Source: an uncultured Pontibacter sp. (GTDB taxonomy: Bacteria > Bacteroidota > Bacteroidia > Cytophagales > Hymenobacteraceae). Taken from it: a stretch of 64,000 bases of DNA. Below the pieces are notes generated by a model. That model was not told the origin of the DNA. It did not search any database and was given only the letters and a program-made list of their open reading frames with translations. The stretch covers positions 1,631,523-1,695,522 of the forward strand of contig NZ_CANMNI010000001.1 in the NCBI RefSeq assembly GCF_947499215.1. The letters are read 5' to 3'. The stretch's first letter is position 1. Every line of letters starts with the position of its first letter. Positions 1 to 64,000 of the stretch are shown here, one piece after another. Both the position numbers and the translations under genes were made by a program.

Positions 1-960
1 GTGGATGATGCCCTGCGACTGGGCAAAGTGGTGCTCAACAATACCTCCAATGCCGAAGCCACCTTCGATCCCTCGCGAAGCAAGTTTCTCAACCAGATGG
101 GCCTGCTGGTGGCAGCGGTACCATTCTCGGCTTTTATCTACGGCATGGTAAAAGGCGCCTATGACTACCGCGTAAAGCGTATCACGCTGCACTTCCCGAA
201 TCTGCCGCAGGCCTTCGAGGGCTTTAAGATGCTACAGATCTCGGATATGCACACCGGTAGCTTCACCTCTACGGAGCCACTCAAAGAAGCCGTACAACTC
301 ATTAATAAGCAGGAAGCCGACTTGGTGTTTTTCACGGGTGACTTGGTAAACAACGTCGCTTCCGAACTAATGCCCCATGTGGACACGCTGAAGGAGATCC
401 GAGCAAAACAGGGCGTATTCTCGGTGCTTGGCAACCACGACTATGGCGACTATGTGAGCTGGGAAAGCCGTGAGGCGAAGACACAGAACCTGCAGACGCT
501 GATAGACACGCAGCGTCGTATGGGCTGGGATGTGTTGCTAAACGAAAACCGCCTTATTGAGAAAGACGGGGAGCATATAGCCGTACTGGGTGTGGAGAAC
601 TGGGGTAACCGCGCTGGTTTTCCGAAGTACGGCGACCTGAACAAGGCCTATAGCGGAGCTGAGAGTAGCCCGTTCAAAGTGCTGCTCTCGCATGACCCTT
701 CGCACTGGGACGGCGAGATCAATCAGAAGTATAGCGACATCGACCTGACCCTGTCGGGCCATACCCACGGTATGCAGTTCGGAGTGAATATACCCGGCCT
801 GAAGTGGAGCCCGGTGCAATATGTGTATGAGCAGTGGGCAGGCATGTACAAGCGCGGCAGACAGCACTTATATGTTAATACGGGTCTTGGCTTTATCGGC
901 TACCCGGGCCGTGTGGGTTTCCTACCCGAGATTACAGTGTTCGAACTGAAAAAAGCTTAA
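1..960 (+). CDS. Metallophosphoesterase (YaeI-like, membrane-anchored), 5' end truncated by window edge
   Basis: Motifs ISDMHTG, FTGDLVNN, GNHDYG and SGHTHGMQ; hydrophobic N-terminal segment; ORF open to window start so true start is upstream. Confidence 0.88.
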   Translation: MDDALRLGKVVLNNTSNAEATFDPSRSKFLNQMGLLVAAVPFSAFIYGMVKGAYDYRVKRITLHFPNLPQAFEGFKMLQISDMHTGSFTSTEPLKEAVQLINKQEADLVFFTGDLVNNVASELMPHVDTLKEIRAKQGVFSVLGNHDYGDYVSWESREAKTQNLQTLIDTQRRMGWDVLLNENRLIEKDGEHIAVLGVENWGNRAGFPKYGDLNKAYSGAESSPFKVLLSHDPSHWDGEINQKYSDIDLTLSGHTHGMQFGVNIPGLKWSPVQYVYEQWAGMYKRGRQHLYVNTGLGFIGYPGRVGFLPEITVFELKKA

Positions 961-983
961 GATAGCCTATACCTAGGATTTTG

Positions 984-1019
984 AGAGAGCCGGCACTTTA
1001 TGCCGGCTCTCTTTTTTTA
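984..1019. terminator. Strong rho-independent terminator
   Basis: AGAGAGCCGGCA / TGCCGGCTCTCT 12-bp stem, 5-nt loop, followed by T-run. Confidence 0.9.
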
Positions 1020-1302
1020 TAGCTACATAAGCATATACATTTTATCACATTCAAACACCCAATTGTGGATTACATGTTTTTGCACCACCTCAAAAAATTT
1101 CCTCTTTGCAAAAGTTTACAAAAACATCCCACAACACCAAAATAAAAGAATTTATAACGCTTCGCTATACCTCTCCACTTATACAGAATTTAAACATATC
1201 CAAACCAGCACCGTAAAAGCATGAAGTGGTCAAAATTTGTTTTATACTATTTACACCTAAAACAGACCACACATTTTAAGTTTAACTTAAAGTATTTGAA
1301 AA

Positions 1303-2013
1303 ATGAAAAAGGTATTTTATTCAATAGCTATAGTTAGTGCCATGATGTTTGCTTCTTGTTCAGAGGACAGAGGCAGGACATACGAAACAGCGGAAGCTAA
1401 CCAAGATGAAAATGTAGACCAGAGCCATATTAGAGGCAGTGAGACTGCCATGAACGCCGGCACAGCCGATATGGATGATCCGGATGCCGTGTGGCGCAGC
1501 AACTCAGAGAATGTTTCAAACCAGATGGCCACTGACATGCAGTTAGACGCTGACCAGCGTACCCGTGTGCAGCAGGTGCTTTATGAACACGAAAAGCGCC
1601 TAAACGAGCTTGAAGGTCAGTATAACTATAGCGAAACCAACCGTATGGGTGGTGTAGCGGAAGATGTCGAGGAAATGGCGACCACTGAAAAGGACCGTGT
1701 TGCTACGGACGGTGGCACCATGACTGACACTAGAACAAACACAGTTGATATGAACGCGGAGCGCGAGTTGATTATCGCTGATACTGACCGTGAGTTAAGA
1801 GCTATCCTAACGCCGGAACAGTATACAATGTATGAGCAGAATCGCGCCAATTATGACGAGATGAAGTATAAGAACGACGCCACCGACACCAAATTGAAGG
1901 TAGAGGAGGATGAAACCAAGTACAAGTCTGGCGACACCAAGATCAAAAGTGATGGTGACGAAATGAAAATCAAAACTGAAAACGAGAAAATAAAAGTGGA
2001 GAAAAAGAACTAA
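1303..2013 (+). CDS. Putative lipoprotein with charged Lys/Asp/Glu-rich C-terminal repeats
   Basis: Signal peptide with lipobox-like FASC; tail of KYKxxDTKxK / DEMKIK-type imperfect repeats; no recognised domain. Confidence 0.75.
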   Translation: MKKVFYSIAIVSAMMFASCSEDRGRTYETAEANQDENVDQSHIRGSETAMNAGTADMDDPDAVWRSNSENVSNQMATDMQLDADQRTRVQQVLYEHEKRLNELEGQYNYSETNRMGGVAEDVEEMATTEKDRVATDGGTMTDTRTNTVDMNAERELIIADTDRELRAILTPEQYTMYEQNRANYDEMKYKNDATDTKLKVEEDETKYKSGDTKIKSDGDEMKIKTENEKIKVEKKN

Positions 2014-2040
2014 CGCTTTATGATCTCGTAAAATAATATT

Positions 2041-2073
2041 GAAAGCCTGTAGCGCCCGTAGCTACAGGCTTTC
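2041..2073. terminator. Hairpin terminator
   Basis: GAAAGCCTGTAGC / GCTACAGGCTTTC 13-bp stem, 7-nt loop. Confidence 0.75.
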
Positions 2074-2209
2074 GCAATTTATACCCGACAGGTTCCCCAA
2101 AATTTTGTAATTTTACTTCATGCCGCGCCACATTTAAATAGGACGCGCTGCATACTAATTCACCAATTTTGGCGTACTGAATTTAACCCTTTACCACTTC
2201 ACTATCGGA

Positions 2210-2875
2210 GTGGCTCCATGCTACCACATGCCCCTACACCCACTGCGACTACTATTTATTTTTGGTCTGCTAATGGCAAGCGCGCTGCCTGCCTTGTCAC
2301 AGCGCAATATACGTGTTAGTGGCACTGTGTTAGAGTCCGACAAAACCACTCCTATACCCGGCGCCAGCATTATCCGCTATGGCTCCACGCAGGGGGTGAT
2401 AGCCGACGAAGAAGGAAAATTCCTAATTGACCTTGACCAGCAGGATACCCTCTTGATCAGAGCCATCGGGTTTAAGCCCCTGCTATACCTCCCCCGCAAC
2501 CTACCTGTTTCAGAGCTGCGCGTGAACATTGTGCTGCAACCCGACAGCGTGATGCTGGGCGAAGTGGAGATCACAAGCCGCCCCTCCGAAGAAATGATAC
2601 AGCGTGCCCTGCGCAACATGAAAAAGGAGGACCCGGAATATGTGAAGCGCAAGGGCTATCGCCCCGAGTTAGAACCCGGTCCGCCACCCCCTCCCGTGGC
2701 TCCTACCGTTCTGAGTCCTATTTCCTTGCTGTATGACATGTTTTCCAAAGAGGGAAAACAGAACCAGAAGCTGCAACAACTCTTGCTCATCGAAGAGTTA
2801 AAAAGGCGCTTAAAGGAAAAGGAGGACTACAATCGCTTTTTCAAAGACAATACAGGCTACGAGATAAAAGAGTAA
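2210..2875 (+). CDS. Secreted carboxypeptidase-like regulatory (CarboxypepD_reg-like) domain protein
   Basis: Signal peptide, then VSGTVLESDKTTPIPGASIIRYGSTQGVIADEEGKFLI...; start codon uncertain. Confidence 0.75.
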   Translation: MAPCYHMPLHPLRLLFIFGLLMASALPALSQRNIRVSGTVLESDKTTPIPGASIIRYGSTQGVIADEEGKFLIDLDQQDTLLIRAIGFKPLLYLPRNLPVSELRVNIVLQPDSVMLGEVEITSRPSEEMIQRALRNMKKEDPEYVKRKGYRPELEPGPPPPPVAPTVLSPISLLYDMFSKEGKQNQKLQQLLLIEELKRRLKEKEDYNRFFKDNTGYEIKE

Positions 2876-2932
2876 ATTTAGCTCAAACAATCGGCTGCTG
2901 CGTAGGTTAGGGTAGAGCTATACCTATAACTT

Positions 2933-3826
2933 ATGAAAATCGGATACCCTTGCATCAACCAGACGCTAGACTGTTCCTCGTCCCGCACCTTCCGGCTGGC
3001 ATCTTATTCTGAAGAGCGACTGATCGAGACGGTGGCCCAAAACCTGAGCTGCCTGCGCCGCATTTTAGAATTCAACGTGGAACATGGCCTGTTCTTTTTC
3101 AGGCTCACGTCCGACTTGGTGCCTTTTGCATCTCATCCCATCAACACCTATAACTGGCAGGAGCACTTTAAGTTGACGCTGCGCCGGCTTGGCGACTACA
3201 TCAAGCGCCACAACATGCGCATCTCCATGCACCCCGACCAATTTGTGGTGCTCAATTCACCCAATCCACAGACAGTACAGAATAGCATTGCGGAGCTGGT
3301 ATACCAAGGCAGTGTCTTGGACCTGATGGGGCTTGATTCCACGGCCAAGCTGCAGATACACGGTGGCGGGGCCTATGGCGACAAGGAATCAGCGCTGCAG
3401 CGCTTTGCGGAGGTATACCATACCATGCTGCCCGAGGAAGTGAAGGCGCGACTTTGTGTGGAGAATGACGACCGCACTTACAGCCTGACCGACTGCCTAG
3501 TGCTGCATGAGTTGACGGGTATGCCTATCATTTTTGACAACCTGCACCACGAATGCGTAAATAACGGCGAGCCCATGCGCGAGGCGGTCATGCTAGCCGC
3601 CCAGACATGGCAGCCTGAGCGGGACGGCACCCTTATGGTTGACTACAGCGCCCAGTCTCCCGGAGAGCGAAAAGGCAAGCACGTGCAAAGCATCGGCGAA
3701 GACCTCTTCCACGATTTCCTAGTGGAGAGCGAAGGCATCGATATGGATATCATGCTGGAAATAAAAGACAAGGAGGCCAGCGCGCACAAAGCAGTGGCGG
3801 TGGCAAAAGCGCTCGGCAGAATGTAG
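2933..3826 (+). CDS. uvsE: UV DNA damage repair endonuclease UvsE/UvdE
   Basis: MKIGYPCINQTL... RLTSDLVPFASHP, RISMHPDQFVVLNSP, LQIHGGGAYGDK, ENDDRTY; typical UvdE family sequence. Confidence 0.93.
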   Translation: MKIGYPCINQTLDCSSSRTFRLASYSEERLIETVAQNLSCLRRILEFNVEHGLFFFRLTSDLVPFASHPINTYNWQEHFKLTLRRLGDYIKRHNMRISMHPDQFVVLNSPNPQTVQNSIAELVYQGSVLDLMGLDSTAKLQIHGGGAYGDKESALQRFAEVYHTMLPEEVKARLCVENDDRTYSLTDCLVLHELTGMPIIFDNLHHECVNNGEPMREAVMLAAQTWQPERDGTLMVDYSAQSPGERKGKHVQSIGEDLFHDFLVESEGIDMDIMLEIKDKEASAHKAVAVAKALGRM

Positions 3827-3829
3827 CGG

Positions 3830-4327
3830 TTAGAACCAGTCGCCAACTAATTGGTACAAGAAAGCCAACAGCTGCCAGATAGCCCATGCGAGCAGAATGA
3901 ACACCACCACTATACCTATAAGCACACCTATCATGATACTCTTGCCGCTGCCTTGGTACTTACCCTCTTCATAGTGAGCCCGGAGCATACGTACGTTTCG
4001 CTCATTAGCCTTGAAGGCGAAGTCGAAGATATTGCCAAGGATAGGAATACTGCCAAAAAGGGCGTCTAAAGCCACATTGAGCAACATGAGTGTGACCATT
4101 TTGCCACTGGCACCATAGCGGGCCATCGTCAAGATCAGCATGGCCGACACACCAAAAGAAGCTAAGTCACCTACAACCGGAAAAAGCCCCAAGATCGGGT
4201 CAAGACCGAAGCGCCAACTAGTGCCCGGCAAGCGGAACTGGTTGTCCATTAGCTTTGTGACGCGGTCAACCCATTTCAGGTTTTCGGTGCGGGGTGTGCG
4301 GGTGTAGTGCGTGTTTGCCGTTTCCAT
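3830..4327 (-). CDS. DUF4112 domain-containing membrane protein
   Basis: WVDRVTKLMDNQFRLPGTSWRFGLDPILGLFPVVGDLASFGVSAML... matches DUF4112 pattern. Confidence 0.85.
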   Translation of the reverse strand: METANTHYTRTPRTENLKWVDRVTKLMDNQFRLPGTSWRFGLDPILGLFPVVGDLASFGVSAMLILTMARYGASGKMVTLMLLNVALDALFGSIPILGNIFDFAFKANERNVRMLRAHYEEGKYQGSGKSIMIGVLIGIVVVFILLAWAIWQLLAFLYQLVGDWF

Positions 4328-4400
4328 AGCTGCCTATACGCAAGCAAACGGCAAAAGTAACGGTACCGCGCGCTTCAAATATTCTAGCTATGTTCCCTGC

Positions 4401-4628
4401 TTACCAGTCAGCGGCTCTGCGCTTTGCCACTTTGTTGTTTTTGGGTCTGTAAGACGATTTGGTTTTCCACTTTTTATGCACCCTGTCCTGCTTCCCGTTA
4501 ACGTAGCGCATACTACCATAATCATCCACTACAATGGCCTTGCTACTGCGACTTAACGGGGAGCAAGAAGAAAGAAATGCTGAAAACGTAATAAGCAAAG
4601 CAAGCAATGTAAATCCTAAAACTTTCAT
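4401..4628 (-). CDS. Small putative lipoprotein
   Basis: 75 aa, signal peptide ending SSCSPLS; basic tail. Confidence 0.5.
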   Translation of the reverse strand: MKVLGFTLLALLITFSAFLSSCSPLSRSSKAIVVDDYGSMRYVNGKQDRVHKKWKTKSSYRPKNNKVAKRRAADW

Positions 4629-4738
4629 TTGCTGATTTTAAAAAGTGAGTATAAAATATTATTGATACTATATATACCTATAATAATAATAAATTGTTTT
4701 TATATATCATAAAATTCCTATTAAAAAATAGCACAAAA

Positions 4739-4785
4739 AAGGTGCTGCACGCGACAGGCCGAAGCCATGCCACATACAGCACCTC
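4739..4785 (-). terminator. Terminator of M16 gene
   Basis: GGTGCTG / CAGCACC stem adjacent to A-run (T-run on minus strand). Confidence 0.55.
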
Positions 4786-4805
4786 AGTTTTAGGATTGGG
4801 TCGGC

Positions 4806-7652
4806 TTATTGCACCGGCTCCGGATTCATGACTACTTTAATGTAGTTATTCATCTTCAGGTAGCTCTTCGCCGCCTTGCTGATGTCTTTTGAGCTTAGCT
4901 TCTCAACCTGTGCCAACTTCTCATCCATCGCTGTTGGCTGGTCGCCATAGTAGTAGGCATTCTCCAGAGAGCTCAACCAAGCGCGGTTTTCACGCATGTT
5001 GGTTTCGATCGAACGTCTATCAGCCTCCTTTACCTTGCTTAGATCAGATTCGATGGCGCCATTCTTCTGCAGCTTCTGTATCTCCTCGAAAGTAGCAGCT
5101 ACCAACTTGTCCACGTTCTCGGGAGCGCAGGTAAAGCTGATGTTGAAAGAGTAGCTCTGTGTAGGAACGCGGCTTGCTCCGGCCGACACGCTGGTGCCAT
5201 ACACACCACCAATCTCTTCGCGCAGCTTCTCTGTCAAGCGGATTTTCATAACTTCTGAAAGGGCGGCCAAATGGTAGCTCTTCTCTTTGCTATATTTGGT
5301 CTGGTCACGGAAACTGATCATCACGTTGCTTTTCTGATCGGTGCCTTTCACCAGTTCCTTGGTCACCACACCCTTCGGCGCGCGCTTGCCCACATCCTTG
5401 AAGTTCTCCTTGCGGTTAGTGGCTGGCAGGCTGCCCAGATAAGTCTGCAGCATTGGCTTCATTTCCTCCACATCGAAGTTGCCCACAAACACGAAAGTAA
5501 AGTCGCTGGCGTCTGCAAAGCGGTCCTGATAAATCTCGTAGGCTCTGTCCAGATTTACCTGCTGCAGATGCTCCACGGTAGGTATACCGCCGCCGCGCAG
5601 GTGATCCTGCGACATGATACGGGCCACTTGGTCTGAGAAGTAGTTCTGCGGACTGGCCATCAGGTTAGGCAGAATGCCGTTGTATTGTGTCAAGAAGGCT
5701 TGGAAGTCCTGCTCGCTCTTGCGCGGCGCCGTGAATTTCAGGTGCGTCAGCTGCAGCATGGTCTCCAGATCTTTAGGAGTAGCCATACCAGACAGGCCTT
5801 CGCGCAGCTCAGAAATGAAAGCATTCACATTGGCGTTCTTGCCGGCCAACACCTTGCGTAGGTCCACCGCCGACATATCTTTCACACCGCTGCGCGACAC
5901 AATCTCAGAGGTAAAGGACGCCGTGTGGTAGTCCGCGTCGCTGTAAAGGGAGTGACCACCATGGCTGTAGGCTGACATCAGAATCTCATTGTCTTTGAAG
6001 TCGGTTGGCTTGAGTACCACACGCACGCCGTTCGACAGGGTCAGCTCGGTTACGCCCAGCTTTTCAATCTTGCTTTCCTTGGTAATGGTACCGGCCTTTG
6101 GCGTTTCCTCCATCAGCGCTGTGGCTGTCATTTTATCTTCGTAAGGCTGCAGGTCGGCAGTGGAGGCGGCTTTCAAGATAGACAGAATCTCAGCCTCGGT
6201 TGGCAGCTTCACGCTCTCCTTCTCAGGGGCAGTCACTACCACCACACGGTTCTCATCCGTAATCCACTGTGCGGCCAGTTGGTTTACCTCCTCCAGCGTA
6301 ATGCCATCCAAGTGCTTTTTGATGAATTCAAATTGGAATTCGATGCCCGTTGCCGGCATGTTGTCTAAGAAATTGGCCACGTACTGGTTCACGTAGACGC
6401 CCGAGTTAGTTTTGCTGCGCTCGTTATAAGCTCGCTCGTAAGAGGACAGCATCTGTGTCTTATAGCGGCTCAGCTCTGACGCTGTGAAACCATGACGTTT
6501 CACACGCTCATTCTCTTCGGCCACCGCTTGCAGACCGCGCACCACACCGTTTTCGCTGGTGGTTAAATAAGAAGAATAAGCGTCTTTAGAGCTCAGACCC
6601 TGCAGTGAGGTATAGGCTGTGCTGGCGAACAGGAAAGGCGCATCGGCTTGCTGCTGCAACTCGCTCAGGCGCTGGTTCAACATGCCGTTATACATATCGC
6701 GGGCCAGCTTATTACGCATATCGCCCAAGGTATTGAGCTTCTGCGCGTCCTTCTTATAGTGAAGCTGTAAAGCAGGCATGGTCAACTCTTTGTCGCGCAC
6801 AATGGCAACAAGCGTTTCTTTGTGGTTCGGGATATCGAAGCTCTTGCGCTCCTTCGGATTGGCGCTGGCCTTATACTTGCCGAAGTTCGCCTTGATCTTC
6901 TTCTCCATGGCATCCACATCGATGTCACCCACAATGGCGATGGCCATCATATCCGGACGATACCAGTCTTTGTAGAAGCGGCGGATCTCTTCGTGCTTGA
7001 AGTTCTTAAGCACTTCGTCCGTACCGATTGGCAGGCGCTGCGCATACTTGGAGTCTTTGAACAGCACTGGAAAGTACTGGTAGGCCATACGCATTCCGGC
7101 CTCCTGTCGCGAGCGCTTCTCTTCCACGATCACGCCGCGCTCCTTGTCGATTTCCTCGCCTTCGAAAGTCACATTGAAAGCCCAGTCCTCTAGAATCAGC
7201 AAGCTCTTGTCGATGATCTCCTCCTTGTCGGTAGGTATAGGCAGAATGTATACCGTCTCGTCAAAGCCGGTATAGGCGTTGAGGTGCGCGCCGAACTTCA
7301 CCCCTACCGACTGCAGGTAGTTGATCAGTTCATTCTTTTTGAAGTTTTTGGTACCGTTAAAGGCCATATGCTCCGTGAAGTGAGCCAAACCCTGCTGGCT
7401 GTCGTCCTCCAGAATAGAACCGGCGTTCACGGCAAGACGCATCTCGGCGCGCTTCTCCGGTGTGGTGTTTTTCTGGATGTAATAGGTCATGCCATTGGCC
7501 AGTTTGCCTGTGCGCACATTGGGATTGAGGGGAATCGGCTGATTCAATTCTGACACAGCCGTTGTCACTGGTTTCTGGGCCAGTACAACCTGCTCTACTG
7601 ACGTACCCAACAGGATTGCCGTTAGGGCCAAGGTGTAAAACTTCTTGTTCAT
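4806..7652 (-). CDS. M16 family zinc metalloprotease (insulinase/pitrilysin-like), two-lobed
   Basis: HFTEHMAFNGTKNF (HxxEH) and full-length M16 N/C repeats; signal peptide. Confidence 0.92.
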   Translation of the reverse strand: MNKKFYTLALTAILLGTSVEQVVLAQKPVTTAVSELNQPIPLNPNVRTGKLANGMTYYIQKNTTPEKRAEMRLAVNAGSILEDDSQQGLAHFTEHMAFNGTKNFKKNELINYLQSVGVKFGAHLNAYTGFDETVYILPIPTDKEEIIDKSLLILEDWAFNVTFEGEEIDKERGVIVEEKRSRQEAGMRMAYQYFPVLFKDSKYAQRLPIGTDEVLKNFKHEEIRRFYKDWYRPDMMAIAIVGDIDVDAMEKKIKANFGKYKASANPKERKSFDIPNHKETLVAIVRDKELTMPALQLHYKKDAQKLNTLGDMRNKLARDMYNGMLNQRLSELQQQADAPFLFASTAYTSLQGLSSKDAYSSYLTTSENGVVRGLQAVAEENERVKRHGFTASELSRYKTQMLSSYERAYNERSKTNSGVYVNQYVANFLDNMPATGIEFQFEFIKKHLDGITLEEVNQLAAQWITDENRVVVVTAPEKESVKLPTEAEILSILKAASTADLQPYEDKMTATALMEETPKAGTITKESKIEKLGVTELTLSNGVRVVLKPTDFKDNEILMSAYSHGGHSLYSDADYHTASFTSEIVSRSGVKDMSAVDLRKVLAGKNANVNAFISELREGLSGMATPKDLETMLQLTHLKFTAPRKSEQDFQAFLTQYNGILPNLMASPQNYFSDQVARIMSQDHLRGGGIPTVEHLQQVNLDRAYEIYQDRFADASDFTFVFVGNFDVEEMKPMLQTYLGSLPATNRKENFKDVGKRAPKGVVTKELVKGTDQKSNVMISFRDQTKYSKEKSYHLAALSEVMKIRLTEKLREEIGGVYGTSVSAGASRVPTQSYSFNISFTCAPENVDKLVAATFEEIQKLQKNGAIESDLSKVKEADRRSIETNMRENRAWLSSLENAYYYGDQPTAMDEKLAQVEKLSSKDISKAAKSYLKMNNYIKVVMNPEPVQ

Positions 7653-7823
7653 GGATAGATTTTTTGGTTATTGTTTGTAGTTCACGGCTCGGAAAGGAGT
7701 TCACGCATTTAAATATAGCCATTCTTAGATCATAACATAGGATATTTATACCTATTCTGATATTATATATACAGAACTGACTATTTTAACGACTAACCAC
7801 GCTGCTCTTGGGATGAATGGCAT

Positions 7824-7855
7824 AAAAAAAGCAGGCCCGAAACCGGACCTGCCTT
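7824..7855 (-). terminator. Terminator downstream of Lys/Gly-rich ORF
   Basis: GCAGG..CCG/CGG..CCTGC hairpin with T-run on minus strand. Confidence 0.7.
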
Positions 7856-7891
7856 ATACCTGACTGTAGCAGGATGCAAGAGCACAGTGGC

Positions 7892-8287
7892 TTACTTTTT
7901 ACCACCTTTGCCTTTACCCTGATTTCCTTTGCCTGAGTTGCCTTTCCCTTGACCACCTTTCCCTTTTCCACCTTTATAGTGATTGCCATTTCCTGGCTTA
8001 CCTTTTGGAGCAGCCTGTTTAACTGTATTACTATTATTCACGATAATAACTGTATTACCGCCCTTGCCCTTTCTGTGCTTGGTATGGCCCGGGTTAGTAG
8101 TGCGTGGATGGTGTGGGTTGTTCGTGTTTTTGGTCCAGCCTTTTTTGTAGCCCTTGTGGTGTCCGGCTTTGCTGTCTTTAATGATCACGACCTGACCGGT
8201 ATTGCTGTTTTTCTTGCGCGAAGTAGTACACGAAGCCATGGTGGCAACAGACAGTACAATCATGAGAAGGAGACGAAGGCTTTGCAT
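7892..8287 (-). CDS. Small Lys/Gly-rich putative lipoprotein
   Basis: Signal peptide with ASC lipobox, low-complexity GKGNxGKGKGGKK tail. Confidence 0.6.
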   Translation of the reverse strand: MQSLRLLLMIVLSVATMASCTTSRKKNSNTGQVVIIKDSKAGHHKGYKKGWTKNTNNPHHPRTTNPGHTKHRKGKGGNTVIIVNNSNTVKQAAPKGKPGNGNHYKGGKGKGGQGKGNSGKGNQGKGKGGKK

Positions 8288-8543
8288 GAGTAAGTTTATT
8301 TTTAAATTGGGTGTTCTGTTACATTTAAATCTTACAAAAGTATGGATTCAGTTGAATATAAAAACAACCACTCAGCTATACTTAGTGCAATTATTTTCAA
8401 AACCTAAAAAACAGTTGGCACAGTCCAATACTGTCTGCTCTAAACGATTTGAAATTAATTTATCCGCCTTCTCCAACCTGCATCTCCGGCTTGCGTAATT
8501 AACCAAACGCCAGCCATTTGGCGCAACCCTTAACCGCGATGCC

Positions 8544-8699
8544 ATGCTGAACAGACTATACGGGTTTCTGCTACTGACCCTCCTTGTACTCGCCCTTTTC
8601 TCGTCATGCGACGACAATAGCGCACAGGCTGTAGACGCACCGGAAGCAACAACGACCGTTGCAGCTGAAAAGGCAACAATCTTGCCAAATACTATATAG
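8544..8699 (+). CDS. Very small putative lipoprotein (51 aa), absent from supplied ORF track
   Basis: MLNRLYGFLLLTLLVLALFSSCDDNSAQAVDAPEATTTVAAEKATILPNTI*; signal peptide + FSSC lipobox; followed by terminator. Confidence 0.5.
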   Translation: MLNRLYGFLLLTLLVLALFSSCDDNSAQAVDAPEATTTVAAEKATILPNTI

Positions 8700-8759
8700 T
8701 AGAAAGATATATACTTACATCACTCACCGCTTTAGAGCTTTAGATGTGGTAAAGAAACA

Positions 8760-8794
8760 AAACAGGAGCCCCTTTGCAGAGGCTCCTGTTTTTA
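8760..8794. terminator. Bidirectional terminator
   Basis: AAACAGGAGCC / GGCTCCTGTTT with flanking A/T runs. Confidence 0.85.
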
Positions 8795-8812
8795 TTTTGA
8801 GGAATTTGGATC

Positions 8813-10111
8813 TTACTTGGTACGCACCTTGTGCCCGGCTATAGCAAAGTACAGGATGAACAAATAGCAAGGCACCATGATCCAGTAAGCCTGCTGTGAG
8901 TTAACAGCATCAGAAAGCGCTCCATAGATTAAGGGTAGAATGGCACCACCGGCTATACCCATGATCAGGAAAGAAGAGCCAATCTTGGTGAAACGCCCCA
9001 GATCAGCCAATGCCAGTGGCCAAATAGCAGGCCACATCAAGGCATTAGCCAAACCAAGCAGGGCAATAGAAAGCACAGACACGTAGCCCTCCGTCATGAT
9101 AGCCGAAATTGTGAATATAATGCCCAACACAGCCGACACCTGCAGCGCCTTCTCCTGCCGGATGAACCTAGGTATGGCCGCGATACCGATCAGGTAGCCA
9201 ACGATCATAGCTACAAGCGTTACAGAGGTGAAGAACTTGGCTTCTGTGAAAGGTATACCTTGCCCATAAGCGGCATAGCTGATGATGGTGTCACCGGCCA
9301 TTACTTCCACCCCCACATACAGGAACAGCGCAAAGGCTCCCATCAGCAGGTGCGGAAACTGTAGGATGCTAGTCTTATTCGTGTTGGCAGCAGCCACTGT
9401 TTCATCCTCCTGATCGGTGTCCACTTCAGGCAGCGACGAGAAGTATATCAGCACGGCCAGCACAATCAGCACACCCACGATCACTAGGTATGGCATGATC
9501 ACTTTCGCGGCCAAAGCGTCCAGTTCAACGGCTTTTTCGGCAGCGCTCATTGCACCTAAGCTATCTACCAACGCATCGGCATTTGAAAGCACAATAGCTC
9601 CCAGCACAATAGGCGCCAGCGATCCGGCCACTTTGTTGAAGATGCCCATGATACTGATGCGCTTAGCGGCACTTTCCAATGGCCCTAGAATCGTAACATA
9701 CGGGTTAGATGCCGTTTGAAGCACGGCTAGACCAGTACCCTGCACAAAGAGACCGAACAGGAAGAGCTCGTAAATTCGAGTCATGGCTGCCGGCACAAAG
9801 ATGGCAGCGCCCACCGCCATAATAAGCAGCCCGACGGACATCCCCCTTTTGAAGCCCGTTTTCTTCAGCACCCAAGCCGAAGGTATAGCCATCACCAGAT
9901 AGGAAATATAAAAGGCAAAGGCTACTAAATAGGATTGGAAATCATTCAGCTCACAGGCGATCTTCAGGTATGGGATCAGCACGGAGTTCAGCCACGTAAC
10001 GAAGCCGAAGATGAAAAACAGGGCACCGATGATGATAATCGAGCGCATGTATCCGCCCGAGGCATTCATCTGCCCGGTTTTGTCGTTAGTGGAAGAGGCT
10101 ACTTTAGTCAT
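8813..10111 (-). CDS. Sugar MFS transporter (FucP/NagP-like)
   Basis: 12-TM protein with FFIFGFVTWLNSVLIPYLKIACEL...; adjacent to GH20 and NagB suggests GlcNAc. Confidence 0.85.
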   Translation of the reverse strand: MTKVASSTNDKTGQMNASGGYMRSIIIIGALFFIFGFVTWLNSVLIPYLKIACELNDFQSYLVAFAFYISYLVMAIPSAWVLKKTGFKRGMSVGLLIMAVGAAIFVPAAMTRIYELFLFGLFVQGTGLAVLQTASNPYVTILGPLESAAKRISIMGIFNKVAGSLAPIVLGAIVLSNADALVDSLGAMSAAEKAVELDALAAKVIMPYLVIVGVLIVLAVLIYFSSLPEVDTDQEDETVAAANTNKTSILQFPHLLMGAFALFLYVGVEVMAGDTIISYAAYGQGIPFTEAKFFTSVTLVAMIVGYLIGIAAIPRFIRQEKALQVSAVLGIIFTISAIMTEGYVSVLSIALLGLANALMWPAIWPLALADLGRFTKIGSSFLIMGIAGGAILPLIYGALSDAVNSQQAYWIMVPCYLFILYFAIAGHKVRTK

Positions 10112-10234
10112 TGTTGTTTTAAGGTATAGATTAGAAGCAAAAAAAATCTGGCGATTAAGCCCGGGAACAAGGGTACAATATAAAATTTATCTCGCTGATA
10201 TCAGGTGTTATACCCTCTAAATTTGGCATAAAGG

Positions 10235-12580
10235 TTACTCTACCACAATCTCATCCAACATCAGCCAAGTCTTTTGGCCGGCCGACGGGTACTGGTCCGG
10301 ACTCACCCTCACATTGCGCACCGTTACTTTTACATAGCGGGCACGAGTTAAAGGTATGGTCGTGGCTACTTCCTGCGTCATGATGCCCTCGGCACCGAGC
10401 GGGTTCGGGTCGTCAATCACGTCTACTGTCACGTAGGTTTTACCGTCTACAGACAGGGCGTACTCTACCTGCGTGGGCAGGAATATACGGTAGCCGATGT
10501 GCTGCATAAAGTTCACGCTCAATCGCCTGATGGGCTGTACCTTTTGCAGGTCTATCAAAAACTCGGCATCTCGTTCCAAAAAGCCAACCCAGTTGCCGTC
10601 GTACTGGTCGGTGGAGCCATACAGGCCGTCTACCAGTTTCGATGCTTTTGCAAAGCTTTGATGCGGTGTAGACGAGCGGATAAATGGTTTGTTAAAGGCT
10701 TTGTGCACATCGAACTGGCGGGTGCTCACTTTGCCCACCAACTTGCCGTTCACGAATGAGCCTGCCTTGATAGTAGTGGTTTTGTTCAGCGAAAAAGGTC
10801 CTTTGTATACCTGCGATTTGGCATTTGGCTCATAACCGTCTAAGGTATAGTGGATGGATACGTCTGCTGCATCGGTCTCGAACGTGACGGTTGCCCGGTT
10901 TGCGGCGGTGTCTACCTGCAGTTGCGGACGCACGTTAAAGGCGCTGCGAGCGTAGTTGACACCCATCGCATCGTAGCGCTTGTACTGTTCCTGCATGCGG
11001 TTCTGGAAGCTTTTCCAGTCTTTGAGCTTGGCAGGCGTCCAAAGCACTTCGCTCAAGGCACTTATGCGCGGGAATAGCATGTACTCTATGTGCTCCTCGG
11101 TAGTGATGTACTCGGTCCAGAGATTTGCCTGTGCGCCCAGTATGTACTTTTTCTCTTCGGCTGAAAGCTCGCTTGGCGTTGGGTCGTAGGCGTATACCTT
11201 GGAGAGCGGGTTGTACCCGTGAATGGTAACCGGCTCTAGGTCGCGCTCGCCTTGGTAGTGGTCGAAGTAGAGGGGTGAGCCCGGTGTCATCACCACGTAG
11301 TGCTTTTCTTTGGCGGCCGCTATACCTCCCTTGGTGCCGCGCCACGACATCACGTAGGCGTTCGGTGCCAGACCGCCCTCCAGAATCTCATCCCAGCCAA
11401 TGATGGTGCGGCCGTTCTTGTTCACAAACTTCTCGATGCGCTGCACAAAGTAGCTCTGCAACTCGTGCTCGTCCTTGAGCTTATTGTCTTTGATGCGTTT
11501 CTGGCATTTCGGGCACACTTTCCAGCGGGTTTTCGGGGCTTCGTCGCCTCCAATGTGGATGATTTTGCTCGGGAAGAGCTCCATCACCTCGGTGAGCACA
11601 TCCTCCAAGAAAGCAAACGTTTGCTCGTTGCCGGCGCAGAATATATCCGGAAAAATGCCCCACTTCGACTCTACTTTGTGCGGACCTCCCGTGCACGAAA
11701 GCTCCGGGAAAGCGGCCAGTGCCGCCAGTGCATGGCCCGGCATTTCGATTTCCGGCACCACATTGATAAAGCGCTCCTGCGCATAGGCCACTACTTCTTT
11801 TATCTGTTCCTGGGTATAATAACCGCCGTGGCGGCGCTTGCGGTAGGTTTGCGGCAAGTCCCAGTAGTGACCGATCAGGGTGCTGTCGCGCCATGCGCCT
11901 ACCTCTGTCAACTTCGGGTACTTTTTGATTTCGATGCGCCAGCCTTGGTCGTCGGTCAGGTGCCAGTGAAAGGTATTCAGCTTGTGCATCGCCAAGTAGT
12001 CGATATACTGTTTCACGAACTCCACCGGATAGAAATGGCGGGTAACATCCAAGTGCATGCCACGCCAGCCATAGCGGGGCTTGTCTACAATCTGGAGCGC
12101 AGGTATAAGCGCCGAGCCCGTCGTCTTTTGGGTGGGCAGCAACTGGCGCATGGTCTGTATACCTAAAAAAACGCCGTTGGCTTGTTTGGCAGCCAGTGTT
12201 ATACGGCTTTGGCTTACGTGCAAGGTATAGCCCTCCGCCCCCAGCGTATCGTTTTCGGTCTGCAGGGTCAGGTGTATAATATTCGTGTCCTTTTTCTTGG
12301 GTCTGCGCTGAATAAGCTCCGGTTTATTTCCAGTTGTCTGTTCAATGTGCTGGGCTAAAAACTCGCCTACACGCAGCAAATCGTCGCTTTTGGGATCTAC
12401 ATATACCTTGGTAGACGGCTGCACCAAAAAGCCTCCTTTTTGGGTAGTGAGCTTCACGGGCTGCGGAATAAGCGACAGCGACTCTGGTTTAACCTGTGCC
12501 TGTGCCGGCGACAAAGTGGCTATACCTGTGGCGCAGGCAAAAGAAAGTAAAAGGGCGAAGATATTCTTCCTGAACCTCAT
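10235..12580 (-). CDS. Beta-N-acetylhexosaminidase GH20 with C-terminal discoidin-like (F5/8C) domain
   Basis: GMHLDVTRHFYPVEFVKQYIDYLAMHKLNTFHWHLTDDQGWRIEIKKYP, HIGGDEAPKTRW catalytic DE; signal peptide. Confidence 0.95.
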   Translation of the reverse strand: MRFRKNIFALLLSFACATGIATLSPAQAQVKPESLSLIPQPVKLTTQKGGFLVQPSTKVYVDPKSDDLLRVGEFLAQHIEQTTGNKPELIQRRPKKKDTNIIHLTLQTENDTLGAEGYTLHVSQSRITLAAKQANGVFLGIQTMRQLLPTQKTTGSALIPALQIVDKPRYGWRGMHLDVTRHFYPVEFVKQYIDYLAMHKLNTFHWHLTDDQGWRIEIKKYPKLTEVGAWRDSTLIGHYWDLPQTYRKRRHGGYYTQEQIKEVVAYAQERFINVVPEIEMPGHALAALAAFPELSCTGGPHKVESKWGIFPDIFCAGNEQTFAFLEDVLTEVMELFPSKIIHIGGDEAPKTRWKVCPKCQKRIKDNKLKDEHELQSYFVQRIEKFVNKNGRTIIGWDEILEGGLAPNAYVMSWRGTKGGIAAAKEKHYVVMTPGSPLYFDHYQGERDLEPVTIHGYNPLSKVYAYDPTPSELSAEEKKYILGAQANLWTEYITTEEHIEYMLFPRISALSEVLWTPAKLKDWKSFQNRMQEQYKRYDAMGVNYARSAFNVRPQLQVDTAANRATVTFETDAADVSIHYTLDGYEPNAKSQVYKGPFSLNKTTTIKAGSFVNGKLVGKVSTRQFDVHKAFNKPFIRSSTPHQSFAKASKLVDGLYGSTDQYDGNWVGFLERDAEFLIDLQKVQPIRRLSVNFMQHIGYRIFLPTQVEYALSVDGKTYVTVDVIDDPNPLGAEGIMTQEVATTIPLTRARYVKVTVRNVRVSPDQYPSAGQKTWLMLDEIVVE

Positions 12581-12721
12581 ATCAGCAATGTGTATTAAAA
12601 TGGTGTTGGTAGTGCTTAAAACGATGCAGTATGTTTTGTATTTCGTTGCGGCTGGAGCTATTTGAAATCAAGCACAAAGGTACACGCCATCCTTGTAAGG
12701 TATAGCCCTACCCAAAATAAA

Positions 12722-12765
12722 AACCGCTAAAACAAAGCCGGGTAATCTGCCTTGTTTTAGCGGTT
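12722..12765 (-). terminator. Terminator downstream of nagB-like gene
   Basis: AACCGCTAAAACAA / TTGTTTTAGCGGTT 14-bp perfect stem. Confidence 0.75.
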
Positions 12766-12775
12766 AGGTATATGT

Positions 12776-14695
12776 CTAGAATTTCCACCTTACGAAAGCC
12801 TCCATGGCCTCGTAGTTGGCCAGCCCCAGGTCGTCGTAGCTCTTGGCGGTATCGCGGTTGCGCTCCTCGGCACGCACCCAGAATTCACGGGAGTCATCGC
12901 CCGGGAACACCGGGCGGTCTTTCTGCGACTGATGCTTGAAGATGGCGTTGCGCTTGCGTTCCACCTCTTGCGGCGACAGCGGTACGGCCATCTCGATTTC
13001 GTGCGTGGCAAACTCGTGCCATGCGCCGCGGTACATCCACAGCCAGCAATCCTTGGCCCACGCTTCGGTTTCGCGGAGTCGGGACAGGGCGGCCAACACA
13101 ATGTTGAAGCAAACGATGTGCGTACCGTGCGGATCGGCAAAGTCGCCGGCGGCGAATACCTGATGCGGCTTTACTTGCTGCAACAGCTCCATGGTCAGCT
13201 CGACGTCGATTTCGGTTACGGGTTTTTTTACCGTCTTGCCTGTTTCATAGAATGGCAGCGCCATGAAGTGGATGTGATCGTCATCCAGACCCGCATAACG
13301 GGCACCCGCGATAGCCTCACTCTTCCGGATAAAGCCTTTCACATCGCGTATCTCCTGCGAGTCGAGCTGGTTGGGCTGTTTGTCTTCCAGGAACGTGCGC
13401 ATGTTCTCGTAGATTTCCTCCAAGTGATCTGTCTCTTTGCCGATGCTCTTGTTGAAGTCCATGGCAAATTCCATGTAGCGCAGCACATCGTCGTCCCAAA
13501 CGGCGGTGTTGCCGGAAGTCTGGTAGGCTACATGCACGTCGTGCCCTTGGTCGACCAGACGGATAAAGGTACCGCCCATCGAAATTACGTCATCGTCGGG
13601 GTGCGGCGAGAAGATAACCACACGTTTCTGGGCAGGCTCGGCACGCTCCGGACGGCGCTTGTCGTCGGCGCCAGGCTTGCCACCCGGCCAACCGGTGATG
13701 GTGCTTTGCAGCTTATTAAAGATGTCGATGTTGATTTCGTAAGCCGTTCCCTTTTCAGTGATGAGCTGGGCCATGCCATGGCTGTTGTAGTCTTCCTCGG
13801 TCAGTTTCAGAATCGGTTTCTGCACTTCTTCGGACAACCAAATCACCGCTTTCTTGATCATGGCATCATCCCACACACAATCTTTCACCAACCATGGCGT
13901 ATTGAAGCGGGTCAGCTCCGAAGCCGCGTCCACATCGAGCACAAACTCTACATTGTCCGACAACTGCAAGTAGGTAGCTGGCACCTCGCTCGACATCTCC
14001 CCCTCCACAGCTTTCTTGATGATCGGCGCTTTCTTACCGCTCCAAGCCATCAGAATGATTTCGCGGGCTTTGAAGATGGTGCCGATGCCCATCGTAATCG
14101 CTTTGCGCGGCACGTTCTCCTTGCCACCGAAATCACGGGAAGCATCGCGGCGTGTCAGGTCGTCGAGCGTAACCAGTCGTGTACCGGAGTTTGGTGCAGA
14201 ACCCGGCTCGTTGAAACCAATATGGCCCGTACGACCGATACCCAGAATCTGCAAATCCAGTCCCCCTACTGACTCGATCTTGCGCTCATATTCCAGACAG
14301 TAGTCATGAATTCTGTCCTGCGGCAGCGTGCCGTCCGGTATGTGCACATTGTTCTTATTGATGTCGATGTGGTCGAACAGGTTCTCGTTCATGAACGTGA
14401 CGTAACTCTGCACCGCCGTCGGCTGCATTGGGTAGTACTCGTCCAGGTTGAACGTGATGACATTGCGGAAGCTAAGGCCTTCTTCGCGGTGCAGGCGCAC
14501 CAGCTCGGCGTATACCTTTACGGGCGTGGCACCGGTGGCAAGACCCAGCACGGCTTTCTCGTTGCGTCCCTGTTTGTATCGGATGAGCTCCGCGATGCGC
14601 TGGGCAACTTTCACGGAAGCGATAAATTCGTCTTGGTAAATGGTAACCGGAAGCTTCTCAAATCGGGTCTCTTCCAGAAGATTTAATCGAGCCAT
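12776..14695 (-). CDS. NagB-like glucosamine-6-phosphate deaminase fused to PIG-L/LmbE deacetylase-like domain
   Basis: N-terminal NagB (ATGATPVKVY, FNLDEYY, GRTGHIGFNEP) and C-terminal PIG-L motif (SPHPDDDVISMGG). Confidence 0.92.
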   Translation of the reverse strand: MARLNLLEETRFEKLPVTIYQDEFIASVKVAQRIAELIRYKQGRNEKAVLGLATGATPVKVYAELVRLHREEGLSFRNVITFNLDEYYPMQPTAVQSYVTFMNENLFDHIDINKNNVHIPDGTLPQDRIHDYCLEYERKIESVGGLDLQILGIGRTGHIGFNEPGSAPNSGTRLVTLDDLTRRDASRDFGGKENVPRKAITMGIGTIFKAREIILMAWSGKKAPIIKKAVEGEMSSEVPATYLQLSDNVEFVLDVDAASELTRFNTPWLVKDCVWDDAMIKKAVIWLSEEVQKPILKLTEEDYNSHGMAQLITEKGTAYEINIDIFNKLQSTITGWPGGKPGADDKRRPERAEPAQKRVVIFSPHPDDDVISMGGTFIRLVDQGHDVHVAYQTSGNTAVWDDDVLRYMEFAMDFNKSIGKETDHLEEIYENMRTFLEDKQPNQLDSQEIRDVKGFIRKSEAIAGARYAGLDDDHIHFMALPFYETGKTVKKPVTEIDVELTMELLQQVKPHQVFAAGDFADPHGTHIVCFNIVLAALSRLRETEAWAKDCWLWMYRGAWHEFATHEIEMAVPLSPQEVERKRNAIFKHQSQKDRPVFPGDDSREFWVRAEERNRDTAKSYDDLGLANYEAMEAFVRWKF

Positions 14696-14731
14696 AGTTC
14701 TGAATGTGCTATAATGTGATGTTGTGTTTCG

Positions 14732-15985
14732 TTATTTGCTTGTATCGATGCGATGCTCAAAAATGCGCTCCATTACGGTGGCCACCGGTCCCAGTATACC
14801 TGCCTCCTGTCCCAGTTTCGACAGCGCGATTTCGGTGCGCTCCCGCAACTGCGTCATGCAATAGGTGTTGATGGATTGCTGAATCGGGGTGGTGAGGTAC
14901 TGCCGCGCCTCGGCCATTTTGCCGCCGATAATGATGAGCTCCGGGTTGAAAAGCTGAATGAGCATGGCGATGCCCTTGCCTAAATTCCGCCCTGTTTCGG
15001 CGAGTATGTTGATGGCGTACTGGTCGCCCTCGTGCGCAGCCTGAATGATGGCCTGCGGTTCAATTTTCTCCAGTTCCTGTCCCGACAGTGCTTTGAGCAA
15101 GGTGTCCTGACCAGCCTGCAGTCCCTCGCGGGCCATACGGGCCAAGGCGCTCCCAGAGGCCACCGTTTCGAGACAACCCCGTTTGCCGCAATGGCACAGC
15201 ACACCGTTGTCAATAAAGGGAATATGCCCGAACTCACCCGCAAAACCGGATGTGCCGAGACGCAATTTTCCGTCCATGATGATGCCCAAACCGATGCCCC
15301 AGTCCAGCGTGAGCACGAGCACGTCGCGCCTGCCCTGCGCCGCACCAAAACGGTACTCGGCCAAGGTGGCGCTCTTCACATCGTTTTGGATGTAGACTGG
15401 TTTATTAAACTTAAGCGCCAGCAAATCCTGTAGCGGTGTTTCGTCCTGACCGGTGAGTAAATAGGTATAGCTGTCGCCCTCTCTGGACGACACAAGCCCC
15501 GGCATGCTTAAGCCAATGCCCATCAGTTTGTCAGCGTCTATACCTGCCGAAAGCACGAGACTGTTGGCATGCTGGTACAGTTCGTCGAGCGCAGTTAGGT
15601 CTTTGGTAAGGCGTATGGGAAAGGTATGGGTACCGGTGATGTTGTTGTTCGTGCCGTCGAAAATAGCCATGTGGGTGCTGAACTTCTCCATCTCGATGCT
15701 TAGCACGAAAAGCGAGTCGTTGCGCAGTCCGTACAGCTCCGGCTTGCGACCACCTACCGATTCACCCCGGCCTTGCTTTTCAATCAGGCCCTCCGTCATC
15801 AACTCGTTGAGCAAGCCCATCGAGGTAGGCGAACTAATGTTGAAACGGTTGCAGATATCAGCATTGGAACGAGCACCCTTTACATAGAGGTGTCGCACGA
15901 TCTTGATTTTCTGCAGATGCTTCTTCCGCTCCACATGGTTCAGCTTCTCCAGATACTCTTCTTCCAATGTCAGGAACGCGCTCAT
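14732..15985 (-). CDS. ROK family transcriptional regulator (NagC/XylR type)
   Basis: N-terminal winged HTH, ROK signature LCHCGKRGCLETVASG, EFGHI. Confidence 0.88.
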   Translation of the reverse strand: MSAFLTLEEEYLEKLNHVERKKHLQKIKIVRHLYVKGARSNADICNRFNISSPTSMGLLNELMTEGLIEKQGRGESVGGRKPELYGLRNDSLFVLSIEMEKFSTHMAIFDGTNNNITGTHTFPIRLTKDLTALDELYQHANSLVLSAGIDADKLMGIGLSMPGLVSSREGDSYTYLLTGQDETPLQDLLALKFNKPVYIQNDVKSATLAEYRFGAAQGRRDVLVLTLDWGIGLGIIMDGKLRLGTSGFAGEFGHIPFIDNGVLCHCGKRGCLETVASGSALARMAREGLQAGQDTLLKALSGQELEKIEPQAIIQAAHEGDQYAINILAETGRNLGKGIAMLIQLFNPELIIIGGKMAEARQYLTTPIQQSINTYCMTQLRERTEIALSKLGQEAGILGPVATVMERIFEHRIDTSK

Positions 15986-16128
15986 GCAATCAGTTTTGGT
16001 GTGATAACATAAAGTACGAGGATTGAAGACTTAAAAGCAAGATACTTTTATTAAATTTTTATTAAAGTTATCCCGAATAAATTATTTTTTAACCAATTAA
16101 ATAGCTGTTCGCTAAAAAAATCATCGGA

Positions 16129-16213
16129 TTGTCATTCCGAATGTAATGAGAAATCTGGATTGGTCTGGTAGTAATTAAATGTTCCAGATTTCTCACTTTG
16201 TTCGAAATGACAG
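16129..16213. repeat. Palindromic interspersed-type repeat (imperfect inverted repeat)
   Basis: TTGTCATTCCGAATGTAATGAGAAATCTGGA ... TCCAGATTTCTCACTTTGTTCGAAATGACAG. Confidence 0.75.
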
Positions 16214-16219
16214 CAAAAA

Positions 16220-16246
16220 AAGGCAGTAGCTCGCGCTACTGCCTTT
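16220..16246. terminator. Hairpin terminator
   Basis: AAGGCAGTAGC tcgc GCTACTGCCTTT. Confidence 0.75.
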
Positions 16247-16346
16247 CCTTAATATCAAATCTGCCAACTCTATAACGGGCTTGTATAAGAAACGCGTGAG
16301 GCATTAGTCAAACATGATACCTGTGCTGTTTTGGCAGATTTAATTA

Positions 16347-16880
16347 TTAGTAACTTCCCAGAAATTCATCCAGCACGTCTTCATCGTCAAAATTCAGTAC
16401 AGCTTTAGCTACTTTCATTTGTCCTTTTGTTGCAGCTAACGCAGACAAAGCCGCTGCTGTAAACTCTAAGTCCCATTCTATACTTTTAGCTGAAATTATA
16501 AGTTCAGGTATGGACTCTAATGAATTGAGGTAATCTTCATAGTATTCTTTAGGTACTTGCGGATTATTCCTATGCCTTTGAACTTCAATGACAGCTGTTA
16601 GCCCAAGAATGCTTGAATTAACTATACCATTCTCTCTGGCTATTCTGATTAGATGCGGAACAGCAAAGTAGGAAGCCAAGCCAACATCTCCCTGATGGTG
16701 CAGCTCGTCCCAAAGTTCTGCGAGTATGTCATCAATTTCTTCTGAACTGTCGGCACTTTCTAATCTTCTAAGAGCAATGGAAGCGTCGTAGGGCGTTCTA
16801 CAGCCACCTTCAAGCTCTTTCCATTTTGGATCGTTCAACTCAATCATTCTATTAATTCTTCTACCTGCCAACCTACTCAT
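16347..16880 (-). CDS. Hypothetical helical protein
   Basis: Open frame overlapping the 3' end of the C40 peptidase gene by 8 nt; no recognised domain; start may be internal (MIELND). Confidence 0.6.
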   Translation of the reverse strand: MSRLAGRRINRMIELNDPKWKELEGGCRTPYDASIALRRLESADSSEEIDDILAELWDELHHQGDVGLASYFAVPHLIRIARENGIVNSSILGLTAVIEVQRHRNNPQVPKEYYEDYLNSLESIPELIISAKSIEWDLEFTAAALSALAATKGQMKVAKAVLNFDDEDVLDEFLGSY

Positions 16881-18084
16881 ACAAGGGCTTCTCGCGCAAA
16901 TCCACTAGCGTGGCTTCTGGCGACACCCGCTTGGCACGCAGGAAACGGCCCAGTTCGAAAGCATCGTGGTTTTCGGCGGATGGGTTCATGCTGTTGATGC
17001 GTACACGGCCGGCGGAGTGGATAAACTCTTGGTTGCCGCCGATCCACATACCTACGTGCACCACACGCTCTGGCTTGCCGTCTTTGGCAGGCACGCCGAA
17101 AAACAACAGGTCGCCCGGTCGAAGCTCGCCCCAACCCTTGTCGGTGCTTACCAGTTCGCCGATGTGTATTTGCTGCGAGGCGTCACGTGGCAGTACTAGC
17201 CCATTCATAAAGAACACCGTCTTGGTAAATCCGCTACAGTCCATACCTTTCACAGAAGTGCCACCCCACAGGTATGGCAGGCCAAGCAACTCCTTGCTTG
17301 AGGCTACTAGATTCTCTTCGGTTGGTTTGCGGCTGGCTACCCACTCTTTGAAACCCATGGCTTCAGCGGCAGGCACGTAGCCTGTTCGGCCATCCGGGAA
17401 AGTGACTTCATAAAAATCCTTTGCCTTATTTTTCAGCACCATCACGTCGCCGTATACCATGTCCGACACGGTAGTAGCGTTCTTGTCTGCCGTGGCGTGT
17501 GCGAAGCCGTAAGTCTTGGTATAGATAAGCTTTTTACCTTGCTGCCAGTTCGCGAAAGCGGTCTGGTCCATCAAAGCAATGCCGCCGTAATCTACCCAAG
17601 CCAGATACTGGTCAGGTGTCTGTACCAAGTACCAGCCGTTTTGCTTTTTCCATACCTTGAGCGGTGTGCCCATGGTCGCCTGCGTAGCCAATTCCGCAGA
17701 GTGCTTCGGCTGCGAGCGCAGGTTAGCCACCGAAATCGTCACGATGGCGTGGTGCTTCCCCTCGAGTTCCGTTTCCGGCAGCACCTGTATGCTATCCACA
17801 AACGACACGTTGGCTGCCTGCAGGCGCTTCAACAAGTCGGCTTTGGCTTCGGGCATGTTCGTTTCGCCGCGCAGCACATTGCCATTCGGCTCCACAACAA
17901 ACAGCGCAACACGTTTGTCTGGCGCGAATTGCTGGCGCACCGCTTCGATGTGGGTCTGGGCTGGCGAAGTTGCCGCTTGGTTTGTTTGAGCGGTAGCCGT
18001 AGCATCAGTGGATGTGCTTTGCGTACCGGCACAGGAAGCCAGCGCCAGCAAAAGCATCAGCACAAAAGAGTTGTTTTTAATCAT
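16873..18084 (-). CDS. C40 (NlpC/P60) peptidoglycan endopeptidase with SH3 domains
   Basis: LPYLWGGTSVKGMDCSGFTKTVFFMNGLVLPRDASQQ and VVHVGMWIGG; signal peptide. Confidence 0.92.
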   Translation of the reverse strand: MIKNNSFVLMLLLALASCAGTQSTSTDATATAQTNQAATSPAQTHIEAVRQQFAPDKRVALFVVEPNGNVLRGETNMPEAKADLLKRLQAANVSFVDSIQVLPETELEGKHHAIVTISVANLRSQPKHSAELATQATMGTPLKVWKKQNGWYLVQTPDQYLAWVDYGGIALMDQTAFANWQQGKKLIYTKTYGFAHATADKNATTVSDMVYGDVMVLKNKAKDFYEVTFPDGRTGYVPAAEAMGFKEWVASRKPTEENLVASSKELLGLPYLWGGTSVKGMDCSGFTKTVFFMNGLVLPRDASQQIHIGELVSTDKGWGELRPGDLLFFGVPAKDGKPERVVHVGMWIGGNQEFIHSAGRVRINSMNPSAENHDAFELGRFLRAKRVSPEATLVDLREKPLYE

Positions 18085-18255
18085 AGTATTGGGTTTTGAT
18101 TCATCCGCAGCACCAAGGCCCGCGGAAGCATTATACTTTAAACACGTATCGACTTATAATAATTCGTTCGGCAAGCGCATCTGCAAAACTCATCAATTGC
18201 AGTGCAATATTGCCCTGCCATCATGCTTTGCTTGCTACGCAGCGCTGAACACCCG

Positions 18256-19515
18256 CTAAGGCGCAACCAGCTGCATCAGTATACCTGAAATATAGGCCGC
18301 GTAGGTACCCACGGCATAGCCTAGAATGGACAACAGCACCCCCACCGGCGCCAGAGCCGGGTGAAATGCCGCAGCTACAATAGGAGCCGAAGCCGCACCA
18401 CCCACATTGGCCTGACTGCCCACCGCTAGGAAGAAAAATGGAGCCTTAATGAGTTTGCCCACGATAAACAGAAGCAACATGTGCATCGAAATCCAGATGA
18501 TACCCACCAAAAACAGCCCCGGCTGACTCACAATAGCGGTCACGTCCATCTGCATACCGATGGTGGCTACCAGAATGTAAAGGAACAGACTGGCAATACG
18601 TGAAGCCCCTGCACCCTCTAGGTTGCGGGCTTTGGTCGTCGACAGCAACATGCCAAAAGTAGTTGCCAGCACCACCAGCCAGAAGAACCCGGAGGTCAAG
18701 CTAAAGCGGGCCAAGTTGGGTGCGTTGGCTTCTATCCAAGGAGCGATCATATCGGACAAAAGATGCGCTATACCTGTCAAACCGAAACCAACCCCGGCTA
18801 TCAGCATAATATCGGGCAGGGTCGGTATTTTCATGATGCTCTGGCGGTACTTCTCGATTTTGTTCTTCAAGTCGGTCACCGCTGAATTGTCAGCCTTAAA
18901 GAAAGCATCCACTTTATCGGACCGGCCAGCGCCATACAGCAACACGGCCATCCAGACGTTCGCCACGATTACGTCCACGGCTATCACAGCAGAGAATAGG
19001 TTCGGATTCGGCTGGAAAATCTCGTACATGGCCAACTGGTTTGCCCCGCCGCCAATCCAGCTACCGGCAATCGTGGTCAGTCCGCGCCACACAGCGTCTG
19101 GCCCCTGCCCCCCTACAATTTCGGGCGCGAATGTTGAGACAATGAGTATCGCCAGCGGACCGCCAATGACAATCCCGACTGTGCCCGTGATAAACATAAG
19201 CCCGGCTTTGTGGCGCAGCTTCCAGATCTCTTTTAGGTCGAGGCTGATCGTGAAAAGCACCAAACTCGCTGGCAGTAAGTAACGGGATGCCACGCCATAC
19301 AGAGCTGACGTTTCACCGGAGATGATATTAAGCGAGTTGAGCAAACTCGGAATGAGGTAGCACAGCAAGAGGGCCGGTACGACGGAGTAAAACTTCCGGA
19401 ATACGGCGCGGTCGCTGGAAGCGGTTTTGAAGATAATAGCAAGGATGACGACGAGAATGCCTAGCACGACCGCGTCGTTGGTGATGAGGGGTGCTGGGGA
19501 GGTGGTTTCTTCCAT
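18256..19515 (-). CDS. DUF819 family membrane protein
   Basis: Multi-TM, GSWIGGGANQLAMYEIFQPNPNLFSAVIAVDVIVANVWMA... typical DUF819. Confidence 0.85.
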   Translation of the reverse strand: MEETTSPAPLITNDAVVLGILVVILAIIFKTASSDRAVFRKFYSVVPALLLCYLIPSLLNSLNIISGETSALYGVASRYLLPASLVLFTISLDLKEIWKLRHKAGLMFITGTVGIVIGGPLAILIVSTFAPEIVGGQGPDAVWRGLTTIAGSWIGGGANQLAMYEIFQPNPNLFSAVIAVDVIVANVWMAVLLYGAGRSDKVDAFFKADNSAVTDLKNKIEKYRQSIMKIPTLPDIMLIAGVGFGLTGIAHLLSDMIAPWIEANAPNLARFSLTSGFFWLVVLATTFGMLLSTTKARNLEGAGASRIASLFLYILVATIGMQMDVTAIVSQPGLFLVGIIWISMHMLLLFIVGKLIKAPFFFLAVGSQANVGGAASAPIVAAAFHPALAPVGVLLSILGYAVGTYAAYISGILMQLVAP

Positions 19516-19703
19516 AAAGTAGATGGTTCCCTGTGAAGGGGTATTTTGTTTAAATCGATTTGCTTGAAGCTAACAATCTTTTCTTAATAGTTATAGCCTA
19601 TCCAGTGCTATTATACCTACGGCTTCGGCTTGTTTCTATGCAACTGGAATTAACGCACCCCTACCCCTCCAGAAAGGTAGAGCTGTTAAGTTCTGCCGAA
19701 AAC

Positions 19704-19822
19704 TATCCCCCTGAGGGGAGTATAGGGGTGTAAATTCAGAGTGGGAGTGCCAGTAACAGGCCAATTTTCATTTTCCCTGCAACTGTAAACACCCCTCTGC
19801 GCTCCCCTCAAGGGGAGAATTC
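19704..19822. repeat. Imperfect inverted-repeat intergenic element
   Basis: TATCCCCCTGAGGGGAGTATAGGGGTGTAA ... GTAAACACCCCTCTGCGCTCCCCTCAAGGGGAG. Confidence 0.6.
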
Positions 19823-19968
19823 GCTTGAACGTAACGGTTATGCCTCTAGAAAGAGGAATTTCCCGCAAAACCGGGTCCAACCACCCCTAACCCCTCCTTA
19901 TCCAAGGCGGGAAACTTCTGTTACTGCCATCTTACAGGCATAGACTTTGTAGTTTCTGCCACAAACCA

Positions 19969-20205
19969 TACAAACCACTGGCACGCATTCAAAGACTAAC
20001 TCGCACGTTCCCTACGAAGCATATTGCATTAGCCAAGTGCACCTCTTGACGCTCCACTGTTTGAGCGTTCAGCGAGTTTGGAGCGTCTTGACTTTTTTGC
20101 CTACTGGGGGTAGGGGCCCTCGATTTTTTTGTCAAGAAAAAAAGTAGGTGCCCGCCGCACAGGCGAAACAGTGCCCAACTGGCCAAGCCAATCTATGAAA
20201 CAAGG
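19969..20205. repeat. Dispersed intergenic repeat, copy 1 (see 32191-32405)
   Basis: Shares TTGACGCTCCACTGTTTGAGCGTTCAGCGAGTTTGGAGCGTCTTGACTTTTTTGCCTACT and GTCAAGAAAAAAAGTAGGTGCCCGC with copy 2; carries a 19-nt insertion inside the second hairpin. Confidence 0.85.
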
Positions 20206-20211
20206 CTTTTG

Positions 20212-21279
20212 CTATACCTTACCAAACTGATTAATCAACCGCGTTAATCGCTGAATATCCCCCTCCGTATGCGCACTACTCAAAATAATCCTTGTAATCG
20301 GATTATCGGCAGGCGTCGGGTAGCGGAAACTGGAGATAATCACCCCATGTTCCTGCAGGTATGCCGCTAAACGATGTTCGTGCACCCCGAAAACCGGATA
20401 TCTGTCAAAGTAACTGAATTGCGCGGGTCGCTCCAAATGCTGCAGGAAGTAAGCAATATTCGAAAACAGCTTCTGCCGTGCTTCTTTGAATACCGCCTCG
20501 CATTGCAAAAAGGCATACAGGTAGGCAGGTATGGCCGGGGAAGCACCGCCGAAATAGTGACTGTTCCGCAGCTTATCAATTAGCTCTTTGTCACCCAACA
20601 CCACACCGGCAGGTATACCCAAGGCCTTTCCCATCGAACTTGCAACCACCAATCGTACATTCGGCTGCAGACGAGCCTTTAGCTGCGCGAACACACCGGC
20701 TCCGTCTTCTCCCGTTACCCCAAAGCCATGCGAATCATCGACTATCAGCGTGATTTGCTTGTCGGCGGGCAAGGCACTCAGCCAACTGAAACCATGGTTG
20801 CGAGCCTTGAGTGGGTCGAGGGAATTGCAGACCAGTATAATGTACTTCTCTTTGGAGCCCTGCACTTGCTGCAGCATGGGGCCTACCCAAGCGTCGTAGT
20901 TACCAATGACTTCATCAGTAATGCTGCGCCACATGGCCGGATGTGTGTTAGGGGCATAGATAAAGTATCCGCTTCCAACTAAAACTTGGACCAGCGCCTG
21001 ACAAGCCAGATAACCCGACGACATGGTAAATGCAGCCTCTGCACCAGTATAGCTTGCCAGATAGTCTTCTGCCTCCTCAAACACCCGCAGCTGCAGATTG
21101 GAGTTACGGGAGCTGGAGTAGTTGGTGCCGTAGCGTGCCATTCCCTCCAGCACACAATGCCTGAATTGCTCATTCACAGGTATACCCAGATAGGAGGTTC
21201 CGCTGAAAAACAGAAACTCCTCCCCTTTTACCACCAAGGTGCGCCCCGGCAGTTGGTCTGTGTATACCTTGTTGCCCAT
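20212..21279 (-). CDS. PLP-dependent alpha-oxoamine synthase/KBL-like aminotransferase
   Basis: IVDDSHGFGVTGEDGAGVF and SSMGKALGIPAG PLP lysine context. Confidence 0.85.
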   Translation of the reverse strand: MGNKVYTDQLPGRTLVVKGEEFLFFSGTSYLGIPVNEQFRHCVLEGMARYGTNYSSSRNSNLQLRVFEEAEDYLASYTGAEAAFTMSSGYLACQALVQVLVGSGYFIYAPNTHPAMWRSITDEVIGNYDAWVGPMLQQVQGSKEKYIILVCNSLDPLKARNHGFSWLSALPADKQITLIVDDSHGFGVTGEDGAGVFAQLKARLQPNVRLVVASSMGKALGIPAGVVLGDKELIDKLRNSHYFGGASPAIPAYLYAFLQCEAVFKEARQKLFSNIAYFLQHLERPAQFSYFDRYPVFGVHEHRLAAYLQEHGVIISSFRYPTPADNPITRIILSSAHTEGDIQRLTRLINQFGKV

Positions 21280-22298
21280 TAGGCTATGAGTGTGGCGCCG
21301 GTGCCGTTTACGTTTTCGCTGTAGCTTACTTTGCCTTGCTCAATGGTTACGCCAGTGGCGATGTCTTTGCTTAGCAACAGGGCACCGTCCATGTCCACGT
21401 AGTCGAGCATAGGCAGCAATTGCGCGATGGCCGATATACCTACGCTGGATTCTGTCATACAGCCGACCATCACTTTCATACCCAAGCTCTTGGCTTCGGC
21501 AATCATACGGCGGGCTGGCGTCAGGCCGCCGCACTTCACGAGCTTAATGTTGATGCCATGGAACAGGCCGTGACATTTGGCTACGTCGGCTTCCGTGATG
21601 CAGCTTTCGTCGGCAATCAGGGGCAGTTCGGAGCCCTCGTATACCTTTTTCATGCCCTCTAAATCGTCGGCTTTCATAGGTTGCTCGATAAACTGCACGC
21701 CTAGTTCTTTCAGCTGTTTTGAGTTCTCGATGGTTTCCTCCACACCCCAAGCGCAGTTGGCGTCTACACGGAAGATAGCATCGGTGTGCTTGCGCAGCTC
21801 TTTGATGATGGCCACGTCTTCTTTCGTACCCAACTTGATTTTGTAAAGCGGCCACGGCATTTCCTGCAGTTTCTTCACCATGTTCTCCACCGTGTCGATA
21901 CCAATGGTGTAGTTGGTGAGCGGCATGTTTTTCGCCTCGAGCCCCCACAGTTTGTAGAGTGGCTGGCCTTTCATTTTACCGAACAGGTCGTTGGCAGCCA
22001 AATCCAGCGCGCAAAGAGCGAAAGGGTTATCGGCTAGATGTGGTTGCATCTGTGCCCAGAACTCCTCTGGCGAAGTCAGCTCGGTTGACTCGATTTGCTC
22101 ACGGATATTCTCCAGCGCTTTGGTCATGCTCTTGATGGTGAAGCCGTAGTATGGATTGCTGGTCGCCTCGCCATAACCTTTGTGCTCCCCGTGCTGCAGT
22201 TCCACAATCATAGTCGGCTGCACATCGCGTGAGTCGTAGGAGATGGTAAAGGTATGCCGCAGTGGCAAGTCAAAAGAGCGTATCGTTAGTTTCAACAT
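21279..22298 (-). CDS. Dipeptide epimerase (L-Ala-D/L-Glu epimerase-like, enolase superfamily)
   Basis: YKIKLG, RVDANCAW, IEQPM, ADES, KCGGLTPA; TAATG overlap with the next gene. Confidence 0.88.
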   Translation of the reverse strand: MLKLTIRSFDLPLRHTFTISYDSRDVQPTMIVELQHGEHKGYGEATSNPYYGFTIKSMTKALENIREQIESTELTSPEEFWAQMQPHLADNPFALCALDLAANDLFGKMKGQPLYKLWGLEAKNMPLTNYTIGIDTVENMVKKLQEMPWPLYKIKLGTKEDVAIIKELRKHTDAIFRVDANCAWGVEETIENSKQLKELGVQFIEQPMKADDLEGMKKVYEGSELPLIADESCITEADVAKCHGLFHGINIKLVKCGGLTPARRMIAEAKSLGMKVMVGCMTESSVGISAIAQLLPMLDYVDMDGALLLSKDIATGVTIEQGKVSYSENVNGTGATLIA

Positions 22299-22356
22299 AG
22301 TGTTGGTCGTTTGTGTGGTCAGGTATAGATTAGGTTGTTGTTTCTGTTTTAAAGCT

Positions 22357-22481
22357 TTCTATAGCATGGCGCGAGCGTCCTCGCTCGTGACTACTATCGT
22401 GGGGCCTCCGGCCCATTTTTATTCTTAGCGGCCAGAGGCCCCACTATATTGAGCACGAGCGAGGACGCTCGCGCTATAAAG
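22357..22481. repeat. Long imperfect inverted repeat element (arms about 50 bp)
   Basis: CTATAGCATGGCGCGAGCGTCCTCGCTCGTG...GGGGCCTCCGGCC / GGCCAGAGGCCCC...CACGAGCGAGGACGCTCGCGCTATA; half copy at 32479-32526. Confidence 0.85.
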
Positions 22482-22485
22482 AATC

Positions 22486-23862
22486 TTAATACTTCTCGTG
22501 CACCTCCGTCATAATACGCTCCATGGCACTTCTTATTTCAGACGAAGATGTTTTAAAGTTGTTGTTCATAAAGCTGTACATCAACAGCTTGCCACTCTTT
22601 GTAATGATGTAACCGCTTTGGTTGTGTACGTGAGAGAGCGTGCCTGATTTACCAAATACGAAAGGTACATCGGCCTTGTAGATGTTCCGGAAAGTGCCGG
22701 GTCTGCCGCCGACAGCAAGCATAGGCAGGAGCTTCTCTCTTGGGCGCTCGGCATGCATTTTCTGTAAGAGCGCGATGATGCTGCGCGGCGTGAACATGTT
22801 CATGGAAGAGAGACCCGAACCGTCAATCCACACCGGTGGATCTTGCAGGTCGGACAGGTAGGTTATCACGGCGTGTTTGATAGCCCGCTCTACCGAGAGC
22901 GTATCCGAAAAGGTGCCGGAGCTCAAGAGTAGCAATTGCTCGGCCATCAGGTTGTCGCTCACTTGCAGCATGCGTTTGAATACGGTATCGGCGGGCAGAC
23001 CGTAGAGTATTTGAGCACCCGCAGGTATTGGGCGCTTCACCAGTTTGACAGGACGCTTCAAGGTGTCGGCCAGAAGCTGCACTGTCAGTTCGGGTGACGT
23101 GATAAAAGGCACTTCCTGCGAGAAGGCTATTGCTGCGCGTTTCGGGTTGTAGGCAATCTCGTTTGTGCGCCAAGCTCTTCGGAAGGTATCGCGGTGCGCG
23201 TTCGGCGTTGTATCCGGCTTCACCTGTTTTCTGAAGAAAGCCGGCGTAGTGGTATAGGCAGTGGTGCTGTCTTTCTTGAATTTCACGATGTTGCCGTGAA
23301 TCGGGAAAGGGCTACGCTCCGGCTGGTAATAGTAGTTATAATCGTCCCAGCCCCAGTTAGTCGCGAAGGGCGTGCTGGTCATGGGCGCCTCGATGTAGTA
23401 GAGTTTCTCCTTGCGGTTCTTCAGAAAATCGTAAGCGATGTTGTTTTGCAGGTCCATGTGCGTGAAGGTCGGATCGCCCGTGCCCCAGAAGATCAGCGAG
23501 TCGCCTTTGGCTACGTACTTGAGCGCAGGTATAGAATCGCCCAGCATTTTGGAGGCAGCATAAAACGTGAACAGTTTCGTATTGGAAGCTGGCACGAAGT
23601 ACTTGTCGGCATTGTGCTCCACCACCGCCTTGCCCAACTCGGGGTCGTACAGCACAAAGCCGACAAAGCTCTGTTGCAGGGTCTCCAGCTCCAATACCTG
23701 TCGCTTTATCTCCGCCGGTCCGTAAGGCGGTGTTACAGGCGTCTCCGCTACGGGCTTGGCGGCGCTACAGCCGAGTAGGAAGAGCAAGCCGAGGCAGGGG
23801 ATTAATTGTAAGGTATAGTGGGTGAGTAGGGGTTTGGTCATAGCTATTCTTTTATCGTCCAA
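22486..23862 (-). CDS. D-alanyl-D-alanine carboxypeptidase/endopeptidase (PBP4, S13 family)
   Basis: VPASNTKLFT (SxxK), SDNLMAE (SxN), FGKSGTLSHV (KSG); lipoprotein-type signal. Confidence 0.87.
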   Translation of the reverse strand: MDDKRIAMTKPLLTHYTLQLIPCLGLLFLLGCSAAKPVAETPVTPPYGPAEIKRQVLELETLQQSFVGFVLYDPELGKAVVEHNADKYFVPASNTKLFTFYAASKMLGDSIPALKYVAKGDSLIFWGTGDPTFTHMDLQNNIAYDFLKNRKEKLYYIEAPMTSTPFATNWGWDDYNYYYQPERSPFPIHGNIVKFKKDSTTAYTTTPAFFRKQVKPDTTPNAHRDTFRRAWRTNEIAYNPKRAAIAFSQEVPFITSPELTVQLLADTLKRPVKLVKRPIPAGAQILYGLPADTVFKRMLQVSDNLMAEQLLLLSSGTFSDTLSVERAIKHAVITYLSDLQDPPVWIDGSGLSSMNMFTPRSIIALLQKMHAERPREKLLPMLAVGGRPGTFRNIYKADVPFVFGKSGTLSHVHNQSGYIITKSGKLLMYSFMNNNFKTSSSEIRSAMERIMTEVHEKY

Positions 23863-24713
23863 GTAGTACAGTTCAACAGACCGCCGTGTAAACCTATTTG
23901 GTTAAAATTGATGGTTTCTATTGTCCGCTTTGGGTAAATGCTTTTAAACAGTTTTACCACTTCTTCATCCCTATTCCCAAAAACCTCAAAAATGGGTACA
24001 ACAATTAGATCCTTTACCTCCAAGAAGTTCACATAGCAACCAATCGCACTATCCGTATAATGCTTGCTTTTGAATTCAAAAAAGGGGATGTCAATGTAAT
24101 CAAGACCATACGATTGGATAATAGGCTTTATGCCTTTTACCCAATAAGTAAATTCAGCATTTCTGTCATTCCCAACAAGAGTATTATGATCTAAAAAACG
24201 AATCAATCCGTCGGCATGGCCAGTCATGTCTGATTTAATCTGCGGAATAATGATTACTTCAACTTCAAGCAATTCTTCAATTTCTGAAATCAGTTTCGAT
24301 TTAGATGAATACTCGGGATTTTCATCAAATATACGGTCAGTCAAGATTGCCCTATCAGACCAGTTTACAAGGTTTCCACCATCCAAATTAATGTTTGAAA
24401 ATCTGGCTTTTATTCCGTTTGCCTCACACACTTCTTTCGGGTCTGACTGAAGTACTGCATCATCTTTCAGGTAAGATGGCTCATATCGGAATTGCACATA
24501 CTGGCCGTCACCCGTCTGAATCGGCATGTAGTCCCTGCACCAAATATCTTTCGTTTCTTTAATGAATCGATAGTCAATAGAGTACTTGTCAAGCAAGGCT
24601 GTTAGTTGGTTGCAAGACTCACTGAACCTAATGTCTGATTGCAGCAAGTCTGACATCAGAACAGTATTTGTGTCCTTACTTAATATCATTGAATTCCTCG
24701 AATTTCGTGTCAA
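23844..24713 (-). CDS. Agmatine deiminase/peptidyl-arginine-deiminase-like (guanidine-modifying superfamily) protein
   Basis: DIWCRDYMPIQ, NLDGGNLVNW, TGHADGLIRF, LHGGLLNCTTW catalytic Cys region. Confidence 0.82.
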   Translation of the reverse strand: MTRNSRNSMILSKDTNTVLMSDLLQSDIRFSESCNQLTALLDKYSIDYRFIKETKDIWCRDYMPIQTGDGQYVQFRYEPSYLKDDAVLQSDPKEVCEANGIKARFSNINLDGGNLVNWSDRAILTDRIFDENPEYSSKSKLISEIEELLEVEVIIIPQIKSDMTGHADGLIRFLDHNTLVGNDRNAEFTYWVKGIKPIIQSYGLDYIDIPFFEFKSKHYTDSAIGCYVNFLEVKDLIVVPIFEVFGNRDEEVVKLFKSIYPKRTIETINFNQIGLHGGLLNCTTWTIKE

Positions 24714-25206
24714 AGAATGCTTTTCTGTCTTTTAAGTAAGCCAGATAGTCGCCTTCCTCGAAAATATCGCTCTTATCATTGTTGCAGAAGTAGCAAGCAA
24801 GTACACAATTTTCAGGACTGTATGTATTCACTGCCGAATCTCGCCGCTCTATTTCTAAGTATCTTCCTCTTATTCGCTTGCTCTGATTAAATTTCTTTTC
24901 AACCAGCGTAGCAATTACATGTTCGTCTGTTTTACAGTAGTAGCACGCTCCGTCTTGCTTTTTGTGTTGAGCAATATACCACTTGTAAAAAGAGTTGAAG
25001 CTAGTGAATCCGAAGCTTGGCGAGCCCTTTTTACTATGAAAGAGACCTCTAATTCTCTGGATTTTTTTAATCTCATCTGCACGTTCCAAGCCGTACTTTT
25101 TTGTAAAATCCGTTAATTCACCCCTCTTGATTTTAAATTCAGCACATACTTGATCAGCTAATTCTGAATTAATATAGACTTTCTCAAAAAGTAATTCTGC
25201 ATCCAT
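24676..25206 (-). CDS. HNH-type nuclease domain protein
   Basis: CYYCKTDEH ... LEIERRDSAVNTYSPENCVLACYFCNNDKSDIF (CxxC ... N..CxxCN..K); overlaps the deiminase gene by 38 nt. Confidence 0.7.
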   Translation of the reverse strand: MDAELLFEKVYINSELADQVCAEFKIKRGELTDFTKKYGLERADEIKKIQRIRGLFHSKKGSPSFGFTSFNSFYKWYIAQHKKQDGACYYCKTDEHVIATLVEKKFNQSKRIRGRYLEIERRDSAVNTYSPENCVLACYFCNNDKSDIFEEGDYLAYLKDRKAFFDTKFEEFNDIK

Positions 25207-25274
25207 GTTATTGCATCTACAAAGTGTTTGTCAGGAGTATTGTATAGAACTTCATTGTACTATCTCCCCCCAAT

Positions 25275-26189
25275 TTACAAATACTTCTGATACAGGTTAT
25301 ACAGAATCAACTTCTCATCCTCGGTCAAAGGCGCCTCTACATCCGTCTGAATAAAGTGAATCTTGAAAGCCCGCACGGCAGCCTCTGGATTACGCACATC
25401 ATAGCCGATAATGCGCAGGGCGTCGAGTGGGCTAAAGTGCTCGGGCAGCGTATACTTCGGCACGGTCTCCATCATTAGCAAAGGCGTTGTGTCATTCTCA
25501 CCCCCTACCGGCACCTCACGCAGTACTAGTTCCTTTTCCAGCACGTCTTCGTCATACCATAACCCAAAGCCGTGGTCGGCCAGCGTCTTCCACGGGAACA
25601 GCGGGCTCGGGTCTACTTTGCGAACCGGGGCAATATCGGCGTGGCCGATGAAGTTTTCGGCAGGTATACCGTGCTCTTTTTTAAGTTTTCCTAGTACAGC
25701 AATCAGGCTGGTGATCATCTCCTCTGGGAAGGGCTCAGAACCGTTGTTGTCAAGCTCTATACCTATAGATGATGAGTTGAGGTCAGTGTTGTTGCCCCAT
25801 TTTGCTGCGCCGCCGTGCCAAGCACGCATGTGGTCGTGTAACATCTGGTATACCTTGCCGTCGCGTCCGATCACATAGTGCGAACTTACTTGAGTCGAGG
25901 GCATAGTAAAGGTCTTCAAAGTTTGCTCAGTGGAGTTCTGCGCCGTGTGGTGGATGATCACATAATTCGGTTTGCGCATGTTGAAGTTGGTGGTGCCCAC
26001 CCAGTAATCGCCCTGTGGGTAGGTATGCTCGCCGGTCGGGGCCGCAGGTATAGCCCGTAGTGATTTGGCGTAGGCCTTGGCCTGTTTTTTATATGATTTG
26101 TTGGTAGCGGCATAGGGGTTAGTGGCGCAGCTTGCCAGTAGGCTGCAACCTAGCATCAGACTAAGTATGTGAGTAGAAATGCGTTTCAT
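25275..26189 (-). CDS. N-acetylmuramoyl-L-alanine amidase (Amidase_2/AmpD-like), lipoprotein
   Basis: YVIIHHTAQNS, SSHYVIGRDGKVYQML, WHGG, SIGIELDN, IGHADIAPVRKVDPSPLFPW. Confidence 0.92.
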   Translation of the reverse strand: MKRISTHILSLMLGCSLLASCATNPYAATNKSYKKQAKAYAKSLRAIPAAPTGEHTYPQGDYWVGTTNFNMRKPNYVIIHHTAQNSTEQTLKTFTMPSTQVSSHYVIGRDGKVYQMLHDHMRAWHGGAAKWGNNTDLNSSSIGIELDNNGSEPFPEEMITSLIAVLGKLKKEHGIPAENFIGHADIAPVRKVDPSPLFPWKTLADHGFGLWYDEDVLEKELVLREVPVGGENDTTPLLMMETVPKYTLPEHFSPLDALRIIGYDVRNPEAAVRAFKIHFIQTDVEAPLTEDEKLILYNLYQKYL

Positions 26190-26325
26190 GCTGTGTTCAC
26201 TTGTTCAGTAGATATATACATTCATATCGGCTATACCTGTCGGTGCTGTATATACCGCAAGTTTAGCGTTAGCGCAACTTGTGATTGGCCATCATGTACA
26301 ACCATCAGTTTCTGCTTCGCTCAAA

Positions 26326-26357
26326 TTGGGGGTGTGGCTTAGAAGCCACACCCCCAA
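26326..26357. repeat. 32-bp perfect palindrome in divergent intergenic region
   Basis: TTGGGGGTGTGGCTT AG AAGCCACACCCCCAA. Confidence 0.85.
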
Positions 26358-26430
26358 CCCCCGACTTATAGGTATACCCGCCTTATCATCGTATATTTGA
26401 CAATAACCCATTACACGACGCCCCTAATAT

Positions 26431-26476
26431 TGCTTTTATTTGCAGGAATTTAAAAAATTACCGCAAATAAAAATGC
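26431..26476. promoter_or_regulatory. Candidate operator (imperfect inverted repeat) upstream of NagZ-serine hydrolase gene
   Basis: GCTTTTATTTGC ... GCAAATAAAAATGC. Confidence 0.35.
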
Positions 26477-26534
26477 TTATACTCAAAAACTGTTAAATTG
26501 CAGTGTATCTGATATTACAAAAACCTATATCACC

Positions 26535-29500
26535 TTGAAACCATCCTATTACCTTTCACTGGCCTTTGTTCTGATACTGATTTTTGGTGCAAACAACCTC
26601 CAAGGCCAGACCAACAAAGCAAAATCCGGCAAGGCTGCCGCTAAGAAAGCTACTGCCGCTTCGTTTACGCCGGGTCGCGACGCTGAGTTCCTGCAACACA
26701 TTAACAGCCGCTGGGTTGACTCTGTCATGAAAACCCTGACTCCGGAAGAGCGCATTGCGCAACTGATTATGATCCCGGTGTACTCCAACAAGAATCAGGC
26801 GCACATCGACTCGATCAGCAACATCGTGAAGACTTACAAAGTCGGTGGTATGATTTTCTTTCAGGGTGGTCCGGTGCGACAGGCCAAGATGACCAACCGC
26901 TACCAGCAAGAGAGCAAGGTGCCGCTGATGATATCCATCGACGGTGAGTGGGGTCTTGCCATGCGTCTCGACAGCACGGTTCGCTTCCCGTACCAAATGG
27001 CCTTGGGCGGTATCGACAACGAGCTTCTGATCTACGAAATGGGTGCCGAGATTGCCCGCCAGTGCAAGCGACTAGGCGTGCATGTGAACTTCGCCCCGAC
27101 TGTAGATATCAACAACAACGCGAATAATCCGGTAATTGGCTTCCGCTCTTTCGGCGAAGACAAGTATAACGTGGCCAGCAAGTCGCTGGCTTACATGAAA
27201 GGTATGCAGGACAACCACGTGTTGGCCAGCGCCAAGCACTTCCCGGGCCACGGCGACACCAACGTGGACTCGCACTACGGTCTGCCACTCATCAACTTCT
27301 CCCGCATTCGCCTCGACTCAACTGAACTGCATCCTTTTCGTGCCCTGATGGACAAAGGACTGGGCAGTGTGATGGTCGCGCACATGAACATCCCGGTGCT
27401 CGACAACACACCAAACCTTGCTTCTACCCTTTCTAAGCCGATTGTAACGGACTTACTCAAGAACGAGCTGAACTATAAAGGCATCGTGTTTACCGATGCC
27501 CTGAACATGCAGGGGGTGGCCAAGTTTTACCCGCCGGGTGTGGTGGATGTAAAGGCACTAGTAGCTGGTAACGATGTGATGCTAAACACGATGGACGTAA
27601 AAACGACCATTGAAGAAGTAAAAAAAGCCATCGCCAACAAGGAAATCACACAGGCCGAGATTGACTTCCGCGTACGCAAAGTACTCGCCGCCAAGCAATG
27701 GGTGGGCCTCGACAAGTGGGAACCCATCGAGACGAAAAACCTGATTGCCGACCTCAACAATCCGCACGCGCAGTACCTGAACCGACAGCTGACCGAGGCT
27801 TCACTCACACTCCTGCGCAACAAAAACCACATTCTGCCAATCCAGACGCTGGACACCTTGAAAGTAGCGGCACTGGCGATTGGCACGAAAAAGGAAACCG
27901 CTTTCCAGCGTGATCTTGCCCGCTATACCCAAGTGGACACGTTCTTCCTGCAACCGACTAACTCTATCGAAGACCTGTTGCGCATGAAGGAAAAACTGAA
28001 AGATTATAACCTGATCATTGCAGGTGTTCACTCGCTGCAACTCAAGGCGGGCAGTAGCAATTTCGGTATCACGGCCGAGATGAACCTGTTCCTGAAAGAG
28101 CTTATCCGCACCAAGAAAACGATCGTGAGCGTGTTCGGCAACGTGTACAGCCTCGCCGAAATGGAGAGCCTCGACAAAGCCGACGCTGTGATAGCCGCTT
28201 ATCAGGAAAATCCGACCACGCAGGACCTTGTTTCACAGATGATTTTCGGAGGTATAGGTGCCTCGGGCAAACTGCCGGTTACGGTGAGCAATGTCTTTAA
28301 AATTGACGACGGTTTACTGACTCGCAGTGGCTGGCGCATGGCCTACTCTATGCCAGAGGCCGTAGGTATCAAATCGCAGGATTTGGCAGGTATAGACTCG
28401 CTCGTGCACCAAGCCATACGTGAAGAAGCCGCTCCGGGTGCTCAGGTGCTGGTGGCCAAAGACGGCAAGGTGATCTACCACAAAGCTTTCGGTTACCATA
28501 CTTACGACAAGGAGCAAGCTGTGCGTGTCGACGACATCTACGACTTGGCCTCTGTGACTAAAATCAGCACAACCATGGCTGCATTGATGCGTCTGAAAGG
28601 GGAAGGCCGTTTCGATGAGAACCAGACGCTCGGCACCTACCTGCCGATGGCTGTCGGCACGAACAAAGCCGATCTGAACTACCGCGACATCCTGACGCAC
28701 CAAGCCCGCCTCAAGGCTTGGATCCCGTTCTGGAAAGAGACAGTGAGGAAGAGCGGCAACTTTAAGTGGCGCACTTTCAAGGCGGACTCTACACGCAGAT
28801 TCCCGATTAAAGTAGCCGACAACCTGTACATCCATCGCAAGTATTCTGACAAGATTTACAAGGAGATTATGGAGTCGCCGTTGAACGAAAAGCCGGGCTA
28901 TGTGTACAGCGACCTGTCTTTTATTCTGGCCCCGAAAGTAGTCGAGAGTATCACAGGCGTAGGTTTTGAAACATACCTGCAGAACTCCATCTACCAGCCG
29001 ATCGGAGCGACTACACTGACGTTTAATCCATACAAGCGTTACCCTGCCTCACGTGTTGTACCCACCGAGTTTGAGCCGCACTTCCGCAAGCAAACCTTGC
29101 ACGGCACCGTGCATGACGAAGGCGCTGCCATGTTGGGCGGTGTGAGCGGTCACGCGGGGCTGTTCGGCAATTCCAACGACGTAGCCAAGCTGATGCACCT
29201 ATACCTGAACGACGGCATGTATGCCCACAAGCGCTACATCGCCGAGAACGTGGTGAAGGACTACAGCAAATGCCAGTTCTGCGAACAAGGCAACTACCGT
29301 GCCCTCGGCTTCGACCGTCCGGCTAAACCGGGTGCACCGAACAGCAACGCCGCGCCAAGCGCCCCGGTAGAGAGCTTCGGCCACTCCGGCTTTACGGGCA
29401 CTTATACGTGGGTAGACCCGGTAAACAACCTCGTGTATGTGTTCTTGAGCAACCGCGTAAACCCGACCCGCGAGAATAACAAGCTCGGCAAACTCAACAC

Positions 29501-29582
29501 CCGCACCAATGTGCTGCAAGTGGTGTACGATGCCATGGGCAAGAGCAAAGAGAAACAGCCTGCAGAGGCTTCCGCGAACTAA
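26535..29582 (+). CDS. Fusion: GH3 NagZ-type beta-N-acetylglucosaminidase + serine beta-lactamase-fold hydrolase (AmiE-like)
   Basis: KHFPGHGDTNVDSHYGLP (NagZ His dyad loop) and LASVTKIST (SxxK), YSD, HSG; TTG start codon with signal peptide. Confidence 0.92.
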   Translation: MKPSYYLSLAFVLILIFGANNLQGQTNKAKSGKAAAKKATAASFTPGRDAEFLQHINSRWVDSVMKTLTPEERIAQLIMIPVYSNKNQAHIDSISNIVKTYKVGGMIFFQGGPVRQAKMTNRYQQESKVPLMISIDGEWGLAMRLDSTVRFPYQMALGGIDNELLIYEMGAEIARQCKRLGVHVNFAPTVDINNNANNPVIGFRSFGEDKYNVASKSLAYMKGMQDNHVLASAKHFPGHGDTNVDSHYGLPLINFSRIRLDSTELHPFRALMDKGLGSVMVAHMNIPVLDNTPNLASTLSKPIVTDLLKNELNYKGIVFTDALNMQGVAKFYPPGVVDVKALVAGNDVMLNTMDVKTTIEEVKKAIANKEITQAEIDFRVRKVLAAKQWVGLDKWEPIETKNLIADLNNPHAQYLNRQLTEASLTLLRNKNHILPIQTLDTLKVAALAIGTKKETAFQRDLARYTQVDTFFLQPTNSIEDLLRMKEKLKDYNLIIAGVHSLQLKAGSSNFGITAEMNLFLKELIRTKKTIVSVFGNVYSLAEMESLDKADAVIAAYQENPTTQDLVSQMIFGGIGASGKLPVTVSNVFKIDDGLLTRSGWRMAYSMPEAVGIKSQDLAGIDSLVHQAIREEAAPGAQVLVAKDGKVIYHKAFGYHTYDKEQAVRVDDIYDLASVTKISTTMAALMRLKGEGRFDENQTLGTYLPMAVGTNKADLNYRDILTHQARLKAWIPFWKETVRKSGNFKWRTFKADSTRRFPIKVADNLYIHRKYSDKIYKEIMESPLNEKPGYVYSDLSFILAPKVVESITGVGFETYLQNSIYQPIGATTLTFNPYKRYPASRVVPTEFEPHFRKQTLHGTVHDEGAAMLGGVSGHAGLFGNSNDVAKLMHLYLNDGMYAHKRYIAENVVKDYSKCQFCEQGNYRALGFDRPAKPGAPNSNAAPSAPVESFGHSGFTGTYTWVDPVNNLVYVFLSNRVNPTRENNKLGKLNTRTNVLQVVYDAMGKSKEKQPAEASAN

Positions 29583-29592
29583 CCATGAAAGT

Positions 29593-29627
29593 ATAGCCGT
29601 CCCAGAGAAATGGGACGGCTATCTTTT
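29593..29627. terminator. Terminator
   Basis: ATAGCCGTCCCA gagaaa TGGGACGGCTAT + T-run. Confidence 0.88.
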
Positions 29628-29668
29628 TATACATCGTTGAATCATCGCTATACCTTAAATGCACTCCG

Positions 29669-30844
29669 ATGAATAAACTCTCTACAGCACCTTCGCTAAC
29701 GGACGCCGGCTTGCTGCGCCCCAAATCCTACGAGCGCTACCTTTCCCTTGACGTACTCCGCGGCCTCACCATCGCGCTAATGGTGGTGGTAAACAACCCC
29801 GGCAGCTGGGGCAGCATTTATGCCCCTTTTAAGCATGCGGCATGGCACGGCTTCACGGTTACGGATCTGGTGTTTCCGTCTTTCCTGTTTGTGGTGGGCA
29901 ATGCCATGAGCTTCAGCATGCGCAAATTCGAAACGCAGCCCGATAGCGTGTTTCTGCGCAAGGTCTTCAAGCGCACCGCCCTTATTTTCCTGATCGGCCT
30001 GTTTCTGAACCTCTTCCCCTTTGTGATACGTGACCCGGAAGGAGCCATTGTAATGAAGGACTTCACCGCCGTGCGCATTATGGGGGTACTGCAGCGCATC
30101 GCGCTTTGCTATTTCATCGCATCACTGGCTGTGCATTATCTCAAGTTCAGGGGCGCTGCCATTTTCAGTGTGATAGTACTGTTAGGCTATTGGGCCGTGA
30201 TGTACTTCTTCGGAGACTCTGCCGACCCGTACAGCCTCGCTGGAAACGCTGCCCGCAAGTTCGACGACCTGATCATACCTGAAACCAACCTCTACAAAGG
30301 CTTCGGTATACCTTTCGACCCTGAAGGGTTACTAAGCACGCTGCCCGCCACCGTGAATGTGCTGGCTGGTTATTTCGCGGGTTTGTTCATCCAGAAAAAT
30401 GGCAACAACCTAAGCACAGTCTTCAAGCTCAATCTGGCGGGCGCTGCACTGGTAGCCATTGCCTTCGTGTGGGACTTTGCCTTTCCGATCAACAAGCCGA
30501 TCTGGACAAGTTCTTACGTGCTGCACTCGGTTGGCTTGAGCGTGATGCTAATTGCTGGGCTTATGCTGGTGATCGAAGTATTGGACTTTGTAAAGTGGTC
30601 TTATTTCTTTGAGGCCTTCGGTAAGAACCCGCTCTTCATTTTTGCCTTTGCTACGCTAGTCATCAAGCTACTTAACTTCATTCGCATTGGTGACATGAGT
30701 TTGCAGAAGTGGCTGTATACAAAATTTTTCCTAAGCTGGACAGAAGGGGAAGCCGCCTCACTCCTGTTTGCGCTGAGCTATATGCTGGTGATGTGGGTGA
30801 TTGGCTTCTGGATGGATAAGCAGAAGATTTATGTAAAGGTGTGA
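29669..30844 (+). CDS. COG4299/NagX-HGSNAT-like (DUF5009-type) membrane protein
   Basis: RYLSLDVLRGLTIALMVVVNNPGSWGSIYAPFKHAAWHGFTVTDLVFPSFLFVVGNAM. Confidence 0.85.
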   Translation: MNKLSTAPSLTDAGLLRPKSYERYLSLDVLRGLTIALMVVVNNPGSWGSIYAPFKHAAWHGFTVTDLVFPSFLFVVGNAMSFSMRKFETQPDSVFLRKVFKRTALIFLIGLFLNLFPFVIRDPEGAIVMKDFTAVRIMGVLQRIALCYFIASLAVHYLKFRGAAIFSVIVLLGYWAVMYFFGDSADPYSLAGNAARKFDDLIIPETNLYKGFGIPFDPEGLLSTLPATVNVLAGYFAGLFIQKNGNNLSTVFKLNLAGAALVAIAFVWDFAFPINKPIWTSSYVLHSVGLSVMLIAGLMLVIEVLDFVKWSYFFEAFGKNPLFIFAFATLVIKLLNFIRIGDMSLQKWLYTKFFLSWTEGEAASLLFALSYMLVMWVIGFWMDKQKIYVKV

Positions 30845-30861
30845 ACTGATACTTATAGAAA

Positions 30862-30899
30862 TGAGAGCCTGTTCTCTGCAAAGGGGACAGGCTCTCATT
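30862..30899. terminator. Terminator
   Basis: TGAGAGCCTGTTC / GGGACAGGCTCTCA. Confidence 0.7.
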
Positions 30900-30903
30900 T
30901 CTA

Positions 30904-31077
30904 CCCCACCCCGGCCCTCCCCTAAAAACAGGGGAGGGAGTTGACTCGCAGAGGGTGGTCACCCCTACCTCTTTCAAAGGGGGACTCCTGTACTTGTATC
31001 CCCGTTATTTATAGAGTTAGTAACGGATTGATCTTACACTCTCCCTCTCCTGTTTTTAGGGGAGGGCTGGGGTGGGG
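30904..31077. repeat. Inverted-repeat element, 37-bp arms
   Basis: CCCCACCCCGGCCCTCCCCTAAAAACAGGGGAGGGAG / CTCCCTCTCCTGTTTTTAGGGGAGGGCTGGGGTGGGG. Confidence 0.85.
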
Positions 31078-31125
31078 TTGTCCTGAAAATCCTGTTTCTG
31101 ACAACTATGTTTACAGAAAAAAATC

Positions 31126-31133
31126 TATATTTG
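31126..31133 (+). promoter_or_regulatory. Bacteroidota -7 promoter-like element (TAnnTTTG)
   Basis: TATATTTG upstream of the DeoR gene ATG at 31160. Confidence 0.4.
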
Positions 31134-31159
31134 ATTTTTACAGATTAAACACGACCAGA

Positions 31160-31903
31160 ATGCTTAAGGAAGAACGGCAGGCTTTTATCATAAAGCAGAT
31201 CAATCTGCACAACAAGGTGCTTTCATCGGATTTGAGTTTAAAACTCAACGTGTCGGAAGATACGGTCAGAAGAGATTTGAACGAGCTGGCAGAAAGTGGC
31301 CAGATACTGAAGGTGCATGGTGGTGCTTTGTCAAAGTCCTTTCATTACCCGTTCAGCCAAACCGAGGTATACGCCAAGGAGTCCAAGAAAGAGATTGCGC
31401 GTAAGGTAATTGACCTCTTGAAAGATGGCATGAGTATACTGGTAGGCGGCGGCACAACCATGATCGAAGTGGCACGCATGATACCCGACACCCTGCGCTG
31501 CACCTTCTTTACCGTGAGTCCGCTGGTAGCGCTGGAACTGGCCGAACGCCCGAACATCAACGTGATTTTGCTAGGCGGACAGCTTTCCAAGAACTCCCAC
31601 ATCATGATTGGCGCACAGGTAGTCAACCAGCTCACCGAGATTAAAGTGGACCTCTGTATACTTGGCACTAACTCCCTCTCCGTAGAAGACGGCCTCACCG
31701 ACTCTGACTGGGAAGTCGTGCAGGTAAAGAAAGCGATGATCCGCTCTGCTAAAAAAACCGCCATCATGAGCATTGCTGAAAAACTTGGCTCTGATCAGAA
31801 TATGAAGGTATGCGACCTCAACTCGATTCATTATCTGATCACGGATTTGAAACCGGAGGATACGAGTTTAAGAGAGTATGCGGCGGTGATTGAGGTGGTG
31901 TAG
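31160..31903 (+). CDS. DeoR/GlpR family transcriptional regulator (start corrected from the ORF-track start 30941)
   Basis: MLKEERQAFIIKQINLHNKVLSSDLSLKLNVSEDTVRRDLNELAESGQILKVHGGA; upstream extension is translated repeat sequence. Confidence 0.9.
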   Translation: MLKEERQAFIIKQINLHNKVLSSDLSLKLNVSEDTVRRDLNELAESGQILKVHGGALSKSFHYPFSQTEVYAKESKKEIARKVIDLLKDGMSILVGGGTTMIEVARMIPDTLRCTFFTVSPLVALELAERPNINVILLGGQLSKNSHIMIGAQVVNQLTEIKVDLCILGTNSLSVEDGLTDSDWEVVQVKKAMIRSAKKTAIMSIAEKLGSDQNMKVCDLNSIHYLITDLKPEDTSLREYAAVIEVV

Positions 31904-31931
31904 TTGAATTGCTTAGCTAATACAGTTCAAG

Positions 31932-32132
31932 ATGGAGGATACACTTCTGGGCTTCCTTACTTTATTTAAAATCTTAGTAGTTGTAATGGGTATAAGCCTT
32001 ACATTTTGGAATCTAATACTAGGTTTACTAAGGCGAAATAGTGAACTCAAAAATAGGGGTTACAAAGCATTCTTTATAGCTTTTGTACTAATTGTAGCAT
32101 TGTCAATTTTAGAGTTTTTCATGGTCAAATGA
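31932..32132 (+). CDS. Small two-TM membrane protein
   Basis: 66 aa with two hydrophobic helices; no homology recognised. Confidence 0.4.
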   Translation: MEDTLLGFLTLFKILVVVMGISLTFWNLILGLLRRNSELKNRGYKAFFIAFVLIVALSILEFFMVK

Positions 32133-32190
32133 TTGAGAGGGGAATTCTCTGTCTTTACTACGCAACAGGTATAAGCGCAGCATTATTTAT

Positions 32191-32405
32191 TACAAACCAC
32201 TGGCAGGTATAGCAATACAAACTCGCACGCTGGCAATGAAACAAATAGCTTTAGCCATGTGCACTCTTTGACGCTCCACTGTTTGAGCGTTCAGCGAGTT
32301 TGGAGCGTCTTGACTTTTTTGCCTACTTTTTTTGTCAAGAAAAAAAGTAGGTGCCCGCAGCATAGGCGAAACAACTGTCCGGCTGGCTAAGCCAAACTTT
32401 GAAAC
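32191..32405. repeat. Dispersed intergenic repeat, copy 2 (see 19969-20205)
   Basis: Intact 12-bp hairpin CCTACTTTTTTT gtcaag AAAAAAAGTAGG (32322-32351) and GACGCTCCA/TGGAGCGTC stem (32270-32309). Confidence 0.85.
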
Positions 32406-32478
32406 TAGTAAGGTGTTATACCTGAAATGATAGTTGCTATACCTACAAAAGTATCGGCTAAGCTTATACTTACACTTA

Positions 32479-32526
32479 GGCCAGAGGCCCCACTATAGCA
32501 GACACGAGCGTGGACGCCCGCGCCAT
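32479..32526. repeat. Half copy of the 22357-22481 element
   Basis: GGCCAGAGGCCCCACTATAGCAGACACGAGCGTGGACGCCCGCGCCATA. Confidence 0.75.
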
Positions 32527-32531
32527 ACCTT

Positions 32532-35357
32532 TTACAAACACTCATCCAGCAAATAAACAATCGACTCGTAGTTACGACCAACCGCCTCCGTCATCGCCAT
32601 TTCGCAAGTCTTGCCTGAAGAGTAATACCCGTCATATTCACGCTGTTTCACCTCGGCAGCTTCAGACGCTGTGGCGGAAGCAGTCAGCTCCGGCACTAGG
32701 AAACCACGGTCGCCGGCCATACCGCAGCAACCGGCGTGCATCGGCACGGTTACTTCCTCGGCCAGGTGCCTTGCTATACTTACAAAGCGACCCTCCAATC
32801 CCATTTTTTGTAAGGAGCAAACCGGGTGTAGCACCACGTTTGCTTTCTTGCGCAGCACGGTGGCTTTTGGCAGAATGAAGTCGGCGATGTAATCAATACT
32901 GTCGATAATCTGGATGGCATCGAACTTTTGCTTGTTCTCGGCGGTGAGCACGGGGCGGCAGCTTTGCAGGGTCTGGGTGCAGGAGGTGATGTCGAGCACC
33001 AGCGGCAGGCGACCTTTGTCGGTCCATTGCCATACCTTCTCTATTGTTTCGTTGGCAGTATGGGCGTAAGCCTGGCTATACCCTTTGGATGAGAAAATCT
33101 GTCCGCAACAGGCGCTTTTTACCTCCTCCGGAATCGTAAACTTCACTCCTACTTTATCCGACACGCTTTTAAACGTATCGATGATGTTCTTTTTGCCTGA
33201 CTCGGCCGCTCCCATCGTGCGGGAAATGCAAGTCGGAAAATAGACCACGGATGCCTCCGATACAGGCGCTGTCGCATTTGCCATAGACTTGGCTATACCT
33301 GCCGCTGGGGCCAGTTGCTTTGTCCAGAGCGGGAAAGCCGGGATCATGTCTTTCACCTCCTCCGTCAGTCTGCCCAAGGTATTTGCACCCAGTACTTTGT
33401 TCACCCCTGCCCCTGCCTGTAAACCAAACTTCACCACCGAAGACACAGGCTTGAAGTTTTTGGCCACCAATAAAGCAACGTTATTAGCGAAGCCATTGTG
33501 GCTCTCGCGGCGCAAGCGTTTCACCAGGTCGCCTGTATTGATATCCACCGGACAGGCGGTGGCGCACAGGCCGTCCACGGCGCAGGTATCGAGGCCGTCA
33601 TACTGGTATTGGTTTAGCAACTCTTTGTGCTGTTTCTTCTCTCCTTTTCGCTTTAGGTTAAGCAACTCACGGCGCACCACAATGCGCTGGCGTGGCGTGA
33701 GCGTGAGGTTACGACTCGGGCAATTGTGCTCGCAGAAGCCACATTCCATGCAGCGATCCACTTCCTCCTCCACCTTCGGCAGGGCTTTCAGGTTTTGGAT
33801 GTGCGCATTCTGGTCGTGGTTGATAATCACGCCCGGGTTAAGTATGTTCTCTGGGTCGATCACCTGTTTGAGCGCCTTCATAATGCGGTATACCTCCGGA
33901 CCCCATTCGGTCTCCACAAACGGCGCCATGTTTCGACCCGTACCGTGCTCGGCTTTCAGAGCGCCTTCATACTTCTTCACCACCAGTTTCACCACCTCTT
34001 TTAGGAAGCGGTCGTAGCGGGAAACTTCTTCCGGCGTGTCAAAAGCCTGCGTAACTACAAAGTGAATATTGCCGTCTTTGGCGTGACCGAAGATGATGGC
34101 GTTGCTATACCCGTGTTTGCGGAAAAGCTCCTGTAGGTCCAGAATGGCATCGCCGAGTTGGGCGACCGGTACGGCAATATCTTCGAGCAACACCGTAGTC
34201 CCGCTTGCTCGCACCGCACCTACGGCCGGGAACATGCCTTTGCGCACTTTCCACAGGAAAGCCTGTTCAATTGGGTCGGTCGTGAACACGGGTTGTTCCA
34301 GCAAGGCCAATTCCGGTGCTAGCGCCATGAATTTAAGGATTTTCTCCTGCACTTCTTCGTGCGTGTTCGACTGAAACTCCACCAGCAAAGCCGACGCCTT
34401 ATCAGGCAAGGTCTTAATGACAGCCGGTACGCCCGCCATGTGCTCAATGGAGCGCAGCGAGGATCGGTCCATCAGTTCGACGGCCTCCGCGCCCGCTTTG
34501 GTTAGCGGCACGATGGCTTGGCAGGCGGCGTAGATGTCAGGGAAATACAGTAACGCCGTCGATTTGGCCGGGTAATCGGGTACGGTTTGCAACACCGCCT
34601 CAGCAATAAAGCCGAGTGTACCTTCCGCCCCGATGAGCAAATGCGCCATGATGTCCAGCGGGTGCTCGTAATCAATGAAGGCGTTGACGGAATAGCCAAC
34701 GGTGTTCTTGGTTTTATACTTGTGCCGGATCAAGTAATGCAGTTCCGGTTTGTTGCGTATCTGTTGCTTGATCTTCTGCAGCGTAAGGTATAGCTCGGGG
34801 CACTCCTCGCTGAAACGCAGGTAGTCTATCTGCTTTTCAGTAGTGAAGCATTGACCGCCAGGCAGCACAAAGCTGATATACTTCGTGGTATGGTAGGAGT
34901 TCTTTTTCACACCGCAGCACATGCCACTGGCGTTGTTCGAGAGAATCCCGCCCATCATCGCCGAGTTGATACTGGCTGGGTCCGGACCAATCTTGCGCTT
35001 AAACGGACGCAGGTGCGCGTTCACAATTGCACCGATCACGCCGGGCTGCACCCGCACCTGTCTGCCCTCGTTTTCCACTTGTACCTTGTTCCAATACTGG
35101 CTCAAGTCAACCAGAATACCATCGGTAATGGATTGACCAGACAAGCTGGTACCCGCTGTGCGGAAGGTCAACGGTACTTTATGCTGGTGCGAAAATGCGA
35201 ATAGTTGTTTAATCTCCTCCTCTGAAACAGGCTGCACCACGGCCTTGGGCCTCAGGTAGTAAAAGCCCGCGTCAGAAGCGTAGGACACGACATCGATCAG
35301 GCGTGCCCGGATGCGCGCTTTTGGCAAAATGCTCTCCAAAAGCAAAGCTGTATTCAT
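32532..35357 (-). CDS. FAD-binding and [4Fe-4S] oxidoreductase, D-lactate dehydrogenase-like (GlcD-GlcF fusion)
   Basis: FRTAGTSLSGQSITDGILVDLS, HAKDGNIHF, KAEHGTGRNMAPFVETEWG, CMECGFCEHNCPSRNLTLTPRQ, DGLCATACPVDINTG. Confidence 0.9.
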   Translation of the reverse strand: MNTALLLESILPKARIRARLIDVVSYASDAGFYYLRPKAVVQPVSEEEIKQLFAFSHQHKVPLTFRTAGTSLSGQSITDGILVDLSQYWNKVQVENEGRQVRVQPGVIGAIVNAHLRPFKRKIGPDPASINSAMMGGILSNNASGMCCGVKKNSYHTTKYISFVLPGGQCFTTEKQIDYLRFSEECPELYLTLQKIKQQIRNKPELHYLIRHKYKTKNTVGYSVNAFIDYEHPLDIMAHLLIGAEGTLGFIAEAVLQTVPDYPAKSTALLYFPDIYAACQAIVPLTKAGAEAVELMDRSSLRSIEHMAGVPAVIKTLPDKASALLVEFQSNTHEEVQEKILKFMALAPELALLEQPVFTTDPIEQAFLWKVRKGMFPAVGAVRASGTTVLLEDIAVPVAQLGDAILDLQELFRKHGYSNAIIFGHAKDGNIHFVVTQAFDTPEEVSRYDRFLKEVVKLVVKKYEGALKAEHGTGRNMAPFVETEWGPEVYRIMKALKQVIDPENILNPGVIINHDQNAHIQNLKALPKVEEEVDRCMECGFCEHNCPSRNLTLTPRQRIVVRRELLNLKRKGEKKQHKELLNQYQYDGLDTCAVDGLCATACPVDINTGDLVKRLRRESHNGFANNVALLVAKNFKPVSSVVKFGLQAGAGVNKVLGANTLGRLTEEVKDMIPAFPLWTKQLAPAAGIAKSMANATAPVSEASVVYFPTCISRTMGAAESGKKNIIDTFKSVSDKVGVKFTIPEEVKSACCGQIFSSKGYSQAYAHTANETIEKVWQWTDKGRLPLVLDITSCTQTLQSCRPVLTAENKQKFDAIQIIDSIDYIADFILPKATVLRKKANVVLHPVCSLQKMGLEGRFVSIARHLAEEVTVPMHAGCCGMAGDRGFLVPELTASATASEAAEVKQREYDGYYSSGKTCEMAMTEAVGRNYESIVYLLDECL

Positions 35358-35370
35358 AGAAGGTAAAATC

Positions 35371-36897
35371 TTAATAAGATGTCTGTTTAACTTTGCTACC
35401 TCTTTCGGCCTCTTCCAATGCGTCCATCATCATGCCACCACCCGGCTTGCTCGTTACGAGCAACAGGATAAAGGTAATCGCGGCATTCACCACAATCAGT
35501 TCAAAGCCCATCGCGTAGCCTGTCCAGTCAACAGAATTACTGTCAAACATGTAAGTCAGGAGTGGCGAGATGATGCAGATGTACGGCACCAGTTTGTCGG
35601 TCACGGCGCGTTTGTTGGCCATACCGAAAGCAAACAAGCCTAGCAACGGACCATAGGTATAGCCAGCCGCTTTGAAAATGGCGTTCACCACTGAGTCGTC
35701 GTTGATGATTTTAAACACGAGTATCACCAGCAGCATCACCACCGAGAAACCCACGTGCACTAAGTGACGGGTACGAATCAGTTTGATATCATCGTGGTTT
35801 GCTTTCTTGGTGAAGTTCAGGAAGTCCACGCAGAAAGACGTGGTAAGCGCAGTAAGCGCTGAGTCGGTTGTGGCGAAAGTAGCCGCTGTGAGACCGAGCA
35901 TAAAGATGATGGCCGGAATCATGGCCATGTGGTTCAGGGCAATTTCCGGGAACAGGTGGTCTGGGGTTGCCAGCGCCGCTACGTCAATACCATTGGCCTC
36001 GGCATACATGTACAGCAAAGCGCCTACACTCAAAAAGAAAATATTGATCGACACGAAGACACCCGTAAAGGTGAGCATGTTCTTCTGCGCTTCGCCAATG
36101 TTTTTGCAGCTCAGGTTCTTCTGCATGAGGTCTTGGTCAAGGCCCGTCATGGCAATCGTTACGAAAATACCGCCGATGAAATGCTTCAGGAAGTGGCTCT
36201 TCGTGCCGAGGAAATCCTCCCAGAAGAACATCTTAGAGTACGAACTGTTTTTCACCGCCTCAAAGGTCTGCACCACGTTCAGGTCAAGGCTATTGGCGAT
36301 GAAGATGATGGAAAAAATAACAGACCCGATGATAAAAACGGTCTGCAGCGTATCGGTAATCACAATTGTTTTAAGACCGCCTTTGTGGGTATAGAGCCAA
36401 ATGAGCACCAAACAGATGGCCACTGTGGCTACAAACGGCACATCCCAAGCATCAAAAATAAAGCGCTGCAGCACGATGGCCACAAGGTATAAGCGGAAAG
36501 CCGAGCCAATGGTGCGTGATACCAAGAATATCATCGCCCCTGTTTTGTAACTCCAATAGCCGAATCGCTTCTCCAGATAGGTATAGATGGAGATGAGGTT
36601 CATGCGATAGTAGAGCGGCAGCAGCACAAAGGCGATCAGCACAAACCCGACCGTATTACCGAGTACGAACTGAAAATAGCCGAAACTACTGTTGATCACG
36701 GCCCCCGGCACCGAGATGAAGGTCACGCCCGACAAGGCAGTACCAATCATACCAAAGGCCACAAAGTACCACTTCGAGTTACGATTGGCGATAAAGAAAC
36801 TGGAGTTGTCTGAGGCCCCTTTCGAGGTGAAGTAGGATATACCTATCAGCACCGCAAAATAGCCGATCAGGAAAGACAGAAGTACGATTGGAGACAT
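35371..36897 (-). CDS. Sodium:solute symporter (SSS family)
   Basis: 13-TM pattern, SSFFIANRNSKWYFVAFGMIGTALSGVTFISVPG. Confidence 0.88.
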   Translation of the reverse strand: MSPIVLLSFLIGYFAVLIGISYFTSKGASDNSSFFIANRNSKWYFVAFGMIGTALSGVTFISVPGAVINSSFGYFQFVLGNTVGFVLIAFVLLPLYYRMNLISIYTYLEKRFGYWSYKTGAMIFLVSRTIGSAFRLYLVAIVLQRFIFDAWDVPFVATVAICLVLIWLYTHKGGLKTIVITDTLQTVFIIGSVIFSIIFIANSLDLNVVQTFEAVKNSSYSKMFFWEDFLGTKSHFLKHFIGGIFVTIAMTGLDQDLMQKNLSCKNIGEAQKNMLTFTGVFVSINIFFLSVGALLYMYAEANGIDVAALATPDHLFPEIALNHMAMIPAIIFMLGLTAATFATTDSALTALTTSFCVDFLNFTKKANHDDIKLIRTRHLVHVGFSVVMLLVILVFKIINDDSVVNAIFKAAGYTYGPLLGLFAFGMANKRAVTDKLVPYICIISPLLTYMFDSNSVDWTGYAMGFELIVVNAAITFILLLVTSKPGGGMMMDALEEAERGSKVKQTSY

Positions 36898-37020
36898 AAT
36901 ACAATAAATTAACCATCAGCGGAGGAAAGTAAAGAGGTTCTCATTCATTACCCTTCCGAACCGCACATGATTGTAAGTTACACAGATTTGCCGAAATGAA
37001 GGCAATGTTACCAGTTTACA

Positions 37021-37833
37021 CTACTTCGAAACCAGCACACTCGCCACCGCCTTCCGCACACTTCCATGCTTCTCCAGTAAAGCAGCAGCCGTTGACTCAT
37101 CAGCACCCGTCTCCGCCATCACCATGCGTACACCGCGGTGATACAGCTTATGGTTAGTTAGCTGCATATCCACCATCTTGTTGCCCCGCACACGGCCAAG
37201 CTGAATCATGACCGTCGTGCTGAGCATATTGAGCACTAATTTCTGTGCGGTTCCGGCTTTCATGCGGGTACTGCCCGTTACGAACTCAGGGCCCACTACT
37301 ACTTCCACTGGATATTGCGCTTCAGCAGCTACCGGGCTTCCGGTATTGCACACGATGCAGCCGGTAGCCAAGCCATACTCGTTGGCCATGCGCAGACCGC
37401 CGATCACGTATGGTGTCGTACCGGAAGCGGCTATACCTACGATCACATCATGCTCATCGAGGCCGTACTCTTTCAAGTCCTCCCAAGCCTGTTCCATGTC
37501 GTCTTCGGCAAATTCCACCGCTTTGCGGATAGCTGTGTCGCCACCGGCTATCAGGCCTACCACCATGTCATAGGGCACGCCAAAGGTCGGAGGGCACTCG
37601 GAAGCATCCACCACGCCCAACCGGCCGCTGGTGCCGGCGCCGATGTAGAACAGGCGGCCGCCTTTTTTCATGCGGTCTGCTACTACTTCAGCCAGCGCTT
37701 CTATTTGTGGGAGCGCCTTTTCAACTGCAAGGGGTACGCTTTTATCTTCTCGGTTGATGTTCTCCAGCACTTCCCTCACCGACATCTTTTCCAAGTTGTT
37801 ATAGTTCGAGTCTTTCTCGGTTGTAATTTCCAT
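37021..37833 (-). CDS. murQ: N-acetylmuramic acid 6-phosphate etherase
   Basis: FYIGAGTSGRLGVVDASECPPTFG, GIAASGTTPYVIGGL, TGSTRMKAGTAQKLVLNMLST. Confidence 0.96.
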   Translation of the reverse strand: MEITTEKDSNYNNLEKMSVREVLENINREDKSVPLAVEKALPQIEALAEVVADRMKKGGRLFYIGAGTSGRLGVVDASECPPTFGVPYDMVVGLIAGGDTAIRKAVEFAEDDMEQAWEDLKEYGLDEHDVIVGIAASGTTPYVIGGLRMANEYGLATGCIVCNTGSPVAAEAQYPVEVVVGPEFVTGSTRMKAGTAQKLVLNMLSTTVMIQLGRVRGNKMVDMQLTNHKLYHRGVRMVMAETGADESTAAALLEKHGSVRKAVASVLVSK

Positions 37834-37887
37834 TTTGTGTAAGTATAAATCCCTCTAAATCGATCGCTATACCGGTGTGGCTATACC

Positions 37888-39750
37888 TTATTTGTCAGGC
37901 ATATACTCCAGGCAGGCGATCTTCCCATCCATCGTGCTCACAACTACCCTGTTTTTGCCAAGCGGCATCACCGGGTTCATGAGGCTGTTTGAACTTTTGT
38001 ATTTCCAAAGCACCGCCCCACTCTGGCGGTCAACAGCGCTGACCATACCTGAATGCGAGGGTACTAATACTATTCCGTTATTTTCGATAATAGCCGACGG
38101 CGCCAGCTCGTAAGGCAACTGCAATTCTGATTTCCAATTTACTTGCAGGGCATTGGCCGTGGTGGAAACGCCGTATGCCTGCCCGTCCATCGTCTTCACA
38201 TAGACCAGCTTGCCGTCCTCCGAAATGCCCATCGATTCGCGCACGCGCCCTTCTTTTAGTTGCTCGCGCCATATCACTTCGCCGGTGTTGGCATCCAGTG
38301 AGGTCATGAAGCGGTCGGGAGCTACGATGAAAATGCGGCCATTGGAAGCGACTGGGTAACAGGCGGCCGGTGAGAACATGCGGTTGCTAGAGCCATTGTT
38401 CCACTTCCAATCCAGCTGACCGGTTTTTGCGTCGAGGGCATAAAACTCGTTGCCCCAGCTGCCGAAGTATACCTTGCCTTGGTATAGCAAAGGTTTCGTT
38501 ACCACGAAGTTGTTCACTTGATCAAAGTCCCACACCAGCTTGCCGTTTTTCAGATTGATTGCTCGGAAATGGCCGTCCGAAGCACCGATATAAACTGTAG
38601 CTTTTTCGATCAGCGGCGAGCCGAGCACCTGTCGGTTAGCCTTAAATTTCCAGACCAGCTTGCCCGTAGCGGCTGAGAGGCAGTAGATATTGTTATCCGA
38701 AGACCCCACCACTACATACCCCTTAGAGACAGCCGGTGTCGAGTAGATTTTGCCATTGGTACTATAAGTCCATTGGCGCTTTCCAGTCTTTTGGTCGAGT
38801 GCATAGATATCTCCACTTGTGTTGGTGGCAATCACCAGATTTTTGAACGTAGCGGTCCCTGCACCCACGTCGCTATCGTCTTGATATTCCCACACCAACT
38901 TCACGTTCGGGTATAAACCGTTCACCGCAAACGACGGACGATGGTGCTTCACCGAATCGTTGGCGAAATCGTGCTTCACTAGCGGCACTTCTATCCACTT
39001 TGGCAACGTCTCTATACCCGGCTTCCGAATCTCAAAACTGGCTTTCCCGTCAGCAAATGTCACGATGTTATACCCGCCTACCGGATCCTTGGCTCGCAGG
39101 TTGGAGCGACCCATCACGGCAGGTATTCCATCATAGCGGTACTCACGGTTGTTGTGGCCGTGGCCATGCAGGATGAGTTGGGTGTTTCGGGTACGCAGAC
39201 GATCCGTTACGTCGTACCAGTTATTTAAAGAAGAGTCTTGGGGATAGTGATTCAGGAAAATAACCGGCATTTCCGGATCGGACATGTGGGTCAGCACTGA
39301 GTCGAGCCATACGATGTTCTCGCGCGGAATCTGCCCCGGCCCCATGCGCATGTTGGGCCCTGAGCCGGTACCGGCAAAAAGGTAGCCTTTGTGGGTAAAG
39401 GCAAACGTCTCCGTGCCGAATACCTCCCGAAAGCTGTTACCGCCGCTCTCTGACCAGTTGGAGTCATGGTTACCGGGCACGATGTACCATGGCTTCTTAA
39501 GCGTGTCGAAGATTTGCTTAGCCTGCTTGAGTTCTTCGTCAGAGCCAAATTCGGTGATATCGCCGGTTACGACCACAAACTCAAGATTGGGGTTAGCGTT
39601 GATGTCGGCGATGGTACGCTCGAGGTCTTCCTGAGCGGTGGGGTTGCTGATATGGGTGTCGGATACAAAGGCAAATTGAAAAGACTGGGCATGGGCTAAA
39701 CTACACACCAGCACCAAAGCGATGATCGCTACATACCTCTGTATATTCAT
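37888..39750 (-). CDS. Secreted metallophosphoesterase fused to PQQ-type beta-propeller repeats
   Basis: FVSDTHIS, VTGDITEFGSD, GNHDSN, LHGHGHNNRE; then repeated DAKTGxxxWxW/VxxGSxDxxxY blades. Confidence 0.9.
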   Translation of the reverse strand: MNIQRYVAIIALVLVCSLAHAQSFQFAFVSDTHISNPTAQEDLERTIADINANPNLEFVVVTGDITEFGSDEELKQAKQIFDTLKKPWYIVPGNHDSNWSESGGNSFREVFGTETFAFTHKGYLFAGTGSGPNMRMGPGQIPRENIVWLDSVLTHMSDPEMPVIFLNHYPQDSSLNNWYDVTDRLRTRNTQLILHGHGHNNREYRYDGIPAVMGRSNLRAKDPVGGYNIVTFADGKASFEIRKPGIETLPKWIEVPLVKHDFANDSVKHHRPSFAVNGLYPNVKLVWEYQDDSDVGAGTATFKNLVIATNTSGDIYALDQKTGKRQWTYSTNGKIYSTPAVSKGYVVVGSSDNNIYCLSAATGKLVWKFKANRQVLGSPLIEKATVYIGASDGHFRAINLKNGKLVWDFDQVNNFVVTKPLLYQGKVYFGSWGNEFYALDAKTGQLDWKWNNGSSNRMFSPAACYPVASNGRIFIVAPDRFMTSLDANTGEVIWREQLKEGRVRESMGISEDGKLVYVKTMDGQAYGVSTTANALQVNWKSELQLPYELAPSAIIENNGIVLVPSHSGMVSAVDRQSGAVLWKYKSSNSLMNPVMPLGKNRVVVSTMDGKIACLEYMPDK

Positions 39751-40235
39751 TTAATTATGGCGTATGTCAAACAAAAGAACCAATCAGGGCTATACCTGTT
39801 AATGTACCCATCTTGCCCACGCGGCCTTTGTTCGGAGAACTAGCGCAGAAAACCGCACAAAGTCGCATGAGCAAAACGAATACTGTCCCTTTATTTAAAT
39901 AAAAATAGTAAACATCTGATTAAAGTTCAAAATATTTCGCATGTTTTTTATTTAAACCTGCAAAAAAACGCAAAATCTGTACTTTCATCTTTGAAATAAG
40001 CCCTGCCACTTATACCCATAGTGCTTACTCCTGCGCATTACTAAACTCGCTACTCCCCTCTAGTCAACTCCTTGAGTGCGGAAGTGTAGCTTTCAATATA
40101 ATCAGGATCTGCACCTTGTAATTTAAATCAAGATAGTAACCCTCAGGTAATCTAGATAAGAGCAGTAGCAATACTTCGTGACTCCATAATGGAAGCATCC
40201 GACATTACCAGTGGAGTCAACCCCTAGTTAAGTTC

Positions 40236-41828
40236 CTAGAACAACTTCTTAAGATAATTATTAGTCAACTTCTTCTGATGAACATTCGAAGGCATGCTCT
40301 CATTCTTTAACCTGTCGATGGAGGTGACTACGTACTTATAGGTTTTGCCACGTTCAGCGGTTTTATCGAAGAAGGAATCCATCGCGTCATCAAAGCTGAT
40401 CTTTACGATGTTCTTCGCATTCTCAAGGTTAATGGGCTCGTTCTCGTCGAAGCGGTATACTACAAAACCGTACACGTCTTCTTCCTGATCAGGGTAGTCC
40501 CATTTGATCTTGGCTTTGCGCAAACGGGGAAAAATAAACAGAAACTTATCCTCCCGCAGACTTAATGGCTTTGCCGGCTTGGCAGTACCCATCCAAGGCA
40601 TCACCGGCTGCAGCGCCGGGTAGCGGTATAGGTCGTGCTGCAGCGAATCGCGGAAGCCGGCCAAGTTGTTGGTAAGGGAGCGGGAGCTGAAATACACACT
40701 GCCCTGTACCCGCGGATTATCGCGCAGGTAGCGCACTTGGTTAGGGAGCTGCTGCCGGTCACGCCAGCCATCGCGGTCTTCCATGGCGCGGTAAGCACCC
40801 TGCCCTATGTACACATGTTTGCCGTTGGCGTTGGCAGCCCACCAGTCGAGCAGTTTCTCATAAGGAGCCGGCGCATAGCCAAACGGGAAATACAGCTGTG
40901 GGTTAATATAGTCTACCCAGCCCTCCTGCACCCATTTGCGGGCATCGGCATACAGGGCGCTATACCCTGACAGACCGTTGCTCTCCGAACCCAGCGGATC
41001 CTGCGACTTGTTGCGCCAGATACCGAAGGGGCTGATACCGAACTTCACATGCTTTTTTTCAGCTTTGATGCTCTCGGAAAGGTCTTTGATGAGCTGATCC
41101 ACATTGTGGCGGCGCCAGTCCTCTATGTTCTTATACCCTTGCGCATGTAGTTGGAAAGTAATTGAATCAGGCAGCAGTTCTTTACCCGGGTACGGGTAAA
41201 AATAATCGTCGAAGTGGATGCCGTCTACGTCGTAGTTGCGAACTACGTCCATGATCACATCCACGAGATAATGCCGCACCTCGGGCAGACCGGGGTTGAA
41301 GTACTGTTTCTCTCCATAGGTAAAGAACCAGTCGGGCTGCACGCGGGAGATATGCTCGGTGCTCACAAGCGAATCAACGAGACTGGTGGAAGCGCGGTAT
41401 GGGTTGATCCAAGCGTGCAGCTCCATACCGCGCTTGTGGGCTTCCTCGATGGCAAACTCCAGCGGATCGTAAAACGGCTCAGGTATGGTACCCTGCTTGC
41501 CCGTTAGGAACATGCTCCACTGCTCCCGGCCCTTGGCATAGAAGGCGTCGGCTGAGGGGCGCACCTGCAGCATAACGGCGTTTATACCTGTTTTTTGGTG
41601 AGCGTCGAAAATATCGATCAGCTCCTGCATCTGCTGTTCGGAGTCTACGCCCTGCTTCGGTTTGGATGGCCAGTCGATGTTTTGCACGGTAGCGATCCAG
41701 ACGCCTCTGAATTCGCGCTTAGGTGGTTCCTTGCTTTGCTGTGCATACAGACTTGCCGAGCTGAGCAGCATTGCAAGTAATAGGATCAAGTTTCTGTTCA
41801 TTGTTCCGGTTAGGTATAAGGGTGGCAT
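40236..41828 (-). CDS. DUF187/GHL10 glycosyl hydrolase (YngK/DigH-like)
   Basis: PPKREFRGVWIATVQNIDWPSKPG-like start, VMLQVRPSADAFY, HAWINPYRA, DGIHFDDYFYPYP. Confidence 0.9.
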   Translation of the reverse strand: MPPLYLTGTMNRNLILLLAMLLSSASLYAQQSKEPPKREFRGVWIATVQNIDWPSKPKQGVDSEQQMQELIDIFDAHQKTGINAVMLQVRPSADAFYAKGREQWSMFLTGKQGTIPEPFYDPLEFAIEEAHKRGMELHAWINPYRASTSLVDSLVSTEHISRVQPDWFFTYGEKQYFNPGLPEVRHYLVDVIMDVVRNYDVDGIHFDDYFYPYPGKELLPDSITFQLHAQGYKNIEDWRRHNVDQLIKDLSESIKAEKKHVKFGISPFGIWRNKSQDPLGSESNGLSGYSALYADARKWVQEGWVDYINPQLYFPFGYAPAPYEKLLDWWAANANGKHVYIGQGAYRAMEDRDGWRDRQQLPNQVRYLRDNPRVQGSVYFSSRSLTNNLAGFRDSLQHDLYRYPALQPVMPWMGTAKPAKPLSLREDKFLFIFPRLRKAKIKWDYPDQEEDVYGFVVYRFDENEPINLENAKNIVKISFDDAMDSFFDKTAERGKTYKYVVTSIDRLKNESMPSNVHQKKLTNNYLKKLF

Positions 41829-41834
41829 ATAGTG

Positions 41835-41871
41835 AAAAACCCTCCGTCACTGCATGATCGAGAGGGTTTTT
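41835..41871. terminator. Terminator downstream of SusCD-GH18 unit
   Basis: AAAAACCCTC / GAGGGTTTTT. Confidence 0.75.
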
Positions 41872-41942
41872 CTTATCTAATCATATTCAACTGGTAAACA
41901 TTTTAAAACAGGCCTGCAAAGGCCCAGTGCACAGGGGGTGAA

Positions 41943-42977
41943 TTAGTACTTTCTCCCCATTGCATCATTGGCGGCTTTCAACAGAGAGTTAGAACCGTTC
42001 GCATCTTGGTAGAACTCCCACATCATGAGGCCATTTGCTTCTTCTTTGGCAAACGCAGCCTTCTGCTTCACGGTCTCAGTGCCATTGTAGTAGTAGGTTG
42101 CTCCGTTGCTGTGCGTAAAGCTGTCTTCAGCCGGATTGGCCCCCGCCCACAGCAGATCGCGGTAGGTAATGGCAGCATTGGTGCTTATGTGTCTTCCATA
42201 GGCTGGCAAACCAAGTACAGCCTTCTCTTTAGGAAGACCTTTCTGCTTCCAGATATCCAAACTCACCTCCATCATTCTGTAAGAGGCGTGCTGGTTTGGA
42301 TCTTCCGTATCCCAGCCTCTGCCATCGTACATCATGATGTTGAAGAAGTCGATATATTCCATGGATTCCTCAGCGATACCGTCGCGCACAGAGCCTGGGT
42401 ACACAGCTGGTGTTACAGCCACGCTCACGAACTTGTGCCACTTGTGCAGCGAGTCAGACATCTCTTTCACGAGTGCGTTGAACGTGATGTTATTAGCTTT
42501 GGAAGCACGTGGGTACTCCCAGTCGAGATCGACTCCGTCTAAGTCGTTATCCAAAACAAATTTAAGCACATTTTTCACAAAGTTGGTACGGTAACCCGGA
42601 TTAGCGGCCATAGCAGAGTAAGTACCCTCAGGTCCCGCCAATGAAATACCTACTTTCACACCGTTCTCACGCGCCACTTTCATTACTTGCTGGAAACGCT
42701 CCGGCTGATCAAGCGGCTTTAGGCTTCCGTCCACATTCGGGTACAGGAAGGCATAATTCAGATGGGTAATCATTTTATACTTGCCTACCTCTACTGAGTC
42801 CGGGTTGCGACCAGCGGGGAAGTAAGCCACTATTTTAAAGGAATTGTCTGCGGTATAAGCGCCTGCCGGAGGAGTTTTTGCTTCTACCGGCATATCGTCC
42901 GGCACCCAGTCAATCTCCTTTTCACAGCCCATCAAACCGAGCAGCGCTGGCACTAATAGATAAAAGATACGCTTCAT
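41943..42977 (-). CDS. GH18 chitinase/endo-beta-N-acetylglucosaminidase-like lipoprotein
   Basis: DLDGVDLDWEYPRA (DxxDxDxE), lipobox GC with CEKEID. Confidence 0.9.
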   Translation of the reverse strand: MKRIFYLLVPALLGLMGCEKEIDWVPDDMPVEAKTPPAGAYTADNSFKIVAYFPAGRNPDSVEVGKYKMITHLNYAFLYPNVDGSLKPLDQPERFQQVMKVARENGVKVGISLAGPEGTYSAMAANPGYRTNFVKNVLKFVLDNDLDGVDLDWEYPRASKANNITFNALVKEMSDSLHKWHKFVSVAVTPAVYPGSVRDGIAEESMEYIDFFNIMMYDGRGWDTEDPNQHASYRMMEVSLDIWKQKGLPKEKAVLGLPAYGRHISTNAAITYRDLLWAGANPAEDSFTHSNGATYYYNGTETVKQKAAFAKEEANGLMMWEFYQDANGSNSLLKAANDAMGRKY

Positions 42978-43047
42978 GTTGCTATTCTTAATCGTTCCGC
43001 TTCCCGACTGGGAGGCGGAACGGGTTATACATTTATTTATGACAGGC

Positions 43048-44622
43048 TTATCTTCTCACGTGGTCGATGGCGATACCGTAAGGTATAAAACCCTTCACGA
43101 AGAACTCGGCGCTTCCTCCATTCAGTGGATAGCGTTTCACACCAGAGTTGCTGCCGTCGCCTACCACAACACCCGACGCGCTCACATCAGAGGCATCGCG
43201 GAAACCATAGTATAGGTAACCTGCACTGCCATCGTCCGGGTTTGTGTCAAGTGCCATATCTGTCACATAGGTCTGCTCATTGGCACCACCCTGCTCCGAA
43301 AAGCCAGCCAGATCATCGATCAGCTGAATATTCGTACCATCAATGTTACTTACATACAGGCCTTTATTCAGGCCGCCACCTGCAAAGTTCACAGCGAAGT
43401 AAATTTTGCCGTTTTGCGTATCGATCGCAAAACTTCTGAGGCGCACATCCTGCAGCGGCGTTATTGACTCTATAAACTGACCAGCCGTGTTGAACTTGTA
43501 AAGACCTCTACCGGCAGAACCATGCTTCGAGTACCATACGACACCATCAGCAACCTGTACATAGCCATCTAACCAACCGAATACTGATGTGGCACCGGCA
43601 TGGGCAGCGGCAAGCGTAAACTTAGCAGCAGGGTATGGCGCTTCTCTGGAGGCGATTGGTGCGGAGAACACACCGTTTCGGCGGGTTACCCACCACACGT
43701 TGCCGTTCTGGTCTACTGACGAAGAGAAGGGGTCATTCTGATAGTCGCCTGTGCCGGATGTGATTGTGTATTCGTCCTGTCCGTTAAGGTCTGTTGTAAA
43801 CACGCGGCCATCGGCTGCACCAGCGGCAGCAAATGACACGTTTGCACCCGCGTTTGACATGACAACACGGTTGTTGTAAACACTCACACCAAGTGGATGC
43901 TGGCCAATATTCACTGGCAATTGCATCGGCTGGCTTTCCTGTGCCTGTGTGAAGCGCTGCTTATAGAGACGGCCCGTGCGCACATCCGTAAAGTAAATCG
44001 TCTTCACGAGTTCGCCTTTCACAACAGCGGCAGCCGTAGTTGTGATTGTCTCCTGTCCGTCGTTGATGGTAAGGGTAACGGTATAAGTACCCGCATCTTC
44101 AAACACGACTGTCGGACGGGCTTCTGTAGATACTACACCATTGCCGAAGTCCCACTCGTAAGTCACTGCCTGCCCCGGATACTGGAACACCTCAGCACTA
44201 AACTCCACATCCTGTCTGAACAGAATATTTTCAGGCACAATAATACGTGGCTGCAACTTGAGCACCTCAACAGTCTTTGTAAGTGAGTCAACTGTCCCGC
44301 CCTGCTTTGCGATTACACGCACTTTGTAGGTGCCCGGCAGTTCGTACACAATGGTGTCTGGCACCACACCTGTGCTCTTGCTCACATCCTGTATTCCATC
44401 AGCTGTCAGGGCTTTTCCTCCCGGAAACTCCCATTCGAAGCTTTCGCCATACTTAGAGCGGTTGGTCAATACCACTTTGGCAGGTGCGTAAATCGGGCCT
44501 TCAGGAAAATCGAAGTTCGCCAAGAACTCGCCATCAGGGGCGATGGTGGTGATATCATCCTTATCACAGCTTACCGCCGTGAAAAGCATTATCATCAAAA
44601 AGAATAGTCTATATAGTTTCAT
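43048..44622 (-). CDS. PKD-domain surface lipoprotein (putative glycan-binding)
   Basis: PKD repeats (YEWDFGNGVVSTEARPTVVFEDAGTYTVTLTINDG), propeller-like C-terminus, CDKDD after lipobox. Confidence 0.8.
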   Translation of the reverse strand: MKLYRLFFLMIMLFTAVSCDKDDITTIAPDGEFLANFDFPEGPIYAPAKVVLTNRSKYGESFEWEFPGGKALTADGIQDVSKSTGVVPDTIVYELPGTYKVRVIAKQGGTVDSLTKTVEVLKLQPRIIVPENILFRQDVEFSAEVFQYPGQAVTYEWDFGNGVVSTEARPTVVFEDAGTYTVTLTINDGQETITTTAAAVVKGELVKTIYFTDVRTGRLYKQRFTQAQESQPMQLPVNIGQHPLGVSVYNNRVVMSNAGANVSFAAAGAADGRVFTTDLNGQDEYTITSGTGDYQNDPFSSSVDQNGNVWWVTRRNGVFSAPIASREAPYPAAKFTLAAAHAGATSVFGWLDGYVQVADGVVWYSKHGSAGRGLYKFNTAGQFIESITPLQDVRLRSFAIDTQNGKIYFAVNFAGGGLNKGLYVSNIDGTNIQLIDDLAGFSEQGGANEQTYVTDMALDTNPDDGSAGYLYYGFRDASDVSASGVVVGDGSNSGVKRYPLNGGSAEFFVKGFIPYGIAIDHVRR

Positions 44623-44631
44623 ACCTTCTGC

Positions 44632-45420
44632 TTAGTAAGTCGTTTTAAACTCGCTGCTTGTCTGGGCTGACACGCCGGAGTCGGTTGTTACCCGTGCCGT
44701 TACGATAGAGCCCAGCGCACCTTCTTTTCTGATTGTCTTAAAGCCCTTCTCGATCAGAAGCGCCTTGCTCAGGTTATCTTGCAAGTAGGCTCTTCCCTCT
44801 GCTGAGATACCCGTGCGCGTGGTACCAGACATGGTAAAGTGGCTGTCCGGCGCTTCCGGGAACAGGTTGTTGTATTCCGCCACAGAGATGGCATAAGACA
44901 GCTGGTTCAGCAGAATGCTGTAGGCCTCAGCCGGCAACTGGTTCAGCAGCTCCTCGCCTTCAGCGCTATAGGTACCGCCTTCTGGCTTAAAGTGGGTATA
45001 GTCTGCCTGCACCACGTAGTCGTTTGTGCTCGTCACGAAGTAGTCGTTCAGCGTTTTGCCGCCCTCAGGCACGCTTCTCCAAGCTGTGTTCTTGGCGATC
45101 GTATCCGTCACTACCATCAGCGGGTCGGTTTCGCTCCAAGTCTGCAGCTTGGTGGTCTCCAGTTCAAAGTACACCCCGAAGTCCTCGTACAGCTTGTGCA
45201 GAAGTTCGATCTTCGCAATTTTATCATTGCGCTGCCACGTGCTTACCGTGAAGGTAACTGTGTCGCCCAGCTCAGGATTGCGGTTGCTTAAAGACATGCG
45301 CACTTCCGGTCTATACTCGTCCGTGTATTTTCCCAGCATTTCGATAGGCTCGTCCTTCTCGCAGGCCACGAGCGACAGGGCAGCCACCGGAATCAAAAAT
45401 AATCTATATAGTTTCGTCAT
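44632..45420 (-). CDS. Putative surface lipoprotein of SusCD locus
   Basis: Lipobox followed by CEKDEP; position directly after susD. Confidence 0.7.
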   Translation of the reverse strand: MTKLYRLFLIPVAALSLVACEKDEPIEMLGKYTDEYRPEVRMSLSNRNPELGDTVTFTVSTWQRNDKIAKIELLHKLYEDFGVYFELETTKLQTWSETDPLMVVTDTIAKNTAWRSVPEGGKTLNDYFVTSTNDYVVQADYTHFKPEGGTYSAEGEELLNQLPAEAYSILLNQLSYAISVAEYNNLFPEAPDSHFTMSGTTRTGISAEGRAYLQDNLSKALLIEKGFKTIRKEGALGSIVTARVTTDSGVSAQTSSEFKTTY

Positions 45421-45432
45421 TTCTCAGAAATT

Positions 45433-46923
45433 TTAAAGCGATGAATTCTCAAAAACCCACATTGGTTTAGTCACCCAATCGCGCGCCGTGGCACCCAATC
45501 GCGCTACTTCCTGCGGGTTGTAGATGTACTCTGTCTGCGGGTCGTATGGCAGGCGCTGGATCCAGCGACCGGCGAACTCAGGCAGTACGTTGGAAGGATA
45601 TTCGATACCCGGGTATGCTGTTGCTTGGTACTGGTATCTTCTCATGTCCACCCAAGCCTCCGGCTGCAGGTATAGCGCAATGTACTTCTGTGTCATGATG
45701 TCGCTGATCTGCAGCTCGGCAGCCGTTTTCTTCACCTTAGGTGAAGCCATGTAATTGTTCAGGCTGTCCTGTGGCACGTTCAGGCGCTGCATGTTCGTGG
45801 TGATACCCTCTCGGTAGGCCTCAAAAGCTGTTCCTTTGTCACCTTTATGGAAAGCTGCCTCTGCTTTGATGAAAAGAAGCTCCTCTTTCAGCATGTAAGG
45901 AAGTGGGGAGTTATCAGATGTCCAGTAGCCGTTGTAAAGGTTAGGAAAGTCATCCATTACCTTGCCTTCTAAGCCACGCGATACGACAGCACCTTGGTAC
46001 ACATTGTTCTTACCCGGCGTCATGAGCTTGTACACACGCGGGTCACGCTTGATGTTCGGCTCATTCACGATCAGGTAGTTCATAAAGAAAGTGGTCGGCA
46101 CCGTGTTGTCCAGCATGTTTACCACATCGGCGAAGTTCCACTGCGGGCTAGCCTTAGCAGGCCCCCACATGTTGCGCTCCCAGTCACGCTGCGGATTGGA
46201 GCTGTAGTTGTAGATCGGATCTCTCCAATTGTTCAGAGCCAGATTCACGTGGTTCAGCACATTGTCGTAACCATTGTTGAAGCTGGCAGTGTGTAGGTAC
46301 ATGCGCGCCTTCAGGCCATTCGCAAAAGCCACCCACTTACCCAAGTCACCTTGGTAGATCAGGTCAGAGGCTGCATTCATGGTACGCGCCTCAGCACCAC
46401 TGCGCTCAATGTCGGCTATACCTTCGTCAAGCAGGCGGGCCACCTCTTCGTACACATACTCTTGCGTATCGTACAGTGGGCTAAAGTCACCTGTATAAGC
46501 TTCCTTAACCGGCATTTCGCCAAAAGAAGAAGTTGCAGTCAGGTAGGAGAAGCCGAGCATGATCTTGGCCACACCCATGTAGTTAGCAGAGTTTTCTAAC
46601 TCAGCACGGTCAATCAGACCAATTGCGTTGCTTCCCACATCAAAGTAGTGCCAGCGCCAAGCACCGAGACGGGTGATTTGGTTGTAGTCCCAGCGGTCTT
46701 CAATGGCACGCGTTCCATACCTGCTCGTCAGGTACATGGAGTGATAAGAAGAGAAGCGGGCATGGGAATAGATGTGGTAGGCCATGTTTCCCTGAATGCC
46801 CGGCAGCATGAGGTTGGCCGAGGTGGTAACAGGCTGTACCGGGTTCGTATTGATGTCGAGCTTGTCCTCACAGCTCATCAGCGCCATCAACAACACCGGA
46901 AGTATATAAAATATGCGTTTCAT
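45433..46923 (-). CDS. SusD/RagB family nutrient-binding lipoprotein
   Basis: CEDKLDINTNPVQPVTTSANLMLPGIQGNM..., TPR-rich SusD-like pattern; next to SusC. Confidence 0.9.
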   Translation of the reverse strand: MKRIFYILPVLLMALMSCEDKLDINTNPVQPVTTSANLMLPGIQGNMAYHIYSHARFSSYHSMYLTSRYGTRAIEDRWDYNQITRLGAWRWHYFDVGSNAIGLIDRAELENSANYMGVAKIMLGFSYLTATSSFGEMPVKEAYTGDFSPLYDTQEYVYEEVARLLDEGIADIERSGAEARTMNAASDLIYQGDLGKWVAFANGLKARMYLHTASFNNGYDNVLNHVNLALNNWRDPIYNYSSNPQRDWERNMWGPAKASPQWNFADVVNMLDNTVPTTFFMNYLIVNEPNIKRDPRVYKLMTPGKNNVYQGAVVSRGLEGKVMDDFPNLYNGYWTSDNSPLPYMLKEELLFIKAEAAFHKGDKGTAFEAYREGITTNMQRLNVPQDSLNNYMASPKVKKTAAELQISDIMTQKYIALYLQPEAWVDMRRYQYQATAYPGIEYPSNVLPEFAGRWIQRLPYDPQTEYIYNPQEVARLGATARDWVTKPMWVFENSSL

Positions 46924-46954
46924 ATCTGAATGTGTTCTTAGTCTATTGGAAATA

Positions 46955-49900
46955 CTAGAATCCTACTGTGATACCGAATGAGTAAGACTTAGCCAGCGGG
47001 ATAGCACCGAAGTCTACACCCATTGTACTGCCACCCTCGGCTCCACCGGCGTTAGGACCGGCACTGTTCACTTCCGGATCGCCTCCAGAATAGTTGGTGA
47101 ATAGAAGCGGGTTCTGAGCGGAAAGCTCCAATCCTACCTTGCCTACCTTCGCTAAGCTGGTCAAGTGAGAAGGCAGCGTATAGTTCAGCGTCACGTGGCG
47201 CAGTCTGGCCCAGTTCACTCGCTCCACGAAGTTGGTTCCTACGGCAGTGTAGTTTGTAGCGAAGTAGTTGTAGTCCAGCACTACCGTCTTGGTGTTCTTG
47301 CTGTAGCTTCCATCGCCGTTGTCAACCACGCCGTTGAACACGAACTCACGGTCTCTCCATTGGCCTACATCCTCCGAAATACCGTTAGAGATCATACCCA
47401 GACGTGTTGCGTTATATACATCGCCGCCGAAACGGAAGTCCCACAGGAAGGAAAGCGAAAGGCTCTTGTAGTTCATTCTGTTCAGGAATCCAAAGTTCAG
47501 TTTCGGCTCTCTGTTGCCGATGTACTGCTGCCTGTCAGCAGAGTTAATCACCGGATAACCATTTTCACCGATGACCATGTAGCCGTCTTCGTTGCGCAGG
47601 TAGTCTGTGCCTACTATACCCAGCACTGGCTGGTCGAGGGCAGAGGCGGCAATGGCCGACGAGTAAGGCTGACCAAAGGTATAAGGGAACACGCGCACTT
47701 GGTCCGGCAGCTCGAGCATGCGGGATTTGTTTTTCCAAGTATTCAATGTTACGTTCCAGCTGAAGTCACCGACCTGCACTGGCGTACCGCCTATGGAAAT
47801 CTCGAAACCTTTGTTGCGGATGCTACCTGCGTTAAAGGTCTGGATAACATAACCTGTCGTGAGCGGCACTCTGGCTCTGATGATCTGGTCTTCGCTCATG
47901 GCATCGTACAAAGTGGCGTCGATGCTCAATCTGCTGTCGAAGAATCTGAACTCAGCACCGAGTTCTTTCTCGGTGGTAGTTTCTGGCTTCAGGTTAGGGT
48001 TACCGGCTGTTGCGTCTTTCACGAAGCCGCCGCCTATACCCGGATATTTGATCAGGTTGGCATCAGTGCTGTAGATCGGGGCGTCCTTACCTACCTGTGC
48101 GTAGCTGGCGCGAAGCTTACCGTACCAGCTCTGAGACGGCAGCAGCTCAGAGAAAGCGAAGCTGGCGCCATAGGAAGAGTAGTAGAAAGATCTGTTGTCG
48201 CGAGGAAGCGTGGAGCTCCAATCGTTACGACCAGTGTAGTTCAAACTCACAAGGTTTTTGTACTCCAACTTGAAGTCGCCATACGCGGCATAACGTCTGC
48301 GGCGCGGGTTACCTTCGCTTGTCACGATGTTGATCGGCTCGATTACGTTGACACTGTGGATGTCCGGGTTTTGGAAACGCTCACCGGAGATGGCATTGGT
48401 CTGCGCCTCATAGTACTCTTGGCTTGTACCCAAGATAACCGTGGCGTGGAAATCGTTCAGGAAAGATTTGCTTATAGTCGTATTCAGGATGGAGGTTGTG
48501 TTCACAAAGTTGCCCTTGCTCTCGTACAATCTGCCTTCCCAACTTCCCGGAGTACCCGGAATGTATACATAACCGTAGTCTTGGTTGTAGTAGTCCTGAC
48601 CCAATCGGTAAGACACGTTCAGCCACTCTGTCGGATTGTAGTTCAAGAGACCGTTCAGCACGATGCGGCGCGTCTGGGTGTTGCGCGGGTTGCGCATCAC
48701 GTTCCACATTGGGGAGATAATGGCTACGTCGTCAATCGCCACATCAGGCGTCTGGTTGTCGTAGTAGTACTCGTAGTTCGGAGCACCGTTCGGGTACTGG
48801 TAGTTACGGATGTCGTAACGCAGTGGATAGCGGTAAATACTATTCGCCCAACCACCTGAACCAGAGCCGATCAGACCCTCCTGAATTGTATTGTCGATGT
48901 AGTTAGCTGAAGTTGTCAGTTCAAGTTTCTTAGAAAGCTTGGCAGAGCCTTTGATCAACAAAGAAAGACGCTCACTCTCTGTGTTCGGGATAGTGGCTGT
49001 ACCGCCACGGTAGTTACCGGACACATAGTAGTTATAGTTTTCCGTTCCGCCGTTCACGTTAAAGTTCACGTCGTTCACTACACCCGTCTGGAAGAAACGG
49101 GAAGGGTTGTCATAAATCAGCTCATCGCTGCGGAATTTTCTACCCCAGTTCGACGTGGTGCTTGGGTCGTATATACCGCCAAAACCAGAGGTATACAGTT
49201 TCTGCTGCTCAGGCAGGCGTCCCACTGTCTCTACAAAAGACCGTACAGAGGCATTGATCGCCATTTTGCCAGCCTTGCCTTTTTTAGTCGTGATGATGAT
49301 GGCGCCCGAAGCGGCGTCGATACCATAAAGCGCCGATGCGGCGGCACCTTTCAGCACGGTAATATTGTCAACGTCCTCAGGGTTAAAGTCAGCCAGACGG
49401 TTTACTGTGCCGTTGGTAGAGGCATTACTCACACGGATACCGTCCACGATAATAAGCGGCTGGTTGTCTCCTGTCAGGGAAGAAACACCACGTAGTACGA
49501 TTTCAGAAGGAAGGCCGGGCGAACCACCGGAAGAAGAGATCTGCGCACCGGCGATCTGGCCTTGCAGGGAGTTCACGATGTTCGCCTGATTAGAGCTGCG
49601 CAGGTCCTCACCCTGAATATTCTGTATGGAATAAGTCAGTGTTCTTCTATCACGCTCAATACCGAGGGCGGTCACCACCACCTCACCCAGACTCTGAGCG
49701 TCATCTTCGAGGGCCACATCAATGGTAGTGGCGTCTCCGACTGTCCGCTCCACCGGCTTCATACCGATAAATCGGAATACAAGCACATCTTCTGGGCTGG
49801 CTTGGATTTGATAAGCACCATTTGGGTCGGTGGCAGTACCTCGCGATGTTCCCTTAACAACAACCGAAACCCCCGGAAGAGCGGAGTTATCGGATGTAGC

Positions 49901-50002
49901 GGTCACTGTTCCACTCACCGTAGTGCCTTGAGCGGCACTTTGGAAATGAACCAGCAGAAAACAGACCACCCATAACAGGCAGTAACGTATTTGTTTTATC
50001 AT
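46955..50002 (-). CDS. SusC/RagA family TonB-linked outer membrane protein (start corrected from 50152)
   Basis: MIKQIRYCLLWVVCFLLVHFQSAAQGTTVSGTV signal peptide; CarboxypepD_reg domain, plug ALYGIDAASGAIIITTKKGK. Confidence 0.93.
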   Translation of the reverse strand: MIKQIRYCLLWVVCFLLVHFQSAAQGTTVSGTVTATSDNSALPGVSVVVKGTSRGTATDPNGAYQIQASPEDVLVFRFIGMKPVERTVGDATTIDVALEDDAQSLGEVVVTALGIERDRRTLTYSIQNIQGEDLRSSNQANIVNSLQGQIAGAQISSSGGSPGLPSEIVLRGVSSLTGDNQPLIIVDGIRVSNASTNGTVNRLADFNPEDVDNITVLKGAAASALYGIDAASGAIIITTKKGKAGKMAINASVRSFVETVGRLPEQQKLYTSGFGGIYDPSTTSNWGRKFRSDELIYDNPSRFFQTGVVNDVNFNVNGGTENYNYYVSGNYRGGTATIPNTESERLSLLIKGSAKLSKKLELTTSANYIDNTIQEGLIGSGSGGWANSIYRYPLRYDIRNYQYPNGAPNYEYYYDNQTPDVAIDDVAIISPMWNVMRNPRNTQTRRIVLNGLLNYNPTEWLNVSYRLGQDYYNQDYGYVYIPGTPGSWEGRLYESKGNFVNTTSILNTTISKSFLNDFHATVILGTSQEYYEAQTNAISGERFQNPDIHSVNVIEPINIVTSEGNPRRRRYAAYGDFKLEYKNLVSLNYTGRNDWSSTLPRDNRSFYYSSYGASFAFSELLPSQSWYGKLRASYAQVGKDAPIYSTDANLIKYPGIGGGFVKDATAGNPNLKPETTTEKELGAEFRFFDSRLSIDATLYDAMSEDQIIRARVPLTTGYVIQTFNAGSIRNKGFEISIGGTPVQVGDFSWNVTLNTWKNKSRMLELPDQVRVFPYTFGQPYSSAIAASALDQPVLGIVGTDYLRNEDGYMVIGENGYPVINSADRQQYIGNREPKLNFGFLNRMNYKSLSLSFLWDFRFGGDVYNATRLGMISNGISEDVGQWRDREFVFNGVVDNGDGSYSKNTKTVVLDYNYFATNYTAVGTNFVERVNWARLRHVTLNYTLPSHLTSLAKVGKVGLELSAQNPLLFTNYSGGDPEVNSAGPNAGGAEGGSTMGVDFGAIPLAKSYSFGITVGF

Positions 50003-50367
50003 AACAGCGTGGCTATTGGTTAAGATTATTGTGAGAAAAACTATTTGAATTCTTTTTAAAAACTGCAATGTCTCAAGCAAACAGTCACTTATAAAAGAGT
50101 AAGCTGTTATGTATACACGGAGTGCATCTATACGCCCCCTGTTATGCACCAACTCATTGACTGCGGAATCAACTCCTCCTGCTTAGCAAACTCATCAACT
50201 ACACTTTCGATGTCTAACACTTGATTTCCAACAGCTATCTCTCTGTTCCACAACACGATACTGCCCGTCAACACTGCATGAACCTGCATGTTTATACTTG
50301 AGTCATGCGTTTTCACACAATAAAGTAAAGAATTTTAGACCTTTAACTCCAAAATTTCTGCTCATTA

Positions 50368-50386
50368 TTTTGCGAAATCCGCAAAA
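50368..50386. promoter_or_regulatory. Candidate operator upstream of susC
   Basis: Inverted repeat TTTTGCG aaatc CGCAAAA. Confidence 0.35.
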
Positions 50387-50442
50387 ACATGCATTAAACC
50401 AACTTAATAATTGCCAATTTGTCAACTAAGGCAAAAAAATAA

Positions 50443-50472
50443 GGGCAGGTACAGCTTGCGCCATACCTGCCC
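50443..50472 (-). terminator. Terminator of SGLT-type gene
   Basis: GGGCAGGTA / TACCTGCCC followed by T-run on minus strand. Confidence 0.75.
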
Positions 50473-50498
50473 TCACGAACTTGAGTCTAGGGTCTACC

Positions 50499-52076
50499 CT
50501 ACCAGAAAATAATGTAGATAGCCGCCAGCGCCAGCACGATAGCAAAAGAAGCTACGTTGAAAATCATATCGGTTTTGAACAGAGCCCTGTCATATTGAAT
50601 CGGATTAGCTGGCACGATGCCCCGCACTCTGTTTTCGTAGAGCGAGTACACGATCATAAGCGTGGCCAGCAACAGGAATACAATGCCCATCTGGTCAAGG
50701 AAAGGCATAGCCGGGAACAGCTGGTCGATAAAGATACTGAATGGTACCGAAGCGATGGCCGTAGCCAAGGCAGCATTTGAAGTGGCTTTTTTCCAGAACA
50801 GACCAAACACGAACAGCACCACGATACCCGGGCTCACATAGCCGGTATACTTCTGGATAAACTGGAAGATCTGCTCCTCTCCGCCCAGTAGTGGCTCGGC
50901 CACCAGCACGGCAATCGTTACAGCCGCCAAACTCACCAGTCTGCCAATAATCACGAGCTGCTTCTCGTTGGCGTCCGGCTTCAAGTGGGCTTTGTAAATG
51001 TCCATAGTAAAGATGGTCGCCGTGGAGTTCATCATAGAACTGAGCGAAGACAGGGCCGCCGCCATCAGTGCCGCAAAGGCCAACCCTTTCAGGCCAGTTG
51101 GCACCAAGGTGTTCAGCAACCATGGATAAGCTTCGTCGTAACGGCTGATCTCGGCGTTGAGGGCAAAGGCGGCTATACCTGGAATTACCACCACCAACGG
51201 AATAAGCAGTTTCAGGAAAGCGGCGAATACCAGACCCCACTGCACTTCTTTCAAGCTTTTGGCCGCCAAGGCGCGCTGCACGATGTACTGGTTAAAGCCC
51301 CAGTAGCTGATGTTGGCGATCCACATACCACCGAACAGTACCGTCATACCCGGCAGGTCTTTGTAAAAGGGATTCTCCTCCGAAAGAATCATGTCAAACT
51401 TCTCCGGAGCCTTCGCCAGCAGCATGCCCATACCGCGCATCGGCCCTTCGCCTCCACTTACAGCATCCAAAGCCAAGTAGGTAGTTACTAAACCACCCAT
51501 TATCAGAAACACCACTTGAATTACGTCGGTCCAAGCCACGGCCTTCAGACCACCGTAAATTGAATAGGAAACAGCCACTACAGCGAGGCCTACAATAGCC
51601 CACATCGTACTCACACCGAATACCACGCTCAAAGCCAGCGCCGACAGGTATAGCACGGTGGTCAGGTTCACGAAAATGTAGAGCATGATCCAGAAAATGG
51701 CCAAGCTTGTGCGGATGCGGTCGTCGTAGCGCAGCTTCAGGAACTGCGGCATCGTGAAAATCCCTTCCTTAATATAAATTGGCAGGAAGAACTTAGCCAC
51801 GATGATGAGCGTGGCCGCCGCCATAAACTCGTAACTGGCGATGCCCAGACCGATGGCAAAGCCCGAGCCAGACATACCTATGAACTGCTCCGCTGAAATG
51901 TTGGAGGCGATGAGTGAGGCGCCTATCGCCCACCAAGGCAGCGACTTACTGGCTAAGAAGTAGTCGGTTGAGTTTTTGATGTGTCCTTTTTTCTCGCGGG
52001 ACACCCAAATACCCACCGCGATGATGAGCACGCAATAGCCAATGAAAATGGCAAAGTCAAGAGTAGAAAAATTCAT
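50499..52076 (-). CDS. Sodium/sugar cotransporter (SGLT-like SSS family)
   Basis: DYFLASKSLPWWAIGASLIASNISAEQFIGMSGSGFAIGLGIASYEFMAA. Confidence 0.92.
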   Translation of the reverse strand: MNFSTLDFAIFIGYCVLIIAVGIWVSREKKGHIKNSTDYFLASKSLPWWAIGASLIASNISAEQFIGMSGSGFAIGLGIASYEFMAAATLIIVAKFFLPIYIKEGIFTMPQFLKLRYDDRIRTSLAIFWIMLYIFVNLTTVLYLSALALSVVFGVSTMWAIVGLAVVAVSYSIYGGLKAVAWTDVIQVVFLIMGGLVTTYLALDAVSGGEGPMRGMGMLLAKAPEKFDMILSEENPFYKDLPGMTVLFGGMWIANISYWGFNQYIVQRALAAKSLKEVQWGLVFAAFLKLLIPLVVVIPGIAAFALNAEISRYDEAYPWLLNTLVPTGLKGLAFAALMAAALSSLSSMMNSTATIFTMDIYKAHLKPDANEKQLVIIGRLVSLAAVTIAVLVAEPLLGGEEQIFQFIQKYTGYVSPGIVVLFVFGLFWKKATSNAALATAIASVPFSIFIDQLFPAMPFLDQMGIVFLLLATLMIVYSLYENRVRGIVPANPIQYDRALFKTDMIFNVASFAIVLALAAIYIIFW

Positions 52077-52515
52077 TACACAGTTATTTAGAATAGCTAA
52101 TATATAGTATATGTTTTTAATTAAAGAGTCTATAGCCTGATTATTTTAAAATAGGCTGTTCCTCATCCATATTATCACTAGCTCTTATCCAGCTGAAAAC
52201 TTAACGCCTGAGGGCTCATGCCTTCCTTAAAACCAGACCTTTGTTATTTATAATTAGACTAATCCGTGAAATCATCTTTTCTAAAGTGCTCTGCGGCGAT
52301 TAGTGTTTTAAGGGCTTTGTTTAAGCCTTAAGTCTTTGCTAATTTAGGGGCTTCTAAATGAAGCACACGCTGCACTCCATGCTGTCTTTCAGTATACACG
52401 CTATACATCTCTCCGGATTTTGCCCCCTAGCTAGGCGGCTTTAGCGACGTGATGCCCAGTCCCGGCAGCCTGATTTTGAAGCTACCAGTGTTTAAACATA
52501 CTTACATCACCCGAA

Positions 52516-54126
52516 TTGCACACCTTACCTTATATGAAAAAGAGTTTACTTCTTTTTTCTGCCCTGATCTTACTTATTAGCCAAGTAATTGCCCAAGAGA
52601 CGTCCTCCGGCAAATCTTCCAAGTCGCAGAAGCCAAGCAGCATGAAGCTGATTTTTCCGAACAACCTTGGTTGGAATATTTTGAAAGAGGGACAGCAGCT
52701 CCAATTTAAGTTGAAGACCGCAGGAGGATCGGACACCCTGTACACGTATAGCATTAAGCAGGGCAAGACAGAAGGCATGGTCTTCGACTCGCTCGGCTAT
52801 TTTTCTTGGACACCCGGCTTTGATTTTGTGGATCGCCTGAGCGGCGGACGCACGGTGCAGTTGATATTTGAGGCCCGCAACGAAAGCGAGGAAAGTGTGA
52901 GTCAAGTAGTGGACTTTAAAGTAGAGCACGTGAACCGCCCGCCGGTAGTGGGTGAGCTGAAACCACTTTATGTACGCTACAATACCCAGAACACCTATAC
53001 CATAGAGTCGGCGGCAGTGCAGGACGAGGACGAAGACCCAATTGTTTTTGTGCCAATACCTGACGGTATGCCCGAAGGTGCGAAGCTCTCCTCACAGGGC
53101 GAATTCACTTGGAAGCCGTCGCTAACGCAGTTTAACCGCCTGCGCAACAACCCGATCAAAGTGGAGTTCTATGTGGAGGACCAGCCTAACAAAGCTCGTA
53201 CTCGAGGTAGCTTTAAGGTAGAGGTTACACAGCAGGATCTCCCTCCTTCCCTGCAGATGATCCCATCGCAGAAGCGATTTGTGTATAAGGAGGACGCCAC
53301 CGTGAACCTTAAGTTCCAGATCTACGACCCGAATGGCGAGGCCGATATTGCCTCGTTCAGCTTTATATCGAGTAACACCAATGTGCCCGCCACCGCCTTG
53401 GTAAAGAACACGCCATCGCAGTATGAGTTCATCTGGAAGCCGGGTTACGACTTTGTGCGCGACCCGCTCGACTCAGTGGCTTTTGACGTCACGTTTTTTG
53501 TGCTCGACAAATCGAACAGACGCGATGAACGCTCTGTCTCCTTCACCATTCTCAATGCCGTAAACGAAGGTGAGAAAGACCAGAAGCTATACAATGAGTA
53601 CCGTGCGGCGCTGGTAAGGGCATGGGACCTGATGGAGCAGCTCAAAGAAACGGAGAAAGATCTCAAAAAGAAGTATAACCGCGCCCGCAAAGGCAAGAAA
53701 GGACGCTCGCTGGCCAATGCCTCCATGGGTGCCGTAACCGGTATCGCACCTGTAATAATAGACGAGCCGACCACCAGCAAGAAGATTACTACCATTGGCG
53801 GCACCACCGTGATGACCATCGGCACGCTAGAGGCTACGGAGGTAATCGGCCGCTCCACCAAGGATCTAGTGGAACGCCTGAACTACATCATTGAGAAGCG
53901 AAACGAACTACAGACCAAAGGCGATGTATTCGCCCGGAAGTATGCCCTTAAATCATCGCGCCGCAAACCGGACTTCCTTAAAGATGTGGATGACTTCGTA
54001 GCCCTCATGAACTTGAAAGGCTTAGTAGCGCTGGAACTGGATGCCAACTGGAAAAACAAAAGCAAGGCCTCAGACGAGAACATAGCCAAGACCTTCAAGG
54101 ACTTTGGCTACGAGAGCCAGAACTAA
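52516..54126 (+). CDS. Secreted protein with repeated Ig/cadherin-like domains
   Basis: Signal peptide; repeats of type GEFTWKPSLxQF / YEFIWKPGYDFV; C-terminal coiled region. Confidence 0.7.
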   Translation: MHTLPYMKKSLLLFSALILLISQVIAQETSSGKSSKSQKPSSMKLIFPNNLGWNILKEGQQLQFKLKTAGGSDTLYTYSIKQGKTEGMVFDSLGYFSWTPGFDFVDRLSGGRTVQLIFEARNESEESVSQVVDFKVEHVNRPPVVGELKPLYVRYNTQNTYTIESAAVQDEDEDPIVFVPIPDGMPEGAKLSSQGEFTWKPSLTQFNRLRNNPIKVEFYVEDQPNKARTRGSFKVEVTQQDLPPSLQMIPSQKRFVYKEDATVNLKFQIYDPNGEADIASFSFISSNTNVPATALVKNTPSQYEFIWKPGYDFVRDPLDSVAFDVTFFVLDKSNRRDERSVSFTILNAVNEGEKDQKLYNEYRAALVRAWDLMEQLKETEKDLKKKYNRARKGKKGRSLANASMGAVTGIAPVIIDEPTTSKKITTIGGTTVMTIGTLEATEVIGRSTKDLVERLNYIIEKRNELQTKGDVFARKYALKSSRRKPDFLKDVDDFVALMNLKGLVALELDANWKNKSKASDENIAKTFKDFGYESQN

Positions 54127-54210
54127 AAACCGAAGTCATTGATTGGCCAAAAGAAAATCTAAAAGGACAAAACATCTCTGACCGTATTCTTAGCTCCATG
54201 TAAACAAAAA

Positions 54211-54245
54211 GCTGAAAGCAAACCTTACGGTGCTTTCAGCTCTTT
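54211..54245. terminator. Bidirectional terminator between convergent genes
   Basis: GCTGAAAGCA / TGCTTTCAGC. Confidence 0.85.
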
Positions 54246-54265
54246 TACTTTTAGCCAAACTTTGA

Positions 54266-54889
54266 TTAGAGTGTCAGAATCTTTCTGGCCAGTACCAATT
54301 CTTCCTGCAGAATAGTATGCGGTCTGCCCGGGTAGACTTTGCGGGTCACCTGCGCCCCCATACCTTCCATTTGTTTTACGGTTTCATCGACCCGGCTTAC
54401 CGGCACATGCGGATCGGCGTCGCCGGTGGTAATGAGCACAGGTGTGCCTTCAAAATTTCCGTTGTAGTTGCCGGTGTCCAACTGCTGTCCGATGAGGCCA
54501 CCGGTGAAGATGAGCAGCCCACCGTAGCGCTTCGCATGACGTGTGGCATATTCTGATGTGAGGCAGGCACCCTGCGAAAAGCCCAACAGGTAAATGTCCT
54601 TACTGGCTATACCTTGGCGCAGTATACCTTGCACGGTCTCGTCGATCAGTTCGAGAGCCGAGTCGAGAGCGGGCTGGTTCTGCACCGTGGGTGCCATAAA
54701 GCTGTAAGGATACCATGTGTTGTTGGTGGCCTGCGGCGCGTATAGCGTGAAATCATTCGCCCCCACTTCCTGTGCCAAAGGCAGTATGCTGGCAGCTGTG
54801 GCCCCTCTCCCGTGCAGCAGCACGAGCGCCTTGCCGGTTTCCTCCAGCGGCTTGCCCTTCGTCAGGACTTTCTTTTCGTGTGTATACAT
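54266..54889 (-). CDS. Alpha/beta hydrolase, phospholipase/carboxylesterase (MhqD/YpfH-like)
   Basis: LVLLHGRGATAASILPLAQ, LLGFSQGACLTSEYA, GDADPHVPVSRVDET, GRPHT. Confidence 0.87.
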   Translation of the reverse strand: MYTHEKKVLTKGKPLEETGKALVLLHGRGATAASILPLAQEVGANDFTLYAPQATNNTWYPYSFMAPTVQNQPALDSALELIDETVQGILRQGIASKDIYLLGFSQGACLTSEYATRHAKRYGGLLIFTGGLIGQQLDTGNYNGNFEGTPVLITTGDADPHVPVSRVDETVKQMEGMGAQVTRKVYPGRPHTILQEELVLARKILTL

Positions 54890-54925
54890 GTTCTCAAGTA
54901 TAAGGTCAGTGTAACAAAAAGGCTT

Positions 54926-55909
54926 CTAGTCCAGCTTCGGTAAAACCGCCTCTATCTTGGCGCGGTGCGGTTCATACTGTGGTGGCAGCAACAGCTTTTG
55001 GCCCAGCTCTTCCACGGATTCGTCTATGGCGAAGCCCGGATTGTCAGTAGCGATTTCGAAGAGCACGCCGCCCGGCTCACGGAAATAGAGCGAGTAGAAG
55101 TAGTTGCGGTCGATCTTTTCCGTAATGTTATGGCCTTTCGCCAGTACTTTCTCTCTGAATTGCATCAGCACCTCCTCGTTTTTCACCCGGAAAGCGATGT
55201 GGTGGTTGGTACCGGCACCGCCTTCGCCACGACCAATATTCGGATTCTCTACGATATCGATAATGCTGGCTCCTTCCACGGCATCGGTGCTATACCTGTA
55301 GTTGCTACCTGCCTGCCCCTGCAAGGTATAGCCAAAGATGTCGGTCAGGATAGCCGCTGTCTTTTCAGCCTTTTGCAGCGTGAGCGTCACACTATGGAAA
55401 CCCTTGGTTGCCACGTCGGCTTTCACCTCCTCGGTTTCCCAAGGTTTGCGGCTGTCCGTGTTCTTAGGTATAACCAGTTCCAAAAACAGTCCGTCCGGGT
55501 CTTGGAAGGGCAGGTACTGCTCCCCGAATTTCTCGGAAGGACGACCATAACTCACTCCATGTGCTTCGAAGCGCTTCATCCAGAAATCGAAGCTGCCCTC
55601 CGGCACGGCATAGCCGATGTGCGTGGCCATACCTGTTCCGGCTTTTCCGCGACGGGCTGTTTCGTAAGGGAAAAAGGTCAGGATCGTTCCCGGACTGCCC
55701 GCCTCATCGCCATAGTAAAGGTGATAGGTGCTGGGGTCGTCGAAGTTGACCGTCTTTTTGAGCAGCCTCAAGCCCAGCACCTTGGTATAGAAATCAAGAT
55801 TCTTTTTGGCTGAGCTGGCAATGGCCGTGATGTGGTGTATACCTAATATGCTGTCTTCCATGATAAAAATTTTAGCCGTTTTAAGGTATACGCATGCCAC
55901 CTCAGTCAC
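54926..55909 (-). CDS. VOC ring-cleaving dioxygenase (MhqO-like); likely start at MEDSILGIHH
   Basis: LGIHHITAIASSAKKNLDFYTKVLGLRLLKKTVNFDDPSTYHLYYGDEAGSPGTILTFFP. Confidence 0.9.
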   Translation of the reverse strand: MTEVACVYLKTAKIFIMEDSILGIHHITAIASSAKKNLDFYTKVLGLRLLKKTVNFDDPSTYHLYYGDEAGSPGTILTFFPYETARRGKAGTGMATHIGYAVPEGSFDFWMKRFEAHGVSYGRPSEKFGEQYLPFQDPDGLFLELVIPKNTDSRKPWETEEVKADVATKGFHSVTLTLQKAEKTAAILTDIFGYTLQGQAGSNYRYSTDAVEGASIIDIVENPNIGRGEGGAGTNHHIAFRVKNEEVLMQFREKVLAKGHNITEKIDRNYFYSLYFREPGGVLFEIATDNPGFAIDESVEELGQKLLLPPQYEPHRAKIEAVLPKLD

Positions 55910-56019
55910 TGTTCGAACCAGTGCCGACTTTCTGGCTATACCTTATAATAAAAAGGGAATGATAATAAAGGGGAATGGTCAGCCGCTGCGGTGCAGCCGA
56001 CTACCATTCCGTTCTAAGC

Positions 56020-56556
56020 TTAGCCCTGCTTTACCAGCTGCACTTCAGCCTGCAGTTTGATCTCATCGCTCACGACCACGCTGCCAGCCTCGGTTACGGC
56101 ATTCCAAGTCAGTCCGAACTCTTTACGGCTAATCTTGCCTGTTACCGTGAAACCGGCTTTGTGCTGTCCGTAAGGGTCTACTACCGTACCGCCGAACTCC
56201 ACATCCACTGTCACTGGCTTGGTCACGTCACGGATAGTCAGATCGCCGTGCAGTTTGTAGTCGTTGCCGCCCACATTCTCGTAGCTTTTGCCCACAAAGC
56301 GGATCTCATCGTGCTTCTCCACATCGAAAAAGTCAGCTGACTTGAGGTGCGTGTCACGCTGCTCGTTGTTGGTGCTGATCGAATTCACATCGGCTGTGAA
56401 CACGATGTTGCCAGCGCCGTTGAAATTTTCGTCTTCACTCTCCGCCTCTACCGTGAACTTCTCGAAATAACCTGTCACCGTGGTGATCATCAGGTGCTTT
56501 ACTTTAAACTGTACTTCGCTGTGCATTGGGTCAACCGCCCATTTTACGTTTGCCAT
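56020..56556 (-). CDS. YceI family protein (cytoplasmic, no signal peptide)
   Basis: KWAVDPMHSEVQFKVKHLMITTVTGYFEKF, GDLTIRDVTKPVTVDVEFGG. Confidence 0.93.
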   Translation of the reverse strand: MANVKWAVDPMHSEVQFKVKHLMITTVTGYFEKFTVEAESEDENFNGAGNIVFTADVNSISTNNEQRDTHLKSADFFDVEKHDEIRFVGKSYENVGGNDYKLHGDLTIRDVTKPVTVDVEFGGTVVDPYGQHKAGFTVTGKISRKEFGLTWNAVTEAGSVVVSDEIKLQAEVQLVKQG

Positions 56557-56623
56557 AATGTTGTTTCTTATTTTGGTTATTGATATTTCGGTTGCAAATC
56601 TACAATAAATGTATAAACCTTTA

Positions 56624-56635
56624 ATGTATATACAT
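56624..56635. promoter_or_regulatory. Candidate operator upstream of yceI
   Basis: Perfect palindrome ATGTATATACAT with a further ATGTATA half-site at 56609-56615. Confidence 0.35.
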
Positions 56636-56810
56636 GTATTTTTTTAAAAAGGTTCGTTCATGTCCGTCTGATAGCCACTATTTGCATCAAAAAGGCCATT
56701 AAACCCCACGTTTCACTAATTGTGGTTTTTCTGCTAGTGACACATACCTTTGCTGAGCCTATGGCTGTCACGAGCGCTTGGATTGTAGACAGTGAAGTTT
56801 GCATGGACAA

Positions 56811-56844
56811 AAAAAGCCCTCGCATGACATCATACGAGGGCTTT
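56811..56844. terminator. Terminator
   Basis: AAAAGCCCTCGcAT / ATACGAGGGCTTTT. Confidence 0.7.
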
Positions 56845-56883
56845 TCTAAATCATGCGGTAACTTATCCACCGAATTGTTTTGG

Positions 56884-57501
56884 CTATAGCACCTGTAACT
56901 CGGTTACCTCTTTCAGGTTATAATAGTTTTTAGCAGAAGGAACAAACACTTCGATATCCTGCCAGCTGATTCTCACCGTTTTACCAATATAATTCTTGGT
57001 GTTACCCATAAACTCGTCAGATCCGGCAAATTGGCGAAGCCAGATAAAGGATTTCTCCTTGTTGCTATTGTCGGTAATCACAAAGTAATTAAAATCTTTC
57101 GTCTCAATTCTTTTTAGGCGACCCTCAATCACGCCGCTCCCGATATCACCTGCTGTCTCAGTCTGAGCCATGGCCATCGACAGCTTCATAAAACCCTCGC
57201 AATTCTGCTGCATTAGATTTTTGCCGATCCCAACTCCCAGTGCACGCATCGCCGGCTGATCCGTGATCTCCACATTACGCTCATTGGCCACATCCAGTAT
57301 CATGCTGCCCTGTGACGCGAAGCAGTCCATAAAAGCTTTTTCAGCGGTTTGCTTGTTTGTGACTTTGCTATAATCGAGCCTAGAGATACAATCGCAGATA
57401 TTATCCGTGATTTGCTGTTCTTTAGGCCCCGGCGCTGTTTGCGCCCACAGTAATGGTGTAATCAAGAAAGTAAATAATAACAAGAGTAAAGATTGCTTCA
57501 T
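56884..57501 (-). CDS. Hypothetical secreted protein
   Basis: Signal peptide, ITDNICDCISRLDYSKVTNKQTAEKAFMDCF; no recognised family. Confidence 0.7.
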   Translation of the reverse strand: MKQSLLLLLFTFLITPLLWAQTAPGPKEQQITDNICDCISRLDYSKVTNKQTAEKAFMDCFASQGSMILDVANERNVEITDQPAMRALGVGIGKNLMQQNCEGFMKLSMAMAQTETAGDIGSGVIEGRLKRIETKDFNYFVITDNSNKEKSFIWLRQFAGSDEFMGNTKNYIGKTVRISWQDIEVFVPSAKNYYNLKEVTELQVL

Positions 57502-57645
57502 AAAAAGGTACTTGATAAAGATTGATAAATGGGTTAGTTATAGAATATAGCTTATGCTATATAATCAGGAAACAATATACCTGTAATTATGATATTGCCG
57601 AAGATTTTCCTTTAAAATAGTCGGACAGCCGTCTCACTGCTAAAC

Positions 57646-57683
57646 AAAAAGGCCCTGCCAGTTTATCACCGGCAGGGCCTTTT
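57646..57683 (-). terminator. Terminator of tmRNA gene
   Basis: AAAAGGCCCTGCC / GGCAGGGCCTTTT. Confidence 0.85.
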
Positions 57684-57693
57684 AGCTTAGGAT

Positions 57694-58063
57694 TAGTGGA
57701 GTAGCAGGGATTCGAACCCTGGTCCAGACAAGGAAATCAACGGGCTTTCTACATGCTTAGACTTATTCGGATTGTCGGGAGCTTGCAAGTATAAGTCAAA
57801 CTTATGCGCACTCCTTAGATGCTTTATTTCGCCTGTGTACCACACCCTTACACAGACTAGTCAATCGAGTCGAAGCCTCTGATGTGCAAGCAGATTCACG
57901 AAACCTGCACGAGACTATGGCTAGTGCTTAATACCTAGATTAAGCAGCCATGGCGTAGTTATATTCGCCAGTTATTGTTCGAACGGATTTTTAACAGGTG
58001 GTACGTTCATCACCCGACATGCTTACACGCAATCTGCACAAGCTGTCAATTCCAGTCTACCCC
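57694..58063 (-). ncRNA. ssrA: tmRNA (SsrA), predicted tag GEYNYAMAA
   Basis: 5' GGGGTAG pairs with 3' CTACTCC; T-arm CAGGGTTCGAATCCCTG; 5' GGGGTAGACTGGAATTGACAG; tag ORF GGC GAA TAT AAC TAC GCC ATG GCT GCT TAA at 57969-57940. CCA not encoded (CTA). Confidence 0.95.
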
Positions 58064-58382
58064 ATAAATTAAAGAACGTCGTATTCTTACGTGTTATACT
58101 TCAAGAAGTATGCCACAAAGATACACTATTTCTCCGGCATTCCTCCCTTTTGCATACGCATAAAACATCCTTGCACCCGCAATTAGTTTCCTTTTATTAT
58201 ACCGAGACTGTGTGCTATGTTTTCGCCTCTAGCCCTCCCTGTCCACTTATTTTTATCTCATTGCATACCAATCACATAAGCAATTATCGCTTAGTAATTT
58301 GACTTGTAGAACCTGCTGAAAAAGCTGCCGTTACATGCCTATATAGGAGCTTACATATTTTTAAAAGGGAAATTCTTGTGAC

Positions 58383-59504
58383 ATGAAGCAGCAAAGTCTA
58401 AGGCAGCAGGTTACAGACATGTTGGCAACAGCGGGCATAAAAGTGAACGGTCCTGCCCCTTGGGACCTGCAGGTGCATGACGACAGATTCTACAAAAGGG
58501 TGCTCAGCCAAGGTTCACTGGGTTTGGGGGAGGCCTATATGGACGGCTGGTGGGACTGTGACCGAATAGATGAGTTTGTGTTCCGAGTTATCCGCGCAGA
58601 CTTATATAGACAAGCCAAGTTTGGCTGGAAAACTATACTTGAAGTACTGTTGGCCAAAGTCGTCAATCTGCAACCCAAAGGCAAGGCCGCCCGAAATGCC
58701 CAGCGCCACTACGATATAGGCAACGGTTTGTACCAGCGCATGCTCGACAAACGCCTCGTCTATAGTTGCGCCTACTGGAAAGATGCCACTACCCTTGATC
58801 AGGCACAGAAGCACAAGCTCGACTTGGTATGCAGAAAGCTCCGCCTGCGGCCCCGGCAGCGGGTGCTCGACATTGGCTGCGGCTGGGGCAGCTTTGCCAA
58901 GTATGCGGCTGAAAGGTATGGTGTAGAAGTCGTGGGTGTAACCGTGTCAAAAGAGCAGGCGGCACTGGCAAGTGAGCTATGCAAGGGGCTGCCCATCGAG
59001 ATACGCCTGCAGGACTACCGTGACGTGCGCGAGCAGTTCGACCATGTGGTTTCGATCGGTATGGCGGAGCATGTGGGCTACCGCAATCACCGCACTTATA
59101 TGCAAACGGCAGCACGCTGCCTCAAAGACGACGGCCTCTTCCTGCTGCATACCATCGGAGTCAACTTCTCCAAAACCTCCCCCGACCCTTTCATCGACAA
59201 GTATATTTTCCCGAACTGCCTCATCCCCTCGCTCCGGCAACTCAGTGCCGCCATGGAGCACATTTTTGTGGTGGAGGATCTACACAACTTCGGCCCGGAC
59301 TATGACCGCACCCTAATGGCTTGGCACCACAATTTCAATCAGCATTGGCCTGAACTGCAAGGTGAGTACGAAGAGCGCTTCTATCGGATGTGGAACTACT
59401 ATCTCCTCTCCAGTGCAGGCTCCTTTCGGTCGCGCAACAACCAGCTTTGGCAATTTGTGCTCTCTAAAAAAGGTATACTGGACAGATATGAAGCAGTGCG
59501 GTAG
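58383..59504 (+). CDS. cfa: Cyclopropane-fatty-acyl-phospholipid synthase
   Basis: RVLDIGCGWGSFAKYAAERYGVEVVGVTVSKEQ, GMAEHVGYRNHRTYM, FIDKYIFPNCLIPS. Confidence 0.93.
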   Translation: MKQQSLRQQVTDMLATAGIKVNGPAPWDLQVHDDRFYKRVLSQGSLGLGEAYMDGWWDCDRIDEFVFRVIRADLYRQAKFGWKTILEVLLAKVVNLQPKGKAARNAQRHYDIGNGLYQRMLDKRLVYSCAYWKDATTLDQAQKHKLDLVCRKLRLRPRQRVLDIGCGWGSFAKYAAERYGVEVVGVTVSKEQAALASELCKGLPIEIRLQDYRDVREQFDHVVSIGMAEHVGYRNHRTYMQTAARCLKDDGLFLLHTIGVNFSKTSPDPFIDKYIFPNCLIPSLRQLSAAMEHIFVVEDLHNFGPDYDRTLMAWHHNFNQHWPELQGEYEERFYRMWNYYLLSSAGSFRSRNNQLWQFVLSKKGILDRYEAVR

Positions 59505-59515
59505 CATTTAGCCAT

Positions 59516-59568
59516 AAATAGACAGCCCTAGCTGAAGCAGTTTTGGCATCAGCTAGGGCTGTCTATTT
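59516..59568. terminator. Bidirectional terminator, 20-bp perfect stem
   Basis: AAATAGACAGCCCTAGCTGA / TCAGCTAGGGCTGTCTATTT between convergent genes. Confidence 0.9.
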
Positions 59569-59587
59569 CCCCTTAATCAGGAACGCT

Positions 59588-62389
59588 CTATTTAATCAAA
59601 AGCATCGTGCCTGAGCGAGTACTGCTACCGTTCACGATTCTGTAGATGTACATACCGGTCTCACGCCCTACCGCATTAAATGTCTGCTTGTAGGTTTCGC
59701 CTTGTTGCACATCCCCTTCAAATAGTGTCTCCACTTCCCGGCCTGTGATGTCGTATACCTTGAGCACAGTATGACCCGACTCCCTTGCTTTAAAGCTGAT
59801 CGTAGTGCTTTCTGAGAACGGATTAGGGTAGCTCATTAAAATCTCCCGCTCGTTCAGGTCAGAAGATTCTAGGGCTTGGCTTGCTGTTGCAGTGAGCGAA
59901 TAGTTTTCCGGAAGGTCAAAAGCCTCCACTTGGTCAAATCTGTAATAGCTCAAACCTTGGCTGGCGCTATAGCCCACTCCTCTTCTGGCGAAGGCTCTCC
60001 AGATGAGCTCCTGATTTGCACCGCCGTAGTTTAACTGATCAGCCAAAAGGATAGCATCGCGACCATCTACGAAGCCAGGGTAGCATGGCTGTAATTTCAA
60101 GCCGTCAATTACCAGCTGCATCGCCATGTTGTTACCGCCTTTGCCATTGTACAGGTCCTCGTCAAAGCCATACTGATCGATCATGTCCCAAGTTATCTCC
60201 CAAAGAATGGTCGCAAACACAAAGCCGATACCGTGCGGCGCTGATAGCGATGGGTTATTGGTGGCGCCGTAGGTATAGCTGTTTACGCTAAAGTCTGTAG
60301 TGTAAGGTGCCGGTCTGATGCCACGCCCTGTAGTTGGCTCATTGATGGCGTAGGTGCCGATGCCTCTGATCTTCTCGCGGGTATCGCCCTTCTTCATGGT
60401 CATCATCAGGCCGAACCAGTCACTCCAGCCCTCTCCCATTTGTTCGGTTGTCAACACTTGGCCGCTGGCCAGCACCTGCGTCGGAAGACAAGACGTAGTA
60501 CCGGGACCGCCTGTCAGTCTGTTGGAGATACCATGGCCGTATTCGTGCACGATAATACCATTGTCGAAGTCCCCATCCACTTCAGGGCCTGAACCATCAT
60601 CCTTCAGGCTTACAGTCACTTCTTGGTTATCATCCAGCAACGCTCTGATGCTGGCACCGATCACGTCACTGATCATAACAGAAGGAATCGTGACAGAGGG
60701 GTCAGCTCCGCCCATGGCACCTGGAGCACCCGGCGCGTTGTTAATAACCACCACCGCGATGGCACCGGCATCCTGAGCGTTTTTAACTTTGATTGTAAAA
60801 GCACACGTACCTCTGTAAACCACCGCTATGTTACCTGCCACATCTGCCGCATTAAGTACCGCACCGCATCCCTCCACAGCGCTTGCGCCTTCGCTGTTTA
60901 CCAGTACTAACTTTCCGGTTATTGGAGTTGGGGAAAGAGCAGGGCCAAAAGCCGCTGTTCCCGCAGGATAGCTGCCCGCGATAGAGGCTGGAGCCGTTAT
61001 TTGGAACTTGTCCGGATCCGGCTTGCCGCTCCAGAGGTACATCTGCATTCTTGGCCGTCTGCCATCGATGGGTGTCGCGAAGTTGGCGTTGTTTCGGGAA
61101 ACTCCATTTCTGTTATCCTGCGCCTCTGCCATTACATGGTCACCACCGAGTCCTCCTTTCCCAAAGTTGTCTGTCTGGAAGTTACCACTCGCCTCATCAA
61201 AACCATACTGGTACCACATGTCGTGTATAATGTTATTCCAGTAAAAGAGGTTGGTGATAGCGGCATCCCGATAAGCTTCTGGCTCTTGCGAAAAGTCCAC
61301 AGGATATTTAAAGACCCGCTGTGTGCCTCCATCTGGGCTATGGCCGTGCACCACATCCGCACCATTATCATTGTTGCTGGCTATGTGGCCTGTATTATTC
61401 GGGTCTTCATAAGCATACACGTTGTTGCCTCTGGTAATCGTATAGCTTGTGCTTCCCGCTGTGTGCCAGCCTGACGGAGAGGCTATCCTATCCGTTACCG
61501 CGGCCGCATTCATTGGTTTGCGGTTGCCATGTATTGGGCTTTCGATGGGCATTGGGTATACCTCGTACAGGCCGGGGGTATTTCCATTGTTTACCGGTCC
61601 AGCCGTGGGTGCGTAGGGGGCCATGTCCAGTTCCTGCTCAAGCGGAGACGAGGTTGCGTGACGATGCGTGTCGTGCATCAATTTGCCATCTGCCCCATCG
61701 TTTTCAAAAAGGCAGTGCACTACCATGTTATCCTTGTCCAAGAGTTCACCTGTGGAGGCATCCACTCTTAAATTCCACCAGTTCTGAGCGTCTAACTCAT
61801 AAATGGACACTTCCCAAGCAAGTCGAAGTGTACCGTCCAACATGGGCTGGTAAACCAGCTTGGCAGGTATAGGCTCTAGTGAAATGCCTCCATTAGAAAG
61901 CAACACTTCTCGATTCTTAGCATTGGTATTTTCCAGCACGGTCAAGGACTCGCTCACTGAAACACCAAGATGGCGGGCCGCCGCCGCCACAGCTCCATTT
62001 GCATCGAGGGCAGGCTGCTTCCCACTAACCTTACTATCAATATCCTCTTGAAAACGATTGCCAACCGTCACCACTTCACCACGGCTGTTAACGCTCATGT
62101 TCGTAATAGCACCATGGATTTCGATGCCGTCATACTGCTGCTTAATGTAATAGTGCTTGACACCGCTTCTTTTACTTTCGGATTCACCGCTAAGCGCTAG
62201 ATCCGACACGTCTTTGTCTTTTACCTTAAGCTTTGCCTTGTTTTTATTAATGTGGTCAAGTGCTACTTGGGGTACCTGCTTTTTACCTGCCGGTCTGTTC
62301 CCCTGCGCAAAAGAAACGGTGGTGCCTGACAGCATAACCACAATAAGGGCTAGCTGCAAATACATGCGTAATGCTCTGGTCATAGTCAA
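59588..62389 (-). CDS. M36 fungalysin-type metallopeptidase with FTP and PA domains and T9SS type A sorting tail
   Basis: IVHEYGHGISNRL (HExxH), PA-domain insert, C-terminal SYPNPFSESTTISFKARESGHTVLKVYDITGREV...MLLIK. Confidence 0.93.
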   Translation of the reverse strand: MTMTRALRMYLQLALIVVMLSGTTVSFAQGNRPAGKKQVPQVALDHINKNKAKLKVKDKDVSDLALSGESESKRSGVKHYYIKQQYDGIEIHGAITNMSVNSRGEVVTVGNRFQEDIDSKVSGKQPALDANGAVAAAARHLGVSVSESLTVLENTNAKNREVLLSNGGISLEPIPAKLVYQPMLDGTLRLAWEVSIYELDAQNWWNLRVDASTGELLDKDNMVVHCLFENDGADGKLMHDTHRHATSSPLEQELDMAPYAPTAGPVNNGNTPGLYEVYPMPIESPIHGNRKPMNAAAVTDRIASPSGWHTAGSTSYTITRGNNVYAYEDPNNTGHIASNNDNGADVVHGHSPDGGTQRVFKYPVDFSQEPEAYRDAAITNLFYWNNIIHDMWYQYGFDEASGNFQTDNFGKGGLGGDHVMAEAQDNRNGVSRNNANFATPIDGRRPRMQMYLWSGKPDPDKFQITAPASIAGSYPAGTAAFGPALSPTPITGKLVLVNSEGASAVEGCGAVLNAADVAGNIAVVYRGTCAFTIKVKNAQDAGAIAVVVINNAPGAPGAMGGADPSVTIPSVMISDVIGASIRALLDDNQEVTVSLKDDGSGPEVDGDFDNGIIVHEYGHGISNRLTGGPGTTSCLPTQVLASGQVLTTEQMGEGWSDWFGLMMTMKKGDTREKIRGIGTYAINEPTTGRGIRPAPYTTDFSVNSYTYGATNNPSLSAPHGIGFVFATILWEITWDMIDQYGFDEDLYNGKGGNNMAMQLVIDGLKLQPCYPGFVDGRDAILLADQLNYGGANQELIWRAFARRGVGYSASQGLSYYRFDQVEAFDLPENYSLTATASQALESSDLNEREILMSYPNPFSESTTISFKARESGHTVLKVYDITGREVETLFEGDVQQGETYKQTFNAVGRETGMYIYRIVNGSSTRSGTMLLIK

Positions 62390-62682
62390 TAATTTTAGTT
62401 AGGAATAAAAGAATATGAGATAGAACTTTATTACGCCGTTTTATACCTATAGTTATATTATAATACTTTATTCTATAAAAAAAATTTCTTTTATAACAAT
62501 TGACAATCAACCACTTATAATTAATATAAATCTATATTGCTATATACTGATTGCACTAATCATCTTGTATAATGCAAAACACCATACTCATTCAAACACC
62601 CGGTGTTATGAGATCTGCTTTGTGGATAACCTCTTGGATAACTACTGGATAAAAAGCACTCCCATCTGAGCTTCAGATTGAT

Positions 62683-62690
62683 TATCTTTG
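62683..62690 (+). promoter_or_regulatory. TAnnTTTG-like -7 element directly upstream of dnaX
   Basis: TATCTTTG, 5 nt before the ATG at 62696. Confidence 0.3.
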
Positions 62691-62695
62691 TAGTA

Positions 62696-64000
62696 ATGGA
62701 AAATTTTGTAGTATCAGCGCGTAAATACCGTCCGGCCACGTTCGATAGCGTGGTGGGGCAGCACCATATCACCAACACCCTCAAAAACGCCATAAGCAGC
62801 CACCATTTGGCACAGGCTTTTCTTTTTTGCGGGCCGCGTGGCGTGGGCAAGACAACCTGTGCCCGAATTTTGGCAAAGACCATTAATTGCCAGAACATCA
62901 CTCCGGAGGTAGAGGCCTGCAATGAATGCGAGTCGTGCCGCAGCTTCAACTCTAACAGCTCGTTCAACATCCACGAGCTCGATGCCGCTTCCAACAATTC
63001 CGTGGAGGACATCCGGAACCTGGTTGAGCAAGTGCGCTATGCGCCGCAGACCGGCAAGTATAAGATCTACATCATAGATGAGGTGCACATGCTCTCGAAT
63101 CAGGCCTTCAATGCATTTCTGAAGACCCTCGAGGAGCCGCCTGCCTATGCCATTTTCATCCTAGCGACCACCGAGCGCCACAAGATCATCCCGACTATCC
63201 TGTCGCGCTGCCAGATCTTCGACTTCAACCGCATCCGGATCGAGGACATGGTGCGCCACTTAGGCAACATCGCCCAAAAAGAGAACATACAGGCCGAGCC
63301 TGACGCCTTGCACCTAATCTCGCAGAAAGCGGACGGCGCTCTGCGAGATGCGCTGTCTATCTTCGACCAAATGGTGACTTTCTCGGGCCACAACGTGACC
63401 TACAAAGCCACGGTCGAGAACCTGCACATACTCGATTACGATTACTATTTCCGCCTGACAGACCACCTGCTGGAGCAGAACCTGTCGGGGGCGCTACTGC
63501 TGTTTGATGAAATTCTGAAAAACGGTTTCGATGCCCACAACTTCCTGATAGGTATAGGCGAGCACTTCCGAAGCCTGCTGGTATGCAAAGATCCGCAGAC
63601 GGTACAACTGCTCGAGGTATCGGACAACATCAAGGCTAAGTATGCCGAGCAGTCGCAGAAGTCCTCGGTGTCGTTCCTGCTATCAGGGCTCAACTTGGTG
63701 AGCACTTGCGATACCAATTACAAGAGCAGCAAAAACCAGCGCCTGCATGTGGAACTGTGCCTGATGAAAATGGCGCACCTCAATGCGGCCTTTAGTTTTG
63801 CGCAGGAAGGAGCTGAATTAAAAAAAGCTAAGGTAGTAGCCCCGGCACCAGCCGCTACCAAACCTGCAGGTGCCCCAACTATACCTTCGGCGGCGATGCA
63901 GCAGCCGAGTGCCGGCACAGTGCCATCAGCTGCCATGCAGGGCGGTGGCGGTATTCCTTCCGTGGGTTTGCAGCAGCCGCACCAGCAGGGCCATGTGCCT
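62696..64000 (+). CDS. dnaX: DNA polymerase III subunit gamma/tau, 3' end beyond window; absent from ORF track
   Basis: MENFVVSARKYRPATFDSVVGQHHITNTLKNAI...GPRGVGKTTCARILAKTINC...CNECESC (Walker A, zinc module). Confidence 0.96.
   Translation, partial: MENFVVSARKYRPATFDSVVGQHHITNTLKNAISSHHLAQAFLFCGPRGVGKTTCARILAKTINCQNITPEVEACNECESCRSFNSNSSFNIHELDAASNNSVEDIRNLVEQVRYAPQTGKYKIYIIDEVHMLSNQAFNAFLKTLEEPPAYAIFILATTERHKIIPTILSRCQIFDFNRIRIEDMVRHLGNIAQKENIQAEPDALHLISQKADGALRDALSIFDQMVTFSGHNVTYKATVENLHILDYDYYFRLTDHLLEQNLSGALLLFDEILKNGFDAHNFLIGIGEHFRSLLVCKDPQTVQLLEVSDNIKAKYAEQSQKSSVSFLLSGLNLVSTCDTNYKSSKNQRLHVELCLMKMAHLNAAFSFAQEGAELKKAKVVAPAPAATKPAGAPTIPSAAMQQPSAGTVPSAAMQGGGGIPSVGLQQPHQQGHVP
63804..63874 (+). 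promoter_or_regulatory. Candidate programmed -1 frameshift cassette in dnaX
   Basis: AGGAAGGAG (63804-63812), slippery A AAA AAA (63820-63826) in frame, -1 stop AGC TAA (63826-63831), downstream hairpin GGTAGTaGC/GCcGCTACC (63832-63859). Confidence 0.7.

Follow-up and report, generated by a model that had tools for sequence, protein, structure and literature searches.

The NagB-PIG-L fusion encoded at positions 12776..14695 is a two-part enzyme common in Bacteroidota, and it probably acts as a bifunctional GlcNAc-6P deacetylase and GlcN-6P deaminase, in which the PIG-L domain would replace NagA. Supported by gene context and conservation, this role was the best-supported reading of the sequences compared; it would constitute a non-orthologous replacement of NagA and was not found stated in the literature searched. 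The deacetylation of GlcNAc-6P, a step usually attributed to NagA, is central to the use of chitin and sialic acid and to cell-wall recycling. Here, the window refers to the whole stretch of 64,000 nucleotides of Pontibacter DNA that was analyzed, and all of its features described below were located on the minus strand.

An intact ATG open reading frame of 639 amino acids occupied exactly this interval, in agreement with the first-pass annotation, which had placed NagB and PIG-L domains in one protein. The protein was assigned to the family NF002557 (PRK02122) with 1070.4 bits over residues 5-639, against a cut-off of 384. Both Pfam domains were found above their cut-offs, Glucosamine_iso (PF01182) at residues 29-245 with 69.5 bits and PIG-L (PF02585) at residues 361-536 with 61.1 bits (cut-off 28.2). 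The NagB (GlcN-6P deaminase) domain spans residues ~15-262 (13910..14653) and aligns with solved NagB proteins, while the PIG-L/LmbE deacetylase-like domain spans residues ~357-639 (12779..13627). They are joined by a family-specific, moderately conserved linker of residues ~263-356 (13628..13909). Mean pairwise identities in the phylum sample were 59% for the NagB domain, 57% for the PIG-L domain, and 51% for the linker. GTDB species genomes yielded at least 590 relatives of the fusion, and the nearest, with 93-95% identity, were from Pontibacter. Given these relatives and the NF002557 membership, the fusion belongs to a known annotated family and is not an artefact of assembly or reading. 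The family, named "glucosamine-6-phosphate deaminase-like protein", has a full-length architecture identical to that of the fusion, with no structural difference, but its name omits the deacetylase domain. No functional study of the NF002557/PRK02122 fusion was found in the literature searched, where subscription journals were thinly covered. An AlphaFold2 model built from 46 close relatives had a mean pLDDT of 66, a pTM of 0.48, and low-confidence active-site loops; owing to this poor quality, the model was left out of the fold search and of active-site geometry.

The PIG-L/LmbE domain, whose attachment to NagB was also borne out, carries an HPDDD motif at residues 365-369 (13589..13603) and a DPHGTH motif at residues 521-526 (13118..13135). 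By analogy with PIG-L enzymes, we take His365, Asp368, and, as the third ligand, His526 to be the expected zinc ligands, and Asp367 to be the catalytic residue. Among 147 fusions, His365 and Asp368 were kept in all, Asp367 in 145, and His526 in 146, and both active sites were conserved even in fusions that share as little as 45% identity with the window protein. Since the catalytic residues are kept and conservation is about equal in the two domains, the comparison points to two working active sites. The exceptions in the PIG-L site were second copies in two genomes (L150 in G107 and L152 in G118). Both copies carry D367A, and L152 also carries H523N and H526Y; the other copy was intact.

The absence of nagA noted for the window held for the whole host genome (4.31 Mb, 99.99% complete), where the search proposed at first pass was run and revealed no canonical NagA elsewhere. 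This absence rests on profile and pattern searches. No NagA was identified with TIGR00221 (best score 29.7 bits, cut-off 225.65) or with a profile of 22 Bacteroidota NagA sequences (best score 43.5 bits, versus at least 353 for the proteins that were counted as NagA in the genome sample), and the single match to the NagA motif G-x-H-x-E-G-P was within a dnaK locus and was not a NagA gene. The genome search did not list a B. subtilis NagA control at E<=1e-25, hence a NagA could be missed in some of the sampled genomes, while the three independent negative tests lessen this worry for the window genome. No match to NagA was found within the fusion itself by NCBIfam profiles, and the fusion does not belong to the amidohydrolase-type NagA. 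The reaction proposed for its PIG-L domain is the same as that of NagA (TIGR00221), but the protein families are unrelated; hence the fusion could have the function of NagA without being one. No second NagB was found in the genome, where the fusion is the only one. The genome encodes three other PIG-L proteins, namely a BshB1 that scored above the cut-off, one resembling BshB2/Mca, and one that is probably secreted, as it has a probable signal peptide.

The fusion is co-linear with three neighboring genes. An HTH-ROK protein resembling NagC (14732..15985; PF00480, 218.8 bits) is encoded 36 bp upstream; it is the only ROK protein in the genome and scored 206 bits with the NagC model, below the cut-off of 650. 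Downstream are a GH20 beta-hexosaminidase (10235..12580; PF00728, 423.4 bits) and a NagP/GluP-like MFS sugar carrier (8813..10111), which was above the cut-off of TIGR01272 with 332.8 bits and below that of the NagP model (417.8 bits, cut-off 625). The window also encodes an N-acetylmuramic acid 6-phosphate etherase, MurQ (37021..37833; TIGR00274, 332.8 bits, cut-off 302), the product of which is GlcNAc-6P. A second murQ, bringing the total of the genome to two, was found on contig 4 (L175:803-2545) adjoining a BadF-type kinase with weak similarity to the NagK model. The host cell thus probably makes GlcNAc-6P through two types of genes, those for MurQ and for a NagK-like kinase.

Similar neighborhoods were observed in relatives. 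For example, in a NagA-less member of the same order (L103), nagK, murQ, a gene of 193 amino acids (L103:7710-8291, minus strand), and the fusion are co-linear with gaps of at most ~55 bp. In L110 and L123, the fusion and murQ are ~1 kb or less apart, and L105, L106, L111, and L120 have a nagK-like gene close to the fusion. At least one gene of amino-sugar use or cell-wall recycling, counting ROK, NagX, GH20, GH3-beta-lactamase, AnmK, amidase, and NagP genes, was near the fusion in 62 of 80 close relatives and in 30 of 66 phylum-wide loci, these being raw counts. The fusion of L102 directly adjoins nagA, beside a gene that by eye resembles a sugar epimerase. Additionally, a short NagB-like gene was found in tandem with the fusion, ~120-140 bp away, in four genomes (G157:C44, G241:C20, G250:C8, and G300:C29).

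Among the 148 Bacteroidota genomes of the phylum sample, 56 encoded the fusion. NagA was absent from 43 of these and present in 13, where ten passed the TIGR00221 cut-off and three scored 353-370 bits with the Bacteroidota profile that those three helped build. By comparison, NagA was present in eight of the 13 genomes that encoded only a short NagB (Fisher p of 0.003 strict and 0.016 loose, a descriptive comparison that ignores kinship). In 11 of the 15 fusion-bearing families, NagA was absent from all sampled members. MurQ was found in all 56 fusion-bearing genomes, although it was just below the curated cut-off in G090 and G129. With MurQ present throughout, the 43 NagA-less genomes would be left with a gap, which the PIG-L domain could close. 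The same picture was obtained from a class-level sample of 197 genomes, in which 33 had a match that passed the cut-off for the fusion and 16 had a NagA that passed its own, and where the fusion-bearing mates in the family and the order of the window were without NagA.

The main counter-evidence to a replacement of NagA is the 13 fusion-bearing genomes that keep it. This coexistence might reflect redundancy, or the two enzymes may be used on different sugars. A decay of the PIG-L site in NagA-bearing genomes was considered and rejected, as the sites were intact in all 13. In two members of one family that encode both NagA and the fusion (L181:4403-5572 and L182:4328-5449), nagA was judged by eye to lie within a ribosomal run of rplM-rpsI-rpsB-tsf-nagA-pyrH-frr. 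Also on the side of the counter-evidence, deletion of the ChiUL nagB of Flavobacterium johnsoniae, which may or may not be of the fusion form, had no effect on growth (PMC5127042). The authors credited redundancy with three further nagB-like genes, and the ChiUL NagB protein could not be expressed (PMC5127042). Among the Bacteroidota is also Echinicola vietnamensis. A study of glucosamine utilization in five bacteria reported an involvement of NagA in four of them (panels A-D), and E. vietnamensis was the subject of panel E (PMC9007349).

Taken at the strength of the sequence comparisons, the proposed pathway would draw GlcNAc-6P from two supplies, imported GlcNAc by way of the GH20 enzyme, the NagP-like carrier, and the BadF-type kinase, and peptidoglycan recycling by way of MurQ. 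The PIG-L domain would remove the acetyl group from GlcNAc-6P by hydrolysis, using a zinc center of His365, Asp368, and His526 with Asp367 as the catalytic residue, and the NagB domain would then turn GlcN-6P into fructose-6P and ammonia. The deacetylase activity, the phosphorylated substrate, and any channelling between the domains are what we infer from these comparisons, and the zinc ligands are predicted from the analogy. The first-pass annotation had suggested that the C-terminal domain may supply the deacetylase step, and strong indirect support for this came from the NagA-less genome with genes that would make GlcNAc-6P, the PIG-L site in 147 fusions, the mostly NagA-less fusion-bearing genomes, and the nagK-murQ run.

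Alternatively, the PIG-L domain may deacetylate an unphosphorylated sugar, such as GlcNAc, an oligosaccharide, or a muropeptide sugar, after which GlcN, once phosphorylated, would go on to the NagB domain. To our knowledge, the PIG-L enzymes of known function use unphosphorylated GlcNAc moieties, and we know of none that acts on a sugar 6-phosphate. Archaeal diacetylchitobiose deacetylases, to which this alternative likens the fusion, were the solved PIG-L proteins closest to it in sequence. The fusion shares with these enzymes (PDB 8bgn and 3we7) and with BshB the HPDD motif, a distal His, and a PF02585 score above the cut-off, but differs from them in being joined to NagB and in its proposed substrate, a sugar 6-phosphate. 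However, the match to the solved proteins was weak and spanned merely ~50 residues, mostly N-terminal. In addition, the nagK and murQ run fits a phosphorylated substrate, and the GlcNAc-6P made by MurQ in all 56 fusion-bearing genomes would be left without an outlet in NagA-less cells. An unphosphorylated substrate therefore appears unlikely.

In another reading, which is quite unlikely, the appended PIG-L domain has a regulatory or structural function or uses some unrelated substrate, for instance a thiol-sugar precursor, and the fusion would be left as a GlcN-6P deaminase alone in amino-sugar use. The 13 genomes that keep NagA, the loss of PIG-L residues in the two second-copy paralogues, and the service of PIG-L proteins in other pathways of the host cell, as with the separate BshB1, are compatible with such a role. 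In contrast, the catalytic set is almost fully conserved, bacillithiol in the host genome is already covered by the separate BshB1, and 43 fusion-bearing genomes would hold a deaminase and a source of GlcNAc-6P with no deacetylase.

The bifunctional reading also calls for a working GlcN-6P deaminase. The NagB half scored 243.5 bits with the nagB equivalog TIGR00502, against a cut-off of 236.9. The FNLDEYY stretch noted at first pass was found at residues 82-88, within the motif FNLDEYYP (residues 82-89; 14429..14452) that carries Asp85 at the position of E. coli Asp72. The ring-opening loop GRTGHIGFNEP (residues 154-164; 14204..14236) places Thr156, His158, and Glu163 at the positions of E. 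coli Asp141, His143, and Glu148. Alignment to the sequence of the E. coli NagB structure confirmed its difference from GNDGHIAFNEP, with Thr in place of Asp141. Among the 147 fusions, Asp85 was kept in 146 and both His158 and Glu163 in all, and the equivalent of E. coli Lys208 was also kept. In 146 of the 147 fusions, either Val or Ile occupied the position of the allosteric Lys160, and the NagB domain would probably be free of E. coli-type allosteric control. In a fusion of Mucilaginibacter phenanthrenivorans (L092:8001-9917), the catalytic Asp85 is replaced by Asn, and the PIG-L site is intact.

The loop alignment across Bacteroidota that had been proposed as a check was run on the 147 fusions and revealed Thr as the norm at the position of E. 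coli Asp141, with Thr in 122, Ser in 14, Asn in 11, and Asp in none. The loop is hence altered with respect to E. coli, as first described, but ordinary within its subfamily. Asp at this position does not define NagB, as B. subtilis NagB has Asn. The latter, the best-scoring solved relative of the domain, is a purified GlcN-6P deaminase related to the E. coli enzyme, and it is monomeric and free of allosteric control (PMC3648570). Similar to the B. subtilis-type NagB (2bkv/2bkx), the fusion keeps the Asp72, His143, and Glu148 positions, has a residue other than Asp at 141, and has lost the allosteric Lys160; unlike it, the fusion adds the linker and PIG-L, and most members have Thr and not Asn at 141. 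A relationship between the residue at 141 and the presence of NagA was rejected, as the residue follows lineage. Thr156 is a subfamily trait, with no sign of a new substrate in the sequences. The alternative in which the altered loop directs the NagB domain to a different amino sugar phosphate draws on the absence of Asp from all 147 fusions, but it is highly improbable, as a characterized deaminase has Asn at 141, the other catalytic residues are kept, the domain is above the TIGR00502 cut-off, and the genome has no NagB besides the fusion.

A second, divergent family of NagB-PIG-L fusions of ~785-802 amino acids was observed in L162-L164 and L166-L169, with ~25% identity to the window protein and scores below the NF002557 cut-off. 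In its NagB loop, Asp is found at 141 and the Glu148 equivalent is lost (Val, Ile, or Thr), while the His and Asp residues of PIG-L are kept. This form adjoins murQ in L164 (3259-5619, plus strand) and nagB in L168 (5419-7824, minus strand). At least four of the five NagA-less genomes that encoded only a short NagB carried such a ~790-aa protein, and some NagA-bearing genomes carried it as well. The ~790-aa protein may be a parallel case of NagA replacement.

More broadly, PIG-L deacetylases may form a widespread, unrecognized second class of GlcNAc-6P deacetylases in Bacteroidota, a proposal that is plausible if somewhat short of probable. This class would comprise both the fusions and the ~790-aa form with its degenerate NagB, take the place of NagA in most members that carry the fusion, and link the use of chitin and GlcNAc with peptidoglycan recycling. 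If so, pathway predictions that require nagA would be wrong for many Bacteroidota genomes, and many proteins labelled merely as "glucosamine-6-phosphate deaminase-like" would acquire a second activity. Two successive steps would then reside on one polypeptide, and channelling between them would become testable.
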